Source: Pseudomonas iranensis (GTDB lineage: Bacteria; Pseudomonadota; Gammaproteobacteria; Pseudomonadales; Pseudomonadaceae). From it: a stretch of DNA of 64,000 nt. Where the stretch lies: assembly GCF_014268585.2 (NCBI RefSeq), contig NZ_CP077092.1, forward strand, positions 5,555,501 to 5,619,500, written 5' to 3'. Shown here piece after piece: positions 1 through 64,000 of this stretch; positions within the stretch are counted from its first letter, which is position 1; each line of letters starts with the position of its first letter. Position numbers and translations under genes: made by a program. The notes under the pieces are model-generated. The model was not told the DNA's origin and did no database searches. It saw only the letters and a list, made by a program, of their open reading frames with translations.

Positions 1-164
1 CCGGCGCGCTCATGCCAGCCTTCGCCGACAATCTGGCCGTCACGCACCACCACGCAACCGACTCGCGGATTGGGATGGGTGGTGTAGTGGCCCTTGCGCG
101 CCAGTTCCAGTGCGCGGGCCATGAAATGCGCGTCGAGGATCGCCTGCTCGGCGGCGGTGGTCAT
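1..164 (-). CDS. ribD: Riboflavin biosynthesis deaminase/reductase RibD (N-terminal part only)
   Basis: Only the first 54 or so codons are inside the window; the gene runs off the left edge. RibD is a cytosolic bifunctional enzyme that deaminates and then reduces the pyrimidine intermediate of riboflavin synthesis. The visible part has the deaminase start with [12 protein letters not shown] at residues 29-40, followed by GEGWHERAG; the catalytic HAE motif would lie just beyond the edge. The start codon overlaps the nrdR stop by 4 nt (ATGA), so the two are translationally coupled. The nrdR-ribD order is common in Pseudomonas and other proteobacteria. The reductase domain is not visible. Confidence 0.95.
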
Positions 165-625
165 TCTTTCACCGGTTCGCGGGCGAGGCGGTCGATCTCT
201 TCGCGGAATTCATTGAGGTCCTGGAAGCGCTTGTACACCGAGGCAAAACGGATATAGGCGACTTCATCAAGCTTTTGCAGCTCGGCCATCACCAGCTCGC
301 CGACCACGAGGGATTTGACCTCGCGTTCGCCGGTGGCGCGCAGCTTGTGCTTGATGTGGACCAGAGAGGATTCGAGGCGCTCGACGCTGACCGGACGTTT
401 CTCCAGCGCGCGTTGCATGCCGGCGCGGAGTTTTTCTTCGTCGAACGGTTGGCGGCTGCCGTCAGTTTTGATCAGGCGCGGCAACACCAGCTCGGCCGTC
501 TCGAACGTCGTGAAACGTTCGCCGCAGGCCAGGCATTCACGCCGGCGGCGCACCTGTTCGCCCTCGGCGACCAGACGCGAGTCGATGACCTTGGTGTCGT
601 TGGCACCGCAGAAGGGACAGTGCAT
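161..625 (-). CDS. nrdR: Transcriptional repressor NrdR
   Basis: NrdR is the zinc-finger, ATP-cone repressor of ribonucleotide reductase genes; it senses (d)ATP. The protein is 154 aa, the usual family length. Zinc ligands C3, C6, C31 and C34 form the N-terminal zinc ribbon, and the ATP-cone follows at about residues 49-139. An in-frame start 19 codons upstream exists, but the family begins at MHCPFCG, so position 625 was chosen. It sits directly upstream of ribD with a 4-nt overlap, the conserved arrangement that makes the call secure. Confidence 0.97.
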
Positions 626-753
626 GGTGGCTGGCAACAAAAAATGGGAGGGCCATGGTAGCGCATCCCCGTGGCAAGACAAGCCATAGGCTTTGCGGTA
701 TACAGAACGGCATGATCGTCTGATCCATGGAATTCATTCTGCCGGAGCCTCCA

Positions 754-1218
754 ATGCCGTTACGTCCGCTTGTTCTGCTCAGTCTTTTCAGCCTGCTGGT
801 GGCCTGTGGCAGCGACGCACCCAAGCCGCAACCGCCGACCCCAGGCCCCGCGCCGCAACAGGCGCAGAAAAAAGCCAAAGAGGCCGCCGAACTCGGCCCG
901 CTGCCAGCGCATCAGCGCGAATTGAGCGGCACCCTGCAAGGCGTGCCAACCGGCGCCGAAGTCGAATTGGCGCTGCTGGTGATTGATGAAAAGGATCGCC
1001 CGCAACAATTGCTCGCCAGTTCCAGCCTGATCGGCAACAACCAGATCCTGCCGTTTCATCTGCGCTTCAACCCCGAGGCATTTCCGGCCGGCGCACGGGT
1101 TGAGCTGCGCGGTCGCGCCAGCCAGTCCGGACAACTGATCCTGCACCTGCCGTCGCAGACCATCACTCAACCGACCACTCAGGCTTTGGGCCAGCTGCAA
1201 TTCGTCAAAGCGCCATGA
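754..1218 (+). CDS. YbaY-family lipoprotein
   Basis: This is a 154-aa predicted lipoprotein. The first 20 residues are a short basic and hydrophobic leader ending in a lipobox (LLVAC), so Cys should be acylated and the protein exported. A Pro/Ala/Gln-rich linker follows, then a C-terminal beta-rich domain of the YbaY/YscW type (from about residue 50), the fold also used by type III secretion pilotins. A longer in-frame start at 727 exists, but it puts extra residues before the signal, so the MPLRP start was preferred. The gene overlaps the next one by 4 nt (ATGA). Exact role unknown; the YbaY assignment is from fold-level resemblance. Confidence 0.75.
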   Translation: MPLRPLVLLSLFSLLVACGSDAPKPQPPTPGPAPQQAQKKAKEAAELGPLPAHQRELSGTLQGVPTGAEVELALLVIDEKDRPQQLLASSSLIGNNQILPFHLRFNPEAFPAGARVELRGRASQSGQLILHLPSQTITQPTTQALGQLQFVKAP

Positions 1219-1871
1219 CAGCACCGCTCGACCTGCAACAGGCCTTGGGGGAATTGCTCGGCGACGCCAGACTGAAAGCCTGCGCGTTGCCTGGCACCGA
1301 TTTGCAGCTGTGGTTGATCGATGGCGACAACATGGCCCGCGAATTCAGCCAGGAAGAAACCCAGCGCATCCTGCATGAACCGCCCTATTGGAGTTTTTGC
1401 TGGGCCAGCGGCTTGGCCGTGGCGCGTTATCTGGCACAGTTTCCAGAGTGGGTGCGCGGCAAGCGCGTGCTGGATTTCGGCGCCGGTTCCGGGATCGCCG
1501 GCATCGCAGCGGTGAAGGCCGGGGCGCTGGAAGTGGTGGCCTGCGATCTCGATCCGTTGGCGATCGCCGCGTGCAAGGCGAACGCCGAGCTCAACAATAT
1601 GCAGATGAGCTACTCGACGGATTTCTTTGCCGAGGCCGATCGCTTCGATCTGATTCTGGTCGCCGACGTGCTGTACGACCGCGCCAATCTGCCGCTGCTC
1701 GACGCGTTTCTCACTCGCGGACGCGAAGCGCTGGTGGCGGATTCACGTGTGCGGGATTTTCGTCATCCGTTGTATGAGCGAATTGAAATGCTCGAGGCGA
1801 TGACCTTGCCGGATCTGGCCGAGCCGGAAGAGTTTCGGCATGTGAGCCTTTACCACGCCACCCGCGCATGA
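1215..1871 (+). CDS. Class I SAM-dependent methyltransferase
   Basis: A 218-aa protein with the SAM-binding motif VLDFGAGSGIAGIAAVKAGA at residues 85-104, an acidic motif II (VACDLDPLA) and a motif resembling ADVLYDR further on. The HEPPYWSFCWASG segment near residue 55 and the overall layout resemble the EtfB lysine methyltransferase / METTL20 group of protein-lysine methyltransferases. The substrate cannot be read from sequence. It is translationally coupled (4-nt overlap) to the lipoprotein gene upstream. Downstream lies an inverted-repeat element. Confidence 0.8.
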   Translation: MTAPLDLQQALGELLGDARLKACALPGTDLQLWLIDGDNMAREFSQEETQRILHEPPYWSFCWASGLAVARYLAQFPEWVRGKRVLDFGAGSGIAGIAAVKAGALEVVACDLDPLAIAACKANAELNNMQMSYSTDFFAEADRFDLILVADVLYDRANLPLLDAFLTRGREALVADSRVRDFRHPLYERIEMLEAMTLPDLAEPEEFRHVSLYHATRA

Positions 1872-1982
1872 TCGTTCCCACGCTCTGCGTGGGAATGCAG
1901 CCCGGGACGCTCCGCGTCCCTTCGTACGGCGTAACGCAGAGCGTCACCGGAGGCATTCCCACGCGGAGCATGGGAACGATCA
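1869..1982. repeat. Complex inverted-repeat element with three nested stem-loops
   Basis: The ends match as inverted copies (TGATCGTTCCCA and TGGGAACGATCA). Inside are the hairpins TTCCCACGC-TCT-GCGTGGGAA and GGGACGC-TCC-GCGTCCC and a less perfect third one near the right end. It fills most of the gap between the methyltransferase and the thioredoxin gene. It looks like a small interspersed Pseudomonas repeat and is unrelated in sequence to the REP doublets further right. Confidence 0.75.
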
Positions 1983-2052
1983 GTGTTACAGCTTTCAGCA
2001 GCCCCTCGCGAAGCTTTATAGTGAGCCCATCCACGCTTTGACGAGATCCCCC

Positions 2053-2925
2053 ATGAGTCAGCAAACGCCGTACATCTTCGACGCCACGACTGCCGATTTC
2101 GACCAGTCGGTGATCGAAGCCTCCTTCAACAAACCGGTGCTGGTGGATTTCTGGGCCGAATGGTGTGCGCCGTGCAAGGCGTTGATGCCGATGCTGCAGG
2201 GCATTGCCGAGAGCTATCAGGGCGAGTTGCTGCTGGCCAAGGTCAACTGCGACATCGAGCAGGACATCGTCGCCCGCTTCGGCATTCGCAGCCTGCCGAC
2301 CGTGGTGCTGTTCAAGGACGGTCAGCCGGTCGACGGCTTTGCCGGGGCACAACCGGAATCCGCCGTGCGCGCGCTGCTGGAACCGCATGTGCAGATGCCG
2401 CCACCGGCCGCTGCCGACCCGTTCGAACAGGCTCAGGCGATGTTCGACGAAGGCCACTTCGCCGAGGCGGAAGCGGTGCTGGTGACCATTCTCAATGAAG
2501 ACAATACCAACGCCAAAGCGCTGATCCTTTACGCACGCTGCCTGACCGAGCGCGGTGAGCTGGGCGAAGCGCAAACTGTGCTCGACGCGGTCAAGAGCGA
2601 TGAGCACAAGGCCGCACTCGCCGGCGCCAAGGCGCAGATCCAGTTCCTCGGCCTCGCCCGCGATCTGCCGGACGCCGCCGACCTGAAGAGCCGCCTGGCG
2701 CAAAATCCGCAGGATGATGAAGCGGTGTACCAACTGGCGATCCAGCAACTGGCGCGCCAGCAATACGAAGCGGCGCTGGACGCCTTGCTGAAGCTATTCA
2801 TCCGCAACCGCAGCTACGGCGAAGGCTTGCCGCACAAGACCTTGCTGCAGGTGTTCGAACTGCTGGGCAATGATCATCCGTTGGTGACGGCTTACCGTCG
2901 CAAAGTGTTTGCGGCGCTGTATTAA
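2053..2925 (+). CDS. cnoX: Thioredoxin-fold co-chaperone, CnoX/YbbN family
   Basis: A 290-aa protein with an N-terminal thioredoxin domain (residues 1 to about 110) carrying an intact WCAPC active site (C38 and C41), then a C-terminal tetratricopeptide-like helical region (from about 120 to the end). This thioredoxin plus TPR layout and length are those of YbbN/CnoX, which protects oxidised substrates and passes them to GroEL or DnaK in E. coli. E. coli CnoX has lost the first active-site Cys; here both are present, so thiol-disulfide exchange is possible. The start MSQQTPY was chosen over one five codons upstream because it follows the usual family N terminus. Confidence 0.88.
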   Translation: MSQQTPYIFDATTADFDQSVIEASFNKPVLVDFWAEWCAPCKALMPMLQGIAESYQGELLLAKVNCDIEQDIVARFGIRSLPTVVLFKDGQPVDGFAGAQPESAVRALLEPHVQMPPPAAADPFEQAQAMFDEGHFAEAEAVLVTILNEDNTNAKALILYARCLTERGELGEAQTVLDAVKSDEHKAALAGAKAQIQFLGLARDLPDAADLKSRLAQNPQDDEAVYQLAIQQLARQQYEAALDALLKLFIRNRSYGEGLPHKTLLQVFELLGNDHPLVTAYRRKVFAALY

Positions 2926-2929
2926 GGCC

Positions 2930-3289
2930 TCACCCGATCCAGCTATAGAGCGGCGTATCCCCGCCGCTCGCCACTTTCACATCGGCACTGTGGCGCAGAC
3001 GCACCAGCAAACGCTTGCCCGCTGCCGTACTGCCGGTGAGCGCCTCCAACTGATCGAGCAGATCCGGTCCACTGAGTTGCCCGGCCTTGCGCAGCAAGTC
3101 TTTGGCCACCTGCCACAGCGCATCGTCCTGATTCACCGGCTTCGCCGCCGGGGCCGACGCCACTGCCTCAGACTGCGCGACCGGCGCCTGCCCGCTCAGC
3201 GCCGAACCCAGCCTCGCCCAATCGCTGTCATCCAGCTCCACCGTCAAATCCACCGGCACCTCGCCGACCGTTCCGCGTATCCGCAACAT
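2930..3289 (-). CDS. Conserved hypothetical protein (119 aa)
   Basis: A small protein of no recognised family. It begins with a beta-rich stretch (MLRIRGTVGEVPVDLTVEL), then an Ala/Pro/Ser-rich linker, then a helical C-terminal half ending in LYSWIG. No signal peptide or membrane segment is evident, so it is probably cytosolic. The ATG at 3289 has an AGGAG 8 nt upstream and is preferred over the TTG one codon earlier. It converges with cnoX, whose stop codon is only 4 nt away. Codon use is like its neighbours. Function unknown. Confidence 0.7.
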   Translation of the reverse strand: MLRIRGTVGEVPVDLTVELDDSDWARLGSALSGQAPVAQSEAVASAPAAKPVNQDDALWQVAKDLLRKAGQLSGPDLLDQLEALTGSTAAGKRLLVRLRHSADVKVASGGDTPLYSWIG

Positions 3290-3417
3290 CAAGTTCGCTC
3301 CTGCACTTTTCTGACCTGCATCCTCCCATGGGACTTGTGCAACGCCAAGCGACGTTGTCCAGTGTGGCGGTTATCGAGCATTCATCTACAGTGTCCTTTT
3401 TCTCACAGCACCCTGTA

Positions 3418-3984
3418 ATGAAACGAAGTTACTACGCCCTATTGATGACCCCACTCTTGCTCATCGTGGCATGGCGCATCTGGTTGCCTGCCGATCTTTC
3501 GGCTTGTCCCGCTGACGGGGAAACTGCAGGTCCACTGACCCTTGTTATTCGTGATTACTTTGAGCGCAATAGCCGGACCGACTGGCGAGACATGGATGAT
3601 CGTTTCGACATACTTTCAACCCCCGAAGGCCAGAGCATAGCGAGTCAACCGAATTCACACACTTGCGAAGCATTGCGGGTACTGCAGAGTCCGGCGTTCA
3701 GTCAGAGTGAAAAAATCTTCACCATGGCACTTATGTTCAGACTGCCAATCGACCAGTACATGGCCCTGATGGATCGCAGTCATCAACTCTACACGCAGGG
3801 CAAAATGGATAAGGAGGTGCTGACTCTGGTGGTATTTCCGCGCGGAACAGCCATCAACTACTGGTGGCTTCCGGCTTGGCGACAGCGTTTCAGTCGCGAT
3901 GCCCCGAGCGTGCTCGACGCAAATATGATCAACGATGTTCTTTCGGGACGCTATTGGTTCGATTATCCAGGCGCAGGCTTCTGA
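3418..3984 (+). CDS. Hypothetical protein with N-terminal membrane anchor
   Basis: A 188-aa protein I do not recognise. The start MKRSYYALLMTPLLLIVAW gives a single hydrophobic segment that could be a signal anchor or an uncleaved signal peptide, followed by a mixed soluble part with several aromatic residues near the C terminus (NYWWLPAWRQRF, RYWFDYPG). No lipobox. The region looks more AT-rich than neighbouring genes, and the ribosome binding site is poor, both consistent with a recently acquired or weakly expressed gene. An in-frame start at 3328 would add a non-hydrophobic leader and is less likely. A hairpin follows at 4011-4041. Confidence 0.55.
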   Translation: MKRSYYALLMTPLLLIVAWRIWLPADLSACPADGETAGPLTLVIRDYFERNSRTDWRDMDDRFDILSTPEGQSIASQPNSHTCEALRVLQSPAFSQSEKIFTMALMFRLPIDQYMALMDRSHQLYTQGKMDKEVLTLVVFPRGTAINYWWLPAWRQRFSRDAPSVLDANMINDVLSGRYWFDYPGAGF

Positions 3985-4010
3985 TTCTGTAAGCATGACA
4001 TCCAATCCCA

Positions 4011-4041
4011 GCACCGCCCGCGAACTCATCCCGGGCGGTGC
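4011..4041 (+). terminator. Hairpin after the hypothetical gene
   Basis: A perfect 10-bp inverted repeat (GCACCGCCCG / CGGGCGGTGC) with an 11-nt loop, 26 nt after the stop codon at 3984. It lacks a T-tract, so it may be a weak terminator or only an mRNA 3' stabiliser. Confidence 0.45.
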
Positions 4042-4093
4042 TTAGCCATGTCTTGCGCAATCTCAAGCGCACGGGCACACTCTGCGCACTTTC

Positions 4094-4106
4094 GTTATAA
4101 GATTAC
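4094..4106. promoter_or_regulatory. Zur-like operator upstream of the zinc operon
   Basis: The sequence GTTATAAGATTAC matches 11 of the 12 fixed positions, or nearly so, of the gammaproteobacterial Zur core GTTATA-N-TATAAC (two mismatches), and lies 33 nt before the ZrgA-type start. A further ATAAC half-site follows at 4107-4111. A TATAAG that could serve as a -10 lies within it, so bound Zur would block transcription. The homologous P. aeruginosa operon (PA4063-PA4066) is known to be zinc-repressed. The match was made by eye. Confidence 0.55.
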
Positions 4107-4139
4107 ATAACAAACTTTTCATTTTTCTCGGAGTCCGTC

Positions 4140-4733
4140 ATGCGTCGTTTGCTGCTCGCTTTGCCGTTTGCCCTGTTGCCGCTGGCCGCTGCCCATGCGG
4201 TTGATGAGCACGATCATGATCATGAGCACGGCAGCCTCGGCGCCCACGAACATGGCGTGGGCCGGCTGAACGCCGCGCTGGATGGTCAGACCCTGGAGCT
4301 GGAGCTGGAAAGCCCGGCGATGAATCTGGTGGGTTTTGAACACGCCGCGACATCGGATGCCGACAAGGCCAAAGTCGCTGCCGCTCGTGCGCAGCTGGAA
4401 AAACCATTGGCCCTGTTCAGCCTGCCCGCTGCGGCCGGCTGCAAGGTGGTCAGCCAGGAACTGGAAAGCCCGCTGTTCGGCGACAAGCCGGACGCCGATG
4501 ATCACGACGAAGATGAAGCGGACAAGGACGGTCACGAGCATCACCACGACCACAGCGAAATCCATGCGCATTACCAGTTCAGCTGCGCCACACCGGGGGC
4601 ACTGAACACGCTGAACCTGACGAACATCTTCAAGACCTTCCCGGCGACGCAGAAGATTCAGGTACAACTGATCAGCGCGACCGGCCAGCAAGGTACCGAA
4701 GTGACGGCGAAATCGGCTGCGCTGAAATTCTAG
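4140..4733 (+). CDS. ZrgA-type periplasmic zinc-binding protein (DUF2796)
   Basis: A 197-aa exported protein. A cleavable signal peptide spans about residues 1-20 (ends AAAHA). Two histidine/aspartate-rich stretches, DEHDHDHEHG just after the signal and GHEHHHDHSEIHAH in the middle, are suited to zinc capture. The domain is DUF2796, the ZrgA family of zinc-uptake proteins. It heads an operon with an ABC ATPase, permease and DUF3299 protein in the same order as P. aeruginosa PA4063-PA4066, which is induced by zinc starvation. A REP doublet separates it from the ABC genes. Likely role: capture or delivery of zinc in the periplasm. Confidence 0.88.
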   Translation: MRRLLLALPFALLPLAAAHAVDEHDHDHEHGSLGAHEHGVGRLNAALDGQTLELELESPAMNLVGFEHAATSDADKAKVAAARAQLEKPLALFSLPAAAGCKVVSQELESPLFGDKPDADDHDEDEADKDGHEHHHDHSEIHAHYQFSCATPGALNTLNLTNIFKTFPATQKIQVQLISATGQQGTEVTAKSAALKF

Positions 4734-4749
4734 AATCCACCGAAATCCC

Positions 4750-4840
4750 CTGTGGGAGCGAGCCTGCTCGCGAAGGCGGCGTGTCATCTGACATGTGGGT
4801 GTCTGACCCAGCACTTTCGCGAGCAGGCTCGCTCCCACAG
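4750..4840. repeat. REP doublet (long type) between zrgA-like and ABC genes
   Basis: Two copies of the REP sequence in inverted orientation: CTGTGGGAGCGAGCCTGC.. (4750-4774) and its reverse complement (4816-4840), with 41 nt between. GTGGGAG ends face outward. It fills the gap between the first and second genes of the zinc operon. Confidence 0.92.
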
Positions 4841-4872
4841 GGTTATGTGTTCACTTCATGAAAATCGGTGCC

Positions 4873-5583
4873 ATGACCCAAGCACTCATCGAACTTTCCG
4901 ACCTTGGCTTCAACTGGCCCGGTCACCCGCCGCTGCTGGACATCCCGGCGTTTCGTCTGGAAGCCGGCGAAACCCTGTTTCTCAAAGGCCCCAGCGGCAG
5001 CGGCAAGACCACTCTGCTCGGCCTGCTCGGCGGAGTGCAGAAGCCCGGTCGCGGCAGCATTCGCCTGCTCGGCCAGGAGCTGACAGAACTGTCTGCCGGC
5101 AAGCGCGATACGTTTCGCGTCGATCACACCGGTTACATTTTCCAGCAATTCAATCTGCTGCCGTTTCTCTCGGTGCGCGAGAACGTTGAGTTGCCGTGTC
5201 ACTTCTCGAAACTGCGTGCGCAACGGGCGAAACAGCGCCACGGCAGCGTCGATCAGGCCGCCGCCACCCTGCTCGCGCACTTGGGTCTGAAAGACGAAAG
5301 CATCCTCAGCCGCCGCGCCGACTCGCTGTCCATCGGCCAGCAACAACGGGTCGCTGCCGCCCGCGCGTTGATCGGCCAACCGGAACTGGTGATCGCCGAC
5401 GAACCGACCTCGGCGCTGGATTACGACGCCCGCGAGAACTTCATTCGCCTGCTGTTTGCCGAGTGCCGCGAGGCCGGATCGAGTCTGTTGTTCGTCAGCC
5501 ACGACCAGAGCCTGGCGCCGCTGTTCGACCGTCATCTGTCCCTGGCCGAACTCAATCGCGCCGCCACGTCCGCCGAGGTCTGA
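4873..5583 (+). CDS. ABC transporter ATP-binding protein (zinc operon)
   Basis: A 236-aa cytosolic ABC ATPase of the MacB/LolD-like class. Walker A is GPSGSGKTT, the Q-loop is in FQQFNLLPFLSVRENV, the signature LSIGQQQRVAAARAL is a mild variant of LSGGQ, and Walker B is LVIADEPTSALD followed by the switch His in SHD. MTQAL was chosen as start because upstream in-frame codons run back into the REP doublet. It partners the permease that starts one base after its stop. By homology to PA4064 it powers a zinc-starvation-induced export or uptake step whose substrate is unproven. Confidence 0.88.
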   Translation: MTQALIELSDLGFNWPGHPPLLDIPAFRLEAGETLFLKGPSGSGKTTLLGLLGGVQKPGRGSIRLLGQELTELSAGKRDTFRVDHTGYIFQQFNLLPFLSVRENVELPCHFSKLRAQRAKQRHGSVDQAAATLLAHLGLKDESILSRRADSLSIGQQQRVAAARALIGQPELVIADEPTSALDYDARENFIRLLFAECREAGSSLLFVSHDQSLAPLFDRHLSLAELNRAATSAEV

Positions 5584-5584
5584 G

Positions 5585-6850
5585 ATGTATCTGTTTCGTC
5601 TGGCCATGGCCAGCCTGGCCAACCGCCGATTCACCGCATTGCTCACTGCTTTCGCCATTGCTCTTTCGGTGTGCCTGCTGCTCGCCGTCGAGCGCGTGCG
5701 CACCGAAGCCAAGGCCAGTTTCGCCAGCACCATCAGCGGTACTGACCTGATCGTCGGTGCTCGTTCGGGCTCGGTGAACCTGCTGCTGTATTCGGTGTTC
5801 CGCATCGGCAACGCTACCAACAACATCCGTTGGGACAGCTTTGAACACTTCGCCAACAACCCGAAAGTGAAGTGGGCAATCCCCATGTCCCTCGGCGATT
5901 CCCATCGCGGCTATCGCGTGATGGGCACCACCGAAGCCTACTTCGAGCACTACCAGTACGGGCGCCAGCAACACCTGGCGCTGGCCGACGGTCGCGCGTT
6001 TGCCACCGATCCTTTCGAAGTGGTGCTCGGTGCCGAAGTCGCCGAAGCGCTGCACTACAAGCTCGGCGACAAACTGGTACTGGCCCACGGCGTGGCGGCG
6101 ATCAGCCTCGTCAAGCATGACGACAAACCCTTCACCGTGGTCGGCATCCTCCAGCGTACCGGCACCCCGGTGGACCGCACGTTGCACATCAGCCTCGGCG
6201 GCATGGAGGCGATTCACATCGACTGGCACAACGGTGTGCCGGCGCGCGGTAACGGGCGGATCAGCGCTGATCAGGCGCGCAACATGGACCTGACCCCGCA
6301 AGCGATCACCGCGTTCATGCTCGGCCTCAACAGCAAGATTTCCACCTTTGCCTTGCAGCGCGAGATCAACGAGTACCGTGGCGAACCGATGCTGGCGATC
6401 CTGCCGGGCGTGGCCTTGCAGGAATTGTGGAGCCTGATGAGTACGGCCGAGAAAGCCTTGTTCGTGGTCTCGCTGTTCGTTGTGCTGACCGGGCTGATCG
6501 GCATGCTCACAGCGATTCTCACCAGCCTCAACGAACGTCGCCGCGAGATGGCGATTCTGCGTTCGGTGGGCGCGCGGCCGTGGCACATCGCAAGTCTGCT
6601 GGTGCTGGAAGCTTTCGCCCTGGCGCTGACCGGGGTGATTGCCGGGCTGGCGTTGCTGTACATCGGCATCGCCGCTGCGCAAGGTTACGTGCAAGCCAAT
6701 TACGGTTTGTATCTGCCGCTGGCATGGCCGAGCGAGTATGAATGGACGCTGCTCGGTGGCATTCTGGCGGCCGCGCTGCTGATGGGCAGTGTGCCGGCCT
6801 GGCGCGCGTATCGCCAATCATTGGCCGATGGCCTGTCGATCCGTTTATGA
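5585..6850 (+). CDS. ABC transporter permease, FtsX/MacB type (zinc operon)
   Basis: A 421-aa inner-membrane protein with one N-terminal membrane segment (about residues 17-37), a large periplasmic domain, and three C-terminal segments (about 285-310, 340-365, 385-405): the FtsX/MacB/LolC topology. The cytoplasmic coupling loop ERRREMAILRSVGARP is typical. It begins one base after the ATPase stop and its stop overlaps a possible ATG of the next gene, so the set is cotranscribed. It matches PA4065 in position and type. MacB-like permeases move substrates from the periplasm or membrane rather than import small ions, so direct zinc import is not assured. Confidence 0.88.
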   Translation: MYLFRLAMASLANRRFTALLTAFAIALSVCLLLAVERVRTEAKASFASTISGTDLIVGARSGSVNLLLYSVFRIGNATNNIRWDSFEHFANNPKVKWAIPMSLGDSHRGYRVMGTTEAYFEHYQYGRQQHLALADGRAFATDPFEVVLGAEVAEALHYKLGDKLVLAHGVAAISLVKHDDKPFTVVGILQRTGTPVDRTLHISLGGMEAIHIDWHNGVPARGNGRISADQARNMDLTPQAITAFMLGLNSKISTFALQREINEYRGEPMLAILPGVALQELWSLMSTAEKALFVVSLFVVLTGLIGMLTAILTSLNERRREMAILRSVGARPWHIASLLVLEAFALALTGVIAGLALLYIGIAAAQGYVQANYGLYLPLAWPSEYEWTLLGGILAAALLMGSVPAWRAYRQSLADGLSIRL

Positions 6851-6861
6851 GGATGTTCACC

Positions 6862-7380
6862 ATGCCCCGCGCCTTGCTTGCGCTGCTGATGCTGGTCGCC
6901 CTGCCCGTGTGGGCGGCGGCGCCGAAAGACCTGACCTGGTCGGAAATGATCCCGCCGGACGCCGCGCCGGAAGTACCCAACATGACCCCGCTGCACGACC
7001 TGTCGAAGATGGGCGACGCACTCTCCGCCGAGTCCGCGCCGGCGGCCAAGCAGGACATGCCGAATGCGCCGGTCGTGAAGAGCCTCGACGGGCAGAACAT
7101 TCGCCTGCCCGGTTACATCGTGCCGCTGGAAGTCAGTGAAGAGGGGCGCACCACCGACTTTTTGCTGGTGCCGTATTTCGGCGCCTGCATCCACGTACCG
7201 CCACCGCCGTCGAACCAGATCGTCCATGTGAAAAGCGAACTGGGCGTGAAGCTCGATGAGCTGTATCAGCCGTATTGGGTTGAAGGACCGTTGCAGGTTA
7301 AAGCCTCGAGCAGTGAGCTGGCCGATGCCGGGTATCAAATGGAGGCGGAGAAGATTTATGCGTATGAGCTGCCGGAGTGA
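6862..7380 (+). CDS. DUF3299 periplasmic protein (zinc operon)
   Basis: A 172-aa exported protein. MPRALLALLMLVALPVWAAAP is a clear signal peptide. The mature part has the DUF3299 hallmarks: LPGYIVPLE, then FLLVPYFGACIHVPPPPSNQ, where the Cys and His could bind metal. The start at 6862 sits behind TGAGGA; the overlapping ATG at 6847 would give a poorer signal. It is the last gene of the zinc operon, equivalent to PA4066. No function is established; from context it may help the ABC complex or a periplasmic zinc chaperone step. Confidence 0.85.
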   Translation: MPRALLALLMLVALPVWAAAPKDLTWSEMIPPDAAPEVPNMTPLHDLSKMGDALSAESAPAAKQDMPNAPVVKSLDGQNIRLPGYIVPLEVSEEGRTTDFLLVPYFGACIHVPPPPSNQIVHVKSELGVKLDELYQPYWVEGPLQVKASSSELADAGYQMEAEKIYAYELPE

Positions 7381-7414
7381 GTCCCGGTAGTTTTGTATTG
7401 GCTGGTCTATCGTC

Positions 7415-7478
7415 TTCGCGAGCAGGCTCGCTCCCACAGGTGATCACATTCCAAAGTGGGAGCGAGCCTGCTCGCGAA
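7415..7478. repeat. REP doublet (short type)
   Basis: Two inverted REP copies with the TTCGCGAG ends facing outward and GTGGGAG ends inside (TTCGCGAGCAGGCTCGCTCC then GGAGCGAGCCTGCTCGCGAA). It lies between the DUF3299 gene and oprG. Confidence 0.92.
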
Positions 7479-7523
7479 TAGGCCCTCAAAGGTTCCACAA
7501 AACCCCGCCCCTTCACTGTTTCA

Positions 7524-7565
7524 TTGAGCTGAGTCAAAACACCGTATCAGACGGCTTCGTACCCT
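7524..7565 (+). promoter_or_regulatory. ANR/FNR-like box and -10 upstream of oprG
   Basis: TTGAGCTGAGTCAA (7524-7537) matches the ANR/FNR consensus TTGAT-N4-ATCAA at 8 of 10 positions with symmetrical deviations. A TACCCT (7560-7565) downstream puts the box centre about 41.5 nt before the expected start of transcription, the class II activator position. OmpW is FNR-responsive in E. coli and OprG is anaerobically induced through ANR in P. aeruginosa. Confidence 0.55.
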
Positions 7566-7600
7566 AGGACATCGAATTTTTATGTCCTTTCGGAGCCCCC

Positions 7601-8299
7601 ATGAACAAGTCCTTGCTCAGCGCCTCGCTGTTTGCCCTCGCGCTCGCAGCCCCGCTCGCCCACGCCCACGAAGCCGGTGACATTCTCGTGCGCGCCGGCG
7701 CGATCACCGTCAACCCGAAGGCCGACAGTTCCAGCGTCAAGGTCGATCAGGGTCCGCTAAGCGGCACCAATCTGGGCGGCAAGGCGACCATGAGCAGCGA
7801 CACCCAACTGGGTCTGAACTTCGCCTACATGCTCACCAATAACATCGGTATCGAGCTGCTGGCAGCCACGCCGTTCGAGCATGACGTCAAGCTCAAGGGC
7901 ACCGCCCTGCCCGCCGCCAACGGCAAGCTCGGCACCCTGAAACACCTGCCGCCGACCCTCAGCGTCGTCTACTACCCGCTGGATTCGAAATCGGCGTTTC
8001 AGCCGTATGTCGGTGGCGGCATCAACTACACCTGGATCTACGACGAACACGTCGGCAGCGAAGCCAGCGCCAACGGCTTCAGCAACTTCAAGGCGAAGAA
8101 CTCCTGGGGTCTGGCCTGGCAGGTCGGCGCCGACTACATGATCACCGACAACATCATGCTCAACGCCCAGGTGCGCTACATCGATATCGACACGCGCGCG
8201 ACCGTGGAGAACAACGCCGTCGCACCCGGCACCCGTGCACGGGTGAATGTGGATGTCGATCCGTTCATCTACATGGTCGGTCTGGGCTATAAGTTCTAA
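7601..8299 (+). CDS. oprG: OmpW-family outer membrane porin (OprG-like)
   Basis: A 232-aa outer-membrane protein. Signal peptide about residues 1-22 (ends PLAHA). The rest is alternating beta-strand sequence ending in GLGYKF with a C-terminal Phe, the outer-membrane assembly signal. Features such as HEAGDILVRAGAITVNP and FQPYVGGGINYTW are those of the eight-stranded OmpW barrel, which passes small hydrophobic molecules. In P. aeruginosa oprG (PA4067) likewise follows the zinc operon. An ANR/FNR-like site lies upstream at an activating position. Confidence 0.92.
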   Translation: MNKSLLSASLFALALAAPLAHAHEAGDILVRAGAITVNPKADSSSVKVDQGPLSGTNLGGKATMSSDTQLGLNFAYMLTNNIGIELLAATPFEHDVKLKGTALPAANGKLGTLKHLPPTLSVVYYPLDSKSAFQPYVGGGINYTWIYDEHVGSEASANGFSNFKAKNSWGLAWQVGADYMITDNIMLNAQVRYIDIDTRATVENNAVAPGTRARVNVDVDPFIYMVGLGYKF

Positions 8300-8433
8300 G
8301 TCGATTTTTTATTGAACGTTCACGTGGTGGTGAATGAGGCTTGGTGGCGGGCAGGCACAGACCTGACGACGACCGTACGCAGTTGATCGGGGGATAACAT
8401 TCCCTCGCCACAGGGATAGCGATATTCCGGCCG

Positions 8434-8467
8434 TGAAAAAGGCGCCTGATGAAGGGCGCCTTTTTCA
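8434..8467. terminator. Bidirectional Rho-independent terminator
   Basis: A-run, GGCGCC-rich stem (AAAAAGGCGCC / GGCGCCTTTTT) with an 8-nt loop, 135 nt after oprG. It probably ends the oprG transcript; the symmetrical A and T tracts would also serve leftward transcription. The 8300-8433 stretch before it shows no gene that I can support. Confidence 0.75.
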
Positions 8468-8501
8468 TGTCTGGGGATTGGTGGTGCGTTTGAGGTCCAG
8501 G

Positions 8502-8650
8502 CCCCTCACCCCAGCCCTCTACCGGGGGAGAGGGAGCCGATTTATGTGTTCTTCAAAACCTGAGTTCGACTGGGTATCGCAAGTCGGCGTACTTCTCACA
8601 ATCACCTTAGTCAGTTCCCTCTCCCCTGGGAGAGGGCTAGGGTGAGGGGG
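8502..8650. repeat. Long imperfect inverted repeat, CCCTCACCCCAGCCC type
   Basis: Left arm (8502-8535) CCCCTCACCCCAGCCCTCT.. and right arm (8617-8650) ..AGGGCTAGGGTGAGGGG are imperfect reverse complements of about 34 nt around an 81-nt core. The same arms recur at 17311-17514. It abuts the 3' end of the epimerase gene. Apart from this and the terminator, the 8300-8653 gap holds nothing I can identify. Confidence 0.85.
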
Positions 8651-8653
8651 TTC

Positions 8654-9586
8654 TCAGGAGCGCCCGAGCAAGCGCGCCAAGCCCACACTCATCGGCGTCT
8701 GCGGCGGCATTTCGAAGCGCTGCAGCAAGCGTCGGTTATCGGCTCGCGAATGGCGGATATCACCTGAACGCGCCGGCCTGTAGCTCACGGGCGGCAGTTC
8801 ACCGACCACTGATTTCAATGCTTCGAGCATCTGCTTCAGGCTCATCGCCTGATTCCAGCCAACATTGACCGCGCCTTCCTGTACATCAGGCTTTTCCAGC
8901 GCCTGCACCAGCAAATCGACCAGATCACCGACATAGAGGAAATCGCGAGTCTGCTCGCCATCGCCAAACACGGTGATCGGTAAACCTTTCGACGCGCGTT
9001 CGCTGAAGATGCTGATCACCCCGGAATACGGCGAGGACGGATCCTGGCGTGGGCCGAAGATGTTGAAGAAGCGAAAAATTGCCGGTTCCAGGCCATGCTG
9101 GCGACGGTAGAAATCGAAGTACTGCTCACCGGCCAGTTTGTCCGAGGCATAGGGTGTCAGCGGCGCTTTTGGCGTGTCTTCATCAATCGACTCGCCCTCG
9201 CCATTGTTGCCGTACACCGCCGCGCTGGAGGCATACACCACACGCTTGACCCCGGTCAGGCGCATGGCTTCGCAGACATTCAGGGTGCCGATGAAATTGC
9301 TCTGGTGGGTTTTCACCGGATCGTCCACCGAGGCCTGCACCGAGGCCACGGCCGCCAGATGCGCGACAGCGTTGCAGCCTTGCATGGCGCGGGCGACCAG
9401 GCCGGCATCAGCGACATCGCCGACCACCAGTTCGACCTTGGGATTGTCCAGCGGCAGGTTGCTGCGCTTGCCGGTCGACAGGTCGTCGAGCACGCGTACC
9501 GCATAGCCCTTGGCGAGCAAGGCGTCGGTCAGGTGCGAGCCGATGAATCCTGCTCCGCCGGTGATTAGAACCGTTGCTTCAGCCAT
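8654..9586 (-). CDS. NAD-dependent sugar-nucleotide epimerase/dehydratase
   Basis: A 310-aa extended short-chain dehydrogenase. The NAD-binding motif TGGAGFIGSH is at residues 9-18, the active-site region is VYASSAAVYG with the YASDK catalytic Tyr/Lys, and FFNIFGPRQDP and DFLYVGDLVD are typical of UDP-sugar 4-epimerases (GalE/WbpP group). The upstream in-frame extension was rejected because the family begins at this Met. The start lies 8 nt inside the end of the upstream reductase-like gene, so they form an operon. Matches PA4068 in position. Likely role: surface polysaccharide precursor. Confidence 0.85.
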   Translation of the reverse strand: MAEATVLITGGAGFIGSHLTDALLAKGYAVRVLDDLSTGKRSNLPLDNPKVELVVGDVADAGLVARAMQGCNAVAHLAAVASVQASVDDPVKTHQSNFIGTLNVCEAMRLTGVKRVVYASSAAVYGNNGEGESIDEDTPKAPLTPYASDKLAGEQYFDFYRRQHGLEPAIFRFFNIFGPRQDPSSPYSGVISIFSERASKGLPITVFGDGEQTRDFLYVGDLVDLLVQALEKPDVQEGAVNVGWNQAMSLKQMLEALKSVVGELPPVSYRPARSGDIRHSRADNRRLLQRFEMPPQTPMSVGLARLLGRS

Positions 9587-10463
9587 GTCGGTAAAACCTG
9601 TCCAGTAGACCCGGGAGCGCGGCACGCCAGGCGCGCGGTTTGATCCCGAAAGTGTGGAGAATTTTCTTGCAAGCCAGCACCGCATGTTGCGGTTCTTCGG
9701 CGGCGTCCGGGCGCGCGGCGTGGGCCTGCGCGGTCGGTGCTTCGATCGCCAGCGGATGCAGGCTGCGTGCTTCGGTGAGAATCGCCTGGCCCAGCGCCAG
9801 CGGTGTGGTCGCTTCGTGGCCGGCGTAATGGTAAGTGCCCCACAGCGGCGCGGCGCAGTCGAGTTGCTTGAGCACGGAGATGATCACTCGCGCGGCGTCA
9901 TCGACCGGAGTCGGATTGCCGCGACGATCATCGGCCAGCAGCAACTCTTCGGGTTGTTCCGCACGGGCGAGGAAGCGCCCGAGGGTGCCGTCCGGGCTGT
10001 CGTCGAGCAGCCAGCCGAAACGCAGCAGTACATGTTGCGGGCAGGTCGCGCGCACGCTTTGCTCGATGCGCCACAAGGCCTGACCACGCAGGCCCAGCGG
10101 CACCGGTTCGTCTTTTTCGCTGTAAGCGGTAGCACGTGAGCCGTCGAACACGCGATAGCTCGACGGCTGCACGAGGACAATGTTGTGGTGCTGGCACAGT
10201 TCGGCCAGACGCTCGATGGCGCGTTCCTGGCCGCTCATGCGGCTTTCGCTGACGCTCTCGGCCTGGAACCAGTCGAAATAGTAGGCGAGGTTGATCAACG
10301 CATCGGGACGGGTGTCGTCGAGCAGTTGGGTGAGGCTCGCGGCATCCCAGCCGTTTTCGGGCGGGCGGGGGGCGAGGAAACCGATGTCTTCTTCCGCACC
10401 GAGGCGAATCAGCGCCTGCCCAAGGGCATTTCCGCCGCCCAGTAACATAAGGCGCATTCGCAT
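9579..10463 (-). CDS. RmlD-like sugar-nucleotide reductase
   Basis: A 294-aa protein of the RmlD (dTDP-4-dehydrorhamnose reductase) superfamily by its general pattern: an N-terminal nucleotide-binding loop LMLLGGGNALGQALI, then VQPSSYRVFDG in place of the usual strand-4 motif, and a C-terminal substrate domain. The catalytic Tyr-x3-Lys is not obvious, so it may be a degenerate or regulatory member. Start at 10463 (MRMRL) follows a weak ribosome binding site; 10457 is an alternative. It overlaps the epimerase by 8 nt and is equivalent to PA4069. Confidence 0.65.
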   Translation of the reverse strand: MRMRLMLLGGGNALGQALIRLGAEEDIGFLAPRPPENGWDAASLTQLLDDTRPDALINLAYYFDWFQAESVSESRMSGQERAIERLAELCQHHNIVLVQPSSYRVFDGSRATAYSEKDEPVPLGLRGQALWRIEQSVRATCPQHVLLRFGWLLDDSPDGTLGRFLARAEQPEELLLADDRRGNPTPVDDAARVIISVLKQLDCAAPLWGTYHYAGHEATTPLALGQAILTEARSLHPLAIEAPTAQAHAARPDAAEEPQHAVLACKKILHTFGIKPRAWRAALPGLLDRFYRHG

Positions 10464-10503
10464 AGAGTCAGCAGGCCCAGTCTGATTGGAACGATGGCTT
10501 TGG

Positions 10504-10526
10504 CGACGGTTCTCGTGGAACCGTCG
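10504..10526. other. Perfect 9-bp hairpin in the gap before lhr
   Basis: CGACGGTTC and GAACCGTCG flank a 5-nt loop in the divergent gap between the reductase-like gene and lhr. Without a T-tract it is not a clear terminator; it might be an operator or leader structure. Confidence 0.4.
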
Positions 10527-10623
10527 TCGATAATTGCCGGAATCGTTGCATTTTGCGGGTTTAGTGCGCAACCGTCATCCGTAAAGTGTAGATCCGCGAA
10601 TTTGCGGCGTCCTGACCGGCCCC

Positions 10624-10687
10624 TTCGCGAGCAGGCTCGCTCCCACAGGGGACCGGGTTCCAAGGTGGGAGCGAGCCTGCTCGCGAA
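10624..10687. repeat. REP doublet (short type)
   Basis: Inverted REP copies with TTCGCGAG ends outward and a 14-18 nt centre, in the divergent gap upstream of lhr. Confidence 0.92.
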
Positions 10688-10739
10688 GGCGTCCGAACGG
10701 TACTTGCATCTTCCCGCCCCCGCCCGCATAACTTCAGTC

Positions 10740-13700
10740 ATGAATCTGCCCCTCCCCGCCAACAGTGCGCTGGCCGGCTTTCACCCCGCCGTCAGCGCCT
10801 GGTTCAACAAGACTTTCCCAGCGGTCACCACCGCTCAGGCCCGTGCGTGGCCGTTGATCCGCCAGCGCCGGTCGACGCTGATTGCCGCGCCCACCGGCTC
10901 CGGCAAAACCCTGACCGCGTTCCTCGCCGTGCTCGATGAGCTTGTCCATCGCGGTCTTGAGCATCCTGACGGTTTGCCCGCCGAAACCCTGGTGGTCTAT
11001 GTCTCGCCGCTGAAGGCACTGTCCAACGACATTCAGATCAACCTGCAGAATCCGCTCGCCGGCATCACTGCGCAATTGCGCGAAATGGGCCTGCCGGAGC
11101 TGACCATCACCACCGCCGTACGCACTGGCGACACGCCGCAGAAAGACCGCGCCGCCATGCGCAAGAGCGCGCCGCACATTCTGGTGACCACCCCGGAATC
11201 GCTGTACGTGCTGCTTGGCTCGGAATCCGGGCGCAGGATGCTCGGCACCACGCGCACGGTGATCATCGACGAAATCCACGCGATGGCCGCCGGCAAGCGT
11301 GGCAGTCATCTGTCCTTGAGCCTTGAACGGCTGCAAGCGTTGTGCGCCGAACCGCTGACCCGCATCGGCCTGTCCGCGACGCAGAAACCGGTAGAAGCCG
11401 TGGCGCAATTCCTGGTCGGTCACGATCGCCCCTGCGAAATCGTCGACATAGGCCACGCCCGTCCACGAGACCTCGGCATCGAAGTGCCGCCGGTGCCGCT
11501 GTCGGCAGTGATGGCCAACGATGTCTGGGAACTGGTGTACGAGCGCCTCGCCGAACTCGCCCGCGAGCACCGCACCACACTGATTTTCGTCAACACCCGA
11601 CGCCTTGCCGAGCGCCTCAGCCGGCATCTGAGCGAACGCCTCGGCAAGCAGGCGGTGGCGGCGCACCACGGCAGCCTGGCCAAGGAGTTTCGCCTCGACG
11701 CCGAACAACGGCTCAAGCGCGGCGAGCTGCAGGTGCTGATCGCCACGGCATCACTGGAACTGGGCATCGATATCGGTGAAGTCGACCTGGTCTGCCAGAT
11801 CAGTTCACCGCGTTCGATCGCCGCGTTTCTGCAAAGGGTTGGCCGTTCCGGACACCAGGTCGGCGGCACGCCCAAGGGGCGTTTGTTCGCCACCACCCGC
11901 GACGACCTGATCGAGTGCGCCGCCCTGCTCGACTGCGTGCGTCGGGGCGAGCTCGATACGCTGCACATTCCGGAAAAACCGCTGGACGTGCTGGCGCAGC
12001 AGATCATTGCCGAGGTCAGTTGCCAGGAATGGTCGGAGCACGCGTTGCTGGCGATGTTCCGCCGAGCCTGGCCGTATCGCGATCTCGATGAAAAACACTA
12101 TCAGGCCCTGCTGAGCATGCTCGCCGAGGGTTACAACGGCCGCCAAGGCATCCGCAGCGCCTATCTGCACCGCGATGCCGTCAGTCGCACCTTGCGTGGC
12201 CGGCGCGGCGCGCAACTGACCGCCGTGACCAGTGGCGGCACCATCCCGGACAACGCCGACTACAGCGTGCTGCTCGAACCCCAGGGTTTGAACATCGGCA
12301 GCGTCAACGAAGACTTCGCCGTGGAAAGTATCGCCGGCGACGTGTTCCAGCTCGGCAATACCTCGTACCGCATCTTGCGGGTGGAAAGTGGCAAGGTGCG
12401 GGTCGAGGATGCGCAGGGGATGCCGCCGACCATTCCGTTCTGGCTCGGCGAAGCGCCGGGGCGCAGTGATGAACTGTCGGCTGCCGTCGCGCGCCTGCAA
12501 GCGCAACTGGATGAGCTGCTCAGCGCCAGTCCCGGCAATCTGCAACCGGCACTCGACTGGCTGACCGCAACACTCGGCCTCAACCTCGCCAGCGCCGAGC
12601 AACTGGTCGAATACCTCGCTCGCGCACGGCAGACCCTCGGCGCCCTGCCCTCGCAGGACACGCTGTTGATGGAGCGGTTTTTCGACGAGTCCGGCGGCAC
12701 CCAACTGATCATTCACACGCCGTTCGGCAGCCGCATCAACCGCGCCTGGGGCCTGGCCTTGCGCAAGCGTTTCTGCCGCACCTTCAACTTCGAGTTGCAG
12801 GCCGCCGCCAGCGAAGACGCGATCGTGCTGTCGCTGTCCACCAGCCACAGCTTCGAGCTCGACGAAGTCTGGCGTTACCTGCACAGCAACAGCGCTGAAC
12901 ACACGCTCATTCAAGCCGTGCTTGATGCGCCATTGTTCGGCGTGCGCTGGCGCTGGAATGCCGGGGTGGCGCTGGCGTTGCCGCGCTTCACCGGCGGGCG
13001 CAAAGTCGCTCCGCAACTGCAACGGATGAAAAGCGAAGACCTCATCGCCAGCGTCTTCCCCGACCAGATCGCCTGCCTGGAAAACCTCGCCGGCGAGCGT
13101 GAAGTCCCCGAGCATCCGTTGGTGGAACAGACCCTCGACGATTGCCTGCACGAAGCGATGGACAGCGAAGGCTGGCTGACCCTGCTGCGGCGCATGGAGC
13201 GTGGCGAGGTGCGCCTGATTGCCCGTGATCTGCCTGCGCCGTCGCCGCTGGCGGCAGAAATTCTCAGCGCCCGACCCTACACGTTTCTCGACGACGCGCC
13301 GCTGGAGGAACGCCGCACGCAAGCGGTGATCAATCGACGCTGGAGCGATCCGCAGTCGACCGATGATCTCGGCGCGCTGGACGCCGATGCGATCACCGCA
13401 GTGCGCGAAGAAGCCTGGCCGTCGCCCAACTCCCTCGATGAGATGCATGAAGCGCTGATGAGCCTCGCCTGTATCAGCGACGCCGAAGCCCGCGCCAACG
13501 CGGGTTGGCCGGACTGGCTGCAAACGCTGATGGCCAGCGGCCGCGCCTGCCTGTTGCAGATCGACGCCGAGCATCAGTTATGGCTGGCTCGCGAACGCCT
13601 GAGTTGTCTGCAAGCACTTTATCCGCAGGCCACGTTGCTGACTGAGGCGGTGGTGCTGCCCGGCTTCGACGACACGTGGGCATTCGATGAGGCGTTGGTC

Positions 13701-15026
13701 GAAGTGATCCGCGCCCGCCTCGGTGCCTTTGGGCCGACCCCATTGCCAGCCATTGCCGAACCGCTCGCCCTGCCAGCCGCGCAAGTCAATCAGGCCCTCG
13801 CGCAACTGGAACGCGAAGGCTATGTGTTGCGCGGCCAGTTCACGCCGAACAGCGCGGTTGAAGAATGGTGCGAACGCCATCTGCTGGCGCGCATCCATCG
13901 CTACACGGTCAAGCGCCTGCGCCGGGAAATCGAACCGGTGGCATTGCAGGACTTCATGCGTTTTCTGTTCGACTGGCAGCATCTGACGCCGGCCACCCAA
14001 GGTCAGGGCAGTGCGGTGCTGCCGGCGATTGTCGGCCAATTCGAAGGCTACCCGGCGGCAGCTTCGGCGTGGGACAGCGACATCCTGCCGGCGCGCCTCA
14101 AGGACTATTCGCCGAGCTGGCTGGATGAACTGTGCCGCAACGGCAAACTGGTGTGGACGCGCATCAATGCGCGGCAGAAGGTCAGCGGCTCGGCATTGCG
14201 CAGTACGCCGATTGTGCTTCTGCCGCGCAGCCAGGTGGGTCTGTGGAGTGCATTGGCAGAACAGACACCAGTGAGTGAGTTATCGCCGAAAACACAGAAA
14301 GTCTTCGAGGCGCTGAGTCAGCATGGCGCGCTGTTTTTCGATGAGTTGATTCATGAAGCGCGCCTGCTGCGCAGCGAACTGGAAATCGCCTTGCAGGAAC
14401 TGGTCGCCGCAGGTTTGGTGAACGCCGACAGCTTCGCCGGTCTGCGCGCGCTGATCACGCCGGCAAGCAAGCGCCAGCAGCGCAGCAGTCGACGCGGACG
14501 CGGCGCATTCATCGGCGGCATGGACGATGCCGGGCGCTGGGCATTGCTGCGCCGAGGTTCGTCAGCCGATGCCGCCGAGACGCTCGAACATGTCGCCATG
14601 ACCCTGCTGCGCCGCTACGGCGTGGTGTTCTGGCGTCTGCTCGAACGCGAAGCGGACTGGTTGCCGAGCTGGCGGGAATTGCTGCGCACCTTTCATCGTC
14701 TGGAGGCGCGGGGCGAGATTCGCGGCGGGCGGTTTGTCAGTGGTCTGGCTGGCGAGCAGTTTGCCTTGCCTGAAGCCATTCCCTTGCTGCGCGAAGTACG
14801 CCGACGCCCGCAGGACGGCAGCCTGGTGGCGGTGTGTGGGGTTGATCCGCTGAATCTGGCCGGGACCTTGTTGCCCGGGGTGAAAGTGCCGGCGCTGGTG
14901 AGCAATCGGCTGGTGTATCGCGATGGGGTGCCGGTGGCGGCAGTGATTGCCGGCAAGCAGCAGGTTTGGGTAGAGCTGGATCCGATAGCCATGGGACAAC
15001 TGCATGCCAAGCTGATCCGGCATTGA
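10740..15026 (+). CDS. lhr: Lhr-type large DEAD/DEAH-box helicase
   Basis: A 1428-aa helicase of the Lhr family (E. coli Lhr is 1538 aa). Motif I, AAPTGSGKT, is at residues 49-57; the Q-motif-like TTAQARAWPLI is just before; the Walker B box reads IIDEIHAM at about 174-181; later SATQKPVE, GSLAKEFR and QRVGRSGH are motifs III, IV-V and VI. The Lhr-core winged-helix and beta-barrel regions follow, and the long C-terminal domain makes this the full-length type. Lhr unwinds RNA:DNA hybrids and is linked to DNA damage responses. The gene stands alone. The in-frame extension to 10494 runs through a REP doublet and was dropped. Confidence 0.88.
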   Translation: MNLPLPANSALAGFHPAVSAWFNKTFPAVTTAQARAWPLIRQRRSTLIAAPTGSGKTLTAFLAVLDELVHRGLEHPDGLPAETLVVYVSPLKALSNDIQINLQNPLAGITAQLREMGLPELTITTAVRTGDTPQKDRAAMRKSAPHILVTTPESLYVLLGSESGRRMLGTTRTVIIDEIHAMAAGKRGSHLSLSLERLQALCAEPLTRIGLSATQKPVEAVAQFLVGHDRPCEIVDIGHARPRDLGIEVPPVPLSAVMANDVWELVYERLAELAREHRTTLIFVNTRRLAERLSRHLSERLGKQAVAAHHGSLAKEFRLDAEQRLKRGELQVLIATASLELGIDIGEVDLVCQISSPRSIAAFLQRVGRSGHQVGGTPKGRLFATTRDDLIECAALLDCVRRGELDTLHIPEKPLDVLAQQIIAEVSCQEWSEHALLAMFRRAWPYRDLDEKHYQALLSMLAEGYNGRQGIRSAYLHRDAVSRTLRGRRGAQLTAVTSGGTIPDNADYSVLLEPQGLNIGSVNEDFAVESIAGDVFQLGNTSYRILRVESGKVRVEDAQGMPPTIPFWLGEAPGRSDELSAAVARLQAQLDELLSASPGNLQPALDWLTATLGLNLASAEQLVEYLARARQTLGALPSQDTLLMERFFDESGGTQLIIHTPFGSRINRAWGLALRKRFCRTFNFELQAAASEDAIVLSLSTSHSFELDEVWRYLHSNSAEHTLIQAVLDAPLFGVRWRWNAGVALALPRFTGGRKVAPQLQRMKSEDLIASVFPDQIACLENLAGEREVPEHPLVEQTLDDCLHEAMDSEGWLTLLRRMERGEVRLIARDLPAPSPLAAEILSARPYTFLDDAPLEERRTQAVINRRWSDPQSTDDLGALDADAITAVREEAWPSPNSLDEMHEALMSLACISDAEARANAGWPDWLQTLMASGRACLLQIDAEHQLWLARERLSCLQALYPQATLLTEAVVLPGFDDTWAFDEALVEVIRARLGAFGPTPLPAIAEPLALPAAQVNQALAQLEREGYVLRGQFTPNSAVEEWCERHLLARIHRYTVKRLRREIEPVALQDFMRFLFDWQHLTPATQGQGSAVLPAIVGQFEGYPAAASAWDSDILPARLKDYSPSWLDELCRNGKLVWTRINARQKVSGSALRSTPIVLLPRSQVGLWSALAEQTPVSELSPKTQKVFEALSQHGALFFDELIHEARLLRSELEIALQELVAAGLVNADSFAGLRALITPASKRQQRSSRRGRGAFIGGMDDAGRWALLRRGSSADAAETLEHVAMTLLRRYGVVFWRLLEREADWLPSWRELLRTFHRLEARGEIRGGRFVSGLAGEQFALPEAIPLLREVRRRPQDGSLVAVCGVDPLNLAGTLLPGVKVPALVSNRLVYRDGVPVAAVIAGKQQVWVELDPIAMGQLHAKLIRH

Positions 15027-15046
15027 GAGTGTTCGCACCGGCGTCT

Positions 15047-15112
15047 TTCGCGAGCAGGCTCGCTCCCACAGTCCAATCCCGTTTCCCCTGTGGGAGCGAG
15101 CCTGCTCGCGAA
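15047..15112. repeat. REP doublet (short type)
   Basis: Inverted REP copies, TTCGCGAG ends outward, between the convergent lhr and mechanosensitive-channel genes. Confidence 0.92.
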
Positions 15113-15141
15113 TGGCCGGCCCTGCACCCCAAAATCATGCT

Positions 15142-17244
15142 TCAGGTCCGCGACTCCTGCGGCACTTCACCCGCAACCACCGCCCCCTCCTCCTGCCGCT
15201 TCGGCAACAGCACCTGCTGTGGATAAGTCTGCGCAAAATGCACGTTCGGGGTGTTATCCACAAGCTTCTTCAAGCGCTGGTTGAACGCGCGGCTCACCGC
15301 ATATTGTCCACCGGACACCGTGCGGAATTGCGCCGTCAACACCACGCCGTTCAAGTCCATCTTGTCCACCCCGAACACATCCAGCGGCCCTTGCAGGTTG
15401 TACTTGAGGAACGGGTCTTCGCGGATCGAATCGCCGGCCTCGCGGATCAGCTCGATGGCCTTGTCGACGTCGGTGTCGTAGGTGAACTGCACCGAGAAAA
15501 ATGCGAAGGCGAACTGGCGTGACTGGTTGGTCACAGCCTTGATCTGGCCGAACGGCACCGAGTGCACAAAGCCTTTGCCGTCACGCAGGCGCAAGGTGCG
15601 AATGGTCAGGCCTTCCACGGTGCCGGCGTGGCCGGAATCAAGCACCACCCAGTCGCCGATCGACAGGGTGTCTTCGATGATGATGAACAACCCGGTGATG
15701 ACGTCCTGCACCAGTTGCTGCGAACCGAAACCGATCGCCAGACCGACCACGCCCGCACCGGCCAGTAGCGGCGCGACGTTGATGCCGAGATTGGCCATGG
15801 TGGTAATCGCGCAGATCACCACGAGGATGATTTTGATCGCATTGCGCAGCAGCGGCAGGATGGTTTTCACCCGCGTGCTCGGCTGGCGTGCCGCGCGTTT
15901 GCTCATCGGCGGTTTCAGCGCTTCCTGAATCGCCGTGTCGAGCACCACCCACAGCAGCCACGTCACCAGGAAGATCAGACCAATGCTGCTCAAGGCATTG
16001 CTGATAGCTCGCCCGACGGTGCTGCTCTGGGCGAAATCGAGCAACGACACGCCCCAGATCCGCCCGAGAATATCGATGAACGCAATCGCCATGACGATCC
16101 GCAGCAAAGCATGCAACAGGCTGAGAAAGCGCTCCTTGTAAGCACTGCTGCGCTGGATCGCCTCGGCTTTGCGCGACTTGAACAGGTGCTGCAACACCGT
16201 GCTGAGAAACACCGTGGCGATCAGCAGCACGGTGGTGAACAAGGCACAGCGCAGGGCTTTCTGATTGTCCTCGCCAATGCCGATCAGACTGACCGCCGAG
16301 ACGAGCACCATCAGCACGATCGGCCAGTACCACAACCCGGAAAATATCCGCAGCGACTCCTGCAGCGACGGTTGTTTCAAACGCTGAGCGAGCGGGCGAT
16401 TGCGGATCAGATGCGCCACCGGGCGGCGCAGGCGAATCACCAGCAAACCGAAAATCACCGAGGCGATCAGCCCGGTGAACACGGCGATGCTGCTGGTGAT
16501 ATTGCCGCCCAATTGTCGGGCGATCTGCGGGCTGGTCAGGGCATCACTGAGGGCGGCGAGAAAGCCGATCAGGAACAGCGGGCGCGGGCAGTATTCACGG
16601 ATGATTCGCGCGGCGGCGCGCTTGTGGCCGACGTTGAACATCACCACCACGCACAACAACATCGACGTGGAAAAAATGCCGCTGCTGGTGGCGTAGGCCA
16701 GACACAGCGCCAGCGCGCGCCCTACCGAAGCTTGCAGAAAGTGGCTGACATACAGCGTCAGCGGCAGGCAGATCAGCGCCGGCACAGTGTAAGGCAGCAC
16801 GTAGCCGAGCAGATCCTGACTGCGCTGGCGGGTGCGCAACCAGCGGCCCTCACGCAGACGCTTGGCCAACAGGCTGCCGAGCACGGTCAGCAGGGCGAAA
16901 CTGCCCAGCCATACGCCCGACAACGTGAGGAAATCCCCGGCCACGCTCCAGCCCGAGCGGTTTGACGGTTGCTTGACCAGCCGATCGACCTCATCCGCCG
17001 CGCGGTCGGCGCGCAGCCGCCAGGCGTCGACCAGGTGTTCGTTGAGATCGAGTTTTTCCTGCACATCGTCGATGCTCGTACTGATCGCCCCGAGCAAACC
17101 ACCCTGCACCAGCGGTTCCGGTTCGGCGGGTTTTTCCGTCGTATCGGCGGCGGCCGGAACGCCCGGTAGCGCGGCGGCTTGCGATGCGTTGACGCCCAAG
17201 CACAGCAGCGCTCCCAGCAGAATGGCGATCCTGAAATTGCGCAA
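15142..17244 (-). CDS. MscS-type mechanosensitive channel (YbiO-like)
   Basis: A 700-aa inner-membrane channel. A signal peptide (RNFRIAILLGALLCLGVNA..) opens the protein, followed by a periplasmic helical domain (about 30-120), some ten or eleven membrane segments, and the MscS pore and beta domain: PLLAGAGVVGLAIGFGSQQL (pore helix) then IEDTLSIGDWVVLDSG. Length and layout fit the large MscS relatives (E. coli YbiO is 741 aa). The start is a TTG at 17244 behind GGGAG; no in-frame ATG gives a sensible signal, and further upstream the frame runs into a repeat. Role: pressure release under hypo-osmotic shock, by family. Confidence 0.85.
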   Translation of the reverse strand: MRNFRIAILLGALLCLGVNASQAAALPGVPAAADTTEKPAEPEPLVQGGLLGAISTSIDDVQEKLDLNEHLVDAWRLRADRAADEVDRLVKQPSNRSGWSVAGDFLTLSGVWLGSFALLTVLGSLLAKRLREGRWLRTRQRSQDLLGYVLPYTVPALICLPLTLYVSHFLQASVGRALALCLAYATSSGIFSTSMLLCVVVMFNVGHKRAAARIIREYCPRPLFLIGFLAALSDALTSPQIARQLGGNITSSIAVFTGLIASVIFGLLVIRLRRPVAHLIRNRPLAQRLKQPSLQESLRIFSGLWYWPIVLMVLVSAVSLIGIGEDNQKALRCALFTTVLLIATVFLSTVLQHLFKSRKAEAIQRSSAYKERFLSLLHALLRIVMAIAFIDILGRIWGVSLLDFAQSSTVGRAISNALSSIGLIFLVTWLLWVVLDTAIQEALKPPMSKRAARQPSTRVKTILPLLRNAIKIILVVICAITTMANLGINVAPLLAGAGVVGLAIGFGSQQLVQDVITGLFIIIEDTLSIGDWVVLDSGHAGTVEGLTIRTLRLRDGKGFVHSVPFGQIKAVTNQSRQFAFAFFSVQFTYDTDVDKAIELIREAGDSIREDPFLKYNLQGPLDVFGVDKMDLNGVVLTAQFRTVSGGQYAVSRAFNQRLKKLVDNTPNVHFAQTYPQQVLLPKRQEEGAVVAGEVPQESRT

Positions 17245-17310
17245 AGCTCCGATCTCCCGTGGCTGACCCTGGTAAGGAACTGATCGGTAATTGCGCGGCA
17301 AGTTCAAGAG

Positions 17311-17514
17311 CCCCCTCACCCCAGCCCTCTCCCCCAGGAGAGGGAGCCGACCGAGTTGCATGACCAAAATCACCAACTGCACGCCTTGAGTCGAACTCAA
17401 GTCCTGAAGACCATGCAGATCTGCTCCCTTCACAGTCGTACGCGATTTCAGGAGGCATGAAGATCTGCTCCCTTCCCCCTCGCCCCCTTGGGGGAGAGGG
17501 TTGGGGTGAGGGGG
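17311..17514. repeat. Long inverted repeat, CCCTCACCCCAGCCC type (second copy)
   Basis: Left arm 17311-17346 (CCCCCTCACCCCAGCCCTC..) and right arm 17477-17514 (..GAGGGTTGGGGTGAGGGGG) are imperfect reverse complements, of the same family as 8502-8650 but with a longer core. The core carries a direct repeat of about 19 nt with one mismatch (17413-17431 and 17457-17475, ATG[C/A]AGATCTGCTCCCTTC). The whole 17245-17631 gap between two divergent genes otherwise shows nothing I can assign; their promoters must be in or around it. Confidence 0.8.
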
Positions 17515-17631
17515 TAAGCTCTTGATCTTCGCTTCACCCGCGACCGTCCGTAACGCCACCGAAACTTTCCCGCCCCCGCCGCAGTCATCACAGAACATCG
17601 GCAACACGAGGACTTTCTACGGGAGGATGGG

Positions 17632-18558
17632 ATGGCGACGATTCACATCGGTATTTCAGGCTGGCGCTACGCCCCGTGGCGCGGGGATTTCTACCCGAAG
17701 GGACTGGCGCAGAAGCGCGAATTGCAGTTCGCCTCCCGCGCGGTCAACAGCATCGAAATCAATGGATCGTTCTACGCCCTGCAACGCCCCGAACGTTACG
17801 CCCAGTGGTACGCCGAAACCCCTGATGACTTCGTGTTCAGCGTCAAGGCGCCGCGCTTCATCACCCACGTGCGCCGCTTGCGCGAAATCGAAAAACCGCT
17901 GGCGAATTTCTTTGCCTCGGGTGTGCTGGAACTGAAGGAAAAACTCGGGCCGATCCTCTGGCAGTTTCCGCCAAACTTCAAATTCGACGCCGAGCGTTTC
18001 GACCAGTTTCTCGCGCAACTGCCCCACGACACCCAAGCCGCAGTCGCCCTCGCCCGCCAGCACGATTCGCATCTGCCCGGCCACGCCAGCGTCAAAGCCT
18101 GGCGCAAAAAGCCGTTGCGCCATGCCGTGGAAATTCGTCACGAGAGCTTTATCGACCCGGAGTTCGTACGCCTGCTCAAGCGCCACAACGTGGCTCTGGT
18201 GGTCGCTGACACCGCCGGCAAATGGCCGTACCGCGAAGACCTCACCAGCGACTTCGTCTATCTGCGCCTGCACGGCGCCGAAGAGCTTTACGCCAGCGGC
18301 TATTCCGAACAAGCGCTCAAGCGCTGGGCCGAGCGCATCGACGCTTGGCATCACGGTAAACAGCCGGAGGATGCACACCTGATAGCGCCACGCCTGAAAC
18401 CCCGCGCCCGCAAATCCCGCGAAGTGTTCTGCTACTTCGACAACGACATCAAAGTCCGCGCGCCCTACGACGCACGCAACCTCTTGCAGCGCTTCGACCT
18501 CGATAGAGACCTCGCCACGACTCCCGGGCAAGTTGCCGCAGAAGGAGTTCTGTCATGA
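17632..18558 (+). CDS. DUF72 family protein (YecE-like)
   Basis: A 308-aa TIM-barrel-type protein of DUF72. The hallmark start [16 protein letters not shown] at residues 7-22, then [15 protein letters not shown] and [13 protein letters not shown], are diagnostic. No catalytic function is established for the family. Start at 17632 follows GGGAGGATGGG. It begins a four-gene set joined by 4-nt overlaps: DUF72, EEP nuclease/phosphatase, cardiolipin synthase, YbhN. In E. coli the last three are together (ybhP-clsB-ybhN) without a DUF72 gene, so the extra member here is a variation worth noting. Confidence 0.9.
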
Positions 18559-19352
18559 GTATTCCCGAACCGGTCGGTTTCACCGACGAAGGCTCCGTGG
18601 TTGCGCCCTCGGTGCGCACTTTCACCGTACTGACGGTCAACACTCACAAGGGTTTCACTGCGCTGAACCGGCGTTTCATTCTGCCGGAGCTGCGTGAAGC
18701 GGTGCGCAGCGTCGCCGCCGACGTGGTGTTTCTGCAGGAAGTCCACGGCACGCACGAGCAGCATCCGAAACGCTACGACAACTGGCCGACGATGCCGCAA
18801 TACGAATTTCTCGCCGACAGCCTCTGGCCGCAATTCGCCTACGGGCGCAACGCGGTGTATCCGGCGGGCGATCACGGCAATGCGCTGCTGTCGAAATTCC
18901 AGATCATCCGCCACGACAACCTCGATGTGTCGATCAGCGGCCATGAGAACCGCGGCCTGTTGCATTGCGTGCTGCGCCTGCCCGGAGACGGCACCGAAGT
19001 GCATGCGATCTGCGTGCATCTGGGCCTGCGCGAGAGCCACCGCAACGCGCAACTGGATCTGCTGATGCAACGTCTCGCTGAATTGCCCGCCGATGCCCCG
19101 GTGATCGTCGCTGGCGATTTCAACGACTGGCGCCAGCGTGCCGATGCGCAGCTCAAGCCCTGTGGCCTGCGCGAAGTGTTCGCCGAGCAGTACGGCAAAC
19201 CCGCGCGCAGTTTTCCCGCGCGGCTGCCAGCGCTACGACTCGACCGCATCTACGTACGCAACCTCAAGGCCAGCCGGCCAAAAGTATTGACCAACCGGCC
19301 CTGGTCCCACCTTTCCGACCACGCACCGTTATCGGTGGAGATTGAACTATGA
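18555..19352 (+). CDS. Endonuclease/exonuclease/phosphatase family protein (YbhP-like)
   Basis: A 265-aa metal-dependent hydrolase of the EEP fold. Catalytic signatures are visible: the metal-binding Glu in VVFLQEVHG, the GDFNDW Asp/Asn pair, LDRIY, and the terminal SDHAPL His. Family members cleave phosphodiesters in nucleic acids, sphingomyelin or inositol lipids. Placed before clsB as in E. coli ybhP-ybhO, it is more likely to act on a lipid-linked or phospholipid substrate than on DNA, but this is inference. Its ATG overlaps the DUF72 stop by 4 nt, and its own stop overlaps clsB likewise. Confidence 0.88.
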
Positions 19353-20623
19353 ACAGTGCGCCACTGGAAAAATCCGCCGTCGACCCGGTCCCGCTGAATC
19401 CGCCGGTGCGCGAGCCCGGCCACGTTGACGTCGAGTATCAATGGCACAGCAATAACCGCGTAGAGCTGCTGGAGAACGGCGAGGAATATTTCCCCCGCGT
19501 GTTCGAAGCTATGCGCGCAGCCAAGAGCGAGATCCTGCTGGAGACTTTCATCGTTTTCGAAGACAAGGTCGGCGCCGAGTTGCAGCAGATCCTCATCGAA
19601 GCCGCCCAGCGCGGCGTGCGCACCACGGTCAGCCTCGACGGCTTCGGCTGTGGCGAGCTGAGCACTGGCTATCTGTCGGCCTTGAGCGATGCCGGCGTGC
19701 ACTTGCAGATCTTCGATCCGGCGCCGAAGCACCTAGGCATCCGCACCAACTGGTTCCGCCGCTTGCACCGCAAGATCGTGGTGGTCGACGGCTTGATCGC
19801 GTTCATCGGCGGGATCAACTTTTCCGGCGATCACCTGGCCGACTTCGGCCCTGAAGCCAAGCAGGATTATTCGGTGGAGATCCAGGGCCCGGTGGTCGCC
19901 GATATCCATCACTTCGCCCTGCTGCAAAGCGGTCGTCCCGGACGCGCGCGGTTCTGGTGGCAACGCCGGCGCCAGCGTCTGGAGGAAATGGCCTTCACCG
20001 ATCACGACGGCCAGGTGCGCCTGGTGTTCCGCGATAACGATCAACACAACACCGATATCGAAGACGTCTATCTGCAGGTGCTGCGCAAGGCCAAGCGCCG
20101 GGTGATCATCGCCAACGCCTACTTTTTTCCCGGCTACCGTTTGCTGCGCGAAATCCGCAACGCCGCCCGCCGTGGCGTCGAGGTGCGGCTGATCCTGCAA
20201 GGCCAGCCGGACATGCTCGTGGCGAAACTGGCGGCGCGCATGACCTACGATTATCTGCTGCGTGCCGGCGTGCAGATTCACGAATACTGCCAGCGCCCGC
20301 TGCACGGCAAGGTCGCGCTGGTCGACGATGACTGGAGCACCGTGGGCTCGAGCAATCTCGACCCGCTGAGCCTGTCACTGAACCTGGAAGCCAACGTACT
20401 GATCCGCGATCGAGCGTTCAATCAGCACCTGTACGAGCGCCTCGAAGACCTCAGCCAGAACCACTGCAAAGCCATGGACGCCAAGCTGTTGCCGCGTGGG
20501 CGCATCTGGCACATGACCGTGGGCTTTCTGGTGTTCCACTTCCTGCGGCACTTCCCGGCCATGGCCGGTTGGCTGCCGGCGCATAAACCGCGTCTGAAGC
20601 CTTTCCGAGGTGCGCGTCCATGA
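19349..20623 (+). CDS. clsB: Cardiolipin synthase ClsB
   Basis: A 424-aa phospholipase-D-superfamily enzyme. Two HKD motifs are present: [20 protein letters not shown] from about residue 140 and [20 protein letters not shown] from about 319. The absence of N-terminal membrane helices and the length identify ClsB (E. coli YbhO, 413 aa) rather than ClsA. It makes cardiolipin from two phosphatidylglycerols at the inner membrane, and can use phosphatidylethanolamine in some cases. It overlaps both neighbours by 4 nt (ATGA). Downstream YbhN is a membrane protein often paired with it. Confidence 0.93.
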
Positions 20624-21606
20624 GTCATTCCGAAGTGCACTCCGATAGCCATTCGGCACAAGCGGCGCCGTCGAAATGGAGCCGCTGGAAACGTCCGCTG
20701 ACCATCCTGTTTTTCCTCGCGCTGATCGTCCTGCTGACGATGTTCGCCACCCGCATCGAATGGGCCGAGGTGTTGGAGACCCTTGCCGATTTCAAGGTGC
20801 GCACGCTGATTATCGCCGCCAGCCTGACCCTGCTGAGCTTTCTGGTGTACGCCAGTTTCGACCTTATCGGCCGCACCTACATTCGTCAGGACCTGACCTG
20901 GAAGCAGATCCTGCCGGTGGGCATCATCAGTTACGCCTTCAACCTCAATCTCAGCGCCTGGGTCGGCGGCATCGCCATGCGCTATCGCCTGTATTCGCGG
21001 CTGGGCGTAAGCAAAGGCAACATCGCCAAGATTCTTGGCCTGAGCCTGGCGACCAACTGGTTCGGCTACATGACCATCGCAGGCGTGGTGTTCAGCAGCG
21101 GTCTGGTGACTATGCCGCCGGGCTGGAAGCTCAGCAGTTCGGCCTTGCAACTGGTCGGGGTGTTATTGCTGCTGGTCAGCGCCGGCTATCTGGCGGCGTG
21201 TCAGTTTTCCAAGCGCCGCGAGTGGTCGATTCGCGGCGTGGAAATCAACCTGCCGTCGCTGCGCATGGCGGTGTTGCAATTGCTTTTGGGCGCGCTGAAC
21301 TGGTCGCTGATGGCGGCGGTGATCTTCACTCTGCTGCCGAGCAAACTGGATTATCCGCTGGTGCTCGGCGTGCTGTTGATCAGCGCGATTGCCGGGGTCA
21401 TCACGCACATTCCGGCGGGGCTGGGTGTGCTGGAGGCGGTGTTCGTGGCGTTGCTGCAGCATGAGGCATCGCGCGGCAGTCTGGTCGCGGGATTGCTGGC
21501 GTATCGGGCGATTTATTTTCTTCTGCCGCTGTTGATTACGGTGGTGATGTATCTAGTGGTGGAAGCCAAGGCCAAGGCGTTGCGCATCGAAAAGAAACCG
21601 TCCTGA
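20620..21606 (+). CDS. YbhN-like integral membrane protein (lysylphosphatidylglycerol synthase TM family)
   Basis: A 328-aa protein with about eight membrane segments and a hydrophilic N-terminal 20 residues ([11 protein letters not shown]). Signatures of the UPF0104/LPG-synthase TM domain are visible: NLNLSAWVGGIAMRYRLYSRLG, VGVLLLLVSAGYL, and GVITHIPAGLGVLEAVF. It is the final gene of the DUF72-EEP-clsB-ybhN operon, and E. coli clsB is likewise followed by ybhN. The family includes flippase-like domains, so lipid movement across the inner membrane is a reasonable inference but not shown. The stop is followed by a REP doublet. Confidence 0.88.
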   Translation: MSHSEVHSDSHSAQAAPSKWSRWKRPLTILFFLALIVLLTMFATRIEWAEVLETLADFKVRTLIIAASLTLLSFLVYASFDLIGRTYIRQDLTWKQILPVGIISYAFNLNLSAWVGGIAMRYRLYSRLGVSKGNIAKILGLSLATNWFGYMTIAGVVFSSGLVTMPPGWKLSSSALQLVGVLLLLVSAGYLAACQFSKRREWSIRGVEINLPSLRMAVLQLLLGALNWSLMAAVIFTLLPSKLDYPLVLGVLLISAIAGVITHIPAGLGVLEAVFVALLQHEASRGSLVAGLLAYRAIYFLLPLLITVVMYLVVEAKAKALRIEKKPS

Positions 21607-21630
21607 CCATGCATTGCTGCTGATGGCCCT

Positions 21631-21681
21631 TTCGCGAGCAGGCTCGCTTCCACAAACTGTGGGAGCGAGCCTGCTCGCGAA
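21631..21681. repeat. REP doublet (short type, minimal)
   Basis: The shortest copy, 51 bp: two REP units nearly abutting with TTCGCGAG ends outward. One arm has CGCTTCCACA instead of CGCTCCCACA. It lies between the convergent ybhN-like and hydrolase genes. Confidence 0.9.
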
Positions 21682-21702
21682 GGGGCCGGTACACGCGACA
21701 GA

Positions 21703-22461
21703 TCATCTGGATTGGATAATGCTCAACCGCTCCCCCACCACCATCTCGGTAATCCAGTCCACCAGAATCGAGGTGTAGGCCTGCTGCGACACCGGGTCAC
21801 TCAACGCGTGATCCGCGCCATCGATGATCCGGTGGGTCAACGAGTGGGTTTGCTGACACGCGGCGCGGTAACTCATGATCGTCGCGTGGGGCACGAAATC
21901 GTCGGTTTCCGACTCCACCAATAGCACATCGCCCGTGAATTGCGAGCAGGCATGCAGGGCGCGATTGCTGTCGGCGCGCACCAGCGTGCCGCGATAATCG
22001 CGCAGGTCGGCCTTGTCCAGATCGCGTTTGGGCGTGTGCCATTGCTCGTCGCGGTACAGCGCCGGTACGCGCAGCGCCAGCCAGCGCACCGGGCGCAGTG
22101 ACGTCAGGATCGAGGCCAGATAGCCGCCATAACTGGTGCCGACCACGGCGATCGCCGAAGTGTCGAGGGCCGGGTGCGCCAGCAAGCGATCGTAGGCCGC
22201 CAGCAAATCTCGCAGATTGTCTTCACGGGTCACGCGGGTCAGCGGGATTCCGGTGCCGCCGGTATGCCCGCGCAGGTCGAAAGTCAGGCATACGCAACCC
22301 AGGCCGGCGATGCCTTTGGCCCGTTCCAGATCACGTTCCTGACTGCCGCCCCAACCGTGCACAAACAACACCCCCGGGACTTTCGATTTGGGACTGAGAA
22401 AAGTCCCGCTCATCTGTTCGTCATCAATGTCGATTTGAATGCTTTCGCTTCTAGCCGTCAT
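21703..22461 (-). CDS. Alpha/beta hydrolase
   Basis: A 252-aa hydrolase of the dienelactone-hydrolase/prolyl-oligopeptidase kind. The oxyanion region is VHGWGGS, the nucleophile elbow is GTSYGG with Ser at residue 110, the acid is in ESETDDFVPH, and the catalytic His is in GADHALSDP. The substrate is unknown. Its start overlaps the 3' end of the upstream DUF3182 gene by 11 nt, so the two are translated together and probably act in one pathway. Confidence 0.85.
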   Translation of the reverse strand: MTARSESIQIDIDDEQMSGTFLSPKSKVPGVLFVHGWGGSQERDLERAKGIAGLGCVCLTFDLRGHTGGTGIPLTRVTREDNLRDLLAAYDRLLAHPALDTSAIAVVGTSYGGYLASILTSLRPVRWLALRVPALYRDEQWHTPKRDLDKADLRDYRGTLVRADSNRALHACSQFTGDVLLVESETDDFVPHATIMSYRAACQQTHSLTHRIIDGADHALSDPVSQQAYTSILVDWITEMVVGERLSIIQSR

Positions 22462-23560
22462 AGGATTGGACCGTCACATATTTGAGAAGAAACGCGCTGT
22501 TTTCAGCCGGACCGCGATAGACCTCGATGGCGTCCGCCGGCAGCGCCTGATCGGTATAGGTCTCCACCGACGACACGCGAATCGCGCGCATCTGTGGATC
22601 GTTGACGAAGCTCTGCAGCGCCGCCACTTCGGCGCTGCTGGCACCGCCCATGCGCCAGGATTGTTCGAGCACGCCGCTGCGCGGGTTGCCGCTAGCGTCG
22701 AGGCCCTGGGCGATATCGTAATTGCGCCGCGAGGCGAAGAAGCGCGGGTAAGCTTCGTTGGCGGCACTGTCGAAGACCTGCGCCTGCTCGATGGCCAGAC
22801 GCACATCATCAGGCAGATCCAGCGCGAGCAATTGGTCATAGCCCCCTTGCACCACCAGCAGATTCGAACCGCCGTAGACCTCTTCGCCCTGGCCGTCCTC
22901 GGTCAAGTATTGATCACCACAGTAGCTCAACACTTTGCCGCCGATGAACGACTGGCCGACGCTGTGGGTGACGACGTTGCTCAAGTCCTGCTCCAGCACT
23001 ACGCCGTCCTTGAACAGATTTTGCGCCTCGGGCCGCGCGAGGATCTCATCGAACGCGTCGAGGCTTTTGATCACTTCCTGACCGCGACCGGCGCAAGCGT
23101 GAACCGGCTTCAAGCGAATCGGCCCGGCGTACAGCAGATGTTCGGCGGCGGGCCGTGCATCTTCCAGGGCAAATACGCTGAGACCGTCGAGCACAACGTT
23201 GCGCACCCGTTCCGAAAACAGCGGCGACCAGCCCTGCGGCGCCTGCGCCAGATGACTGCGCAAACCGTGGCTGATGGCTTTGGTGCAGATGAAATCGTAT
23301 TCGACGTAACCGCCCCACAAGTCATCGGGGCCGTTGATGCCAAGTGCTTGCGCGTGGGCCGCGCCGACGATGGTTTGTGTTGGCAGCAGATAGAGGTCGC
23401 GGCCCGAATGTTTGGCCGGGTCGTAACTGCCGCCGAATTTGCAACCGAGAATCTGCGCCAGCCAGCGCGCCAGAGCCTTGTTGGTCTCGACTTCATGTTG
23501 CGGCGCCTCGGCACGCACCGAATGGGCCACGACGATTTTGTTGCTGGGTGTCGGGGTCAT
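22451..23560 (-). CDS. DUF3182 family protein (ATP-grasp-like)
   Basis: A 369-aa protein I assign to DUF3182. The central part has an ATP-grasp look: PIRLKPVHACAGRGQEVI resembles the lysine and glycine-rich loop, then VVLEQDLSNVVTHSVGQSFI and the surrounding strands; a ligase role is possible but not demonstrated. Start at 23560 (MTPTPSN) is preceded by AAGGGGAA; an in-frame start 11 codons upstream is less well placed. It is coupled to the alpha/beta hydrolase gene by an 11-nt overlap. Upstream, about 190 nt reach back to a REP doublet. Confidence 0.72.
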   Translation of the reverse strand: MTPTPSNKIVVAHSVRAEAPQHEVETNKALARWLAQILGCKFGGSYDPAKHSGRDLYLLPTQTIVGAAHAQALGINGPDDLWGGYVEYDFICTKAISHGLRSHLAQAPQGWSPLFSERVRNVVLDGLSVFALEDARPAAEHLLYAGPIRLKPVHACAGRGQEVIKSLDAFDEILARPEAQNLFKDGVVLEQDLSNVVTHSVGQSFIGGKVLSYCGDQYLTEDGQGEEVYGGSNLLVVQGGYDQLLALDLPDDVRLAIEQAQVFDSAANEAYPRFFASRRNYDIAQGLDASGNPRSGVLEQSWRMGGASSAEVAALQSFVNDPQMRAIRVSSVETYTDQALPADAIEVYRGPAENSAFLLKYVTVQSYDG

Positions 23561-23749
23561 GCGTTCCCCTTTTATCAGTCGATGGGTTCTCAAAGGAAAT
23601 TGCAGAGATCAGGCCAATCAGCGATCCCCACGAACCGCCCGATAATCGGGAGCCTGCCGTGACTGTGCTGGCATGAAGCCTGTTTCAAACTGCACGACGG
23701 CGCGCAAAACTCCGGCAAATTGCACGATCTGTCATCCTGCCGCGATCAT

Positions 23750-23838
23750 TGTGGGAGCGAGCCTGCTCGCGAAAGCGTAGTGTCAGCCGACTACAATTCT
23801 GTAGATCCAGCGCCTTCGCGAGCAGGCTCGCTCCCACA
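23750..23838. repeat. REP doublet (long type)
   Basis: 89 bp; GTGGGAG ends outward. Its last base directly precedes the stop codon (minus strand) of the GlxA-type regulator gene at 23839. Confidence 0.92.
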
Positions 23839-24840
23839 TTAGTTCATCGTCGTTCTGGGAGCGGGGTTCAGACCAAACCGCCCCCGGTACTCACTCGGCC
23901 CCAGCCCGGTAATCTTCTTGAAAATCGCACGAAACGCGCCCGGATCCTGATAGCCCACCGTCCAGGCAATGTGGTCGATCGTGCCATTGCTGAACTCGAG
24001 CATTTCTCGCGCTTTACCAACCCGCAGGTGCTGGCAATATTCGGTCGGTTTCAAGCCTGTCGCGGCGCGGAATCGGCGCAGGAAAGTGCGTTCTTCCAGG
24101 CCCGCGCGCTCGGCCATCGCGTTCAGCGAAACATCCGTCGCCCCGGTGCTTTGCAGCCAGTGCTGGACCTTGAGAATCGCCGCGTCGCCATGGCTGAGGA
24201 TCGGTGCGAAATTGCTTCCGCATTCACTGGCGCTGTCGCTGTGTTCCATCACCAGAAAACGCGCGGTCGCGGTGGCGATGCTCGGGCCAAGCAAGCGATC
24301 GACCAGACGCAGTCCCAGTTCCGACCAGGCCATCAGCCCCGCCGTGGTGATCAGGTCACCGTCGTCGACAATCGGCGTGTCGGCCTTGAGTTTGATCTTC
24401 GGGTAACGCTCGGCAAACGCCTGGGCCGAGGTCCAGTGGGTGGTGGCGCTGCGACCGTCGAGCAAGCCGCTTTCAGCGAGCATCAACGAGCCCACACAAA
24501 CACCACCGAGGGTCGCGCCGTGTGCATGCTGATCGCGCAGCCATTGCGCAAGACTCGCGGTCATCTGCGCCGCATCGAACCCGCCGAGAGACGGCGGAAT
24601 CAGCACGGCAAGCAAAACGTCCTCGTCGCCCGGATGACTGTCGTAAACCCGCGTCGGCAACTGCTCGCCCTCGACCTGCCAGTGACTGACCCGCAGCAAG
24701 GGCAATTGCACAGCCTGATACTCGGCGGCAATGCGGTTGGCCACCGCGAACAGGTCGGTCAGACCGTGCACCGCCGCCAGTTGCGCGCCGGGGTAAATCA
24801 GCACGCCCAGTTCAGCGGTGGCGGCTCTTTGTGCAGCCAT
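23839..24840 (-). CDS. GlxA-type transcriptional regulator (DJ-1/PfpI plus AraC)
   Basis: A 333-aa regulator. The N-terminal half (1 to about 190) is a DJ-1/PfpI glutamine-amidotransferase-like sensor with GVCVGSLMLAESGLL around the nucleophile-position Cys. The C-terminal half is an AraC DNA-binding domain with two helix-turn-helix segments (LNAMAERAGLEERTFLRRF and HIAWTVGYQDPGAFRAIFKK). Start at 24840 follows GGGGGAAAA; the TTG 12 codons upstream was passed over. It is transcribed divergently from the cysteine hydrolase gene, 101 nt away, which is its likely target. Confidence 0.9.
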   Translation of the reverse strand: MAAQRAATAELGVLIYPGAQLAAVHGLTDLFAVANRIAAEYQAVQLPLLRVSHWQVEGEQLPTRVYDSHPGDEDVLLAVLIPPSLGGFDAAQMTASLAQWLRDQHAHGATLGGVCVGSLMLAESGLLDGRSATTHWTSAQAFAERYPKIKLKADTPIVDDGDLITTAGLMAWSELGLRLVDRLLGPSIATATARFLVMEHSDSASECGSNFAPILSHGDAAILKVQHWLQSTGATDVSLNAMAERAGLEERTFLRRFRAATGLKPTEYCQHLRVGKAREMLEFSNGTIDHIAWTVGYQDPGAFRAIFKKITGLGPSEYRGRFGLNPAPRTTMN

Positions 24841-24941
24841 TGTCAGTTTTCCCCCGTCTATTGTCGGTGCGGCCAATCCTCGAATCCTCGGCCAGCGTCA
24901 ATACTGAGACCACACCCAATCACTGCCTCGAGGACAATCCC

Positions 24942-25496
24942 ATGGCCAAGCAAGCGCTCATCGTAGTCGATATCCAGAACGACTACTTCCCCCAAGGCAA
25001 GTGGCCGCTGGTCGGCGCCGACGCCGCTGCGGACAACGCCGCACGGCTGATCGCAGCCTTTCGCGCAGCGGGCGATCCGGTGGTGCACATTCGGCATGAA
25101 TTCACTTCCGACGAGGCACCGTTTTTCACTCCCGGCTCCGAGGGCGCGAAACTGCATCCGAAAGTGCTCAACCATGCCGATGAGCCGGTGGTGCTCAAGC
25201 ACTTCGTCAACTCGTTCCGTGAAACCGAACTGAAAGCGGTGCTAGACGAACAAGGCATCACCGACCTGGTGGTGGTCGGCAGCATGAGCCATATGTGCGT
25301 CGATGGCATCACCCGCGCGGCGGCGGACATGGGTTACAGCGTGACCGTGATTCACGATGCCTGCGCCAGCCGTGATCTGGAATTCAACGGCCTGACGGTG
25401 CCGGCCGCCCACGTGCACGCAGCCTTCATGGCGGCGCTGGGTTTCGCCTATGCCAGCGTGGTATCGACTGAGCAGTTCCTGGGCAGCAACGCCTAG
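24942..25496 (+). CDS. Cysteine hydrolase, isochorismatase/nicotinamidase family
   Basis: A 184-aa cytosolic hydrolase with the full catalytic triad: Asp in VVDIQNDYF, Lys in VVLKHFVNSF, and Cys in SMSHMCVD. A cis-peptide-type VVVGSM precedes the Cys. Such enzymes hydrolyse C-N or C-O bonds in nicotinamide, pyrazinamide, isochorismate or related compounds; the substrate is not determinable. The MAKQAL start is preceded by GAGGACAA. Divergence from a GlxA-type regulator suggests an inducible catabolic step. It ends just before a terminator at 25517-25541. Confidence 0.9.
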   Translation: MAKQALIVVDIQNDYFPQGKWPLVGADAAADNAARLIAAFRAAGDPVVHIRHEFTSDEAPFFTPGSEGAKLHPKVLNHADEPVVLKHFVNSFRETELKAVLDEQGITDLVVVGSMSHMCVDGITRAAADMGYSVTVIHDACASRDLEFNGLTVPAAHVHAAFMAALGFAYASVVSTEQFLGSNA

Positions 25497-25516
25497 CAAC
25501 AACTGCGCAATCCCCT

Positions 25517-25541
25517 GGCCCGCCCCGTTGCGGGCCTTTTT
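25517..25541 (+). terminator. Rho-independent terminator of the cysteine hydrolase
   Basis: Stem GGCCCG / CGGGCC with an 8-nt loop followed by TTTTT, 20 nt after the stop codon. Confidence 0.85.
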
Positions 25542-25558
25542 GCGTCTGTCTTGAAAAT

Positions 25559-25617
25559 CTCACGCGTGAGTCATTGATGGCACTTTGCATTGGTTGTAGT
25601 GTGGCCCACGCGTGAGA
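25559..25617 (+). promoter_or_regulatory. yjf-type operon promoter bracketed by two identical palindromes
   Basis: CTCACGCGTGAG (25559-25570) is a perfect 12-bp palindrome, and its core CACGCGTGAG recurs at 25608-25617, centres 47 bp apart. Between them are TTGATG (25574-25579) and TAGTGT (25597-25602), 17 nt apart, a plausible sigma70 promoter. So one copy abuts the -35 and the other covers the start of transcription, 31 nt before the first gene. A repressor or looping regulator is suggested. No regulator gene is adjacent to name it. Confidence 0.65.
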
Positions 25618-25639
25618 CGCTCATAACCGGATTCCAGCC

Positions 25640-26308
25640 ATGACAAGCCGCACTCCGACGCCTGCCGCAGCCAGCCCCAAGGGCGAGCGTGGCAAGACGT
25701 CAGCGAAAAAACCGTCGAGCTTCTACATGAAGCAGATGCGCGCAGGCCTGGCCGCCGCCGGTTATGTGAAACACGAAACTTGGGTGCTTCCGGAAAACCG
25801 AAGCTTGCTCAAGCAAATGGAGCAACAGCTACGCCAACCGATTCTGGCTGGCTCTTTCATGTCGGAGAAATACATGAGCGCAGGCAACAACTGGACCATC
25901 GACAGCCTCTTCAATGCCCTCAAGGCGCTGGACGAGGTGGCTTCCCAAGAGATTTCGCTGTCCCTGATCCAGAGCTCCGAACCGAGCATCAAGCTGGAAA
26001 TGAACGAATTCGGCGGCCTGCCGATTCACATCGCCCTGGCCGGCCAGCAGATCATCGTCGACACCGTGCTGGTGGACATCGATTCGATCAGCAATGTCCA
26101 GGCGTTCAACGATGCCGTGCTGCGCAGCCGCGAGATGTTCCCGCTGTCGTCGATCGGGATCGAGTCGATGCCCAATGGCCAGACCGTCTACAACATGTTC
26201 GGCGCCCTCAGCGCAGACTCGAGCCTGACCAACGTCGTTACCGAGGTGAAAACCCTGGTCGACAATGTGCAGCGCGCCAGCGAAGCCTTCGAACACTTCT
26301 TCAAGTAA
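25640..26308 (+). CDS. yjfI: YjfI-like DUF2170 protein
   Basis: A 222-aa predicted cytosolic protein. After a low-complexity N terminus rich in Ser/Thr/Lys/Pro, about 170 residues match the DUF2170 pattern seen in E. coli YjfI: FYMKQMRAGLAAAGYVKHE, then WTIDSLFNALKALDEV, and a Phe/Val-rich C-terminal end. No enzyme motif is seen. It heads a six-gene set in the order of E. coli yjfI-J-K-L-M-C, 17 nt ahead of the PspA-like gene. E. coli YjfI is shorter, so the N-terminal 40 residues or so are an addition. Confidence 0.8.
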   Translation: MTSRTPTPAAASPKGERGKTSAKKPSSFYMKQMRAGLAAAGYVKHETWVLPENRSLLKQMEQQLRQPILAGSFMSEKYMSAGNNWTIDSLFNALKALDEVASQEISLSLIQSSEPSIKLEMNEFGGLPIHIALAGQQIIVDTVLVDIDSISNVQAFNDAVLRSREMFPLSSIGIESMPNGQTVYNMFGALSADSSLTNVVTEVKTLVDNVQRASEAFEHFFK

Positions 26309-26325
26309 TCAACAGGGAATATCCA

Positions 26326-27024
26326 ATGACTCAGTCCATCTGGAGCAAGTTGTTCACCGCACTGCGCGGCGGCGCCAATGAAGTCGGCGAAGCCATCGCC
26401 GACCAGCAGGCCCTGCGCATCCTCGATCAGGAAATCCGCGACGCCGACACCGCGCTGTCCAATGCCCGCCGCGAACTGGTGACGATCATGGCCAAGCACA
26501 AACTGGCCGCCGACCGCGTCAGCGAATACGACGCCAAGATCAAGGACCTCGAAGCCAAGGCTGTAGCCGCGTTGAATGCCGGCCGTGAAGACCTGGCGCT
26601 GGAAGTGGCCGAAGCGATTTCGACCCTGACCAACGACCTCGCTGCCGAGAAGAAACTCAGCGATGAATTCGGCGCCTACGCCGACAACATGCGCAAAGAC
26701 ATCAGCAAAGCCGAATCGCGAATCAAGAGCCTGCGCCAGCAAGTGGACATGGCCAAGGCCCGCGACAGCGTGCAGAAAGCCCAGGTCAGCGCCTCGATTG
26801 CCAGCGGCGGCGCCAACGGCAAACTGGAAACCGCGGTCGGCACCCTGAACCGCCTGCAAGCCAAGCAGCAGCAACGCGCTGCCGAACTGAACGCCGCAGA
26901 CGAACTGGCCGACGCCTCCACCGGCAACGACCTGGAACGCAAACTGCGCGACGCCGGCATCACGCCGAACGAAGGCAGCGCCAATGCGATCCTTGAGCGG
27001 CTGAAACAGAAGTCCGCGCAGTAA
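26326..27024 (+). CDS. yjfJ: PspA/IM30-family protein (YjfJ-like)
   Basis: A 232-aa almost wholly helical protein: PspA/IM30 family. It begins with an amphipathic MTQSIWSKLFTALRGGANEV, followed by long coiled-coil stretches (about residues 25-170) rich in Ala, Glu, Lys and Asp. PspA/Vipp1-type proteins bind the inner membrane and polymerise as ESCRT-III relatives to maintain membrane integrity. Start follows CAGGGAAT. In E. coli the matching yjfJ is the second gene of the same operon. A REP doublet separates this gene from the next. Confidence 0.9.
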   Translation: MTQSIWSKLFTALRGGANEVGEAIADQQALRILDQEIRDADTALSNARRELVTIMAKHKLAADRVSEYDAKIKDLEAKAVAALNAGREDLALEVAEAISTLTNDLAAEKKLSDEFGAYADNMRKDISKAESRIKSLRQQVDMAKARDSVQKAQVSASIASGGANGKLETAVGTLNRLQAKQQQRAAELNAADELADASTGNDLERKLRDAGITPNEGSANAILERLKQKSAQ

Positions 27025-27040
27025 TGACTGAACGGTAACT

Positions 27041-27130
27041 TGTGGGAGCGAGCCTGCTCGCGAAAGCGTCGTGACAGTCAAATAATCGAGTGACTGACAC
27101 AACCCATTCGCGAGCAGGCTCGCTCCCACA
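27041..27130. repeat. REP doublet (long type) inside the yjf-type operon
   Basis: 90 bp; GTGGGAG ends outward. Sits in the 210-nt gap between the PspA-like and DUF2491 genes. The remaining part of that gap has no further gene. Confidence 0.92.
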
Positions 27131-27234
27131 TGGTTTTGCGGCGTAATTGCCTCTGCTCGTTCACCGCTTCGCCCGTTACACTACCGCCACTTTTTCACCC
27201 CCGAACACCTCCACCCGCTTCAAGGAACGTACCC

Positions 27235-27885
27235 ATGGGATGGTTTAAAGACTTGCTCGGCACCAGCAATTGGCAGACCGCTGCGCCAACGAGCACCGGC
27301 GCCAGCGGTCCACTGGGCATGGCACAAGGCAAAGGCGTGCGCTTCGACACGACCCTGGCATTGCTGCTGGAAGGCTCGACCTCGGTGCGGGTGCCATTCG
27401 ATCAAGCGGTGTGGAGCGCCGGCTGGGTCGATCTCGGCCAGTCCAACAAGCTGCACCGCTACTACATGAACGAAGAGGATTTCTGGGTGCAGATCCACGT
27501 CACCGGCGACGATCAGGTCGAGTCGGTCACCCTGCTCAATTACCTCAGCTATGTAACGGTCAACAGTGACGCCGAACTGCAGCGTCTGGCCGGCCCCAAC
27601 AGCCTGATCGGTCTGCCGACCTACACCCACGACGGTGTTGAATACACCCGCGAATGGGGCACCGAGTTGCATCAGACCGAACTGGTGCCAATGACCGAAC
27701 ACGTGGTCAACCCGGACGAGTCCTACACCATCAAGCACCACGCCATGCTGTATGCCCGCGACACCGGCCTGACCGATCGCCGCGAACTGCTGCTGTTCTC
27801 CGTCGAACAGGACGAAGAAGGCACCGTCAGCCTGAGCACCTCGCTGGGCATCTCGCTGTACACGACTGATTTGAGCGCCATTTAA
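27235..27885 (+). CDS. yjfK: DUF2491 protein (YjfK-like)
   Basis: A 216-aa protein of DUF2491. It opens MGWFKDLLG, with RFDTTLALLLEGSTSVRVP and a long beta-rich middle (QIHVTGDDQVESVTLLNYLS) typical of YjfK. No signal peptide or membrane segment, so likely cytosolic or at the membrane surface. Start follows a clear AAGGAACG. It is the third gene of the yjf-type operon, after the REP doublet. Function unknown. Confidence 0.85.
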   Translation: MGWFKDLLGTSNWQTAAPTSTGASGPLGMAQGKGVRFDTTLALLLEGSTSVRVPFDQAVWSAGWVDLGQSNKLHRYYMNEEDFWVQIHVTGDDQVESVTLLNYLSYVTVNSDAELQRLAGPNSLIGLPTYTHDGVEYTREWGTELHQTELVPMTEHVVNPDESYTIKHHAMLYARDTGLTDRRELLLFSVEQDEEGTVSLSTSLGISLYTTDLSAI

Positions 27886-27900
27886 AAAAGGAAGTTTTTC

Positions 27901-28326
27901 ATGCTGGAAGTCTTGGCCGTTTCCCTGAACAAAACCGCGCTGGTCGGTTTTGTCGTCTACCTGATCGGCGCCGTGTTGCTGTTCATGCTGTTTCAATTCG
28001 TCTACACGCGCATTACCGCGCACAAGGAATTCGAGCTGATCCGCGCCGGCAACACTGCCGCCGCCATTGCCCTGTCCGGGGCGATCATCGGTTTCGCGAT
28101 TCCGGCGAGCAACGTGATCGCGTATTCGGTCAACGTGCTCGACTTCGTCCTCTGGGCGGTCATCGCCGCCGTCGTGCAATTGCTGGCATTCGTTGCGACC
28201 GGGCTGGTGCTCAAGGGCACGTCCCAGCGCATCGCCAACGGCGAAGTCGCCGCCGGCATTTATGTCGCCGCCGTGGCGATCAGCGTCGGCATGCTCAATG
28301 CCGCGTGCATGACCCCGTCCCACTGA
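27901..28326 (+). CDS. yjfL: DUF350 membrane protein (YjfL-like)
   Basis: A 141-aa inner-membrane protein with four hydrophobic segments (about 15-35, 55-75, 82-105, 117-137). The DUF350 signature is visible: ELIRAGNTAAAIALSGAIIGFAI. Start is preceded by AAAGGAAG. It lies 15 nt after the DUF2491 gene and 18 nt before DUF1190, so it is part of the same transcript. E. coli yjfL occupies the same place. No transport or enzyme function is known for the family. Confidence 0.9.
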   Translation: MLEVLAVSLNKTALVGFVVYLIGAVLLFMLFQFVYTRITAHKEFELIRAGNTAAAIALSGAIIGFAIPASNVIAYSVNVLDFVLWAVIAAVVQLLAFVATGLVLKGTSQRIANGEVAAGIYVAAVAISVGMLNAACMTPSH

Positions 28327-28344
28327 CCGGCAGGAAGCCTCTCG

Positions 28345-29040
28345 ATGAAACGCAGCAAATACGTGCAATTGTCCCTCGCCGCATCGGTGGCGATGGCGAT
28401 TTCCGGTGAAGCAGCGGCGCTGGATCAGCCGCGCAATTTCCAGAGCGTTGAACAGTGTGTCGACGCCGAAGTGGCCGCCGATCTCTGCTCCAGCGCCTAC
28501 GTCGCCGCACTGAACGAGCACCGGCGTATCGCCCCGGCCTACACCGACAAGGCCAAGTGCGACGCAGACTTTGCCGCTGGCTGGTGTCAGAAAAATTCCG
28601 ATGGTCGTTTCGTGCCGAAACTCGGCGGCTTCAAAGTGCCGGGCAATGCCGAGACGCCGCAGGATCTCGATGCCATCGCCAATTCGCAAATGCCGGCGGG
28701 CGACACCAGCAGCAGCGCAAGCCACGGCGGCTCGCACTATTCCGGTGGCTCAGGTGGCGGCGGCAATGGCTGGCTGACCGGCTGGCTGATCGGCAACGCA
28801 ATGAGCAACAACGCCGAACGCACCGTTTACCGTGATCGCGAAACGCGCCAGCCGTACAACACCTCAACGCAGTACCGCCGAGCTGACACAACCTCGCGCA
28901 GCCAGTCGGATTACGAGAGCAGCAAGAGCAAACCGGTGAACGTTGCGTCGTCGACTTCGCGCGGCGGCTTCGGCAGCCAGTCCAGCGCCCGCAGCGGTTG
29001 GGGTGGCTGGGGCAGCAGTTCCGGACGCTCGAGCAGCTGA
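28345..29040 (+). CDS. yjfM: DUF1190 exported protein (YjfM-like)
   Basis: A 231-aa exported protein. The first 25 residues are a signal peptide (ends GEAAALDQ). The mature part has a Cys-containing half (FQSVEQCVDAEVAADLCSS..), then a Gly/Ser-rich tail of low complexity (GGSGGGGNGWLTGWLIGNAM, then repeats of Ser, Arg and Gly to the end). This is the DUF1190 pattern of E. coli YjfM. It follows yjfL by 18 nt and precedes the ATP-grasp gene by one base. It may be a periplasmic or outer-membrane partner of the YjfL/PspA-like proteins. Confidence 0.85.
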   Translation: MKRSKYVQLSLAASVAMAISGEAAALDQPRNFQSVEQCVDAEVAADLCSSAYVAALNEHRRIAPAYTDKAKCDADFAAGWCQKNSDGRFVPKLGGFKVPGNAETPQDLDAIANSQMPAGDTSSSASHGGSHYSGGSGGGGNGWLTGWLIGNAMSNNAERTVYRDRETRQPYNTSTQYRRADTTSRSQSDYESSKSKPVNVASSTSRGGFGSQSSARSGWGGWGSSSGRSSS

Positions 29041-29041
29041 C

Positions 29042-30199
29042 ATGAAAAAGATCCACTGCGCCGAGCGCCCCGACTGGAAACACACCGCCGAAAGCCTCGG
29101 TTTCCTGTTCCACACCATCGACGACGAACCGTACTGGGACGAAAGCGCCTACTACCAGTTCAGCCTGGCGCAGATCGAAAACGATCTCGAAGATCCGACC
29201 ACCGAACTGCACGAGATGTGCATGGATCTGGTTGATCGCGTCGTCAACAGCGAGGAGTTGCTCGATCGCCTCAGCATCCCGGCGGCGTACTACGACATGA
29301 TCCGCACCTCCTGGCGCGAGGGTCATCCGCATCTGTACGGTCGCATGGACTTTTCCTACAGCGGCAACGGGCCGGCGAAACTGCTGGAACTCAACTACGA
29401 CACGCCGACCAGCCTTTATGAGGCGGCGGCGTTTCAATGGGGCTGGCTGGAACAATGCATCGAGCGTGGCACGCTGCCGCCGCATGCTGACCAGTTCAAC
29501 AGCATCGACACCAAGCTGCATCAGGCCTTCGCCGAATTGCAGTTGAAGCGGCCGTTCTACTTTGCCTCGATGAAGGACTCGGTCGAGGACAAAGGCACCA
29601 CCGACTATCTGCGGCTGATCGCGGAAAAGGTCGGCATCGAATCACGCCACATCGATATCGAAGACATCGGCCTGACGGCTGAGGGCCGTTTCGTCGATCT
29701 GCAGGATCGCTGGATCCCGCATCTGTTCAAGCTGCACGCCTGGGAATTCATCTTCCACGAACCGTTCGGCGCGGCGATCGCCGAATGCGATACGCAGTTT
29801 TTCGAGCCGGCGTGGAAGGCGATCCTGTCCAACAAGGGTGCGCTGCCGCTGCTGTGGGAAGCGCACAAGGAACATCCGAATCTGCTCGCTGCGCACCTTG
29901 ATCCGAATCCGCAGAGTGCGGTGCCGAAGGGCTGGGTGCGCAAGCCGTACTTTTCCCGCGAAGGTGCCAACATCGAACTGCAAACAGCGGAAGGTCTGAT
30001 CATCAAAGAGGACGGGCCCTACACCGACGCGCCATTCATCCTGCAGGAGTTCGCACCGCTGCCGAAGTTTGGCGACAGCTACACGCTGATTGGCTCGTGG
30101 GTGATTGGTGATGAGGCGGCAGGGATTGGTGTGCGCGAGGACAACAGTCTGATCACCAGGGACTCCAGCCGCTTCCTGCCGCATCTGATTCTGGATTAA
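29042..30199 (+). CDS. yjfC: Glutathionylspermidine-synthase-like ATP-grasp protein (YjfC-like)
   Basis: A 385-aa protein of the glutathionylspermidine synthase C-terminal (ATP-grasp) family, matching E. coli YjfC (387 aa). Signatures include RMDFSYSGNGPAKLLELNYD, TPTSLYEAAAFQWGW, and PAWKAILSNKGALPLLWE, then FILQEFAPLP. It lacks the N-terminal amidase domain of full Gsp. By family it forms an amide bond using ATP between a carboxylate and an amine (polyamine or peptide); the substrate is not known. Final gene of the yjf-type operon, one base after DUF1190. Confidence 0.88.
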   Translation: MKKIHCAERPDWKHTAESLGFLFHTIDDEPYWDESAYYQFSLAQIENDLEDPTTELHEMCMDLVDRVVNSEELLDRLSIPAAYYDMIRTSWREGHPHLYGRMDFSYSGNGPAKLLELNYDTPTSLYEAAAFQWGWLEQCIERGTLPPHADQFNSIDTKLHQAFAELQLKRPFYFASMKDSVEDKGTTDYLRLIAEKVGIESRHIDIEDIGLTAEGRFVDLQDRWIPHLFKLHAWEFIFHEPFGAAIAECDTQFFEPAWKAILSNKGALPLLWEAHKEHPNLLAAHLDPNPQSAVPKGWVRKPYFSREGANIELQTAEGLIIKEDGPYTDAPFILQEFAPLPKFGDSYTLIGSWVIGDEAAGIGVREDNSLITRDSSRFLPHLILD

Positions 30200-30212
30200 G
30201 ACGAAGTTACCT

Positions 30213-30301
30213 TGTGGGAGCGACCCTGCTCGCGAAAGCGTCCTGTCAGTTAGTGGTGCGCCGACTGATCTGACGCCTTCGCGAGCAGGCTCGCTCCCAC
30301 A
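30213..30301. repeat. REP doublet (long type)
   Basis: 89 bp, GTGGGAG ends outward. The left arm has GAGCGACCCTGC where other copies read GAGCGAGCCTGC, so it is a slightly diverged copy. It is the last REP doublet in the window; none follows to 64 kb. Confidence 0.9.
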
Positions 30302-30333
30302 GGAGATTGCGAGTAGCCAGGAATTTCCTGAAC

Positions 30334-30368
30334 AAAAAAGGCCCGTCGTTTAAGCGACGGGCCTTTTT
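30334..30368. terminator. Bidirectional terminator between yjfC-like and ssb
   Basis: Stem GGCCCGTCG / CGACGGGCC with a 6-nt loop, an A-run before and TTTTT after, placed between the convergent yjfC-like and ssb genes. Confidence 0.92.
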
Positions 30369-30393
30369 CATTTAAGACGGTTACAGCGGCAAA

Positions 30394-30909
30394 TCAGAAC
30401 GGAATATCGTCATCGAAGCTGTCGAAATCCGGAGCCGGTTGCGGTGCGGCCTGCTGAGGTGCCGGAGCCGAACGCTGCTGGGGAGCCGACTGCTGCGGGC
30501 GTGGAGCCTGCTGACGTGGCGCCTGCTGCTGGTAGTTGTTGCCGCCTTGCTGATCGCCCTGTTGTGGACGGCCGCCGAGCAGTTGCATGGTGCCTTGCAT
30601 GTCGACCACGATTTCAGTGGTGTAACGCTTGATGCCGTCCTTTTCCCACTCGCGGGTCTGCAGTTTGCCTTCAATGTAGACCTGCGAACCCTTGCGCAGG
30701 TATTCACCGGCGATCTCGGCAACCTTGCCGAACATCGACACACGGTGCCACTCGGTCTTCTCGACCTTCTGACCGGTCTGCTTGTCGGTCCATTGTTCGC
30801 TGGTGGCCAGACTCAGGTTGGTCACGGCGTTACCGTTAGGCAGGTAGCGAACTTCGGGATCCTGGCCGCAAGTGCCGACCAATATGACTTTGTTAACCCC
30901 ACGGGCCAT
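30394..30909 (-). CDS. ssb: Single-stranded DNA-binding protein
   Basis: A 171-aa SSB. Residues 1 to about 110 are the OB-fold ([42 protein letters not shown]). A Gln/Pro/Ala-rich disordered linker follows, and the C terminus is the acidic tip DDDIPF that recruits repair and replication partners. It protects ssDNA as a tetramer. It lies 9 nt downstream of yajR on the same strand, with uvrA divergent, the usual Pseudomonas order. Confidence 0.97.
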
Positions 30910-30918
30910 AACGTTCTC

Positions 30919-32316
30919 CTAAGCGTCGCACGCAGCCCCGGCCGGGTTGTTGACCAGGCGTTCGAGGGTGCTGCGATCCACTAATTCTTTGTCCAGTTTG
31001 ATGTAAACAGCCGCCTCTTCGGCGACTATCACTGCATCTGTTACCCCTACCAGGGCCTTGAGGCGCTCGACCAGACCCGCTTCGCGGATCGCTTCGGGCG
31101 ACAACGGCAAGCGCAGGCTCGTCACGTAGGGAGGTTCGCGCATGGTAACAGCAAAGGCCAGCCAAAGTGCAGCCAGCGCGGCGCATCCGAGGAACACAAC
31201 CGACAGACCGCCATGCTGGAACAACCAGCCGCCGAGTATCCCGCCGAGTGCCGAACCGAGGAACTGGCTGGTGGAGTACACGCCCATGGCCGTGCCCTTG
31301 CCGCCTGCCGGTGAAACCTTGCTGATCAGCGACGGCAACGATGCCTCGAGCAGATTGAACGCGGTGAAAAACACCACCGTACCGATCACCAGAGCACGCA
31401 GGCTATCGCCGAACTGCCAGAAGAATAGTTCAGTCAGCATCAATGTCATGACGGCGCCGAGCAAAACTCGTTTCATTTTGCGTTTCTTCTCGCCGTAGAT
31501 AATGAACGGGATCATGGCGAAGAACGAAATCAGCAGCGCGGTGAGGTAGACCCACCAGTGCTGTTCCTTGGGCAGACCGGCTTTTTCCACCAGTGCCAGC
31601 GGCAAGGCGACGAAGCTCGACATCAACATGGCATGTAACACAAAGATGCCCAGATCCAGGCGCAGCAGGTCCGGGTGCTTGAGAGTCGGCATCAGCGCCT
31701 GCCGGGCCACGCCGGATTCCCGGTGCTGCAACGGCCCTGTGGACTGCGGCACCATGAACATGATGATCAGGATGCCGACCAGCGCCATGGCGCCAGTGGC
31801 AAGGAACAGCCCGGACAGCCCGAACGCACTGGTCAGTAACGGCCCGACCACCATGGCCACGGCAAACGACAGGCCGATGGTCATGCCGATCATCGCCATG
31901 GCTTTGGTCCGATGCTGCTCGCGGGTCAGGTCGGAAAGCAGCGCCATCACCGCTGCGGAAATCGCCCCGGCGCCTTGCAGGATCCGCCCGGCGATCACAC
32001 CCCAGATCGAATCGGCCTGGGAAGCCAGAACACTGCCGAGAGCGAAGACGATCAGGCCGAGGTAGATCACCGGCCGGCGACCGATGCGGTCGGAAATGAT
32101 CCCGAACGGAATCTGGAAAATTGCCTGGGTCAGACCGTAAGCGCCAATCGCCAGCCCGATCAGGGCCGGGGTCGCTCCCGCCAGATCCATGCCATAGGTC
32201 GCCAGCACCGGCAACACCATGAACATGCCAAGCATACGGAAGGCGAACACCAGGGCCAGACCGCTCGCCGCGCGGGTCTCGCTGCCACTCATGCGTTCGC
32301 TGTGGGGATCGTGCAT
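30919..32316 (-). CDS. yajR: MFS transporter, YajR family
   Basis: A 465-aa major-facilitator protein with twelve membrane helices and motif A GIISDRIGRRPVI in loop 2-3. After the twelfth helix, a soluble C-terminal domain (from about residue 395, VTSLRLPLSPEAIREAGLVE..) corresponds to the YAM domain of E. coli YajR. The transported substrate is unknown, probably drug/proton antiport by family. Start at 32316 follows CGAGG; an ATG 8 codons later is possible. Divergent from uvrA across 191 nt. Confidence 0.9.
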   Translation of the reverse strand: MHDPHSERMSGSETRAASGLALVFAFRMLGMFMVLPVLATYGMDLAGATPALIGLAIGAYGLTQAIFQIPFGIISDRIGRRPVIYLGLIVFALGSVLASQADSIWGVIAGRILQGAGAISAAVMALLSDLTREQHRTKAMAMIGMTIGLSFAVAMVVGPLLTSAFGLSGLFLATGAMALVGILIIMFMVPQSTGPLQHRESGVARQALMPTLKHPDLLRLDLGIFVLHAMLMSSFVALPLALVEKAGLPKEQHWWVYLTALLISFFAMIPFIIYGEKKRKMKRVLLGAVMTLMLTELFFWQFGDSLRALVIGTVVFFTAFNLLEASLPSLISKVSPAGGKGTAMGVYSTSQFLGSALGGILGGWLFQHGGLSVVFLGCAALAALWLAFAVTMREPPYVTSLRLPLSPEAIREAGLVERLKALVGVTDAVIVAEEAAVYIKLDKELVDRSTLERLVNNPAGAACDA

Positions 32317-32507
32317 GGAAAAACCTCGTGTGAACCGGCGGCGATTCTACCAGTCCCATCGGAAGACGGGGTATATCGCGACGCTATGACGCGTATAGAT
32401 GAAACTCTCTTCATGAACGGCAAAACGCCCTTCGTTTGATAGTGTGCATCCATCCAGTATTTGCCCGTATACTCCTACGTTTTCGACGCCCGCCAAGCGA
32501 GGCCACT

Positions 32508-35342
32508 TTGGACAAGATCCTGATACGTGGGGCCCGTACCCACAACCTGAAGAACATCGACCTGACCCTGCCACGGGACAAACTGATCGTCATCACCGGC
32601 CTGTCCGGATCCGGCAAGTCGTCCCTGGCGTTCGACACGCTGTATGCCGAAGGTCAGCGCCGCTATGTCGAATCGCTGTCGGCCTATGCCCGGCAGTTCC
32701 TGTCGATGATGGAAAAACCCGACGTCGACACCATCGAAGGCCTGTCGCCGGCGATCTCCATCGAACAGAAGTCGACCTCGCACAACCCGCGTTCCACGGT
32801 CGGCACCATCACCGAAATCTACGACTACCTGCGCTTGCTCTATGCCCGCGTCGGTACGCCGCGTTGCCCGGATCACGACATTCCACTGGAGGCGCAGACC
32901 GTCAGCCAGATGGTCGATCTGGTGCTGGCGCAGCCGGAAGGCAGCAAACTCATGCTGCTGGCGCCGGTGATCCGCGAGCGCAAGGGCGAACACCTGTCGG
33001 TTTTCGAAGAATTGCGTGCGCAAGGTTTCGTCCGCGCCCGGGTCAACGGGCGGATCTGCGAACTCGACGAGCTGCCGAAGCTGGATAAACAGAAGAAGCA
33101 TTCCATCGATGTGATCGTCGATCGCTTCAAGGTCCGCGCCGATCTGCAGCAACGTCTGGCCGAATCCTTCGAAACCGCGCTGAAACTGGCCGACGGCATT
33201 GCCCTGGTGGCGCCAATGGACGACGAGCCCGGCGAAGAAATGATCTTCTCCGCACGCTTCGCCTGCCCGATTTGCGGCCATGCGATCAGCGAACTGGAAC
33301 CCAAGCTGTTTTCCTTCAACAACCCGGCCGGCGCCTGCCCGACCTGCGATGGCCTGGGCGTGAAGCAGTTCTTCGACATCAAGCGTCTGGTCAATGGCGA
33401 GCTGACCCTGGCCGAAGGTGCAATACGCGGCTGGGACCGGCGCAACGTCTATTACTTCCAGATGCTCGGCTCACTCGCCTCGCACTACAAGTTCAGCCTG
33501 GACAAGCCCTTCAACGAGCTGAGCGCCGAGCAGCAGAAGTTCATCCTGCACGGCAGCGGCTCGCAAAACGTCGACTTCAAATACCTGAACGATCGTGGCG
33601 ATATCGTCAAACGCTCGCACCCGTTCGAAGGCATCGTGCCAAACCTGGAGCGCCGTTACCGTGAAACCGAATCGGCGAGCGTGCGTGAAGAGCTGGCCAA
33701 GTTCCTCAGCCATCAGGCCTGCCCGGATTGCCGTGGCACGCGTCTGCGCCGCGAAGCCCGGCACGTCTGGGTCGGTGAGAAAACCCTGCCGGCAGTGACC
33801 AATCTGCCGATCGGCGATGCCTGCGAATATTTCGGTGCGCTGAAGATGACCGGTCGGCGTGGCGAGATCGCTGACAAGATCCTCAAGGAAATCCGCGAGC
33901 GTCTGCAGTTTCTGGTCAACGTCGGACTCGACTATCTATCGCTGGATCGCAGTGCCGACACATTGTCCGGTGGCGAGGCGCAGCGGATTCGTCTGGCAAG
34001 CCAGATTGGCGCCGGCCTGGTCGGCGTTCTGTATATCCTCGATGAACCATCCATTGGCCTGCATCAGCGCGACAACGATCGGCTGCTCGGTACGCTCAAG
34101 CATTTGCGCGATATCGGCAACACGGTGATCGTGGTCGAGCATGATGAAGACGCGATTCGTCTGGCTGACTATGTCGTCGATATCGGCCCTGGCGCCGGTG
34201 TGCACGGCGGGCGGATCGTTGCCGAAGGCACGCCGGACGAAGTCATGGCGCACCCGGATTCGCTGACCGGCAAATACCTGTCCGGCCGGGTGAAGATCGA
34301 AGTGCCGGCCAAACGCACGCCGCGCAACAAGAAGCTCAACCTGTCGCTCAAAGGTGCGCGTGGCAACAATCTGCGCAACGTCGATCTGGACATCCCGATT
34401 GGTCTGCTGACTTGCGTGACTGGCGTATCCGGTTCGGGCAAATCGACACTGATCAACAACACGCTGTTCCCGCTGAGCGCAACGGCACTCAACGGTGCGA
34501 CCACGCTGGAAGCCGCCGCGCATGACAGCATCAAAGGTCTGGAACATCTCGACAAAGTCGTCGACATCGACCAGAGCCCGATCGGCCGTACGCCGCGTTC
34601 CAACCCGGCGACCTACACCGGGCTGTTCACACCGATCCGCGAACTGTTTGCCGGCGTGCCCGAGTCGCGCTCCCGTGGTTACGGCCCGGGGCGTTTCTCG
34701 TTCAACGTCAAGGGCGGTCGCTGCGAAGCGTGCCAGGGCGATGGCCTTATCAAGGTGGAAATGCACTTCCTGCCGGACATCTATGTGCCCTGTGATGTGT
34801 GCAAGAGCAAGCGCTACAACCGCGAAACCCTTGAGATCAAATACAAGGGAAAGAGCATCCACGAAACCCTCGAAATGACCATCGAGGAAGCGCGGGAGTT
34901 CTTCGACGCGGTGCCGGCACTGGCGCGCAAGCTGCAGACGTTGATGGATGTTGGCCTGTCGTACATCAAGCTGGGGCAGTCGGCGACGACCTTGTCCGGT
35001 GGTGAAGCACAGCGGGTCAAGTTGTCGCGAGAACTGTCCAAACGCGATACCGGCAAGACTCTGTACATCCTCGACGAACCGACCACCGGCCTGCACTTCG
35101 CCGATATCCAGCAATTGCTCGACGTTCTGCATCGCCTGCGCGACCACGGCAATACCGTGGTGGTGATCGAGCACAACCTTGATGTGATCAAGACCGCTGA
35201 CTGGCTGGTGGACCTCGGTCCTGAAGGCGGTTCCAAAGGCGGGCAGATCATTGCCACCGGTACGCCGGAGGAAGTTGCCGAGATGAAGCAATCTCACACC
35301 AGCCATTATCTCAAGCCGCTGCTGATCCGCGATCGGGCCTGA
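32508..35342 (+). CDS. uvrA: Excinuclease ABC subunit A
   Basis: A 944-aa UvrA. It is the damage-recognition ATPase of nucleotide excision repair, loading UvrB onto lesions. Two ABC modules are seen: Walker [10 protein letters not shown] at residues 31-39 and [10 protein letters not shown] in the second half, with two LSGGEAQR signatures and two Walker B LDEP motifs. Zinc-finger cysteines occur in CPICGH and CPTCDG, then CEACQGDG and CDVCKSKRY. The start is TTG at 32508 behind GCGAGG; P. aeruginosa UvrA starts similarly with a TTG and the same residues. No clear LexA box was found upstream. Confidence 0.97.
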
Positions 35343-35354
35343 CCGCCAGGCATG

Positions 35355-35394
35355 AAAAAGCCCCTGTCACCGTTGAAGTGACAGGGGCTTTTTT
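35355..35394. terminator. Bidirectional terminator between uvrA and ferritin gene
   Basis: A-run, stem AAGCCCCTGTCAC / GTGACAGGGGCTT with a 7-nt loop, and T6, 16 nt after uvrA. Stops uvrA rightward and the ferritin gene leftward. Confidence 0.93.
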
Positions 35395-35407
35395 ATAGCC
35401 GTTGCAA

Positions 35408-35875
35408 TCAGGACGCGTGGGATTGCAGGTAATTCTCGAGACCGATCAGTTTGATCAGGCCCAGCTGCTTTTCCAGCCAGTAGGTGTGATCTTCTTCGGT
35501 GTCATTGAGTTGAACCCGCAGAATCTCACGGCTGACGTAGTCCTTGTGTTGCTCGCAAAGCTCGATGCCTTTGCACAGCGCAGCGCGGACTTTGTATTCG
35601 AGGCGCAGATCAGCTTCGAGCATCGCAGGCACCGTGGTGCCGACATCCAGATCATCCGGACGCATGCGCGGCGTGCCTTCGAGCATCAGAATCCGCCGCA
35701 TCAGCGCATCGGCGTGGCCGGCTTCTTCTTCCATCTCGTGGTTGATGCGCTCGTAGAGCTTGGTGAACCCCCAGTCCTCATACATCCGCGAATGAACGAA
35801 ATATTGATCACGCGCGGCCAGTTCGCCGGTCAGCAACGTATTGAGGTAATCGATTACATCTGGGTGGCCTTGCAT
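35408..35875 (-). CDS. ftnA: Ferritin FtnA / non-heme bacterioferritin-like protein
   Basis: A 155-aa iron-storage protein of the ferritin-bacterioferritin class. Ferroxidase residues are present: E18, E51, H54, E93/E94 region, E127 and H130. At position 52, where heme-binding bacterioferritins have Met (EMKHAD in BfrB), this protein has Ala (EAGHAD), so it should not bind heme between subunits. That fits the P. aeruginosa protein first called BfrA and later FtnA (PA4235), also beside katA and uvrA. Start at MQGHPDV; the in-frame extension upstream is not family-like. Confidence 0.9.
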
Positions 35876-35987
35876 CGCCCTACATCTCCCTTCCTGAAAG
35901 TCTGTAGTTTGAACCAACCTGACCGGAAGGTCACTCGCTTCGCGCAATAAAAGCGAAGATATTCTGAGAAAACCGAGCCAAATAACG

Positions 35988-36013
35988 CAAAAACCGCCCA
36001 AATGAGGGCGGTT
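35988..36013 (-). terminator. katA: katA terminator
   Basis: On the minus strand, stem AACCGCCC / GGGCGGTT with a 6-nt loop followed by TTTGCG, about 30 nt past the katA stop. Confidence 0.8.
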
Positions 36014-36042
36014 CTGCTTCTCGTTTAGACTACGTTAAGCTG

Positions 36043-37479
36043 TCAGTTGAGCAGCTTTGCGATTGCTTCTCCATACGCCGGATCGGCTTTGTAGAAATGC
36101 TGCAACTGGCGATCGACGACGTCGCTTGAAACACCCGCCATTGCGCCGGCAATGTTGCTGACCAGCAATGCTTTCTGCTCGTCGCTCATCAAGCGGAACA
36201 AGGCACCGGCATGGCTGTAGTAGTCGGTATCTTCGCGGTGATCATAGCGATCAGCGGCACCGCTCAAGGCCAGCGCTGGCTCTGCGTAATGCGGCGCTTG
36301 CTTCGGCGACTCAACGTAGCTGTTCGGTTCGTAGTTTGGCGCCGCGCCGCCATTGCTGCCGAACGCCATGGAGCCGTCACGCTGATAAGTATTCACCGGG
36401 CTGCGCGGAGCGTTCACCGGCAATTGCTGGTGATTGGTGCCCACACGGTAGCGGTGCGCGTCAGCGTAGGCGAATACACGGCCTTGCAGCATGCGGTCTG
36501 GCGACAGACCGACGCCTGGCACCATGTTGCTCGGGCCAAACGCAGCCTGTTCAACTTCAGCGAAGTAGTTCAGCGGGTTGCGATTCAACTCCAGCTCACC
36601 GACTTCGATCAGCGGAAACTCCTTCTGCGACCACGTCTTGGTCACGTCGAACGGATTCTCGTAATGAGCCGCCGCTTGCGCTTCGGTCATGATCTGAATG
36701 CACACGCGCCATTTCGGGAATTCACCGCGCTCGATGGCCTCGAACAGGTCACGCTGCGCGTAGTCCGGATCGGTACCGGCCAAACGGGCGGCGTCGGCGG
36801 GCGCCAGGTTCTTGATGCCTTGCTGGGTCTTGTAGTGCCACTTCACCCAGTGACGCTCGCCTTTGGCGTTGATCAGGCTGTAAGTGTGACTGCCGAAGCC
36901 GTGCATATGGCGATAGCCGTCAGGGATGCCGCGATCAGAAAACAGGATGGTGACCTGGTGCAGCGCCTCAGGCGAATGCGACCAGAAATCCCACATCATC
37001 TGCGCGCTTTTCAGGTTGCTTTGCGGCAGACGCTTTTGCGTGTGGATAAAGTCAGGAAACTTCAGCGGATCACGGATGAAGAACACTGGCGTGTTGTTGC
37101 CAACGATGTCCCAATTGCCTTCCTCGGTGTAGAACTTCAAGGCGAAGCCGCGCGGATCGCGCTCGGTGTCGGCCGAACCACGCTCGCCACCTACGGTGGA
37201 AAAGCGCAGAAAGGTTGGCGTTTGTTTGCCTACCGACTCGAACAACTTTGCACTGGTGTATTCAGTGATGTCACGGGTAACGGTGAACGTGCCGTAGGCG
37301 CCCGAGCCTTTAGCGTGGACACGGCGCTCAGGAATGTTTTCACGGTTAAAGTGCGCGAGTTTTTCGATCAGATGGAAATCGTCGAGAAGCAGCGGACCGC
37401 GTGGGCCGGCGGAACGGGAATTCTGGTTGTCAGCGACTGGCGCGCCACTGGCGGTTGTAAGCGTCTTGGTCTGGCTCAT
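36043..37479 (-). CDS. katA: Catalase KatA (small-subunit monofunctional)
   Basis: A 478-aa heme catalase breaking down hydrogen peroxide. The active-site His is in [20 protein letters not shown], the [20 protein letters not shown] motif follows, and the heme-ligand Tyr is in [14 protein letters not shown]. Length puts it in the small-subunit clade with P. aeruginosa KatA. It is upstream of the ferritin gene, an arrangement linking peroxide defence and iron storage. No signal peptide. A partial OxyR-like site is 105 nt upstream. Confidence 0.95.
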
Positions 37480-37583
37480 GCGGTCTTCTTCCTCTGTCAG
37501 TCTTGAACTGCCGGCTAATGGGCTTGGCGGGAAGTATTGATCATCGACGTTACAGCTACAAATTCATTAACTTGCAGACATCG

Positions 37584-37598
37584 ATAGATAATTACTAA
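37584..37598 (-). promoter_or_regulatory. Partial OxyR-like half-site upstream of katA
   Basis: On the minus strand TTAGTAATTATCTAT matches 8 of the 10 informative positions of one half of the OxyR motif (ATAGNTNNNANCTAT). The second half-site expected 7 nt later is not recognisable. KatA of P. aeruginosa is OxyR-controlled, which is the only further support. Confidence 0.3.
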
Positions 37599-37670
37599 TT
37601 ATGTTTTCCCGGCACATAGTGGCAGTTCAACCATGTCAGAAACTTGTACGGACGGCGCATTTCTTACAGG

Positions 37671-37699
37671 CACAAAAAACCGGGCACTAGGCCCGGTTC
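37671..37699 (-). terminator. Terminator of the alpha operon (after rplQ)
   Basis: Minus-strand stem AACCGGGC / GCCCGGTT with a 5-nt loop followed by a T-tract, 20 nt after rplQ. It ends the ribosomal gene cluster. Confidence 0.9.
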
Positions 37700-37718
37700 T
37701 TTGTTTCAGACTGACGTC

Positions 37719-38105
37719 TTACTCGGCGGATACAGCTTCGCCAGCAGTAGCACGATCAACCAACTCGACGTACGCCATAGGCGCGTTGTCGCCAGCGCGG
37801 AAACCGCACTTGAGGATGCGCAGGTAGCCACCCTCACGGGTAGCGTAACGCTTGCCCAGGTCGTTGAAGAGCTTACCAACGATAGCTTTCGAACGAGTAC
37901 GGTCGAAAGCCAGACGGCGGTTAGCCAGGCTGTCTGTCTTGGCCAGAGTGATCAGCGGCTCGGCAACGCGGCGCAGTTCTTTGGCTTTTGGCAGAGTAGT
38001 TTTGATCAGCTCGTGCTCGAACAGCGACACCGCCATGTTTTGGAACATGGCCTTGCGGTGCGAGCTGGTGCGGCTCAGGTGACGACCACTTTTACGATGA
38101 CGCAT
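37719..38105 (-). CDS. rplQ: 50S ribosomal protein L17
   Basis: A 128-aa L17, with the diagnostic N terminus [21 protein letters not shown]17 lies near the polypeptide exit of the 50S subunit. It is the last gene of the alpha operon (rpsM-rpsK-rpsD-rpoA-rplQ), 42 nt after rpoA, and is followed by a terminator. Confidence 0.98.
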
Positions 38106-38147
38106 GGTTCATTCCTTACCAAACACTACGTTCGGTGATTACGACGA

Positions 38148-39149
38148 TCAGGCAGTCGCCTTGTCGTCCTTCTTAAGACTTGCAGGCGGCCAGTTGTCGA
38201 GGCGCATGCCGAGGGACAGACCGCGGGAGGCCAGAACGTCCTTGATTTCAGTCAAGGATTTCTTGCCCAGGTTCGGAGTCTTCAACAGCTCTACTTCGGT
38301 ACGCTGAATCAGGTCGCCGATGTAGTAGATGTTTTCCGCCTTAAGGCAGTTAGCCGAACGTACAGTCAGTTCCAGATCGTCAACCGGGCGAAGCAGGATC
38401 GGATCGATCTCGTCTTCCTGCTCGACAACCAGCGGCTCACTTTCACCTTTGAGGTCGACGAACGCAGCCAGCTGCTGTTGCAGGATGGTTGCAGCGCGAC
38501 GGATAGCCTCTTCAGGATCCAGGGTACCGTTGGTTTCCAGATCAATAACCAGCTTGTCCAGGTTGGTACGCTGCTCGACACGGGCGTTTTCCACCACGTA
38601 AGCGATACGGCGAACCGGGCTGAACGAAGAGTCGAGCTGCAAGCGACCGATGCTGCGGCTTTCGTCTTCATCGCTCTGACGCGAGTCGGCTGGTTCATAA
38701 CCACGACCACGAGCTACGGTGAGCTTCATGTTCAGGGCGCCGTTAGACGCCAGGTTAGCGATTACGTGATCGGGATTAACGATCTCGACATCATGATCCA
38801 GCTGAATATCGGCAGCGGTAACCACCCCCGAACCCTTCTTCGACAAGGTCAGCGTAACTTCGTCACGACCGTGCAGCTTGATGGCCAGACCTTTAAGGTT
38901 CAACAGGATTTCAATTACGTCTTCCTGTACACCTTCGATGGCGCTGTACTCGTGGAGCACACCGTCAATCTCGGCCTCGACTACTGCGCAGCCGGGCATT
39001 GAGGACAACAGGATGCGGCGCAGCGCGTTGCCCAGGGTGTGGCCAAAACCACGCTCGAGAGGCTCGAGAGTGATCTTGGCGCGGGTTGGACTGACAACCT
39101 GCACATCAATGTGGCGGGGTGTCAGGAACTCATTTACCGAAATCTGCAT
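38148..39149 (-). CDS. rpoA: RNA polymerase alpha subunit
   Basis: A 333-aa subunit with the N-terminal dimerisation domain (about 1-230, including [20 protein letters not shown]) and the C-terminal domain (from about 250) that binds UP elements and activators, with the helix-hairpin-helix residues [14 protein letters not shown]. It nucleates polymerase assembly with beta and beta'. Alpha operon, between rpsD (22 nt) and rplQ. Confidence 0.99.
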
Positions 39150-39171
39150 GGATGCACCTATTTTCTAGCCC

Positions 39172-39792
39172 TTACTTGGAGTAGAGCTCGACAATCAGGC
39201 TTTCGTTGATGTCGGCGGACAGATCACTGCGAGCAGGAACGTTCTTGAAAACGCCCGACTTCTTCTCAGTGTCTACTTCTACCCATTCTACGCGGCCACG
39301 TTGGGCACACAGATCGAGAGCTTGGACAATGCGAAGTTGGTTTTTTGCTTTCTCGCGAACTGCAACCACGTCACCAGCACGAACCTGATACGACGGAACG
39401 TTTACGGTCTGACCGTTTACGCTGATCGACTTGTGCGATACCAGCTGGCGGGATTCGGCACGAGTCGAACCAAAGCCCATACGGTATACAACGTTGTCCA
39501 GACGGCATTCGAGCAGTTGCAGCAGGTTTTCACCGGTTGCACCTTTCTTGCCAGCAGCTTCTTTGTAGTAGCCGCTGAACTGACGCTCGAGAACGCCGTA
39601 GATACGACGGACCTTCTGCTTTTCACGCAGTTGGGTGCCGTAGTCGGACTGGCGACCGCGGCGTTGGCCGTGGATACCAGGTGCTGCTTCAATGTTGCAC
39701 TTCGATTCGATCGCGCGCACGCCGCTCTTCAGGAAGAGATCGGTGCCTTCGCGACGAGCGAGTTTGCATTTTGGACCAATGTAACGAGCCAT
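39172..39792 (-). CDS. rpsD: 30S ribosomal protein S4
   Basis: A 206-aa S4 with the C-terminal S4 RNA-binding domain ([20 protein letters not shown]). It initiates 30S assembly and in E. coli represses the alpha operon by binding its leader. Only two of the four N-terminal zinc-binding Cys are kept (C9 and C32), so it is probably not zinc-bound. Alpha operon, 18 nt after rpsK. Confidence 0.98.
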
Positions 39793-39810
39793 TCTTTACA
39801 ATCTCCTGGA

Positions 39811-40200
39811 TTACACGCGGCGCTTCTTCGGCGGACGGCACCCGTTGTGCGGGATTGGCGTCACGTCGGTGATGCTGGCGATCTTGTAGCCACAGCCGTT
39901 CAAAGCGCGGACTGCGGATTCACGACCTGGACCTGGACCCTTGACGTTTACGTCGAGGTTTTTCAGGCCGTATTCCAGCGCAGCTTGACCAGCACGCTCA
40001 GCAGCTACTTGAGCAGCGAACGGGGTGGACTTGCGGGAACCGCGGAAACCCGAACCACCGGAGGTAGCCCAGGAAAGAGCGTTACCTTGACGGTCGGTAA
40101 TGGTCACGATGGTGTTGTTAAAAGATGCATGGATGTGGGCGATGCCATCAACCACTGTCTTTTTAACTTTTTTACGAGGACGAGCAGCAGGTTTTGCCAT
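39811..40200 (-). CDS. rpsK: 30S ribosomal protein S11
   Basis: A 129-aa S11, ending in the conserved [19 protein letters not shown]11 is in the 30S platform and contacts mRNA near the Shine-Dalgarno helix. Alpha operon, 30 nt after rpsM. Confidence 0.98.
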
Positions 40201-40230
40201 GATTAAATTCCTGTCGATTCGCTGGGGCGA

Positions 40231-40587
40231 TTACTTGCGGATCGGCTTACGCGGACCTTTACGGGTACGCGCGTTGGTCTTGGTACGCTGACCGCGTACT
40301 GGCAGACCACGACGATGACGCAGACCGCGATAGCAACCGAGGTCCATCAAGCGCTTGATTTTCATGTTGATTTCGCGACGCAGGTCACCTTCAGTGGTGA
40401 ACTTCGCCACTTCGCCACGCAGCTGTTCAATTTGCTCGTCGCTCAGATCTTTGATCTTTGCTGCTGGGTTTACCCCAGTCACTGCACAGATCTTCTGCGC
40501 AGTAGTGCGACCAACACCATAGATGTAGGTCAGCGAGATAACAGTATGCTTGTTATCTGGAATGTTAACGCCTGCAATACGGGCCAT
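40231..40587 (-). CDS. rpsM: 30S ribosomal protein S13
   Basis: A 118-aa S13 ([20 protein letters not shown]..) in the 30S head, where it contacts the P-site tRNA and the 50S subunit. First gene of the alpha operon. It follows a hairpin and a sigma70-type promoter (40647-40675) and has GGAG as ribosome binding site, so it can be started independently of the spc operon. Confidence 0.98.
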
Positions 40588-40646
40588 TCAGTGGGACTCC
40601 AATTGACAGCTACCTACGCCCCGGAAGCCAAGAAATAGGGCGCGAG

Positions 40647-40675
40647 ATAATATCGCTGTAATAACAAATAATCAA
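40647..40675 (-). promoter_or_regulatory. Sigma70-type promoter of the alpha operon
   Basis: On the minus strand TTGATT and TATTAT are separated by exactly 17 nt, about 60 nt before rpsM. The -35 box directly follows the hairpin at 40676-40699. Expected transcript leader is about 53 nt. Confidence 0.75.
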
Positions 40676-40699
40676 CCCGGTAGCGCACTAGCTACCGGG
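40676..40699 (-). terminator. Hairpin at the spc/alpha operon boundary
   Basis: Perfect 9-bp stem CCCGGTAGC / GCTACCGGG with a 6-nt loop, 18 nt after rpmJ. A weak T-rich stretch follows (TTGATTATTTGTTATT), which is also the next promoter. Confidence 0.65.
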
Positions 40700-40717
40700 C
40701 TTGAAGCACAATCACAC

Positions 40718-40834
40718 TCAGCCTTGGCGCTGTTTGTGACGCGGTTCCGCGCTGCAAATTACTCGAACAACACCTTCGCGGCGAATAATCTTGCAGTTAC
40801 GGCACAGCTTTTTCACCGATGCACGAACTTTCAT
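40718..40834 (-). CDS. rpmJ: 50S ribosomal protein L36
   Basis: A 38-aa L36 ([20 protein letters not shown]..). Zinc ribbon ligands are present: C11, C14, C27 and H33, so it is the zinc-binding (C+) form. It is the last gene of the spc operon, 27 nt after secY, and is followed by the hairpin at 40676-40699. Confidence 0.97.
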
Positions 40835-40861
40835 CACCAACTCCTCGAACCTTATGGGTAC

Positions 40862-42190
40862 TCAGCGCAACATGCCGCTGCCGTAACCCTTCAGGTTGGC
40901 TTTCTTCATCAGGGATTCGTACTGGTGCGAAACGAGGTGCGATTGTACTTGGGACATGAAGTCCATCACAACCACGACCACGATCAGCAACGAGGTCCCG
41001 CCAAGGTAGAACGGAACGTTTGCTGCAACCACCAGGAATTGGGGCAACAGGCACACGGCCGTCATGTAAAGAGCACCGAACAGGGTCAAGCGGGTCAGAA
41101 CGCCATCAATATAGCGCGCAGACTGCTCACCTGGACGGATGCCCGGAATAAAGGCACCGGACTTCTTCAGGTTTTCCGCTACGTCTTTCGGATTGAACAT
41201 CAACGCCGTATAGAAGAAGCAGAAGAAAATAATCCCTGCACTAAACAGCAGAATATTCAACGGCTGACCAGGAGCGATCGACTGCGAGATGTCCTGCAAC
41301 CAGCCCATACCTTCAGACTGACCGAACCAGGCACCCAACGAAGCCGGAAACAGCAAGATGCTGCTCGCGAAAATAGCCGGAATAACACCGGCCATGTTCA
41401 CCTTCAGCGGCAAGTGGCTTGTCTGCGCAGCAAAAACCTTGCGGCCCTGCTGACGCTTGGCGTAGTGAACAGCAATACGACGCTGACCACGCTCAATGAA
41501 CACCACGAAACCGATAATCGCTACTGCCAGCAAACCGATGGCAACCAGGGCGAAGATGTTGATATCACCCTGACGCGCAGACTCGAAAGACTGCCCGATT
41601 GCTCTCGGAAGACCGGCGACGATACCCGAAAAAATCAACATCGAGATACCGTTGCCAACACCACGCTCAGTAATCTGCTCACCCAGCCACATCATGAACA
41701 TCGCACCAGCCACAAATGTGGTTACCGCGACGAAATGGAAGCCAAAGTCACCAGTGAACGCGACGCCCTGCCCCGCCAGACCAATGGACATGCCAATAGC
41801 CTGGACCAGAGCGAGAGCGACGGTGAGGTAGCGGGTGTACTGGCTAATCTTGCGACGGCCAGCTTCACCTTCCTTCTTCAACTGCTCCAGCTGCGGGCTG
41901 ACGGCGGTCATCAGTTGCATGATGATCGATGCCGAAATGTACGGCATGATCCCCAGTGCAAAGATGCTCATCCGTTCCAGCGCGCCGCCGGAGAACATGT
42001 TGAACAAGCTAAGAATGGTCCCCTCATTCTGTCGAAACAGGTCTGCGAGTCGGTCCGGGTTGATACCTGGAACCGGGATGTGTGCGCCTATTCGGTAGAC
42101 GATAATCGCCAGGAACAGAAAACGCAGACGAGCCCAGAGTTCAGACATACCGCCTTTGCCGAGCGCAGAGAGAGCACCTTGCTTAGCCAT
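40862..42190 (-). CDS. secY: Preprotein translocase subunit SecY
   Basis: A 442-aa channel-forming subunit of the SecYEG translocon with ten membrane segments. Conserved cytoplasmic loops are visible (VNVYFSER-like region [15 protein letters not shown], and the C-terminal loop [16 protein letters not shown]). It exports and inserts proteins in the inner membrane. Directly follows rplO with no gap in the spc operon. Confidence 0.98.
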
Positions 42191-42628
42191 TTATTCCTCG
42201 AACTTGCCGCCAGCTGCTTCGATAGCCGCACGCGCACCTTTGGTGGCGCCGATTCCCTTGCCGATAGTGACAGCGCGAGTCACTTCACCGGACAGCATGA
42301 TTTTCACACGCTGTACGTTGACGTTGATCACGTTGGCATCTTTCAGGGACTGCACAGTAACGATGTCGCCTTCCACTTTGGCCAGCTCGGACAAACGCAC
42401 TTCTGCGCGATCCATGGCTTTCAGGGAAACGAAACCGAACTTGGGCAGACGACGATGCAGCGGCTGTTGACCGCCTTCAAAGCCTGGAGCGATGGTGCCA
42501 CCGGAGCGGGAGGTCTGACCTTTGTGACCACGGCCACCAGTCTTGCCCAAACCACTACCGATACCACGGCCCGGACGATGCTTTTCGCGACGGGAACCCG
42601 GCGCTGGACTCAGATCATTGAGTTTCAT
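42191..42628 (-). CDS. rplO: 50S ribosomal protein L15
   Basis: A 145-aa L15 with the basic Gly-rich N-terminal half ([20 protein letters not shown]) that penetrates the 23S rRNA. Late-assembly 50S protein. Spc operon, 3 nt after rpmD and abutting secY. Confidence 0.98.
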
Positions 42629-42631
42629 CGA

Positions 42632-42808
42632 TTAACCCTCGACACGCAGCATGTAGTAAGCCTTGTTGATCATCCCGCGATTCTCGGGAGTATCCTGGAC
42701 TTCTACAGTGTGACCGATGCGACGCAGACCCAGACCCTTAACGCACAGTTTGTGGTTAGGGATGCGGCCGGTCATGCTTTTGATCAGCGTAACTTTAACG
42801 GTAGCCAT
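42632..42808 (-). CDS. rpmD: 50S ribosomal protein L30
   Basis: A 58-aa L30: [20 protein letters not shown] at the start, then [14 protein letters not shown], the family signature. It binds the 23S rRNA surface. Placed 2 nt after rpsE and 3 nt before rplO in the spc operon. Confidence 0.97.
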
Positions 42809-42810
42809 GA

Positions 42811-43311
42811 TTACTTGATCTCCTCAACACGCAAGCCACGCTTGGCAGCGATGGACTCAGGAGACTGCATAGCCTTCAGACCCTTGAAAGTGGCGTGAAC
42901 CACGTTTACCGGGTTAGTCGAGCCGTAGCACTTGGCCAGAACGTTCTGAACGCCAGCAACTTCGAGGACAGCACGCATAGCGCCGCCAGCGATGATACCG
43001 GTACCTTCAGAAGCAGGCTGCATGTACACCTTCGAAGCGCCGTGAGCGGACTTCATTGCGTACTGCAGAGTGGTGCCGTTCAGGTCAACTTGAATCATGT
43101 TGCGGCGAGCAGCTTCCATTGCCTTCTGGATCGCAGCAGGCACTTCACGTGACTTGCCACGGCCGAAGCCAACACGCCCCTTACCATCACCAACCACGGT
43201 CAACGCGGTGAAAGTGAAGATACGGCCGCCTTTAACGGTTTTGGCTACGCGGTTAACTTGAACCAGCTTCTCGATGTAGCCTTCGTCGCGCTTTTGGTCG
43301 TTATTTGACAT
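42811..43311 (-). CDS. rpsE: 30S ribosomal protein S5
   Basis: A 166-aa S5 with the double-stranded-RNA-like N-terminal domain ([20 protein letters not shown]) and the C-terminal ribosomal fold. It works with S4 in decoding fidelity. The spectinomycin-loop region ([18 protein letters not shown]) is intact. Spc operon, 3 nt after rplR. Confidence 0.98.
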
Positions 43312-43314
43312 AAC

Positions 43315-43665
43315 TTAGAACTCCAGCCCAGCTTCACGAGCAGCATCAGCCAGCGCTTTAACGCGGCCGTGGTACTTGAAGCCAGAGCGGTCGAAAGCCA
43401 CTTGCGAGACGCCAGCGGCCTTAGCACGCGTAGCGACCAGCTGGCCAACCTTTGTGGCCGCGTCGATGTTGCCAGTGGCACCATCACGCAGTTCTTTATC
43501 CAAAGTCGAGGCACTTGCCAGGACTTTGTTGCCGTCGGCCGAGATGACCTGGGCGTAGATGTGCTGCGACGAGCGGAACACGCAGAGACGCACGACTTCG
43601 AGTTCGTGCATTTTCAGGCGTGCTTTGCGAGCGCGACGCAGTCGAGTAACTTTTTTGTCGGTCAT
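43315..43665 (-). CDS. rplR: 50S ribosomal protein L18
   Basis: A 116-aa L18 that binds 5S rRNA, ending [20 protein letters not shown] then GLEF. It has the basic N-terminal [11 protein letters not shown]. Spc operon, 10 nt after rplF. Confidence 0.98.
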
Positions 43666-43675
43666 TTGCTATGCC

Positions 43676-44209
43676 CTACTTCTTCTTGGCTTCTTTACGA
43701 CGGACGACTTCGTCCGCGTAGCGCACACCTTTGCCTTTGTACGGCTCTGGTGGACGGAAGTCGCGGATCTCGGCGGCCACTTGACCTACCAGCTGCTTGT
43801 CGATGCCCTTGATCAGGATATCGGTCTGGCTAGGAGTCTCAGCGGTGATGCCTTCCGGCAGTTCGTAATCCACTGGGTGCGAGAAGCCAAGAGCCAGGTT
43901 CAGAACCTGACCTTTTGCTTGCGCTTTGTAACCAACACCGACCAGCTGGAGCTTGCGCTCGAAGCCTTGGCTTACGCCCTGGACCATGTTATTTACCAAC
44001 GCACGCGTGGTACCGGCCATTGCGCGAGTTTGTTGATCGCCATTGCGAGCAGCGAAACGCAGCTCACCAGCTTCTTCAACGATCTCCACGGACGAATGGA
44101 TGTTCAGTTCAAGAGTACCCTTGGCACCCTTCACCGAAAGCTGTTGGCCTGCGAATTTGACTTCGACACCGGCTGGCAGCTTAACGGGGTTCTTAGCGAC
44201 GCGAGACAT
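43676..44209 (-). CDS. rplF: 50S ribosomal protein L6
   Basis: A 177-aa L6 built of two similar domains, with the C-terminal signature [20 protein letters not shown]. It lies near the sarcin-ricin loop and the factor-binding site. Spc operon, 12 nt after rpsH. Confidence 0.98.
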
Positions 44210-44221
44210 GCTTATCCCCCC

Positions 44222-44614
44222 TTAGAACACAGTGCAAAGAACTTCGCCGCCGACACCGGCAGCGCGCGCAGCACGATCCGTCATCACACCTTTGTTGGTG
44301 GAGACGATAGACACGCCAAGACCGCCACGAACTTTCGGCAGATCTTCAACGGACTTGTACTGACGCAGGCCTGGACGACTAACGCGCTTCACTTCTTCGA
44401 TAACCGGACGGCCTTCGAAGTACTTCAGCGAGATGGACAGCGACGGCTTGGCGTCGGTGGTGATCTGAAAATCCGCGATGTAACCTTCGTCCTTCAGGAC
44501 TTTTGCTACAGCTGCCTTCAACGTGGAAGACGGCATGCTTACGACAGACTTTTCAGCCATCTGGGCATTACGGATTCGAGTTAGCATGTCCGCTAACGGG
44601 TCCTGCATACTCAT
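44222..44614 (-). CDS. rpsH: 30S ribosomal protein S8
   Basis: A 130-aa S8 ([18 protein letters not shown].., C-terminal GGEVLCTVF). S8 binds 16S rRNA helix 21 and in E. coli autogenously represses the spc operon. Here it follows a 208-nt gap after rpsN that contains a hairpin, a promoter and a terminator-like leader, unlike its close-packed neighbours. Ribosome binding site TAGGAG. Confidence 0.98.
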
Positions 44615-44634
44615 GGGCTAGACGCTCCTAATAC

Positions 44635-44656
44635 AAAAAAATTAGCCTTGCGGCTA
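44635..44656 (-). terminator. Attenuator-like hairpin in the rpsH leader
   Basis: On the minus strand TAGCC-GCAA-GGCTA (5-bp stem, GNRA tetraloop) runs into ATTTTTTT, 20 nt upstream of the rpsH start and downstream of its promoter. A second TAGCC lies right before the ATG and could compete for GGCTA. Short stem, so efficiency is uncertain. Confidence 0.5.
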
Positions 44657-44711
44657 CTACTTGTCGCCGAGAACTTCCGGGCAGAAAAACACGGGCTCAG
44701 GCGAGCCGGTC

Positions 44712-44740
44712 ATTCTAGACACACCCCAGAAATGAATCAA
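44712..44740 (-). promoter_or_regulatory. Sigma70-type promoter of rpsH
   Basis: On the minus strand TTGATT and TAGAAT are separated by exactly 17 nt. The -35 is the distal arm of the hairpin at 44734-44761. Predicted leader about 90 nt to the rpsH start. Confidence 0.75.
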
Positions 44741-44761
44741 GCCCCAAAAGGGGCTTGATTC
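44734..44761 (-). terminator. Strong hairpin after rpsN
   Basis: Perfect 12-bp inverted repeat GAATCAAGCCCC / GGGGCTTGATTC around a 4-nt loop, about 60 nt after rpsN. No T-tract follows; its right arm contains the -35 of the rpsH promoter. Confidence 0.7.
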
Positions 44762-44822
44762 AGATTCAAGGCCACCGATGGTCAGGTTCTTGCGAACCCG
44801 AACATCGAGACTTTGACAACTG

Positions 44823-45128
44823 TTACCAACTGGCTTTAACCAGACCTGGTACGTCACCACGCATTGCAGCTTGACGCAGCATGTTACGGCCGAGGCCGAA
44901 CTTGCGGTACACGCCGTGCGGACGACCAGTCAGGCGGCAACGGTTACGCATGCGCGAAGCGCTTGCGTCACGTGGTTGCTTCTGCAGAGCTACGGTAGCT
45001 TCCCAACGCGCTTCTGGACTTGCGTTCAGATCGACGATGATAGCTTTCAGCGCTGCACGCTTGGTGGCGTACTTGGCAACGGTGAGCTGACGCTTCAGCT
45101 CACGGTTCTTCATGCTCTTCTTGGCCAT
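44823..45128 (-). CDS. rpsN: 30S ribosomal protein S14 (long, zinc-independent form)
   Basis: A 101-aa S14 of the long C-minus form: it has [20 protein letters not shown] and a single Cys in the [20 protein letters not shown] motif rather than the CXXC pairs of the zinc form. It sits in the 30S head. Spc operon, 13 nt after rplE. Start at 45128 rather than the in-frame start 22 codons upstream. Confidence 0.97.
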
Positions 45129-45141
45129 TTTCCTACTCCAA

Positions 45142-45681
45142 TCAGTTGCGGAACGGGAATTTGAAAGCACGCAGCAGAGCGCGGCCTTCATCATCGTTCT
45201 TGGCAGTGGTGGTCAGGGTAATGTCCAGACCGCGGAGAGCATCGATCTTGTCGTAGTCGATTTCCGGGAAGATGATCTGCTCTTTCACGCCCATGCTGTA
45301 GTTGCCACGACCATCGAAGGACTTGGCATTCAGGCCGCGGAAGTCGCGAACCCGAGGCAGGGAGATCGACAGCAGACGATCCAGGAACTCATACATACGC
45401 TCACGGCGCAGGGTCACTTTGACGCCGATCGGCCATCCTTCGCGGACTTTGAAGCCAGCGATGGATTTACGAGCGTAGGTCACAACGACTTTCTGGCCGG
45501 TGATCTTTTCGAGGTCAGCAACAGCGTGCTCGATGACTTTTTTGTCGCCGATCGCTTCGCCCAGACCCATGTTCAGGGTGATTTTGGTAACGCGCGGAAC
45601 TTCCATCACGTTCGAAAGCTTAAGTTCTTCCTTAAGTTTCGGAGCGATTTCCTTCCGGTAAATCTCTTTTAGTCGTGCCAT
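45142..45681 (-). CDS. rplE: 50S ribosomal protein L5
   Basis: A 179-aa L5, which binds 5S rRNA and contacts the P-site tRNA and S13. The family motifs [15 protein letters not shown] and [14 protein letters not shown] are visible. Spc operon, 20 nt after rplX. Confidence 0.98.
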
Positions 45682-45701
45682 GGTCTTCTACCTAGCAGTG
45701 T

Positions 45702-46016
45702 TCAAGCATCAACCGCTTTTTGGGTCGACTTGAAGACACGAATTTTCTTACCGTCTTCTACTTTGAAACCAACGCGGTCAGCCTTGTTGGTTTCGCCGTT
45801 GAAGATGGCGACGTTGGAAGCGTGCAGTGGCGCTTCTTTCTCGACGATACCGCCCTGTACGCCCGACATCGGGTTAGGCTTGGTATGACGCTTGACCAGG
45901 TTCAGACCACCAACAACCAAACGGTTGTCAGCAAGAACCTTCAGCACCTTACCGCGCTTACCTTTGTCTTTGCCGGCGATCACGATGATCTCGTCGTCAC
46001 GACGAATCTTTTGCAT
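45702..46016 (-). CDS. rplX: 50S ribosomal protein L24
   Basis: A 104-aa L24 with the KOW motif ([20 protein letters not shown]). Assembly initiator of the 50S subunit near the peptide exit. Spc operon, 11 nt after rplN. Confidence 0.98.
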
Positions 46017-46027
46017 GTCGGATCTCC

Positions 46028-46396
46028 TTACAGCACTTCTGGGGCGAGCGAGACGATCTTCATGAACTTCTCAGTACGAAGTTCACGGGTCACTGGCCCA
46101 AAGATACGGGTGCCGATCGGCTCTTGCTTGTTGTTCAGAAGAACAGCAGCGTTGCCATCAAAGCGGATAATGGAGCCATCAGCACGACGTACGCCGTGAC
46201 GAGTGCGGACTACAACAGCAGTCATCACTTGGCCTTTTTTCACTTTACCGCGAGGAATTGCTTCCTTGACGGTAACTTTGATGATGTCACCGATACCAGC
46301 GTAACGACGATGGGAGCCACCCAGCACCTTGATGCACATAACACGGCGAGCGCCGCTGTTATCGGCCACATCGAGCATGGATTGAGTCTGAATCAT
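46028..46396 (-). CDS. rplN: 50S ribosomal protein L14
   Basis: A 122-aa L14 ([20 protein letters not shown]..), at the 50S/30S interface. In E. coli it opens the spc operon; here it follows rpsQ by 23 nt with no clear promoter seen in the gap. Confidence 0.98.
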
Positions 46397-46419
46397 ATAA
46401 TTTCTCCGACCCCTAGCCC

Positions 46420-46686
46420 TTAGACTTCCACAGCGCGTTCGAGAACATCAACCAGCGCCCAAGACTTGGTCTTGGCCATCGGACGAGTTTCACGAATAGT
46501 GACTTTGTCGCCGATGTGGCACTGATTGGTTTCGTCGTGCGCGTGCAGCTTAGTCGAACGCTTAACGTATTTACCGTAGATCGGGTGCTTTACGCGACGC
46601 TCGATCAGAACGGTGATGGTTTTGTCCATCTTGTCGCTGACAACACGGCCAGTCAGCGTACGGACAGTTTTTTCGGCTTCAGCCAT
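46420..46686 (-). CDS. rpsQ: 30S ribosomal protein S17
   Basis: An 88-aa S17, an early 16S-binding protein. Signature [20 protein letters not shown]. End of the S10 operon, 2 nt after rpmC; the MAEAEK start is preferred to a start two codons upstream. Confidence 0.97.
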
Positions 46687-46688
46687 GA

Positions 46689-46880
46689 TCACTTACCTGC
46701 CTGCTGGTTGAGCACAGTCTTCACGCGAGCGATGTCACGCTTAACTTGCGAGAGCAGATGAGACTGCCCCAACTGGCCAGTTGCTTTCTGCATGCGCAGA
46801 TTGAACTGGTCGCGCAGCAAGCCGAGCAGTTGCTCGTTCAGCTGCTGTGCGGATTTTTCACGAAGTTCATTCGCTTTCAT
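46689..46880 (-). CDS. rpmC: 50S ribosomal protein L29
   Basis: A 63-aa helical-hairpin L29 ([20 protein letters not shown]..), by the exit tunnel and a docking point for signal recognition particle and trigger factor. It overlaps the rplP stop by one base and precedes rpsQ by 2 nt. Confidence 0.97.
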
Positions 46881-47293
46881 CACATCACCGTCCGTTTAAC
46901 AAAGGAGGTGGCGAGCGGCAGCTTTGCAGCAGCCAGGGCGAAAGCCTCACGCGCCAGCTCTTCAGAAACACCCTCGATTTCATACAGGACTTTGCCTGGC
47001 TGAATCTGGGCAACCCAGTACTCCACGTTACCCTTACCTTTACCCATACGAACCTCGAGAGGTTTCTTGGAGATCGGCTTGTCCGGGAATACACGGATCC
47101 AGATCTTGCCGCCACGTTTTACGTGACGGGTCAGAGCACGACGCGCTGACTCGATCTGACGAGCGGTGAGACGACCACGAGCAACAGACTTCAGCGCGAA
47201 CTCGCCGAAGCTGACTTTGCTACCGCGCAGTGCCAGACCACGGTTGTGGCCGGTCATCTGCTTGCGGAACTTCGTACGCTTTGGTTGCAACAT
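46880..47293 (-). CDS. rplP: 50S ribosomal protein L16
   Basis: A 137-aa L16 ([20 protein letters not shown]..), near the A site and peptidyl-transferase centre. S10 operon, 12 nt after rpsC and overlapping rpmC by one base. Confidence 0.98.
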
Positions 47294-47305
47294 TTGGCGT
47301 ACCCC

Positions 47306-47992
47306 TTACTTAGCAGCTTTTTTACGAGGCGCTGGTGCTTGTGGTTTCAGTTCTTCTTGGCGACCACCAATAACTTCGCCTTTGAAGATCCAAACCTTTA
47401 CACCGATCACACCGTAAGTGGTGTGAGCTTCGTAGTTGGCATAGTCGATGTCGGCACGCAGGGTGTGCAGTGGCACACGACCTTCGCGATACCATTCAGT
47501 ACGTGCGATTTCAGCACCGCCGAGACGACCGCTCACTTGGATTTTGATGCCTTTGGCACCAATGCGCATGGCGTTCTGTACAGCGCGCTTCATAGCGCGA
47601 CGGAACATTACACGACGCTCCAGCTGCTGAGCTACGCTCTGCGCAACCAGCATACCGTCGAGCTCCGGCTTGCGGATCTCTTCGATATTGATGTGCACAG
47701 GCACACCCATTTGCTTGGTCAGGTCCTGACGCAGTTTCTCAACATCTTCACCTTTCTTCCCGATAACGATACCTGGACGAGCGGTGTGGATGGTGATGCG
47801 TGCAGTTTGGGCCGGACGATGGATATCGATACGGCTTACGGACGCGCTTTTTAGTTTGTCTTGGAGATACTCACGCACTTTCAGATCTGCGAACAAGTAG
47901 TCCGCATAAGTCCGACCGTCTGCGTACCAGACGGAGGTGTGCTCCTTGACGATTCCCAGGCGAATGCCAATGGGATGTACTTTCTGACCCAT
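47306..47992 (-). CDS. rpsC: 30S ribosomal protein S3
   Basis: A 228-aa S3 with the KH domain ([18 protein letters not shown]) at the mRNA entry tunnel, where with S4 and S5 it forms the ribosomal helicase. Start MGQKVHP; the upstream in-frame extension overlaps rplV and is not family-like. S10 operon, 13 nt after rplV. Confidence 0.98.
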
Positions 47993-48005
47993 CTCTTCGA
48001 CTCCG

Positions 48006-48338
48006 TTACTTGTCAGCAACCTTGACAGTGATATGGCAAGACCGCTTGACGATGCGATCAGCACGGCCTTTGGCACGCGGCATGATGCGCTTCAGCGAAC
48101 GCCCTTCGTTGACGAAAACGGTGCTGACCTTCAGGTCATCAACGTCTGCGCCTTCGTTATGCTCGGCGTTGGCTACGGCCGACTCCAGCACTTTCTTCAT
48201 GATCTCGGCGGCTTTCTTACTGCTGAAAGCCAACAGGTTGAGCGCTTCGCCCACCTTCTTCCCGCGGATCTGGTCGGCGACCAAGCGGGCTTTCTGGGCG
48301 GAGATTCGAGCGCCCGACAACTTAGCGGCTACTTCCAT
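48006..48338 (-). CDS. rplV: 50S ribosomal protein L22
   Basis: A 110-aa L22 whose extended beta-hairpin ([20 protein letters not shown]) lines the exit tunnel, the macrolide region. S10 operon, 11 nt after rpsS. Confidence 0.98.
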
Positions 48339-48349
48339 TTCCTTACCCC

Positions 48350-48625
48350 TTAACGCTTGGCTTTCTTGTCAGCCACGTGCCCGCGATAGTTGCGGGTACC
48401 GGCGAACTCGCCCAGTTTGTGGCCGACCATGTCTTCGTTAACGAGAACTGGGACGTGCTGACGACCGTTGTGTACTGCGATGGTCAGACCGACCATTTGT
48501 GGCAGGATCATCGAACGACGCGACCAGGTTTTAATTGGTTTGCGATCGTTCTTTTCCGCCGCCACTTCGATCTTCTTCAGTAGGTGAAGATCAATAAAAG
48601 GACCTTTTTTCAGAGAACGTGGCAC
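48350..48625 (-). CDS. rpsS: 30S ribosomal protein S19
   Basis: A 91-aa S19 ([20 protein letters not shown]..), in the 30S head near the A-site tRNA. S10 operon, 16 nt after rplB. Confidence 0.98.
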
Positions 48626-48641
48626 TGTCGTATCCCTCTAT

Positions 48642-49466
48642 TTACTTGCGACGACGGACGATCATTTTGTCGGTACGCTTATTACCACGAGTCTTCGCGC
48701 CCTTAGTCGGGAAGCCCCATGGCGATACCGGATGACGACCACCAGAGGTACGACCTTCACCACCACCATGTGGGTGGTCAACCGGGTTCATGGCAACACC
48801 ACGAACGGTTGGGCGAACGCCACGCCAGCGTTTGGCACCAGCTTTACCCAGCGAACGCAGGCTGTGCTCGGAGTTCGAGACTTCGCCCAGGGTCGCACGG
48901 CATTCAGCCAGGACTTTACGCATTTCACCGGAACGCAGACGCAGGGTCACGTAGACACCTTCACGAGCGATCAGCTGAGCCGAAGCACCAGCGGAACGAG
49001 CGATCTGTGCACCTTTACCTGGCTTCAATTCGATGCCGTGTACGGTAGAACCGACTGGAATGTTGCGCAGCTGCAGAGCGTTGCCTGGCTTGATTGGAGC
49101 CAGAGCGCCTGCGATCAGCTGGTCGCCAGCACTCACGCCTTTAGGGGCGATGATGTAGCGGCGCTCGCCGTCTGCGTAGCACAGCAGTGCGATGTGAGCA
49201 GTACGGTTTGGATCGTATTCGATACGCTCGACAGTGGCGACGATGCCATCTTTGTCGTTGCGACGGAAATCGACCATACGGTAATGCTGCTTATGACCAC
49301 CACCGATGTGACGAGTGGTAATACGGCCATTGTTGTTACGACCACCAGACTTCGATTTTTTCTCGAGCAGCGGTGCGTGAGGAGCGCCTTTATGCAGCTC
49401 CTGGTTGACCACCTTGACCACAAAACGGCGGCCAGGGGAAGTCGGTTTGCATTTAACGATTGCCAT
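48642..49466 (-). CDS. rplB: 50S ribosomal protein L2
   Basis: A 274-aa L2, one of the most conserved 50S proteins and needed for subunit association and peptidyl transfer. The signature [20 protein letters not shown] includes the His important for activity. S10 operon, 14 nt after rplW. Confidence 0.98.
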
Positions 49467-49480
49467 GATGCACCCCTTCC

Positions 49481-49780
49481 TTACTCAGCACTGCTGCTGA
49501 AATCGAGATCTTGGCCTGGCTGAAGGGAGATAACTGCCTTCTTCCAGTCATTACGCTTGCCCAGACCGCGAGCAGTGCGCTTGCTCTTACCCAGAACGTT
49601 CAGGGTAGTGACGCGCTCTACTTTCACGCTGAACAGGCTTTCGACGGCCTTCTTGATTTCCAGCTTGGTTGCATCGGTAGCAACCTTGAAAACGAACTGG
49701 CCTTTCTTGTCTGCCAGAACCGTAGCCTTCTCGGAAACGTGCGGGCCAAGCAGAACTTTAAATACGCGTTCCTGGTTCAT
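49481..49780 (-). CDS. rplW: 50S ribosomal protein L23
   Basis: A 99-aa L23, at the exit tunnel as the trigger factor and SRP docking site. Its start overlaps the rplD stop by 4 nt, so they are translationally coupled. Confidence 0.98.
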
Positions 49781-50379
49781 CCCAGCAGCTCCTCGAATTT
49801 CTTCACGGCCGACACGGTGATCAACACCTTGTCGTATGCGATCAGACTAACTGGATCGGAACCTTGCACGTCACGTACATCTACGTGCGGCAGGTTGCGA
49901 GCAGCCAGGTACAGGTTCTGATCAACAGCGTCCGACACGATCAGAACGTCGGTCAGGCTCATGTTGTTCAGTTTGCCCAGCAGATCTTTGGTTTTCGGAG
50001 TTTCAACAGCGAAATCCTGAACCACGACCAGACGATCAGTACGCACCAGCTCAGCAAGGATGGAACGCATTGCTGCGCGATACATCTTCTTGTTCAGCTT
50101 CTGGGAGTGATCCTGTGGACGAGCTGCGAAAGTGGTACCGCCGCCACGCCAGATTGGGCTACGGATAGTACCGGCACGAGCACGGCCAGTACCTTTCTGA
50201 CGCCATGGGCGCTTGCCGCCACCACGAACGTCGGAACGGGTCTTCTGCTGCTTGCTACCTTGACGGCCGCCGGCCATGTAGGCCACGACTGCTTGGTGAA
50301 CCAGCGTCTCGTTGAATTCGCCGCCAAATGTCAGTTCGGAAACTTCGATCGCTTGAGCGTCATTTACATTTAATTGCAT
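49777..50379 (-). CDS. rplD: 50S ribosomal protein L4
   Basis: A 200-aa L4. In E. coli L4 represses the S10 operon by attenuation in a 172-nt leader; here the leader before rpsJ is only about 56 nt, so that mechanism is not evident. The Gly/Arg-rich exit-tunnel loop ([20 protein letters not shown]) is present. S10 operon, 12 nt after rplC. Confidence 0.98.
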
Positions 50380-50391
50380 GTCAGCTTCCCC

Positions 50392-51027
50392 TTAACCGCG
50401 AGCCTTGGCTGCTGGACGTACAACCAGGTTGCCGCCAGTAGCGCCAGGAACAGCACCCTTGACCAACAACAGATTGCGTTCAGCGTCCACGCGCACTACT
50501 TCCAGGGACTGCACGGTCACGCGCTCAGCGCCCATATGACCGGACATTTTTTTGCCCTTGAATACACGACCAGGAGTCTGGCACTGGCCGATAGAGCCTG
50601 GGACGCGGTGGGATACGGAGTTACCGTGGGTGTTATCTTGCCCGCGGAAATTCCAACGCTTGATCGTACCCTGGAAGCCTTTACCCTTGGACTGACCGGT
50701 TACATCAACCAGTTGACCAGCGGCGAAGATTTCAGCGTTGATCAGATCGCCAGCCTGGTACTCGCCTTCTTCAAGGCGGAATTCCATGGTGGTGCGACCA
50801 GCGGCAACGTTCGCTTTAGCGAAGTGGCCAGCCTGAGCTGCTGTTACACGCGAAGCGCGACGCTCGCCGACAGTGACCTGCACTGCACGATAGCCATCGG
50901 TCTCTTCAGTTTTGAACTGGGTGACGCGATTCGGCTCGATCTCAATGACCGTGACCGGAATGGAGACACCTTCTTCGGTGAAAATACGGGTCATACCGCA
51001 TTTACGACCGACTACACCAATAGTCAT
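50392..51027 (-). CDS. rplC: 50S ribosomal protein L3
   Basis: A 211-aa L3, an assembly initiator reaching to the peptidyl-transferase centre. Signatures: [20 protein letters not shown] and [21 protein letters not shown]10 operon, 80 nt after rpsJ; MTIGVVG start chosen. Confidence 0.98.
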
Positions 51028-51107
51028 GTTGTAAACCTCATGAGTGTACGGGGCTTTCACCCGCTATGGCCGCCCATTTCAGAGCGTTACACGACCAAGA
51101 CCGAGTC

Positions 51108-51419
51108 TTAGCCGAGGCTGATCTGCACTTCCACACCGGCCGCAAGATCAAGCTTCATCAGCGCGTCAACGGTTTTATCCGTTGGCTGGACGATGTCCAG
51201 AACACGCTTATGAGTGCGGATCTCGTACTGGTCACGCGCGTCTTTGTTGACGTGCGGGGAAACCAGAACGGTGAACCGCTCTTTACGGGTAGGCAGTGGA
51301 ATTGGACCACGCACTTGAGCACCAGTACGTTTCGCGGTTTCCACGATTTCCTGGGTTGATTGGTCGATCAGGCGATGGTCAAAAGCCTTCAACCTGATAC
51401 GGATTTGCTGATTTTGCAT
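51108..51419 (-). CDS. rpsJ: 30S ribosomal protein S10 (NusE)
   Basis: A 103-aa S10 ([20 protein letters not shown]..), which also acts as NusE in antitermination with NusB. First gene of the S10 operon, behind a sigma70-type promoter at 51482-51510 and a leader of about 56 nt with a GGGCG/CGCCC hairpin. Confidence 0.98.
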
Positions 51420-51481
51420 TGGATTTCAGACTCCGGCTGCTATTCCCACCGGGCGCAATACGCCCGTTAAAAGGAGGCGCA

Positions 51482-51510
51482 ATTCTATAGACGCCCCCGA
51501 TAGGTGTCAA
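51482..51510 (-). promoter_or_regulatory. Sigma70-type promoter of the S10 operon
   Basis: On the minus strand a consensus TTGACA is followed after exactly 17 nt by TAGAAT. The -35 begins shortly after the tuf terminator T-tract. A 6-bp hairpin CGGGCG / CGCCCG (51450-51466) lies in the predicted leader. Confidence 0.85.
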
Positions 51511-51516
51511 CCCAAT

Positions 51517-51546
51517 AAAAAAGCCCCCGCTGAGCGGGGGCTTTTT
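51517..51546 (-). terminator. tuf terminator
   Basis: Stem AAGCCCCCGC / GCGGGGGCTT with a 3-nt loop; A- and T-runs on both sides. It ends the str operon transcript after tuf, 27 nt past the stop. Confidence 0.93.
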
Positions 51547-51573
51547 CAATCCATCAAGCTGACTTTAAAAGTC

Positions 51574-52767
51574 TTACTCGATGATTTTGGCTACGACGCC
51601 GGCGCCGACGGTACGACCGCCTTCACGGATAGCGAAACGCAGACCGTCTTCCATCGCGATGGTTTTGATCAGGGTAACAGTCATCTGAATGTTGTCACCT
51701 GGCATTACCATTTCAACGCCTTCTGGCAGCTCGCAGTTACCAGTCACGTCAGTAGTACGGAAGTAGAACTGTGGACGGTAGCCTTTGAAGAACGGAGTGT
51801 GACGACCGCCTTCTTCCTTGCTCAGAACGTAAACTTCTGCGGTGAACTTGGTGTGCGGCTTGACCGAACCTGGCTTGACCAGAACCTGGCCACGCTCAAC
51901 GTCGTCACGCTTGGTACCACGCAGCAGAACGCCGCAGTTCTCGCCAGCACGACCTTCGTCGAGCAGCTTGCGGAACATCTCAACACCGGTGCAGGTGGTG
52001 GTGGTGGTGTCACGCAGACCAACGATTTCCAGAGCATCCTGAACGCGAACGATACCGCGCTCGATACGACCAGTCACAACAGTACCGCGACCCGAGATCG
52101 AGAATACGTCTTCGATTGGCATCAGGAATGGCTTGTCGATCATACGAACTGGTTCTGGGATGTAGGTATCCAGAGTTTCAACCAGTTTACGAACGGCAGT
52201 GGTGCCCATTTCGTTGTCGTCTTTGCCTTCCAGCGCCATACGAGCCGAACCGATGATGATCGGAGTGTCGTCGCCTGGGAAGTCGTAGGTCGACAGCAGG
52301 TCACGAACTTCCATCTCAACCAGCTCGAGCAGCTCAGCGTCGTCTACCAGGTCAGCCTTGTTCAGGAAAACCACGATGTACGGAACGCCTACCTGACGGG
52401 ACAGCAGGATGTGCTCACGGGTTTGCGGCATCGGACCATCAGCGGCCGAGCAAACCAGGATCGCGCCGTCCATCTGGGCAGCACCGGTGATCATGTTCTT
52501 CACGTAGTCAGCGTGACCTGGGCAGTCAACGTGAGCGTAGTGACGAATAGTCGAGTTGTACTCAACGTGAGCGGTGTTGATGGTGATACCGCGAGCTTTT
52601 TCTTCTGGTGCGCTGTCGATCTTGTCGAATTCAACGACGGCCGAACCGAAAACTTCGGAGCAGACGCGAGTCAGAGCAGCAGTCAGAGTGGTTTTACCGT
52701 GGTCAACGTGACCAATGGTGCCAACGTTGACGTGCGGTAGGGAACGATCAAATTTTTCTTTAGCCAC
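51574..52767 (-). CDS. tuf: Elongation factor Tu
   Basis: A 397-aa EF-Tu. GTPase motifs: [22 protein letters not shown], and NKADLVD. It brings aminoacyl-tRNA to the ribosome. Str operon (rpsL-rpsG-fusA-tuf), 31 nt after fusA and followed by a strong terminator. Pseudomonas has a second tuf copy near secE-nusG, outside this window. Confidence 0.98.
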
Positions 52768-52798
52768 GACAATTAACTCCTAGCCTAAAGGGGCTGAA

Positions 52799-54904
52799 TC
52801 AGCCTTGTTTTTTGGTTACGGATTCGACGATGTGCGACGGAGCCGTATCGTATTTTTTGAATTCCATAGAGTAGCTTGCGCGACCCTGGGACATGGAACG
52901 AACGTCGGTCGCATAACCGAACATCTCACCCAGTGGAACCTCGGCACGGATAACCTTGCCGGACACTGTGTCTTCCATACCCTGGATCATGCCGCGACGA
53001 CGGTTAAGGTCGCCCATCACATCACCCATATAGTCTTCAGGCGTAACAACCTCTACCGCCATGATCGGCTCGAGCAACTCACCACCGCCCTTCTGGGCCA
53101 GTTGCTTGGTCGCCATGGAAGCAGCCACCTTGAACGCCATCTCGTTGGAGTCGACGTCGTGGTAAGAACCATCGAACACGGTAGCCTTCAGGCCGATCAG
53201 CGGATAGCCGGCAACAACGCCGTTCTTCATCTGCTCTTCGATACCCTTCTGGATAGCCGGGATGTATTCCTTAGGAACCACACCACCTACAACTTCGTTC
53301 ACGAATTGCAGACCTTCCTGACCTTCGTCAGCAGGAGCAAAACGGATCCAGCAGTGACCGAACTGGCCGCGACCACCGGACTGACGAACGAACTTGCCTT
53401 CGATTTCACAGTTCTTCGTGATGCGCTCACGATACGAAACCTGAGGCTTGCCGATGTTGGCTTCGACGTTGAACTCACGGCGCATCCGGTCAACCAGGAT
53501 GTCCAGGTGCAGCTCGCCCATGCCGGAGATGATCGTCTGACCAGTCTCTTCATCAGTTTTAACGCGGAAAGACGGGTCTTCCTGAGCGAGTTTGCCCAGA
53601 GCGATACCCATTTTCTCCTGGTCATCCTTGGTCTTAGGCTCTACGGCAACCGAAATAACCGGCTCCGGGAAGTCCATGCGAACCAGGATGATTGGCTTGT
53701 CAGCATTGCAGAGGGTTTCACCGGTGGTGACGTCCTTCATGCCGATCAGGGCCGCGATGTCACCAGCGCGTACTTCCTTGATCTCTTCACGGGCGTTTGC
53801 GTGCATTTGCACCATACGGCCCACGCGCTCTTTCTTGCCCTTGACCGAGTTGATCACGCCGTCGCCGGAGTTCAACACGCCCGAGTAAACGCGGACGAAG
53901 GTCAGAGTACCCACGAATGGGTCGGTAGCGATCTTGAACGCCAGAGCCGCGAAAGGCTCGTTGTCGTCTGCATGACGCTCCATCTCTTCTTCCTCGTTAT
54001 CAGGGTTGGAACCCTTGATAGCGGGAATGTCGGTCGGAGCAGGCAGGTAGTCGATAACGGCGTCGAGAACCAGGGGAACGCCCTTGTTCTTGAACGAAGA
54101 ACCGCAAACGGCCAGAACGATTTCGCCGGCGATAGTACGCTGACGCAAAGCAGCCTTGATCTCTTCGATCGACAGCTCTTCGCCTTCCAGGTACTTGTTC
54201 ATCAGCTCTTCGTTGGCTTCGGCGGCAGCTTCAACCATGTTGTTGCGCCACTCTTCAGCCAGCTCTTGCAGCTCGGCAGGAATGTCCTTGCGAACAGGGA
54301 CCATACCTTTGTCGGAGTCGTTCCAGTAGACAGCTTGCATGTTGATCAGATCGATCTGACCCTGGAAGTTGTCTTCGGAACCGATGGCCAACTGGATCGG
54401 CACCGGAGTGTGACCCAGACGCTGCTTGATCTGACCGATCACGCGCAGGAAGTTGGCGCCGGCACGGTCCATCTTGTTTACGTAAACAAGACGTGGAACG
54501 CCGTACTTGTTGGCTTGACGCCATACGGTTTCCGACTGCGGCTCAACACCCGAAGTACCGCAGAACACAACGACAGCGCCGTCGAGTACGCGCAGGGAAC
54601 GCTCAACTTCAATGGTGAAGTCAACGTGGCCCGGGGTATCGATTACGTTGAAACGGTGCTCGTGAGAGTACTGCTTCTCGGAACCTTTCCAGAAGGCGGT
54701 AATGGCAGCAGAAGTAATGGTAATACCACGCTCCTGCTCCTGAACCATCCAGTCTGTGGTCGCGGCGCCATCATGCACCTCGCCCATTTTGTGACTTTTG
54801 CCGGTGTAAAACAGTACGCGCTCGGTGGTGGTGGTTTTACCAGCATCCACGTGAGCGACGATACCGATGTTACGGTAGCGGCTAATCGGAGTAGTACGAG
54901 CCAT
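52799..54904 (-). CDS. fusA: Elongation factor G (FusA1)
   Basis: A 701-aa EF-G. GTPase motifs [37 protein letters not shown] and NKMDRAG are seen, followed by the other EF-G domains ([17 protein letters not shown] in domain IV). It drives ribosome translocation and, with RRF, recycling. Located in the str operon, 30 nt after rpsG, so it is the housekeeping fusA1 rather than the second Pseudomonas EF-G copy. Confidence 0.98.
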
Positions 54905-54934
54905 AAAGCCCTCGCAAAATTAGTGAAGCTAAAA

Positions 54935-55408
54935 TTAGAAGCGGTAGTGCGAGAAAGCTTTGTTAGCTTCGGCCATACGGTGCACGTCTTCACGCTTCTT
55001 AACAGCAGCACCTTTACCTTCAGCAGCATCCAGCAGTTCGCCAGCCAAACGCAGAGCCATAGACTTCTCGCCGCGCTTACGGGCGAAGTCTACCAACCAG
55101 CGCATTGCCAGAGCGTTACGACGGGAAGGACGAACCTCGACCGGAACCTGGTAAGTAGCACCACCAACGCGGCGCGACTTCACTTCGACCAGCGGAGCGA
55201 TGGCGTCGAGTGCTTTTTCGAAGAGTTCCAGGGGATCGGTGCCAGCCTTACGGGCCGCAACGGTTTCCAGGGCACCATAAACGATACGCTCGGCAACGGC
55301 TTTCTTGCCGCTTTCCATAACGTGGTTCATGAATTTGGCGAGGATCTGGCTTCCGTATTTCGGATCGTCCAGAATCTCACGCTTTGCTGCTACGCGACGT
55401 CTTGGCAT
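54935..55408 (-). CDS. rpsG: 30S ribosomal protein S7
   Basis: A 157-aa S7 ([20 protein letters not shown]..), assembly initiator of the 30S head at the E site. In E. coli S7 represses the str operon at the rpsL-rpsG gap; here that gap is 107 nt, similar in size. Ends SHYRF. Confidence 0.98.
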
Positions 55409-55515
55409 GATAAGCCCTCAAGCGGTCTTCAGGTTAGCTCGGGACAGATCCAGAGGATGCGTGCCCGACCTTACTCTTATCGACTCAATAAAATAAAAAT
55501 CTGCAAAACGGCCGA

Positions 55516-55887
55516 TTACTTCGGACGCTTGGTACCGTACTTCGAACGACCCTGGTTACGGCCTTTAACGCCGGAAGTATCCAAGGAGCCGCGAACGGTG
55601 TGGTAACGAACACCTGGCAAGTCTTTTACACGACCGCCGCGGATCAGTACCACGCTGTGCTCTTGCAGGTTGTGGCCTTCACCACCGATGTACGAGGAAA
55701 CCTCGAAACCGTTGGTCAGACGCACACGGCATACTTTACGCAGTGCCGAGTTAGGTTTTTTCGGCGTGGTGGTGTACACACGAGTGCACACGCCACGACG
55801 TTGCGGGCAGTTCTGCAGCGCAGGCACGTCGGATTTCTCGACGATACGCTTACGCGGCTGACGTACCAGCTGGTTGATAGTTGCCAT
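55516..55887 (-). CDS. rpsL: 30S ribosomal protein S12
   Basis: A 123-aa S12 at the decoding centre. Lys43 ([15 protein letters not shown]) and Lys88 ([14 protein letters not shown]) are the wild-type, streptomycin-sensitive residues, and Asp89, the usual methylthiolation site, follows. First gene of the str operon, behind a promoter at 55979-56007. Confidence 0.98.
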
Positions 55888-55978
55888 CTACTAGCTCCAC
55901 TGTTGTCTTGCGACGCTATTGTCTTGCAAGAAAAGCAAAATGGCAGGAACGAATTCCCGCCAAATTTAGGGGATCAAG

Positions 55979-56007
55979 AGTCTAAAGAGGATCTTGATTC
56001 CAGTCAA
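55979..56007 (-). promoter_or_regulatory. Sigma70-type promoter of the str operon
   Basis: On the minus strand TTGACT and TAGACT are separated by exactly 17 nt, in the 216-nt gap between rpoC and rpsL. The expected leader is about 85 nt. No clear terminator was found between rpoC and this promoter. Confidence 0.8.
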
Positions 56008-56103
56008 GGCAAGGCCCCGACCTCCCCGCCCATCGAACCTTGACTTGATGTCTCGATTCGACGAACGGAGCGATCAGGGCCTCACTCTCGTTTATCGCAG
56101 AAC

Positions 56104-60303
<4,200 letters not shown>

Positions 60304-60367
60304 GGCCTTTCCTCCTGGCGGAGCAGAGAGCGGGCAATCCTGCCCCGCTCTCGATTCGCGTCACGTG

Positions 60368-64000
<3,633 letters not shown>

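Follow-up and report, generated by a model that had tools for sequence, protein, structure and literature searches.

A PspA operon of the yjfI-J-K-L-M-C type with a probable autorepressor and a ligase paired with an exported tail protein

The window, i.e. the whole analysed stretch of 64,000 nt from Pseudomonas iranensis, contains a YjfI-J-K-L-M-C operon, a type that was known before: E. coli has one, and Ravi et al. 2024 describe the type. Two findings go beyond the literature that was covered. Paired palindromes at the promoter of gene 1 track an N-terminal extension of its product, and the ATP-grasp ligase is paired with an exported protein that carries a characteristic C-terminal tail. Judged from the sequences, the whole is best explained, with marginally better than even chances, as an autorepressed PspA module whose ligase caps the tail of the DUF1190 protein with a polyamine.

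Layout of the operon

The following features make up the operon and its surroundings:

25640..26308, plus strand: gene 1, YjfI/BacA-like, N-terminal extension and DUF2170 domain (CesT/Tir-like fold)
26326..27024, plus strand: gene 2, PspA/IM30 family (YjfJ type)
27037..27140, no strand: REP-type inverted pair, at the position of the rhomboid and ion-channel genes of relatives
27235..27885, plus strand: gene 3, DUF2491 (YjfK), modelled as mostly beta
27901..28326, plus strand: gene 4, DUF350 (YjfL) family protein
28345..29040, plus strand: gene 5, DUF1190 (YjfM) exported protein, proposed acceptor
29042..30199, plus strand: gene 6, ATP-grasp ligase (YjfC)
30208..30301, no strand: second REP-type pair, just behind the operon

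All six genes are on the same strand (25640-30199, +), and each is above its own Pfam cut-off (DUF2170 150.9 bits, PspA_IM30 152.5 with a cut-off of 33.9, DUF2491 131.8, DUF350 119, DUF1190, i.e. PF06693, 87.8 with a cut-off of 22, and GSP_synth, i.e. PF03738, 476). The order is that of E. coli K-12 yjfI-J-K-L-M-C, as a preliminary description of this DNA had claimed. Its statement that the genes are mostly 1-18 nt apart applies to four of the five gaps (17, 15, 18, and 1 nt) and not to the gap of 210 nt between genes 2 and 3. Gene 2, which passes the PspA_IM30 domain test, remains below the classical PspA equivalog TIGR02977 (21.2 versus a cut-off of 242.95). For the model of gene 3, a confident fold match was not found.

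The 210-nt gap is occupied by the first REP-type pair, which recurs in tens of places across the genome. An ion-channel match was obtained in 31 of the 56 relatives that have both PspA and DUF2491 (partial in L102, with 61 residues, and in L083, with 200 residues; the L120 locus is rearranged), and a rhomboid match in 23. Twenty of the rhomboid matches are located between genes 2 and 3, all of them in Pseudomonas, and the remaining three (L115, L121, and L127) stand behind the ligase. An ion channel and a rhomboid are both absent from the 14 loci whose tail is GWGGW, as in the window, and the gap in the window is too short for a potassium channel. The operon had been called complete, a term that does not fit, as the channel and rhomboid genes of relatives are absent and the REP pair is found in their place. 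The preliminary description mentioned neither these lost genes nor the extension of gene 1 and its operators.

Joint retention of the six genes had been proposed as a check, and all six families are indeed found in 55 of 82 loci (one rearranged), a set that is biased because the loci were selected as best ligase matches. The families, the gene context, and the covered parts of the literature likewise support the proposed PspA module at the envelope with its cytosolic ligase.

The extension of gene 1 and the paired operators

Gene 1 is probably an autorepressor of its own operon. Binding is deduced from the co-occurrence of extension and operators, and where the sites lie suggests repression. 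They are arranged as follows:

25559..25570, no strand: operator 1, perfect palindrome CTCACGCGTGAG
25574..25602, plus strand: candidate promoter TTGATG-17 nt-TAGTGT, a conserved block between the operators
25605..25616, no strand: operator 2, CCCACGCGTGAG, 46 bp behind operator 1
25700..25840, plus strand: N-terminal extension of gene 1, predicted DNA-binding part (helix-extended-helix model)

All examined DUF2170 loci were counted, 77 with and 38 without the extension. The paired palindrome TYACNNGTRA is found at the gene 1 promoter in 73 of the 77 and in none of the 38. When at most one mismatch in total is allowed for the pair, the values are 65/77 and 0/38. One 70% identity cluster makes up 43 of the 77 loci; counted by such clusters, the pair is present in 9 of 11 with the extension versus 0 of 25 without it. 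In background windows outside the operator region the pair occurred in 0 of 20,000 cases (at most one mismatch in total) or 23 of 20,000 (at most two). The operator motif and the spacing classes, like the tail motif treated below, were defined after many of the sequences had been viewed, and the extension profile was built from 14 of them. The profile missed the N-terminal stretch of L120, which was scored as lacking the extension and has no operator pair. The pair is present in 37 of 39 fluorescens-type loci, as well as in the window, where the 10-bp core of operator 1 is the single occurrence in the 6.07-Mb genome. Two further plasmid loci fit the pattern, and L097 and L141 have a single operator site each. 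A sigma-70 consensus scan did not find a site at the candidate promoter by its rules.

Alternatively, the operators could serve a separate regulator, and the extension could be used for protein contacts only. We consider this unlikely, although the extension itself would permit it: it had zero matches in a Pfam search, its NCBIfam matches other than BacA were at noise level, and its model, of modest confidence (pLDDT 64-74 for residues 21-60), is a helix-extended-helix and not a proven ribbon-helix-helix (beta-alpha-alpha). The co-variation of extension and operator pair across the clusters speaks against a separate regulator, as do ten loci that retain the operators though the neighbouring AraC gene is absent. 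A weak NCBIfam hit on UrfF, a plasmid repressor (E 0.005 for L097 and 0.05 for L096), carries no weight, because in L097 it is outscored by ribosomal protein L25 (E 0.0004).

Under autorepression, gene 1 would encode a small DNA-binding domain fused to a CesT/Tir-like chaperone domain. The protein would bind the two palindromes that bracket the presumed -35 and -10 elements and thereby repress its own promoter, and repression might be relieved by envelope stress or by a client protein. The result offers a concrete and testable transcription switch for this branch of PspA systems.

The ligase and its tail protein

Gene 6 encodes a protein of 385 aa without Pfam domains beyond PF03738. Its best PDB matches are 7uk6 (YjfC, E 1.2e-125) and 7uk8 (YgiC), and the amidase domain of bifunctional GspSA is absent (NF007801, 139 bits versus a cut-off of 882). 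The ATP/Mg residues of the ATP-grasp, a further proposed check, are preserved: 83 of 83 ligases have R, D, E, N, K, K, and R at the positions that correspond to GspS 316, 318, 330, 332, 498, 533, and 598, which serve in ATP, Mg, and substrate binding. All 83 have D, L, and R where GspS has E392, T441, and D610. A ligase activity of the YgiC/YjfC type has reportedly been described, according to the title of Pederick 2023; that work apart, the natural substrate is not settled in the literature as far as it was searched. RefSeq names YjfC "peptide--spermidine ligase", and the earlier label "orphan" is thus apt only in part.

The partner of the ligase is small and exported, carries an R-x-G-F motif, and terminates in Gly/Ser, often in Gly-Gly. 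In the window its tail is

28960..29037, plus strand: C-terminal tail of gene 5, RGGFGSQSSARSGWGGWGSSSGRSSS

The R-x-G-F-G motif (RGGFG) starts 26 residues from the end. The protein ends with SSS instead of Gly-Gly, as in 37 of the 39 fluorescens-type loci, so that a strict Gly-Gly acceptor rule fails in the window. It also lacks the lipobox Cys (ISGE versus ISGC in other fluorescens-type loci), which is missing from all 14 GWGGW-tail loci; a simple pattern search detects it in 30 of the 36 DUF1190 clusters. A GG end was observed in 27 of the 36 clusters versus 2.7 expected, and a [GS][GS] end in 35 versus 10.8 expected (0 of 5000 shuffles).

DUF1190 is located beside the ligase in 81-82 of the 82 loci, which had been selected by the ligase. 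In a survey of 398 genomes, DUF1190 was found in 63, GSP_synth in 91, and both in 61 (intersection read by eye), and 56 of 68 DUF1190 matches adjoin a ligase. The tail, by the strict motif, is kept in 15 of 17 ligase loci in which Pfam does not recognise DUF1190, and the other two have looser tails, as judged by eye. The motif is found in none of six DUF1190 proteins that have no ligase within 6 kb, two of which end in G/S without the motif (L253 with EGS, L254 with KKKG), and in none of 519 background ORFs. The GspSA-type control loci, chosen by long frames of 619-673 aa and thus classified by frame length alone, have a tail protein in 1 of 14 cases, a 66-aa ORF that looks spurious. L296, with a tail, and L295, with none, were listed apart from the main counts.

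The pairing of ligase and exported tail protein recurs in plasmids and phages. The phage sample comprised 9 of 136 ligase-match records and 5 of 133 YgiB-match records. A lipoprotein-type gene ending with GG is found at most four genes upstream in 8 of the 9 ligase loci; by the strict tail motif the value is 3 of 9, and at the ligase locus of phage DSS3_VP1 the tail protein is absent. The plasmid sample comprised 5 of 158 ligase-match records (L279, L280, L281, L282, and L306), of which L281 was left out, while L305 came from a separate search.

The exported tail protein is probably the acceptor of the neighbouring ligase, since the tail persists beside ligases even where the DUF1190 domain is not recognisable, and is missing from the six DUF1190 proteins that have no ligase nearby and, with the one exception above, near GspSA-type enzymes. 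The preliminary description had regarded DUF1190 as an exported partner; it does look exported, and the evidence favours a target of the ligase over a separate partner. A docking role is a rather improbable alternative: the tail could bind the ligase, or PspA or DUF350 at the membrane, and the acceptor would be another peptide. This would agree with an R-x-G-F core that is more constant than the final residues, and with deviating ends such as the prevailing SSS of fluorescens-type tails, GGGE in L266, and AAT in L106. However, an internal dock does not need the terminal [GS][GS] that so clearly exceeds the shuffled expectation. The GG end is also kept in 5 of 5 DUF1190 proteins of phages that have no ligase next to them. 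Improbable, too, is a module for heat tolerance or pores, with YjfJ/K/L forming additional pores or making the membrane stiffer and the ligase pair as a bystander: after evolution of E. coli at 45 C yjfIJKL are up-regulated, but in the covered parts of that study YjfK as a membrane protein was unconfirmed by its authors (PMC12492005), and the ligase-DUF1190 pair is present in 82/82 loci versus 56/82 for PspA, which, given the ligase-based choice of loci, indicates that the pair can stand alone and not that it leads.

In the acceptor reading, the ATP-grasp enzyme, whose partnership with the DUF1190 protein is shown by gene context, would recognise the R-x-G-F-G tail of that protein and attach spermidine, or an amine like it, to the carboxylate at its C-terminus, a chemistry taken from the YgiC/YjfC title and the RefSeq name. 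It weighs against this reading that the copy in the window ends with SSS and has no lipobox, and that the DUF1190 protein looks exported and the ligase cytosolic, so that the modification must come before export. The polycationic cap might then bind anionic envelope surfaces, while the PspA-like protein, by family knowledge, would coat or repair the inner membrane, with DUF350 and, in relatives, the ion channel and the rhomboid as putative membrane partners. Should the acceptor role of the tail protein hold, the capping of exported proteins with polyamines would become a defined, PspA-linked envelope modification.

More tentatively, and with somewhat less than even chances, bacteria, plasmids, and phages could share a dedicated C-terminal polyamine-capping system, governed by a chaperone-repressor in Pseudomonas and some other gammaproteobacteria. 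It would consist of a stand-alone ATP-grasp ligase and a cognate, mostly lipid-anchored protein in which R-x-G-F-G, for recognition, and a small C-terminus, often Gly-Gly, would be constant. Phages would supply their own ligase/substrate pair, or the substrate alone, presumably for the ligase of the host.

Comparison with known systems

The module had been presented as little-described, which does not hold in view of the RefSeq name of the ligase and of Ravi et al. 2024 (PMC11237479). The third group of CesT/Tir-PspA operons in that paper, as given in the parts covered, includes an ATP-grasp ligase, DUF350, DUF1190, and DUF2491, and has the six families in common with the window. It also lists a potassium channel, which the window operon lacks. 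The covered parts contain no gene 1 extension, operators, or C-terminal tail, and the word "rhomboid" is absent from the main text.

E. coli yjfI-J-K-L-M-C matches the window in all six families and their order, and ygiB-ygiC is the same DUF1190-ligase pair. E. coli YjfM and YgiB have the tail motif with a GG end, whereas the window protein ends with SSS. Unlike gene 1 of the window, E. coli YjfI (133 aa) has no N-terminal extension, and its promoter has no operator pair.

Gene 1 shares the DUF2170 fold with BacA of the P. aeruginosa bac operon, which differs from the window operon and for which the covered parts of the source name no ligase; the BacA crystal structure 8q8o spans the DUF2170 domain only (PMC10948618). 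The N-terminal part of the NCBIfam BacA model resembles the extension, and gene 1 is below the BacA equivalog NF050185 (211 versus a cut-off of 300).

The synthetase domain of bifunctional GspSA (E. coli gss) is homologous to the window ligase and shares the residues R, D, E, N, K, K, and R. In contrast, the window enzyme consists of PF03738 only, has D/L/R in place of E392/T441/D610, and belongs to the YjfC type, whose loci have tail proteins that GspSA-type loci largely lack.

In the covered parts of PMC12270671, spermidine is joined to the C-terminal Gly-Gly carboxylate of SUMO/ubiquitin via E1/E2 enzymes, with 127.147 Da as the mass added. No shared ancestry is claimed, and a single ATP-grasp enzyme is proposed here instead of E1/E2; the attachment of a polyamine to a Gly-Gly carboxylate is nevertheless the same as that proposed for pairs of the window type.

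Operon organization and gene content in relatives

The six genes fill positions 25640-30199 on one strand, and each exceeds the Pfam cut-off in a profile search. From gene 1 to gene 6, the intergenic gaps are 17, 210, 15, 18, and 1 nt, and the gene order is identical to that of yjfI-J-K-L-M-C in E. coli. The start codons, all on the same strand, are:

25640, gene 1, DUF2170 (YjfI)
26326, gene 2, PspA/IM30 (YjfJ)
27235, gene 3, DUF2491 (YjfK)
27901, gene 4, DUF350 (YjfL)
28345, gene 5, DUF1190 (YjfM)
29042, gene 6, ATP-grasp ligase (YjfC)

The 210-nt gap between genes 2 and 3 contains a REP-type inverted pair that occurs in tens of copies throughout the 6.07 Mb genome, another copy being located at 30208-30301. 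Upstream (22451-25493), DUF3182, AraC/DJ-1-type regulator, and isochorismatase-family genes are found that are, as far as seen, unrelated to the operon. The named organisms closest to the window belong to the fluorescens complex of Pseudomonas (ligase identity of 98% to loci L053 and L054). Ten fluorescens-type loci (L069, L072, L073, L076, L078, L081, L083-L085, and L095) hold the operon outside the window-like ssb/uvrA-AraC-isochorismatase context, suggesting that it has been relocated or re-acquired.

For comparison, we used 80 named loci picked by ligase similarity and two E. coli loci, a set biased towards fluorescens-type Pseudomonas (39 loci). In this ligase-selected set, DUF1190 and the ligase are both present in all 82 loci and adjacent in 81, DUF350 is present in 59, DUF2170, PspA, and DUF2491 in 56 each, and all six families in 55, including the rearranged locus L120. 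The module is patchy in wider genome samples, all of which include the P. iranensis genome itself: of 185 genomes sampled from the class, 4 have DUF1190 and 8 have GSP_synth above the cut-off, and in the genus sample 47 of 99 genomes have GSP_synth.

An ion channel was matched by tblastn in 31 of the 56 loci with PspA and DUF2491 (over only 61 residues in L102 and 200 in L083), and Ion_trans_2 was found in the five channel genes scanned with Pfam. A rhomboid was matched in 23 of the 56 loci, i.e. between PspA and DUF2491 in 20, every one Pseudomonas, and downstream of the ligase in three Alteromonadaceae loci:

L115, 11233-11697, rhomboid gene behind the ligase
L121, 11233-11697, rhomboid gene behind the ligase
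L127, 11894-12436, rhomboid gene behind the ligase

The 14 loci that have the same GWGGW tail as the window contain neither a channel nor a rhomboid gene, and their DUF1190 proteins lack the lipobox Cys. Because both genes occur in relatives and are absent from these loci, the window operon, called complete in the preliminary description, is a reduced form.

A putative operator pair and the gene 1 extension

The gene 1 promoter contains two 12-bp sites, CTCACGCGTGAG and CCCACGCGTGAG, which are spaced 46 bp apart and enclose a conserved TTGA-N17-TAGTGT block; the 10-bp core TCACGCGTGA occurs only once in the entire genome. The pair is retained in 37 of 39 fluorescens-type loci, the second site having decayed in L071 and L077, and is found in none of the E. 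coli and xanthomonad gene 1 promoters compared. E. coli YjfI lacks the N-terminal extension that precedes DUF2170 in Pseudomonas gene 1.

In wider samples, a DUF2170 gene was present in 27 of 369 class-level and 28 of 119 family-level genomes. Paired TYACNNGTRA sites, a motif picked together with two spacing classes after the first loci had been inspected, are present in 73 of 77 DUF2170 loci with the extension versus 0 of 38 without it (9 of 11 versus 0 of 25 clusters). With at most one mismatch in total, the values are 65 of 77 versus 0 of 38; random windows outside the region contained a pair in 0 of 20,000 cases at this stringency and in 23 of 20,000 when two mismatches were allowed. Fluorescens yjf-type pairs mostly have CG centres and a spacing of 45-46 bp, most other extension loci AT centres and 21-26 bp, and L187 and L188 are intermediate (46 bp, GT and AT centres). 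The rule also holds for the plasmids pQBR103 and pPma4326F, which were fetched later.

The AlphaFold model of gene 1 has a helix (26-39), an extended stretch, and a second helix (51-65), with pLDDT values of 64-74 across residues 21-60; its Foldseek matches are 8q8o and type III chaperones. The extension matched no Pfam family and, apart from BacA, yielded only noise-level NCBIfam matches. An UrfF match (L097, E 0.005) was discarded, as ribosomal protein L25 scores better there (0.0004). BacA is a DUF2170 protein, and a crystal structure exists of its DUF2170 domain (PMC10948618); the main text of that paper contains none of the terms ribbon-helix, RHH, DNA-binding, or palindrom-. From the co-occurrence of extension and sites, we infer that gene 1 probably encodes an autorepressor.

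The DUF1190 tail and the ligase

The catalytic and Mg residues of the ligase are identical in 83 of 83 sequences. The C-terminal tail of DUF1190 proteins is rich in Ser, Gly, and Arg, and 114 of 116 proteins have R-x-G-[FY]-G or a near variant 15-31 residues before the end. The last two residues are GG in 68, SS in 38, GS in 9, and AT in one; GG ends occur in 27 of 36 clusters built at the 65% level versus 2.7 expected from shuffling the last 20 residues, and [GS][GS] ends in 35 versus 10.8. In the phylum sample, GSP_synth is present in 61 of 63 DUF1190 genomes (overlap counted by eye), and of 68 DUF1190 matches 56 adjoin a ligase, six lie within 6 kb of one, and six have none.

Tail and domain can be dissociated. 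Among 17 ligase loci without a Pfam DUF1190 match, 15 have a small neighbour fitting a strict tail motif, and the tails of the other two, L257 (GGFG...GGS) and L266 (RGGFG...GGGE), are recognizable by eye. Most of the tails were already known when the strict motif was composed; of those then unseen, the tails of L015, L020, and L268 were found and that of L257 was missed. The motif is absent from all six DUF1190-domain proteins without a ligase inside 6 kb, three of them from one genome (G746) whose ligase has a separate tail protein, and two of the six nonetheless end in G or S. It was found in 1 of 14 control loci of the GspSA type, in a spurious-looking 66-aa ORF, and in 0 of 519 background ORFs. 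The tail is the predicted functional link between the DUF1190-type protein and the ligase.

In the related GspS enzymes, spermidine is attached to glutathione through its glycine carboxylate. On this basis, the most straightforward interpretation would make the small C-terminus of the tail the ligase acceptor. The weak point is the window's own tail, which keeps RGGFG and an internal GWGG and ends in SSS. This end is shared by 37 of 39 fluorescens-type loci; L083, L095, and the copies on plasmids pQBR103 and pPma4326F end in GG. The explanation would be that this ligase can use Ser, that the tail undergoes trimming, or that the clade is drifting.

The large Pseudomonas plasmids pQBR103 and pPma4326F (L305, L306) carry the entire module, pQBR103 with a rhomboid gene. 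A Vibrio plasmid DUF1190 ends in RGGWG...WGG; for plasmid ligases without annotated DUF1190, an Acinetobacter neighbour fits the strict motif and Deinococcus has RGGL...SSGG. YgiC-like ligases of Acinetobacter, Aeromonas, Pseudomonas, and Bacillus phages (L274-L277, L301-L304) have a lipoprotein-type gene ending in GG close upstream. Such a gene lies 1-4 genes upstream in 8 of 9 phage loci read; the strict motif is found in 3 of 9, and five of the eight genes have a variant or none. In phage DSS3_VP1, no such gene was found in the stretch read; an Ion_trans_2 channel gene immediately precedes the ligase (L273:2002-4161), the ion channel being likewise a ligase partner in the bacterial operons.

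Erwinia, Klebsiella, Cronobacter, and Citrobacter phages (L278, L297-L300) encode DUF1190 proteins of the RGGFG...GG type without a neighbouring ligase in the stretch read. All five phage proteins of this kind sampled retain the tail, four of these tails being unseen when the motif was composed, as if they were meant for the host ligase.

Comparison with described systems

RefSeq names the products of YjfC and YgiC peptide--spermidine ligase, and both are reportedly such ligases, judging from a title (Pederick et al. 2023). The top PDB matches of the window ligase are 7uk6 and 7uk8. The gene set and order given in the preliminary description were borne out; its view of a little-described system was not, since this gene set has been described as a third group of CesT/Tir-PspA operons, in which DUF350, DUF1190, and DUF2491 are listed along with a potassium channel and a glutathionylspermidine-synthetase-like ligase (Ravi et al. 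2024, PMC11237479). In a 2025 paper, yjfIJKL is reported as a candidate heat-tolerance operon (PMC12492005). Beyond the described operon, our comparisons point to a chaperone-repressor fusion with dedicated putative operators and to a probable ligase-substrate pair common to bacteria, plasmids, and phages, both of which merit direct experiment.
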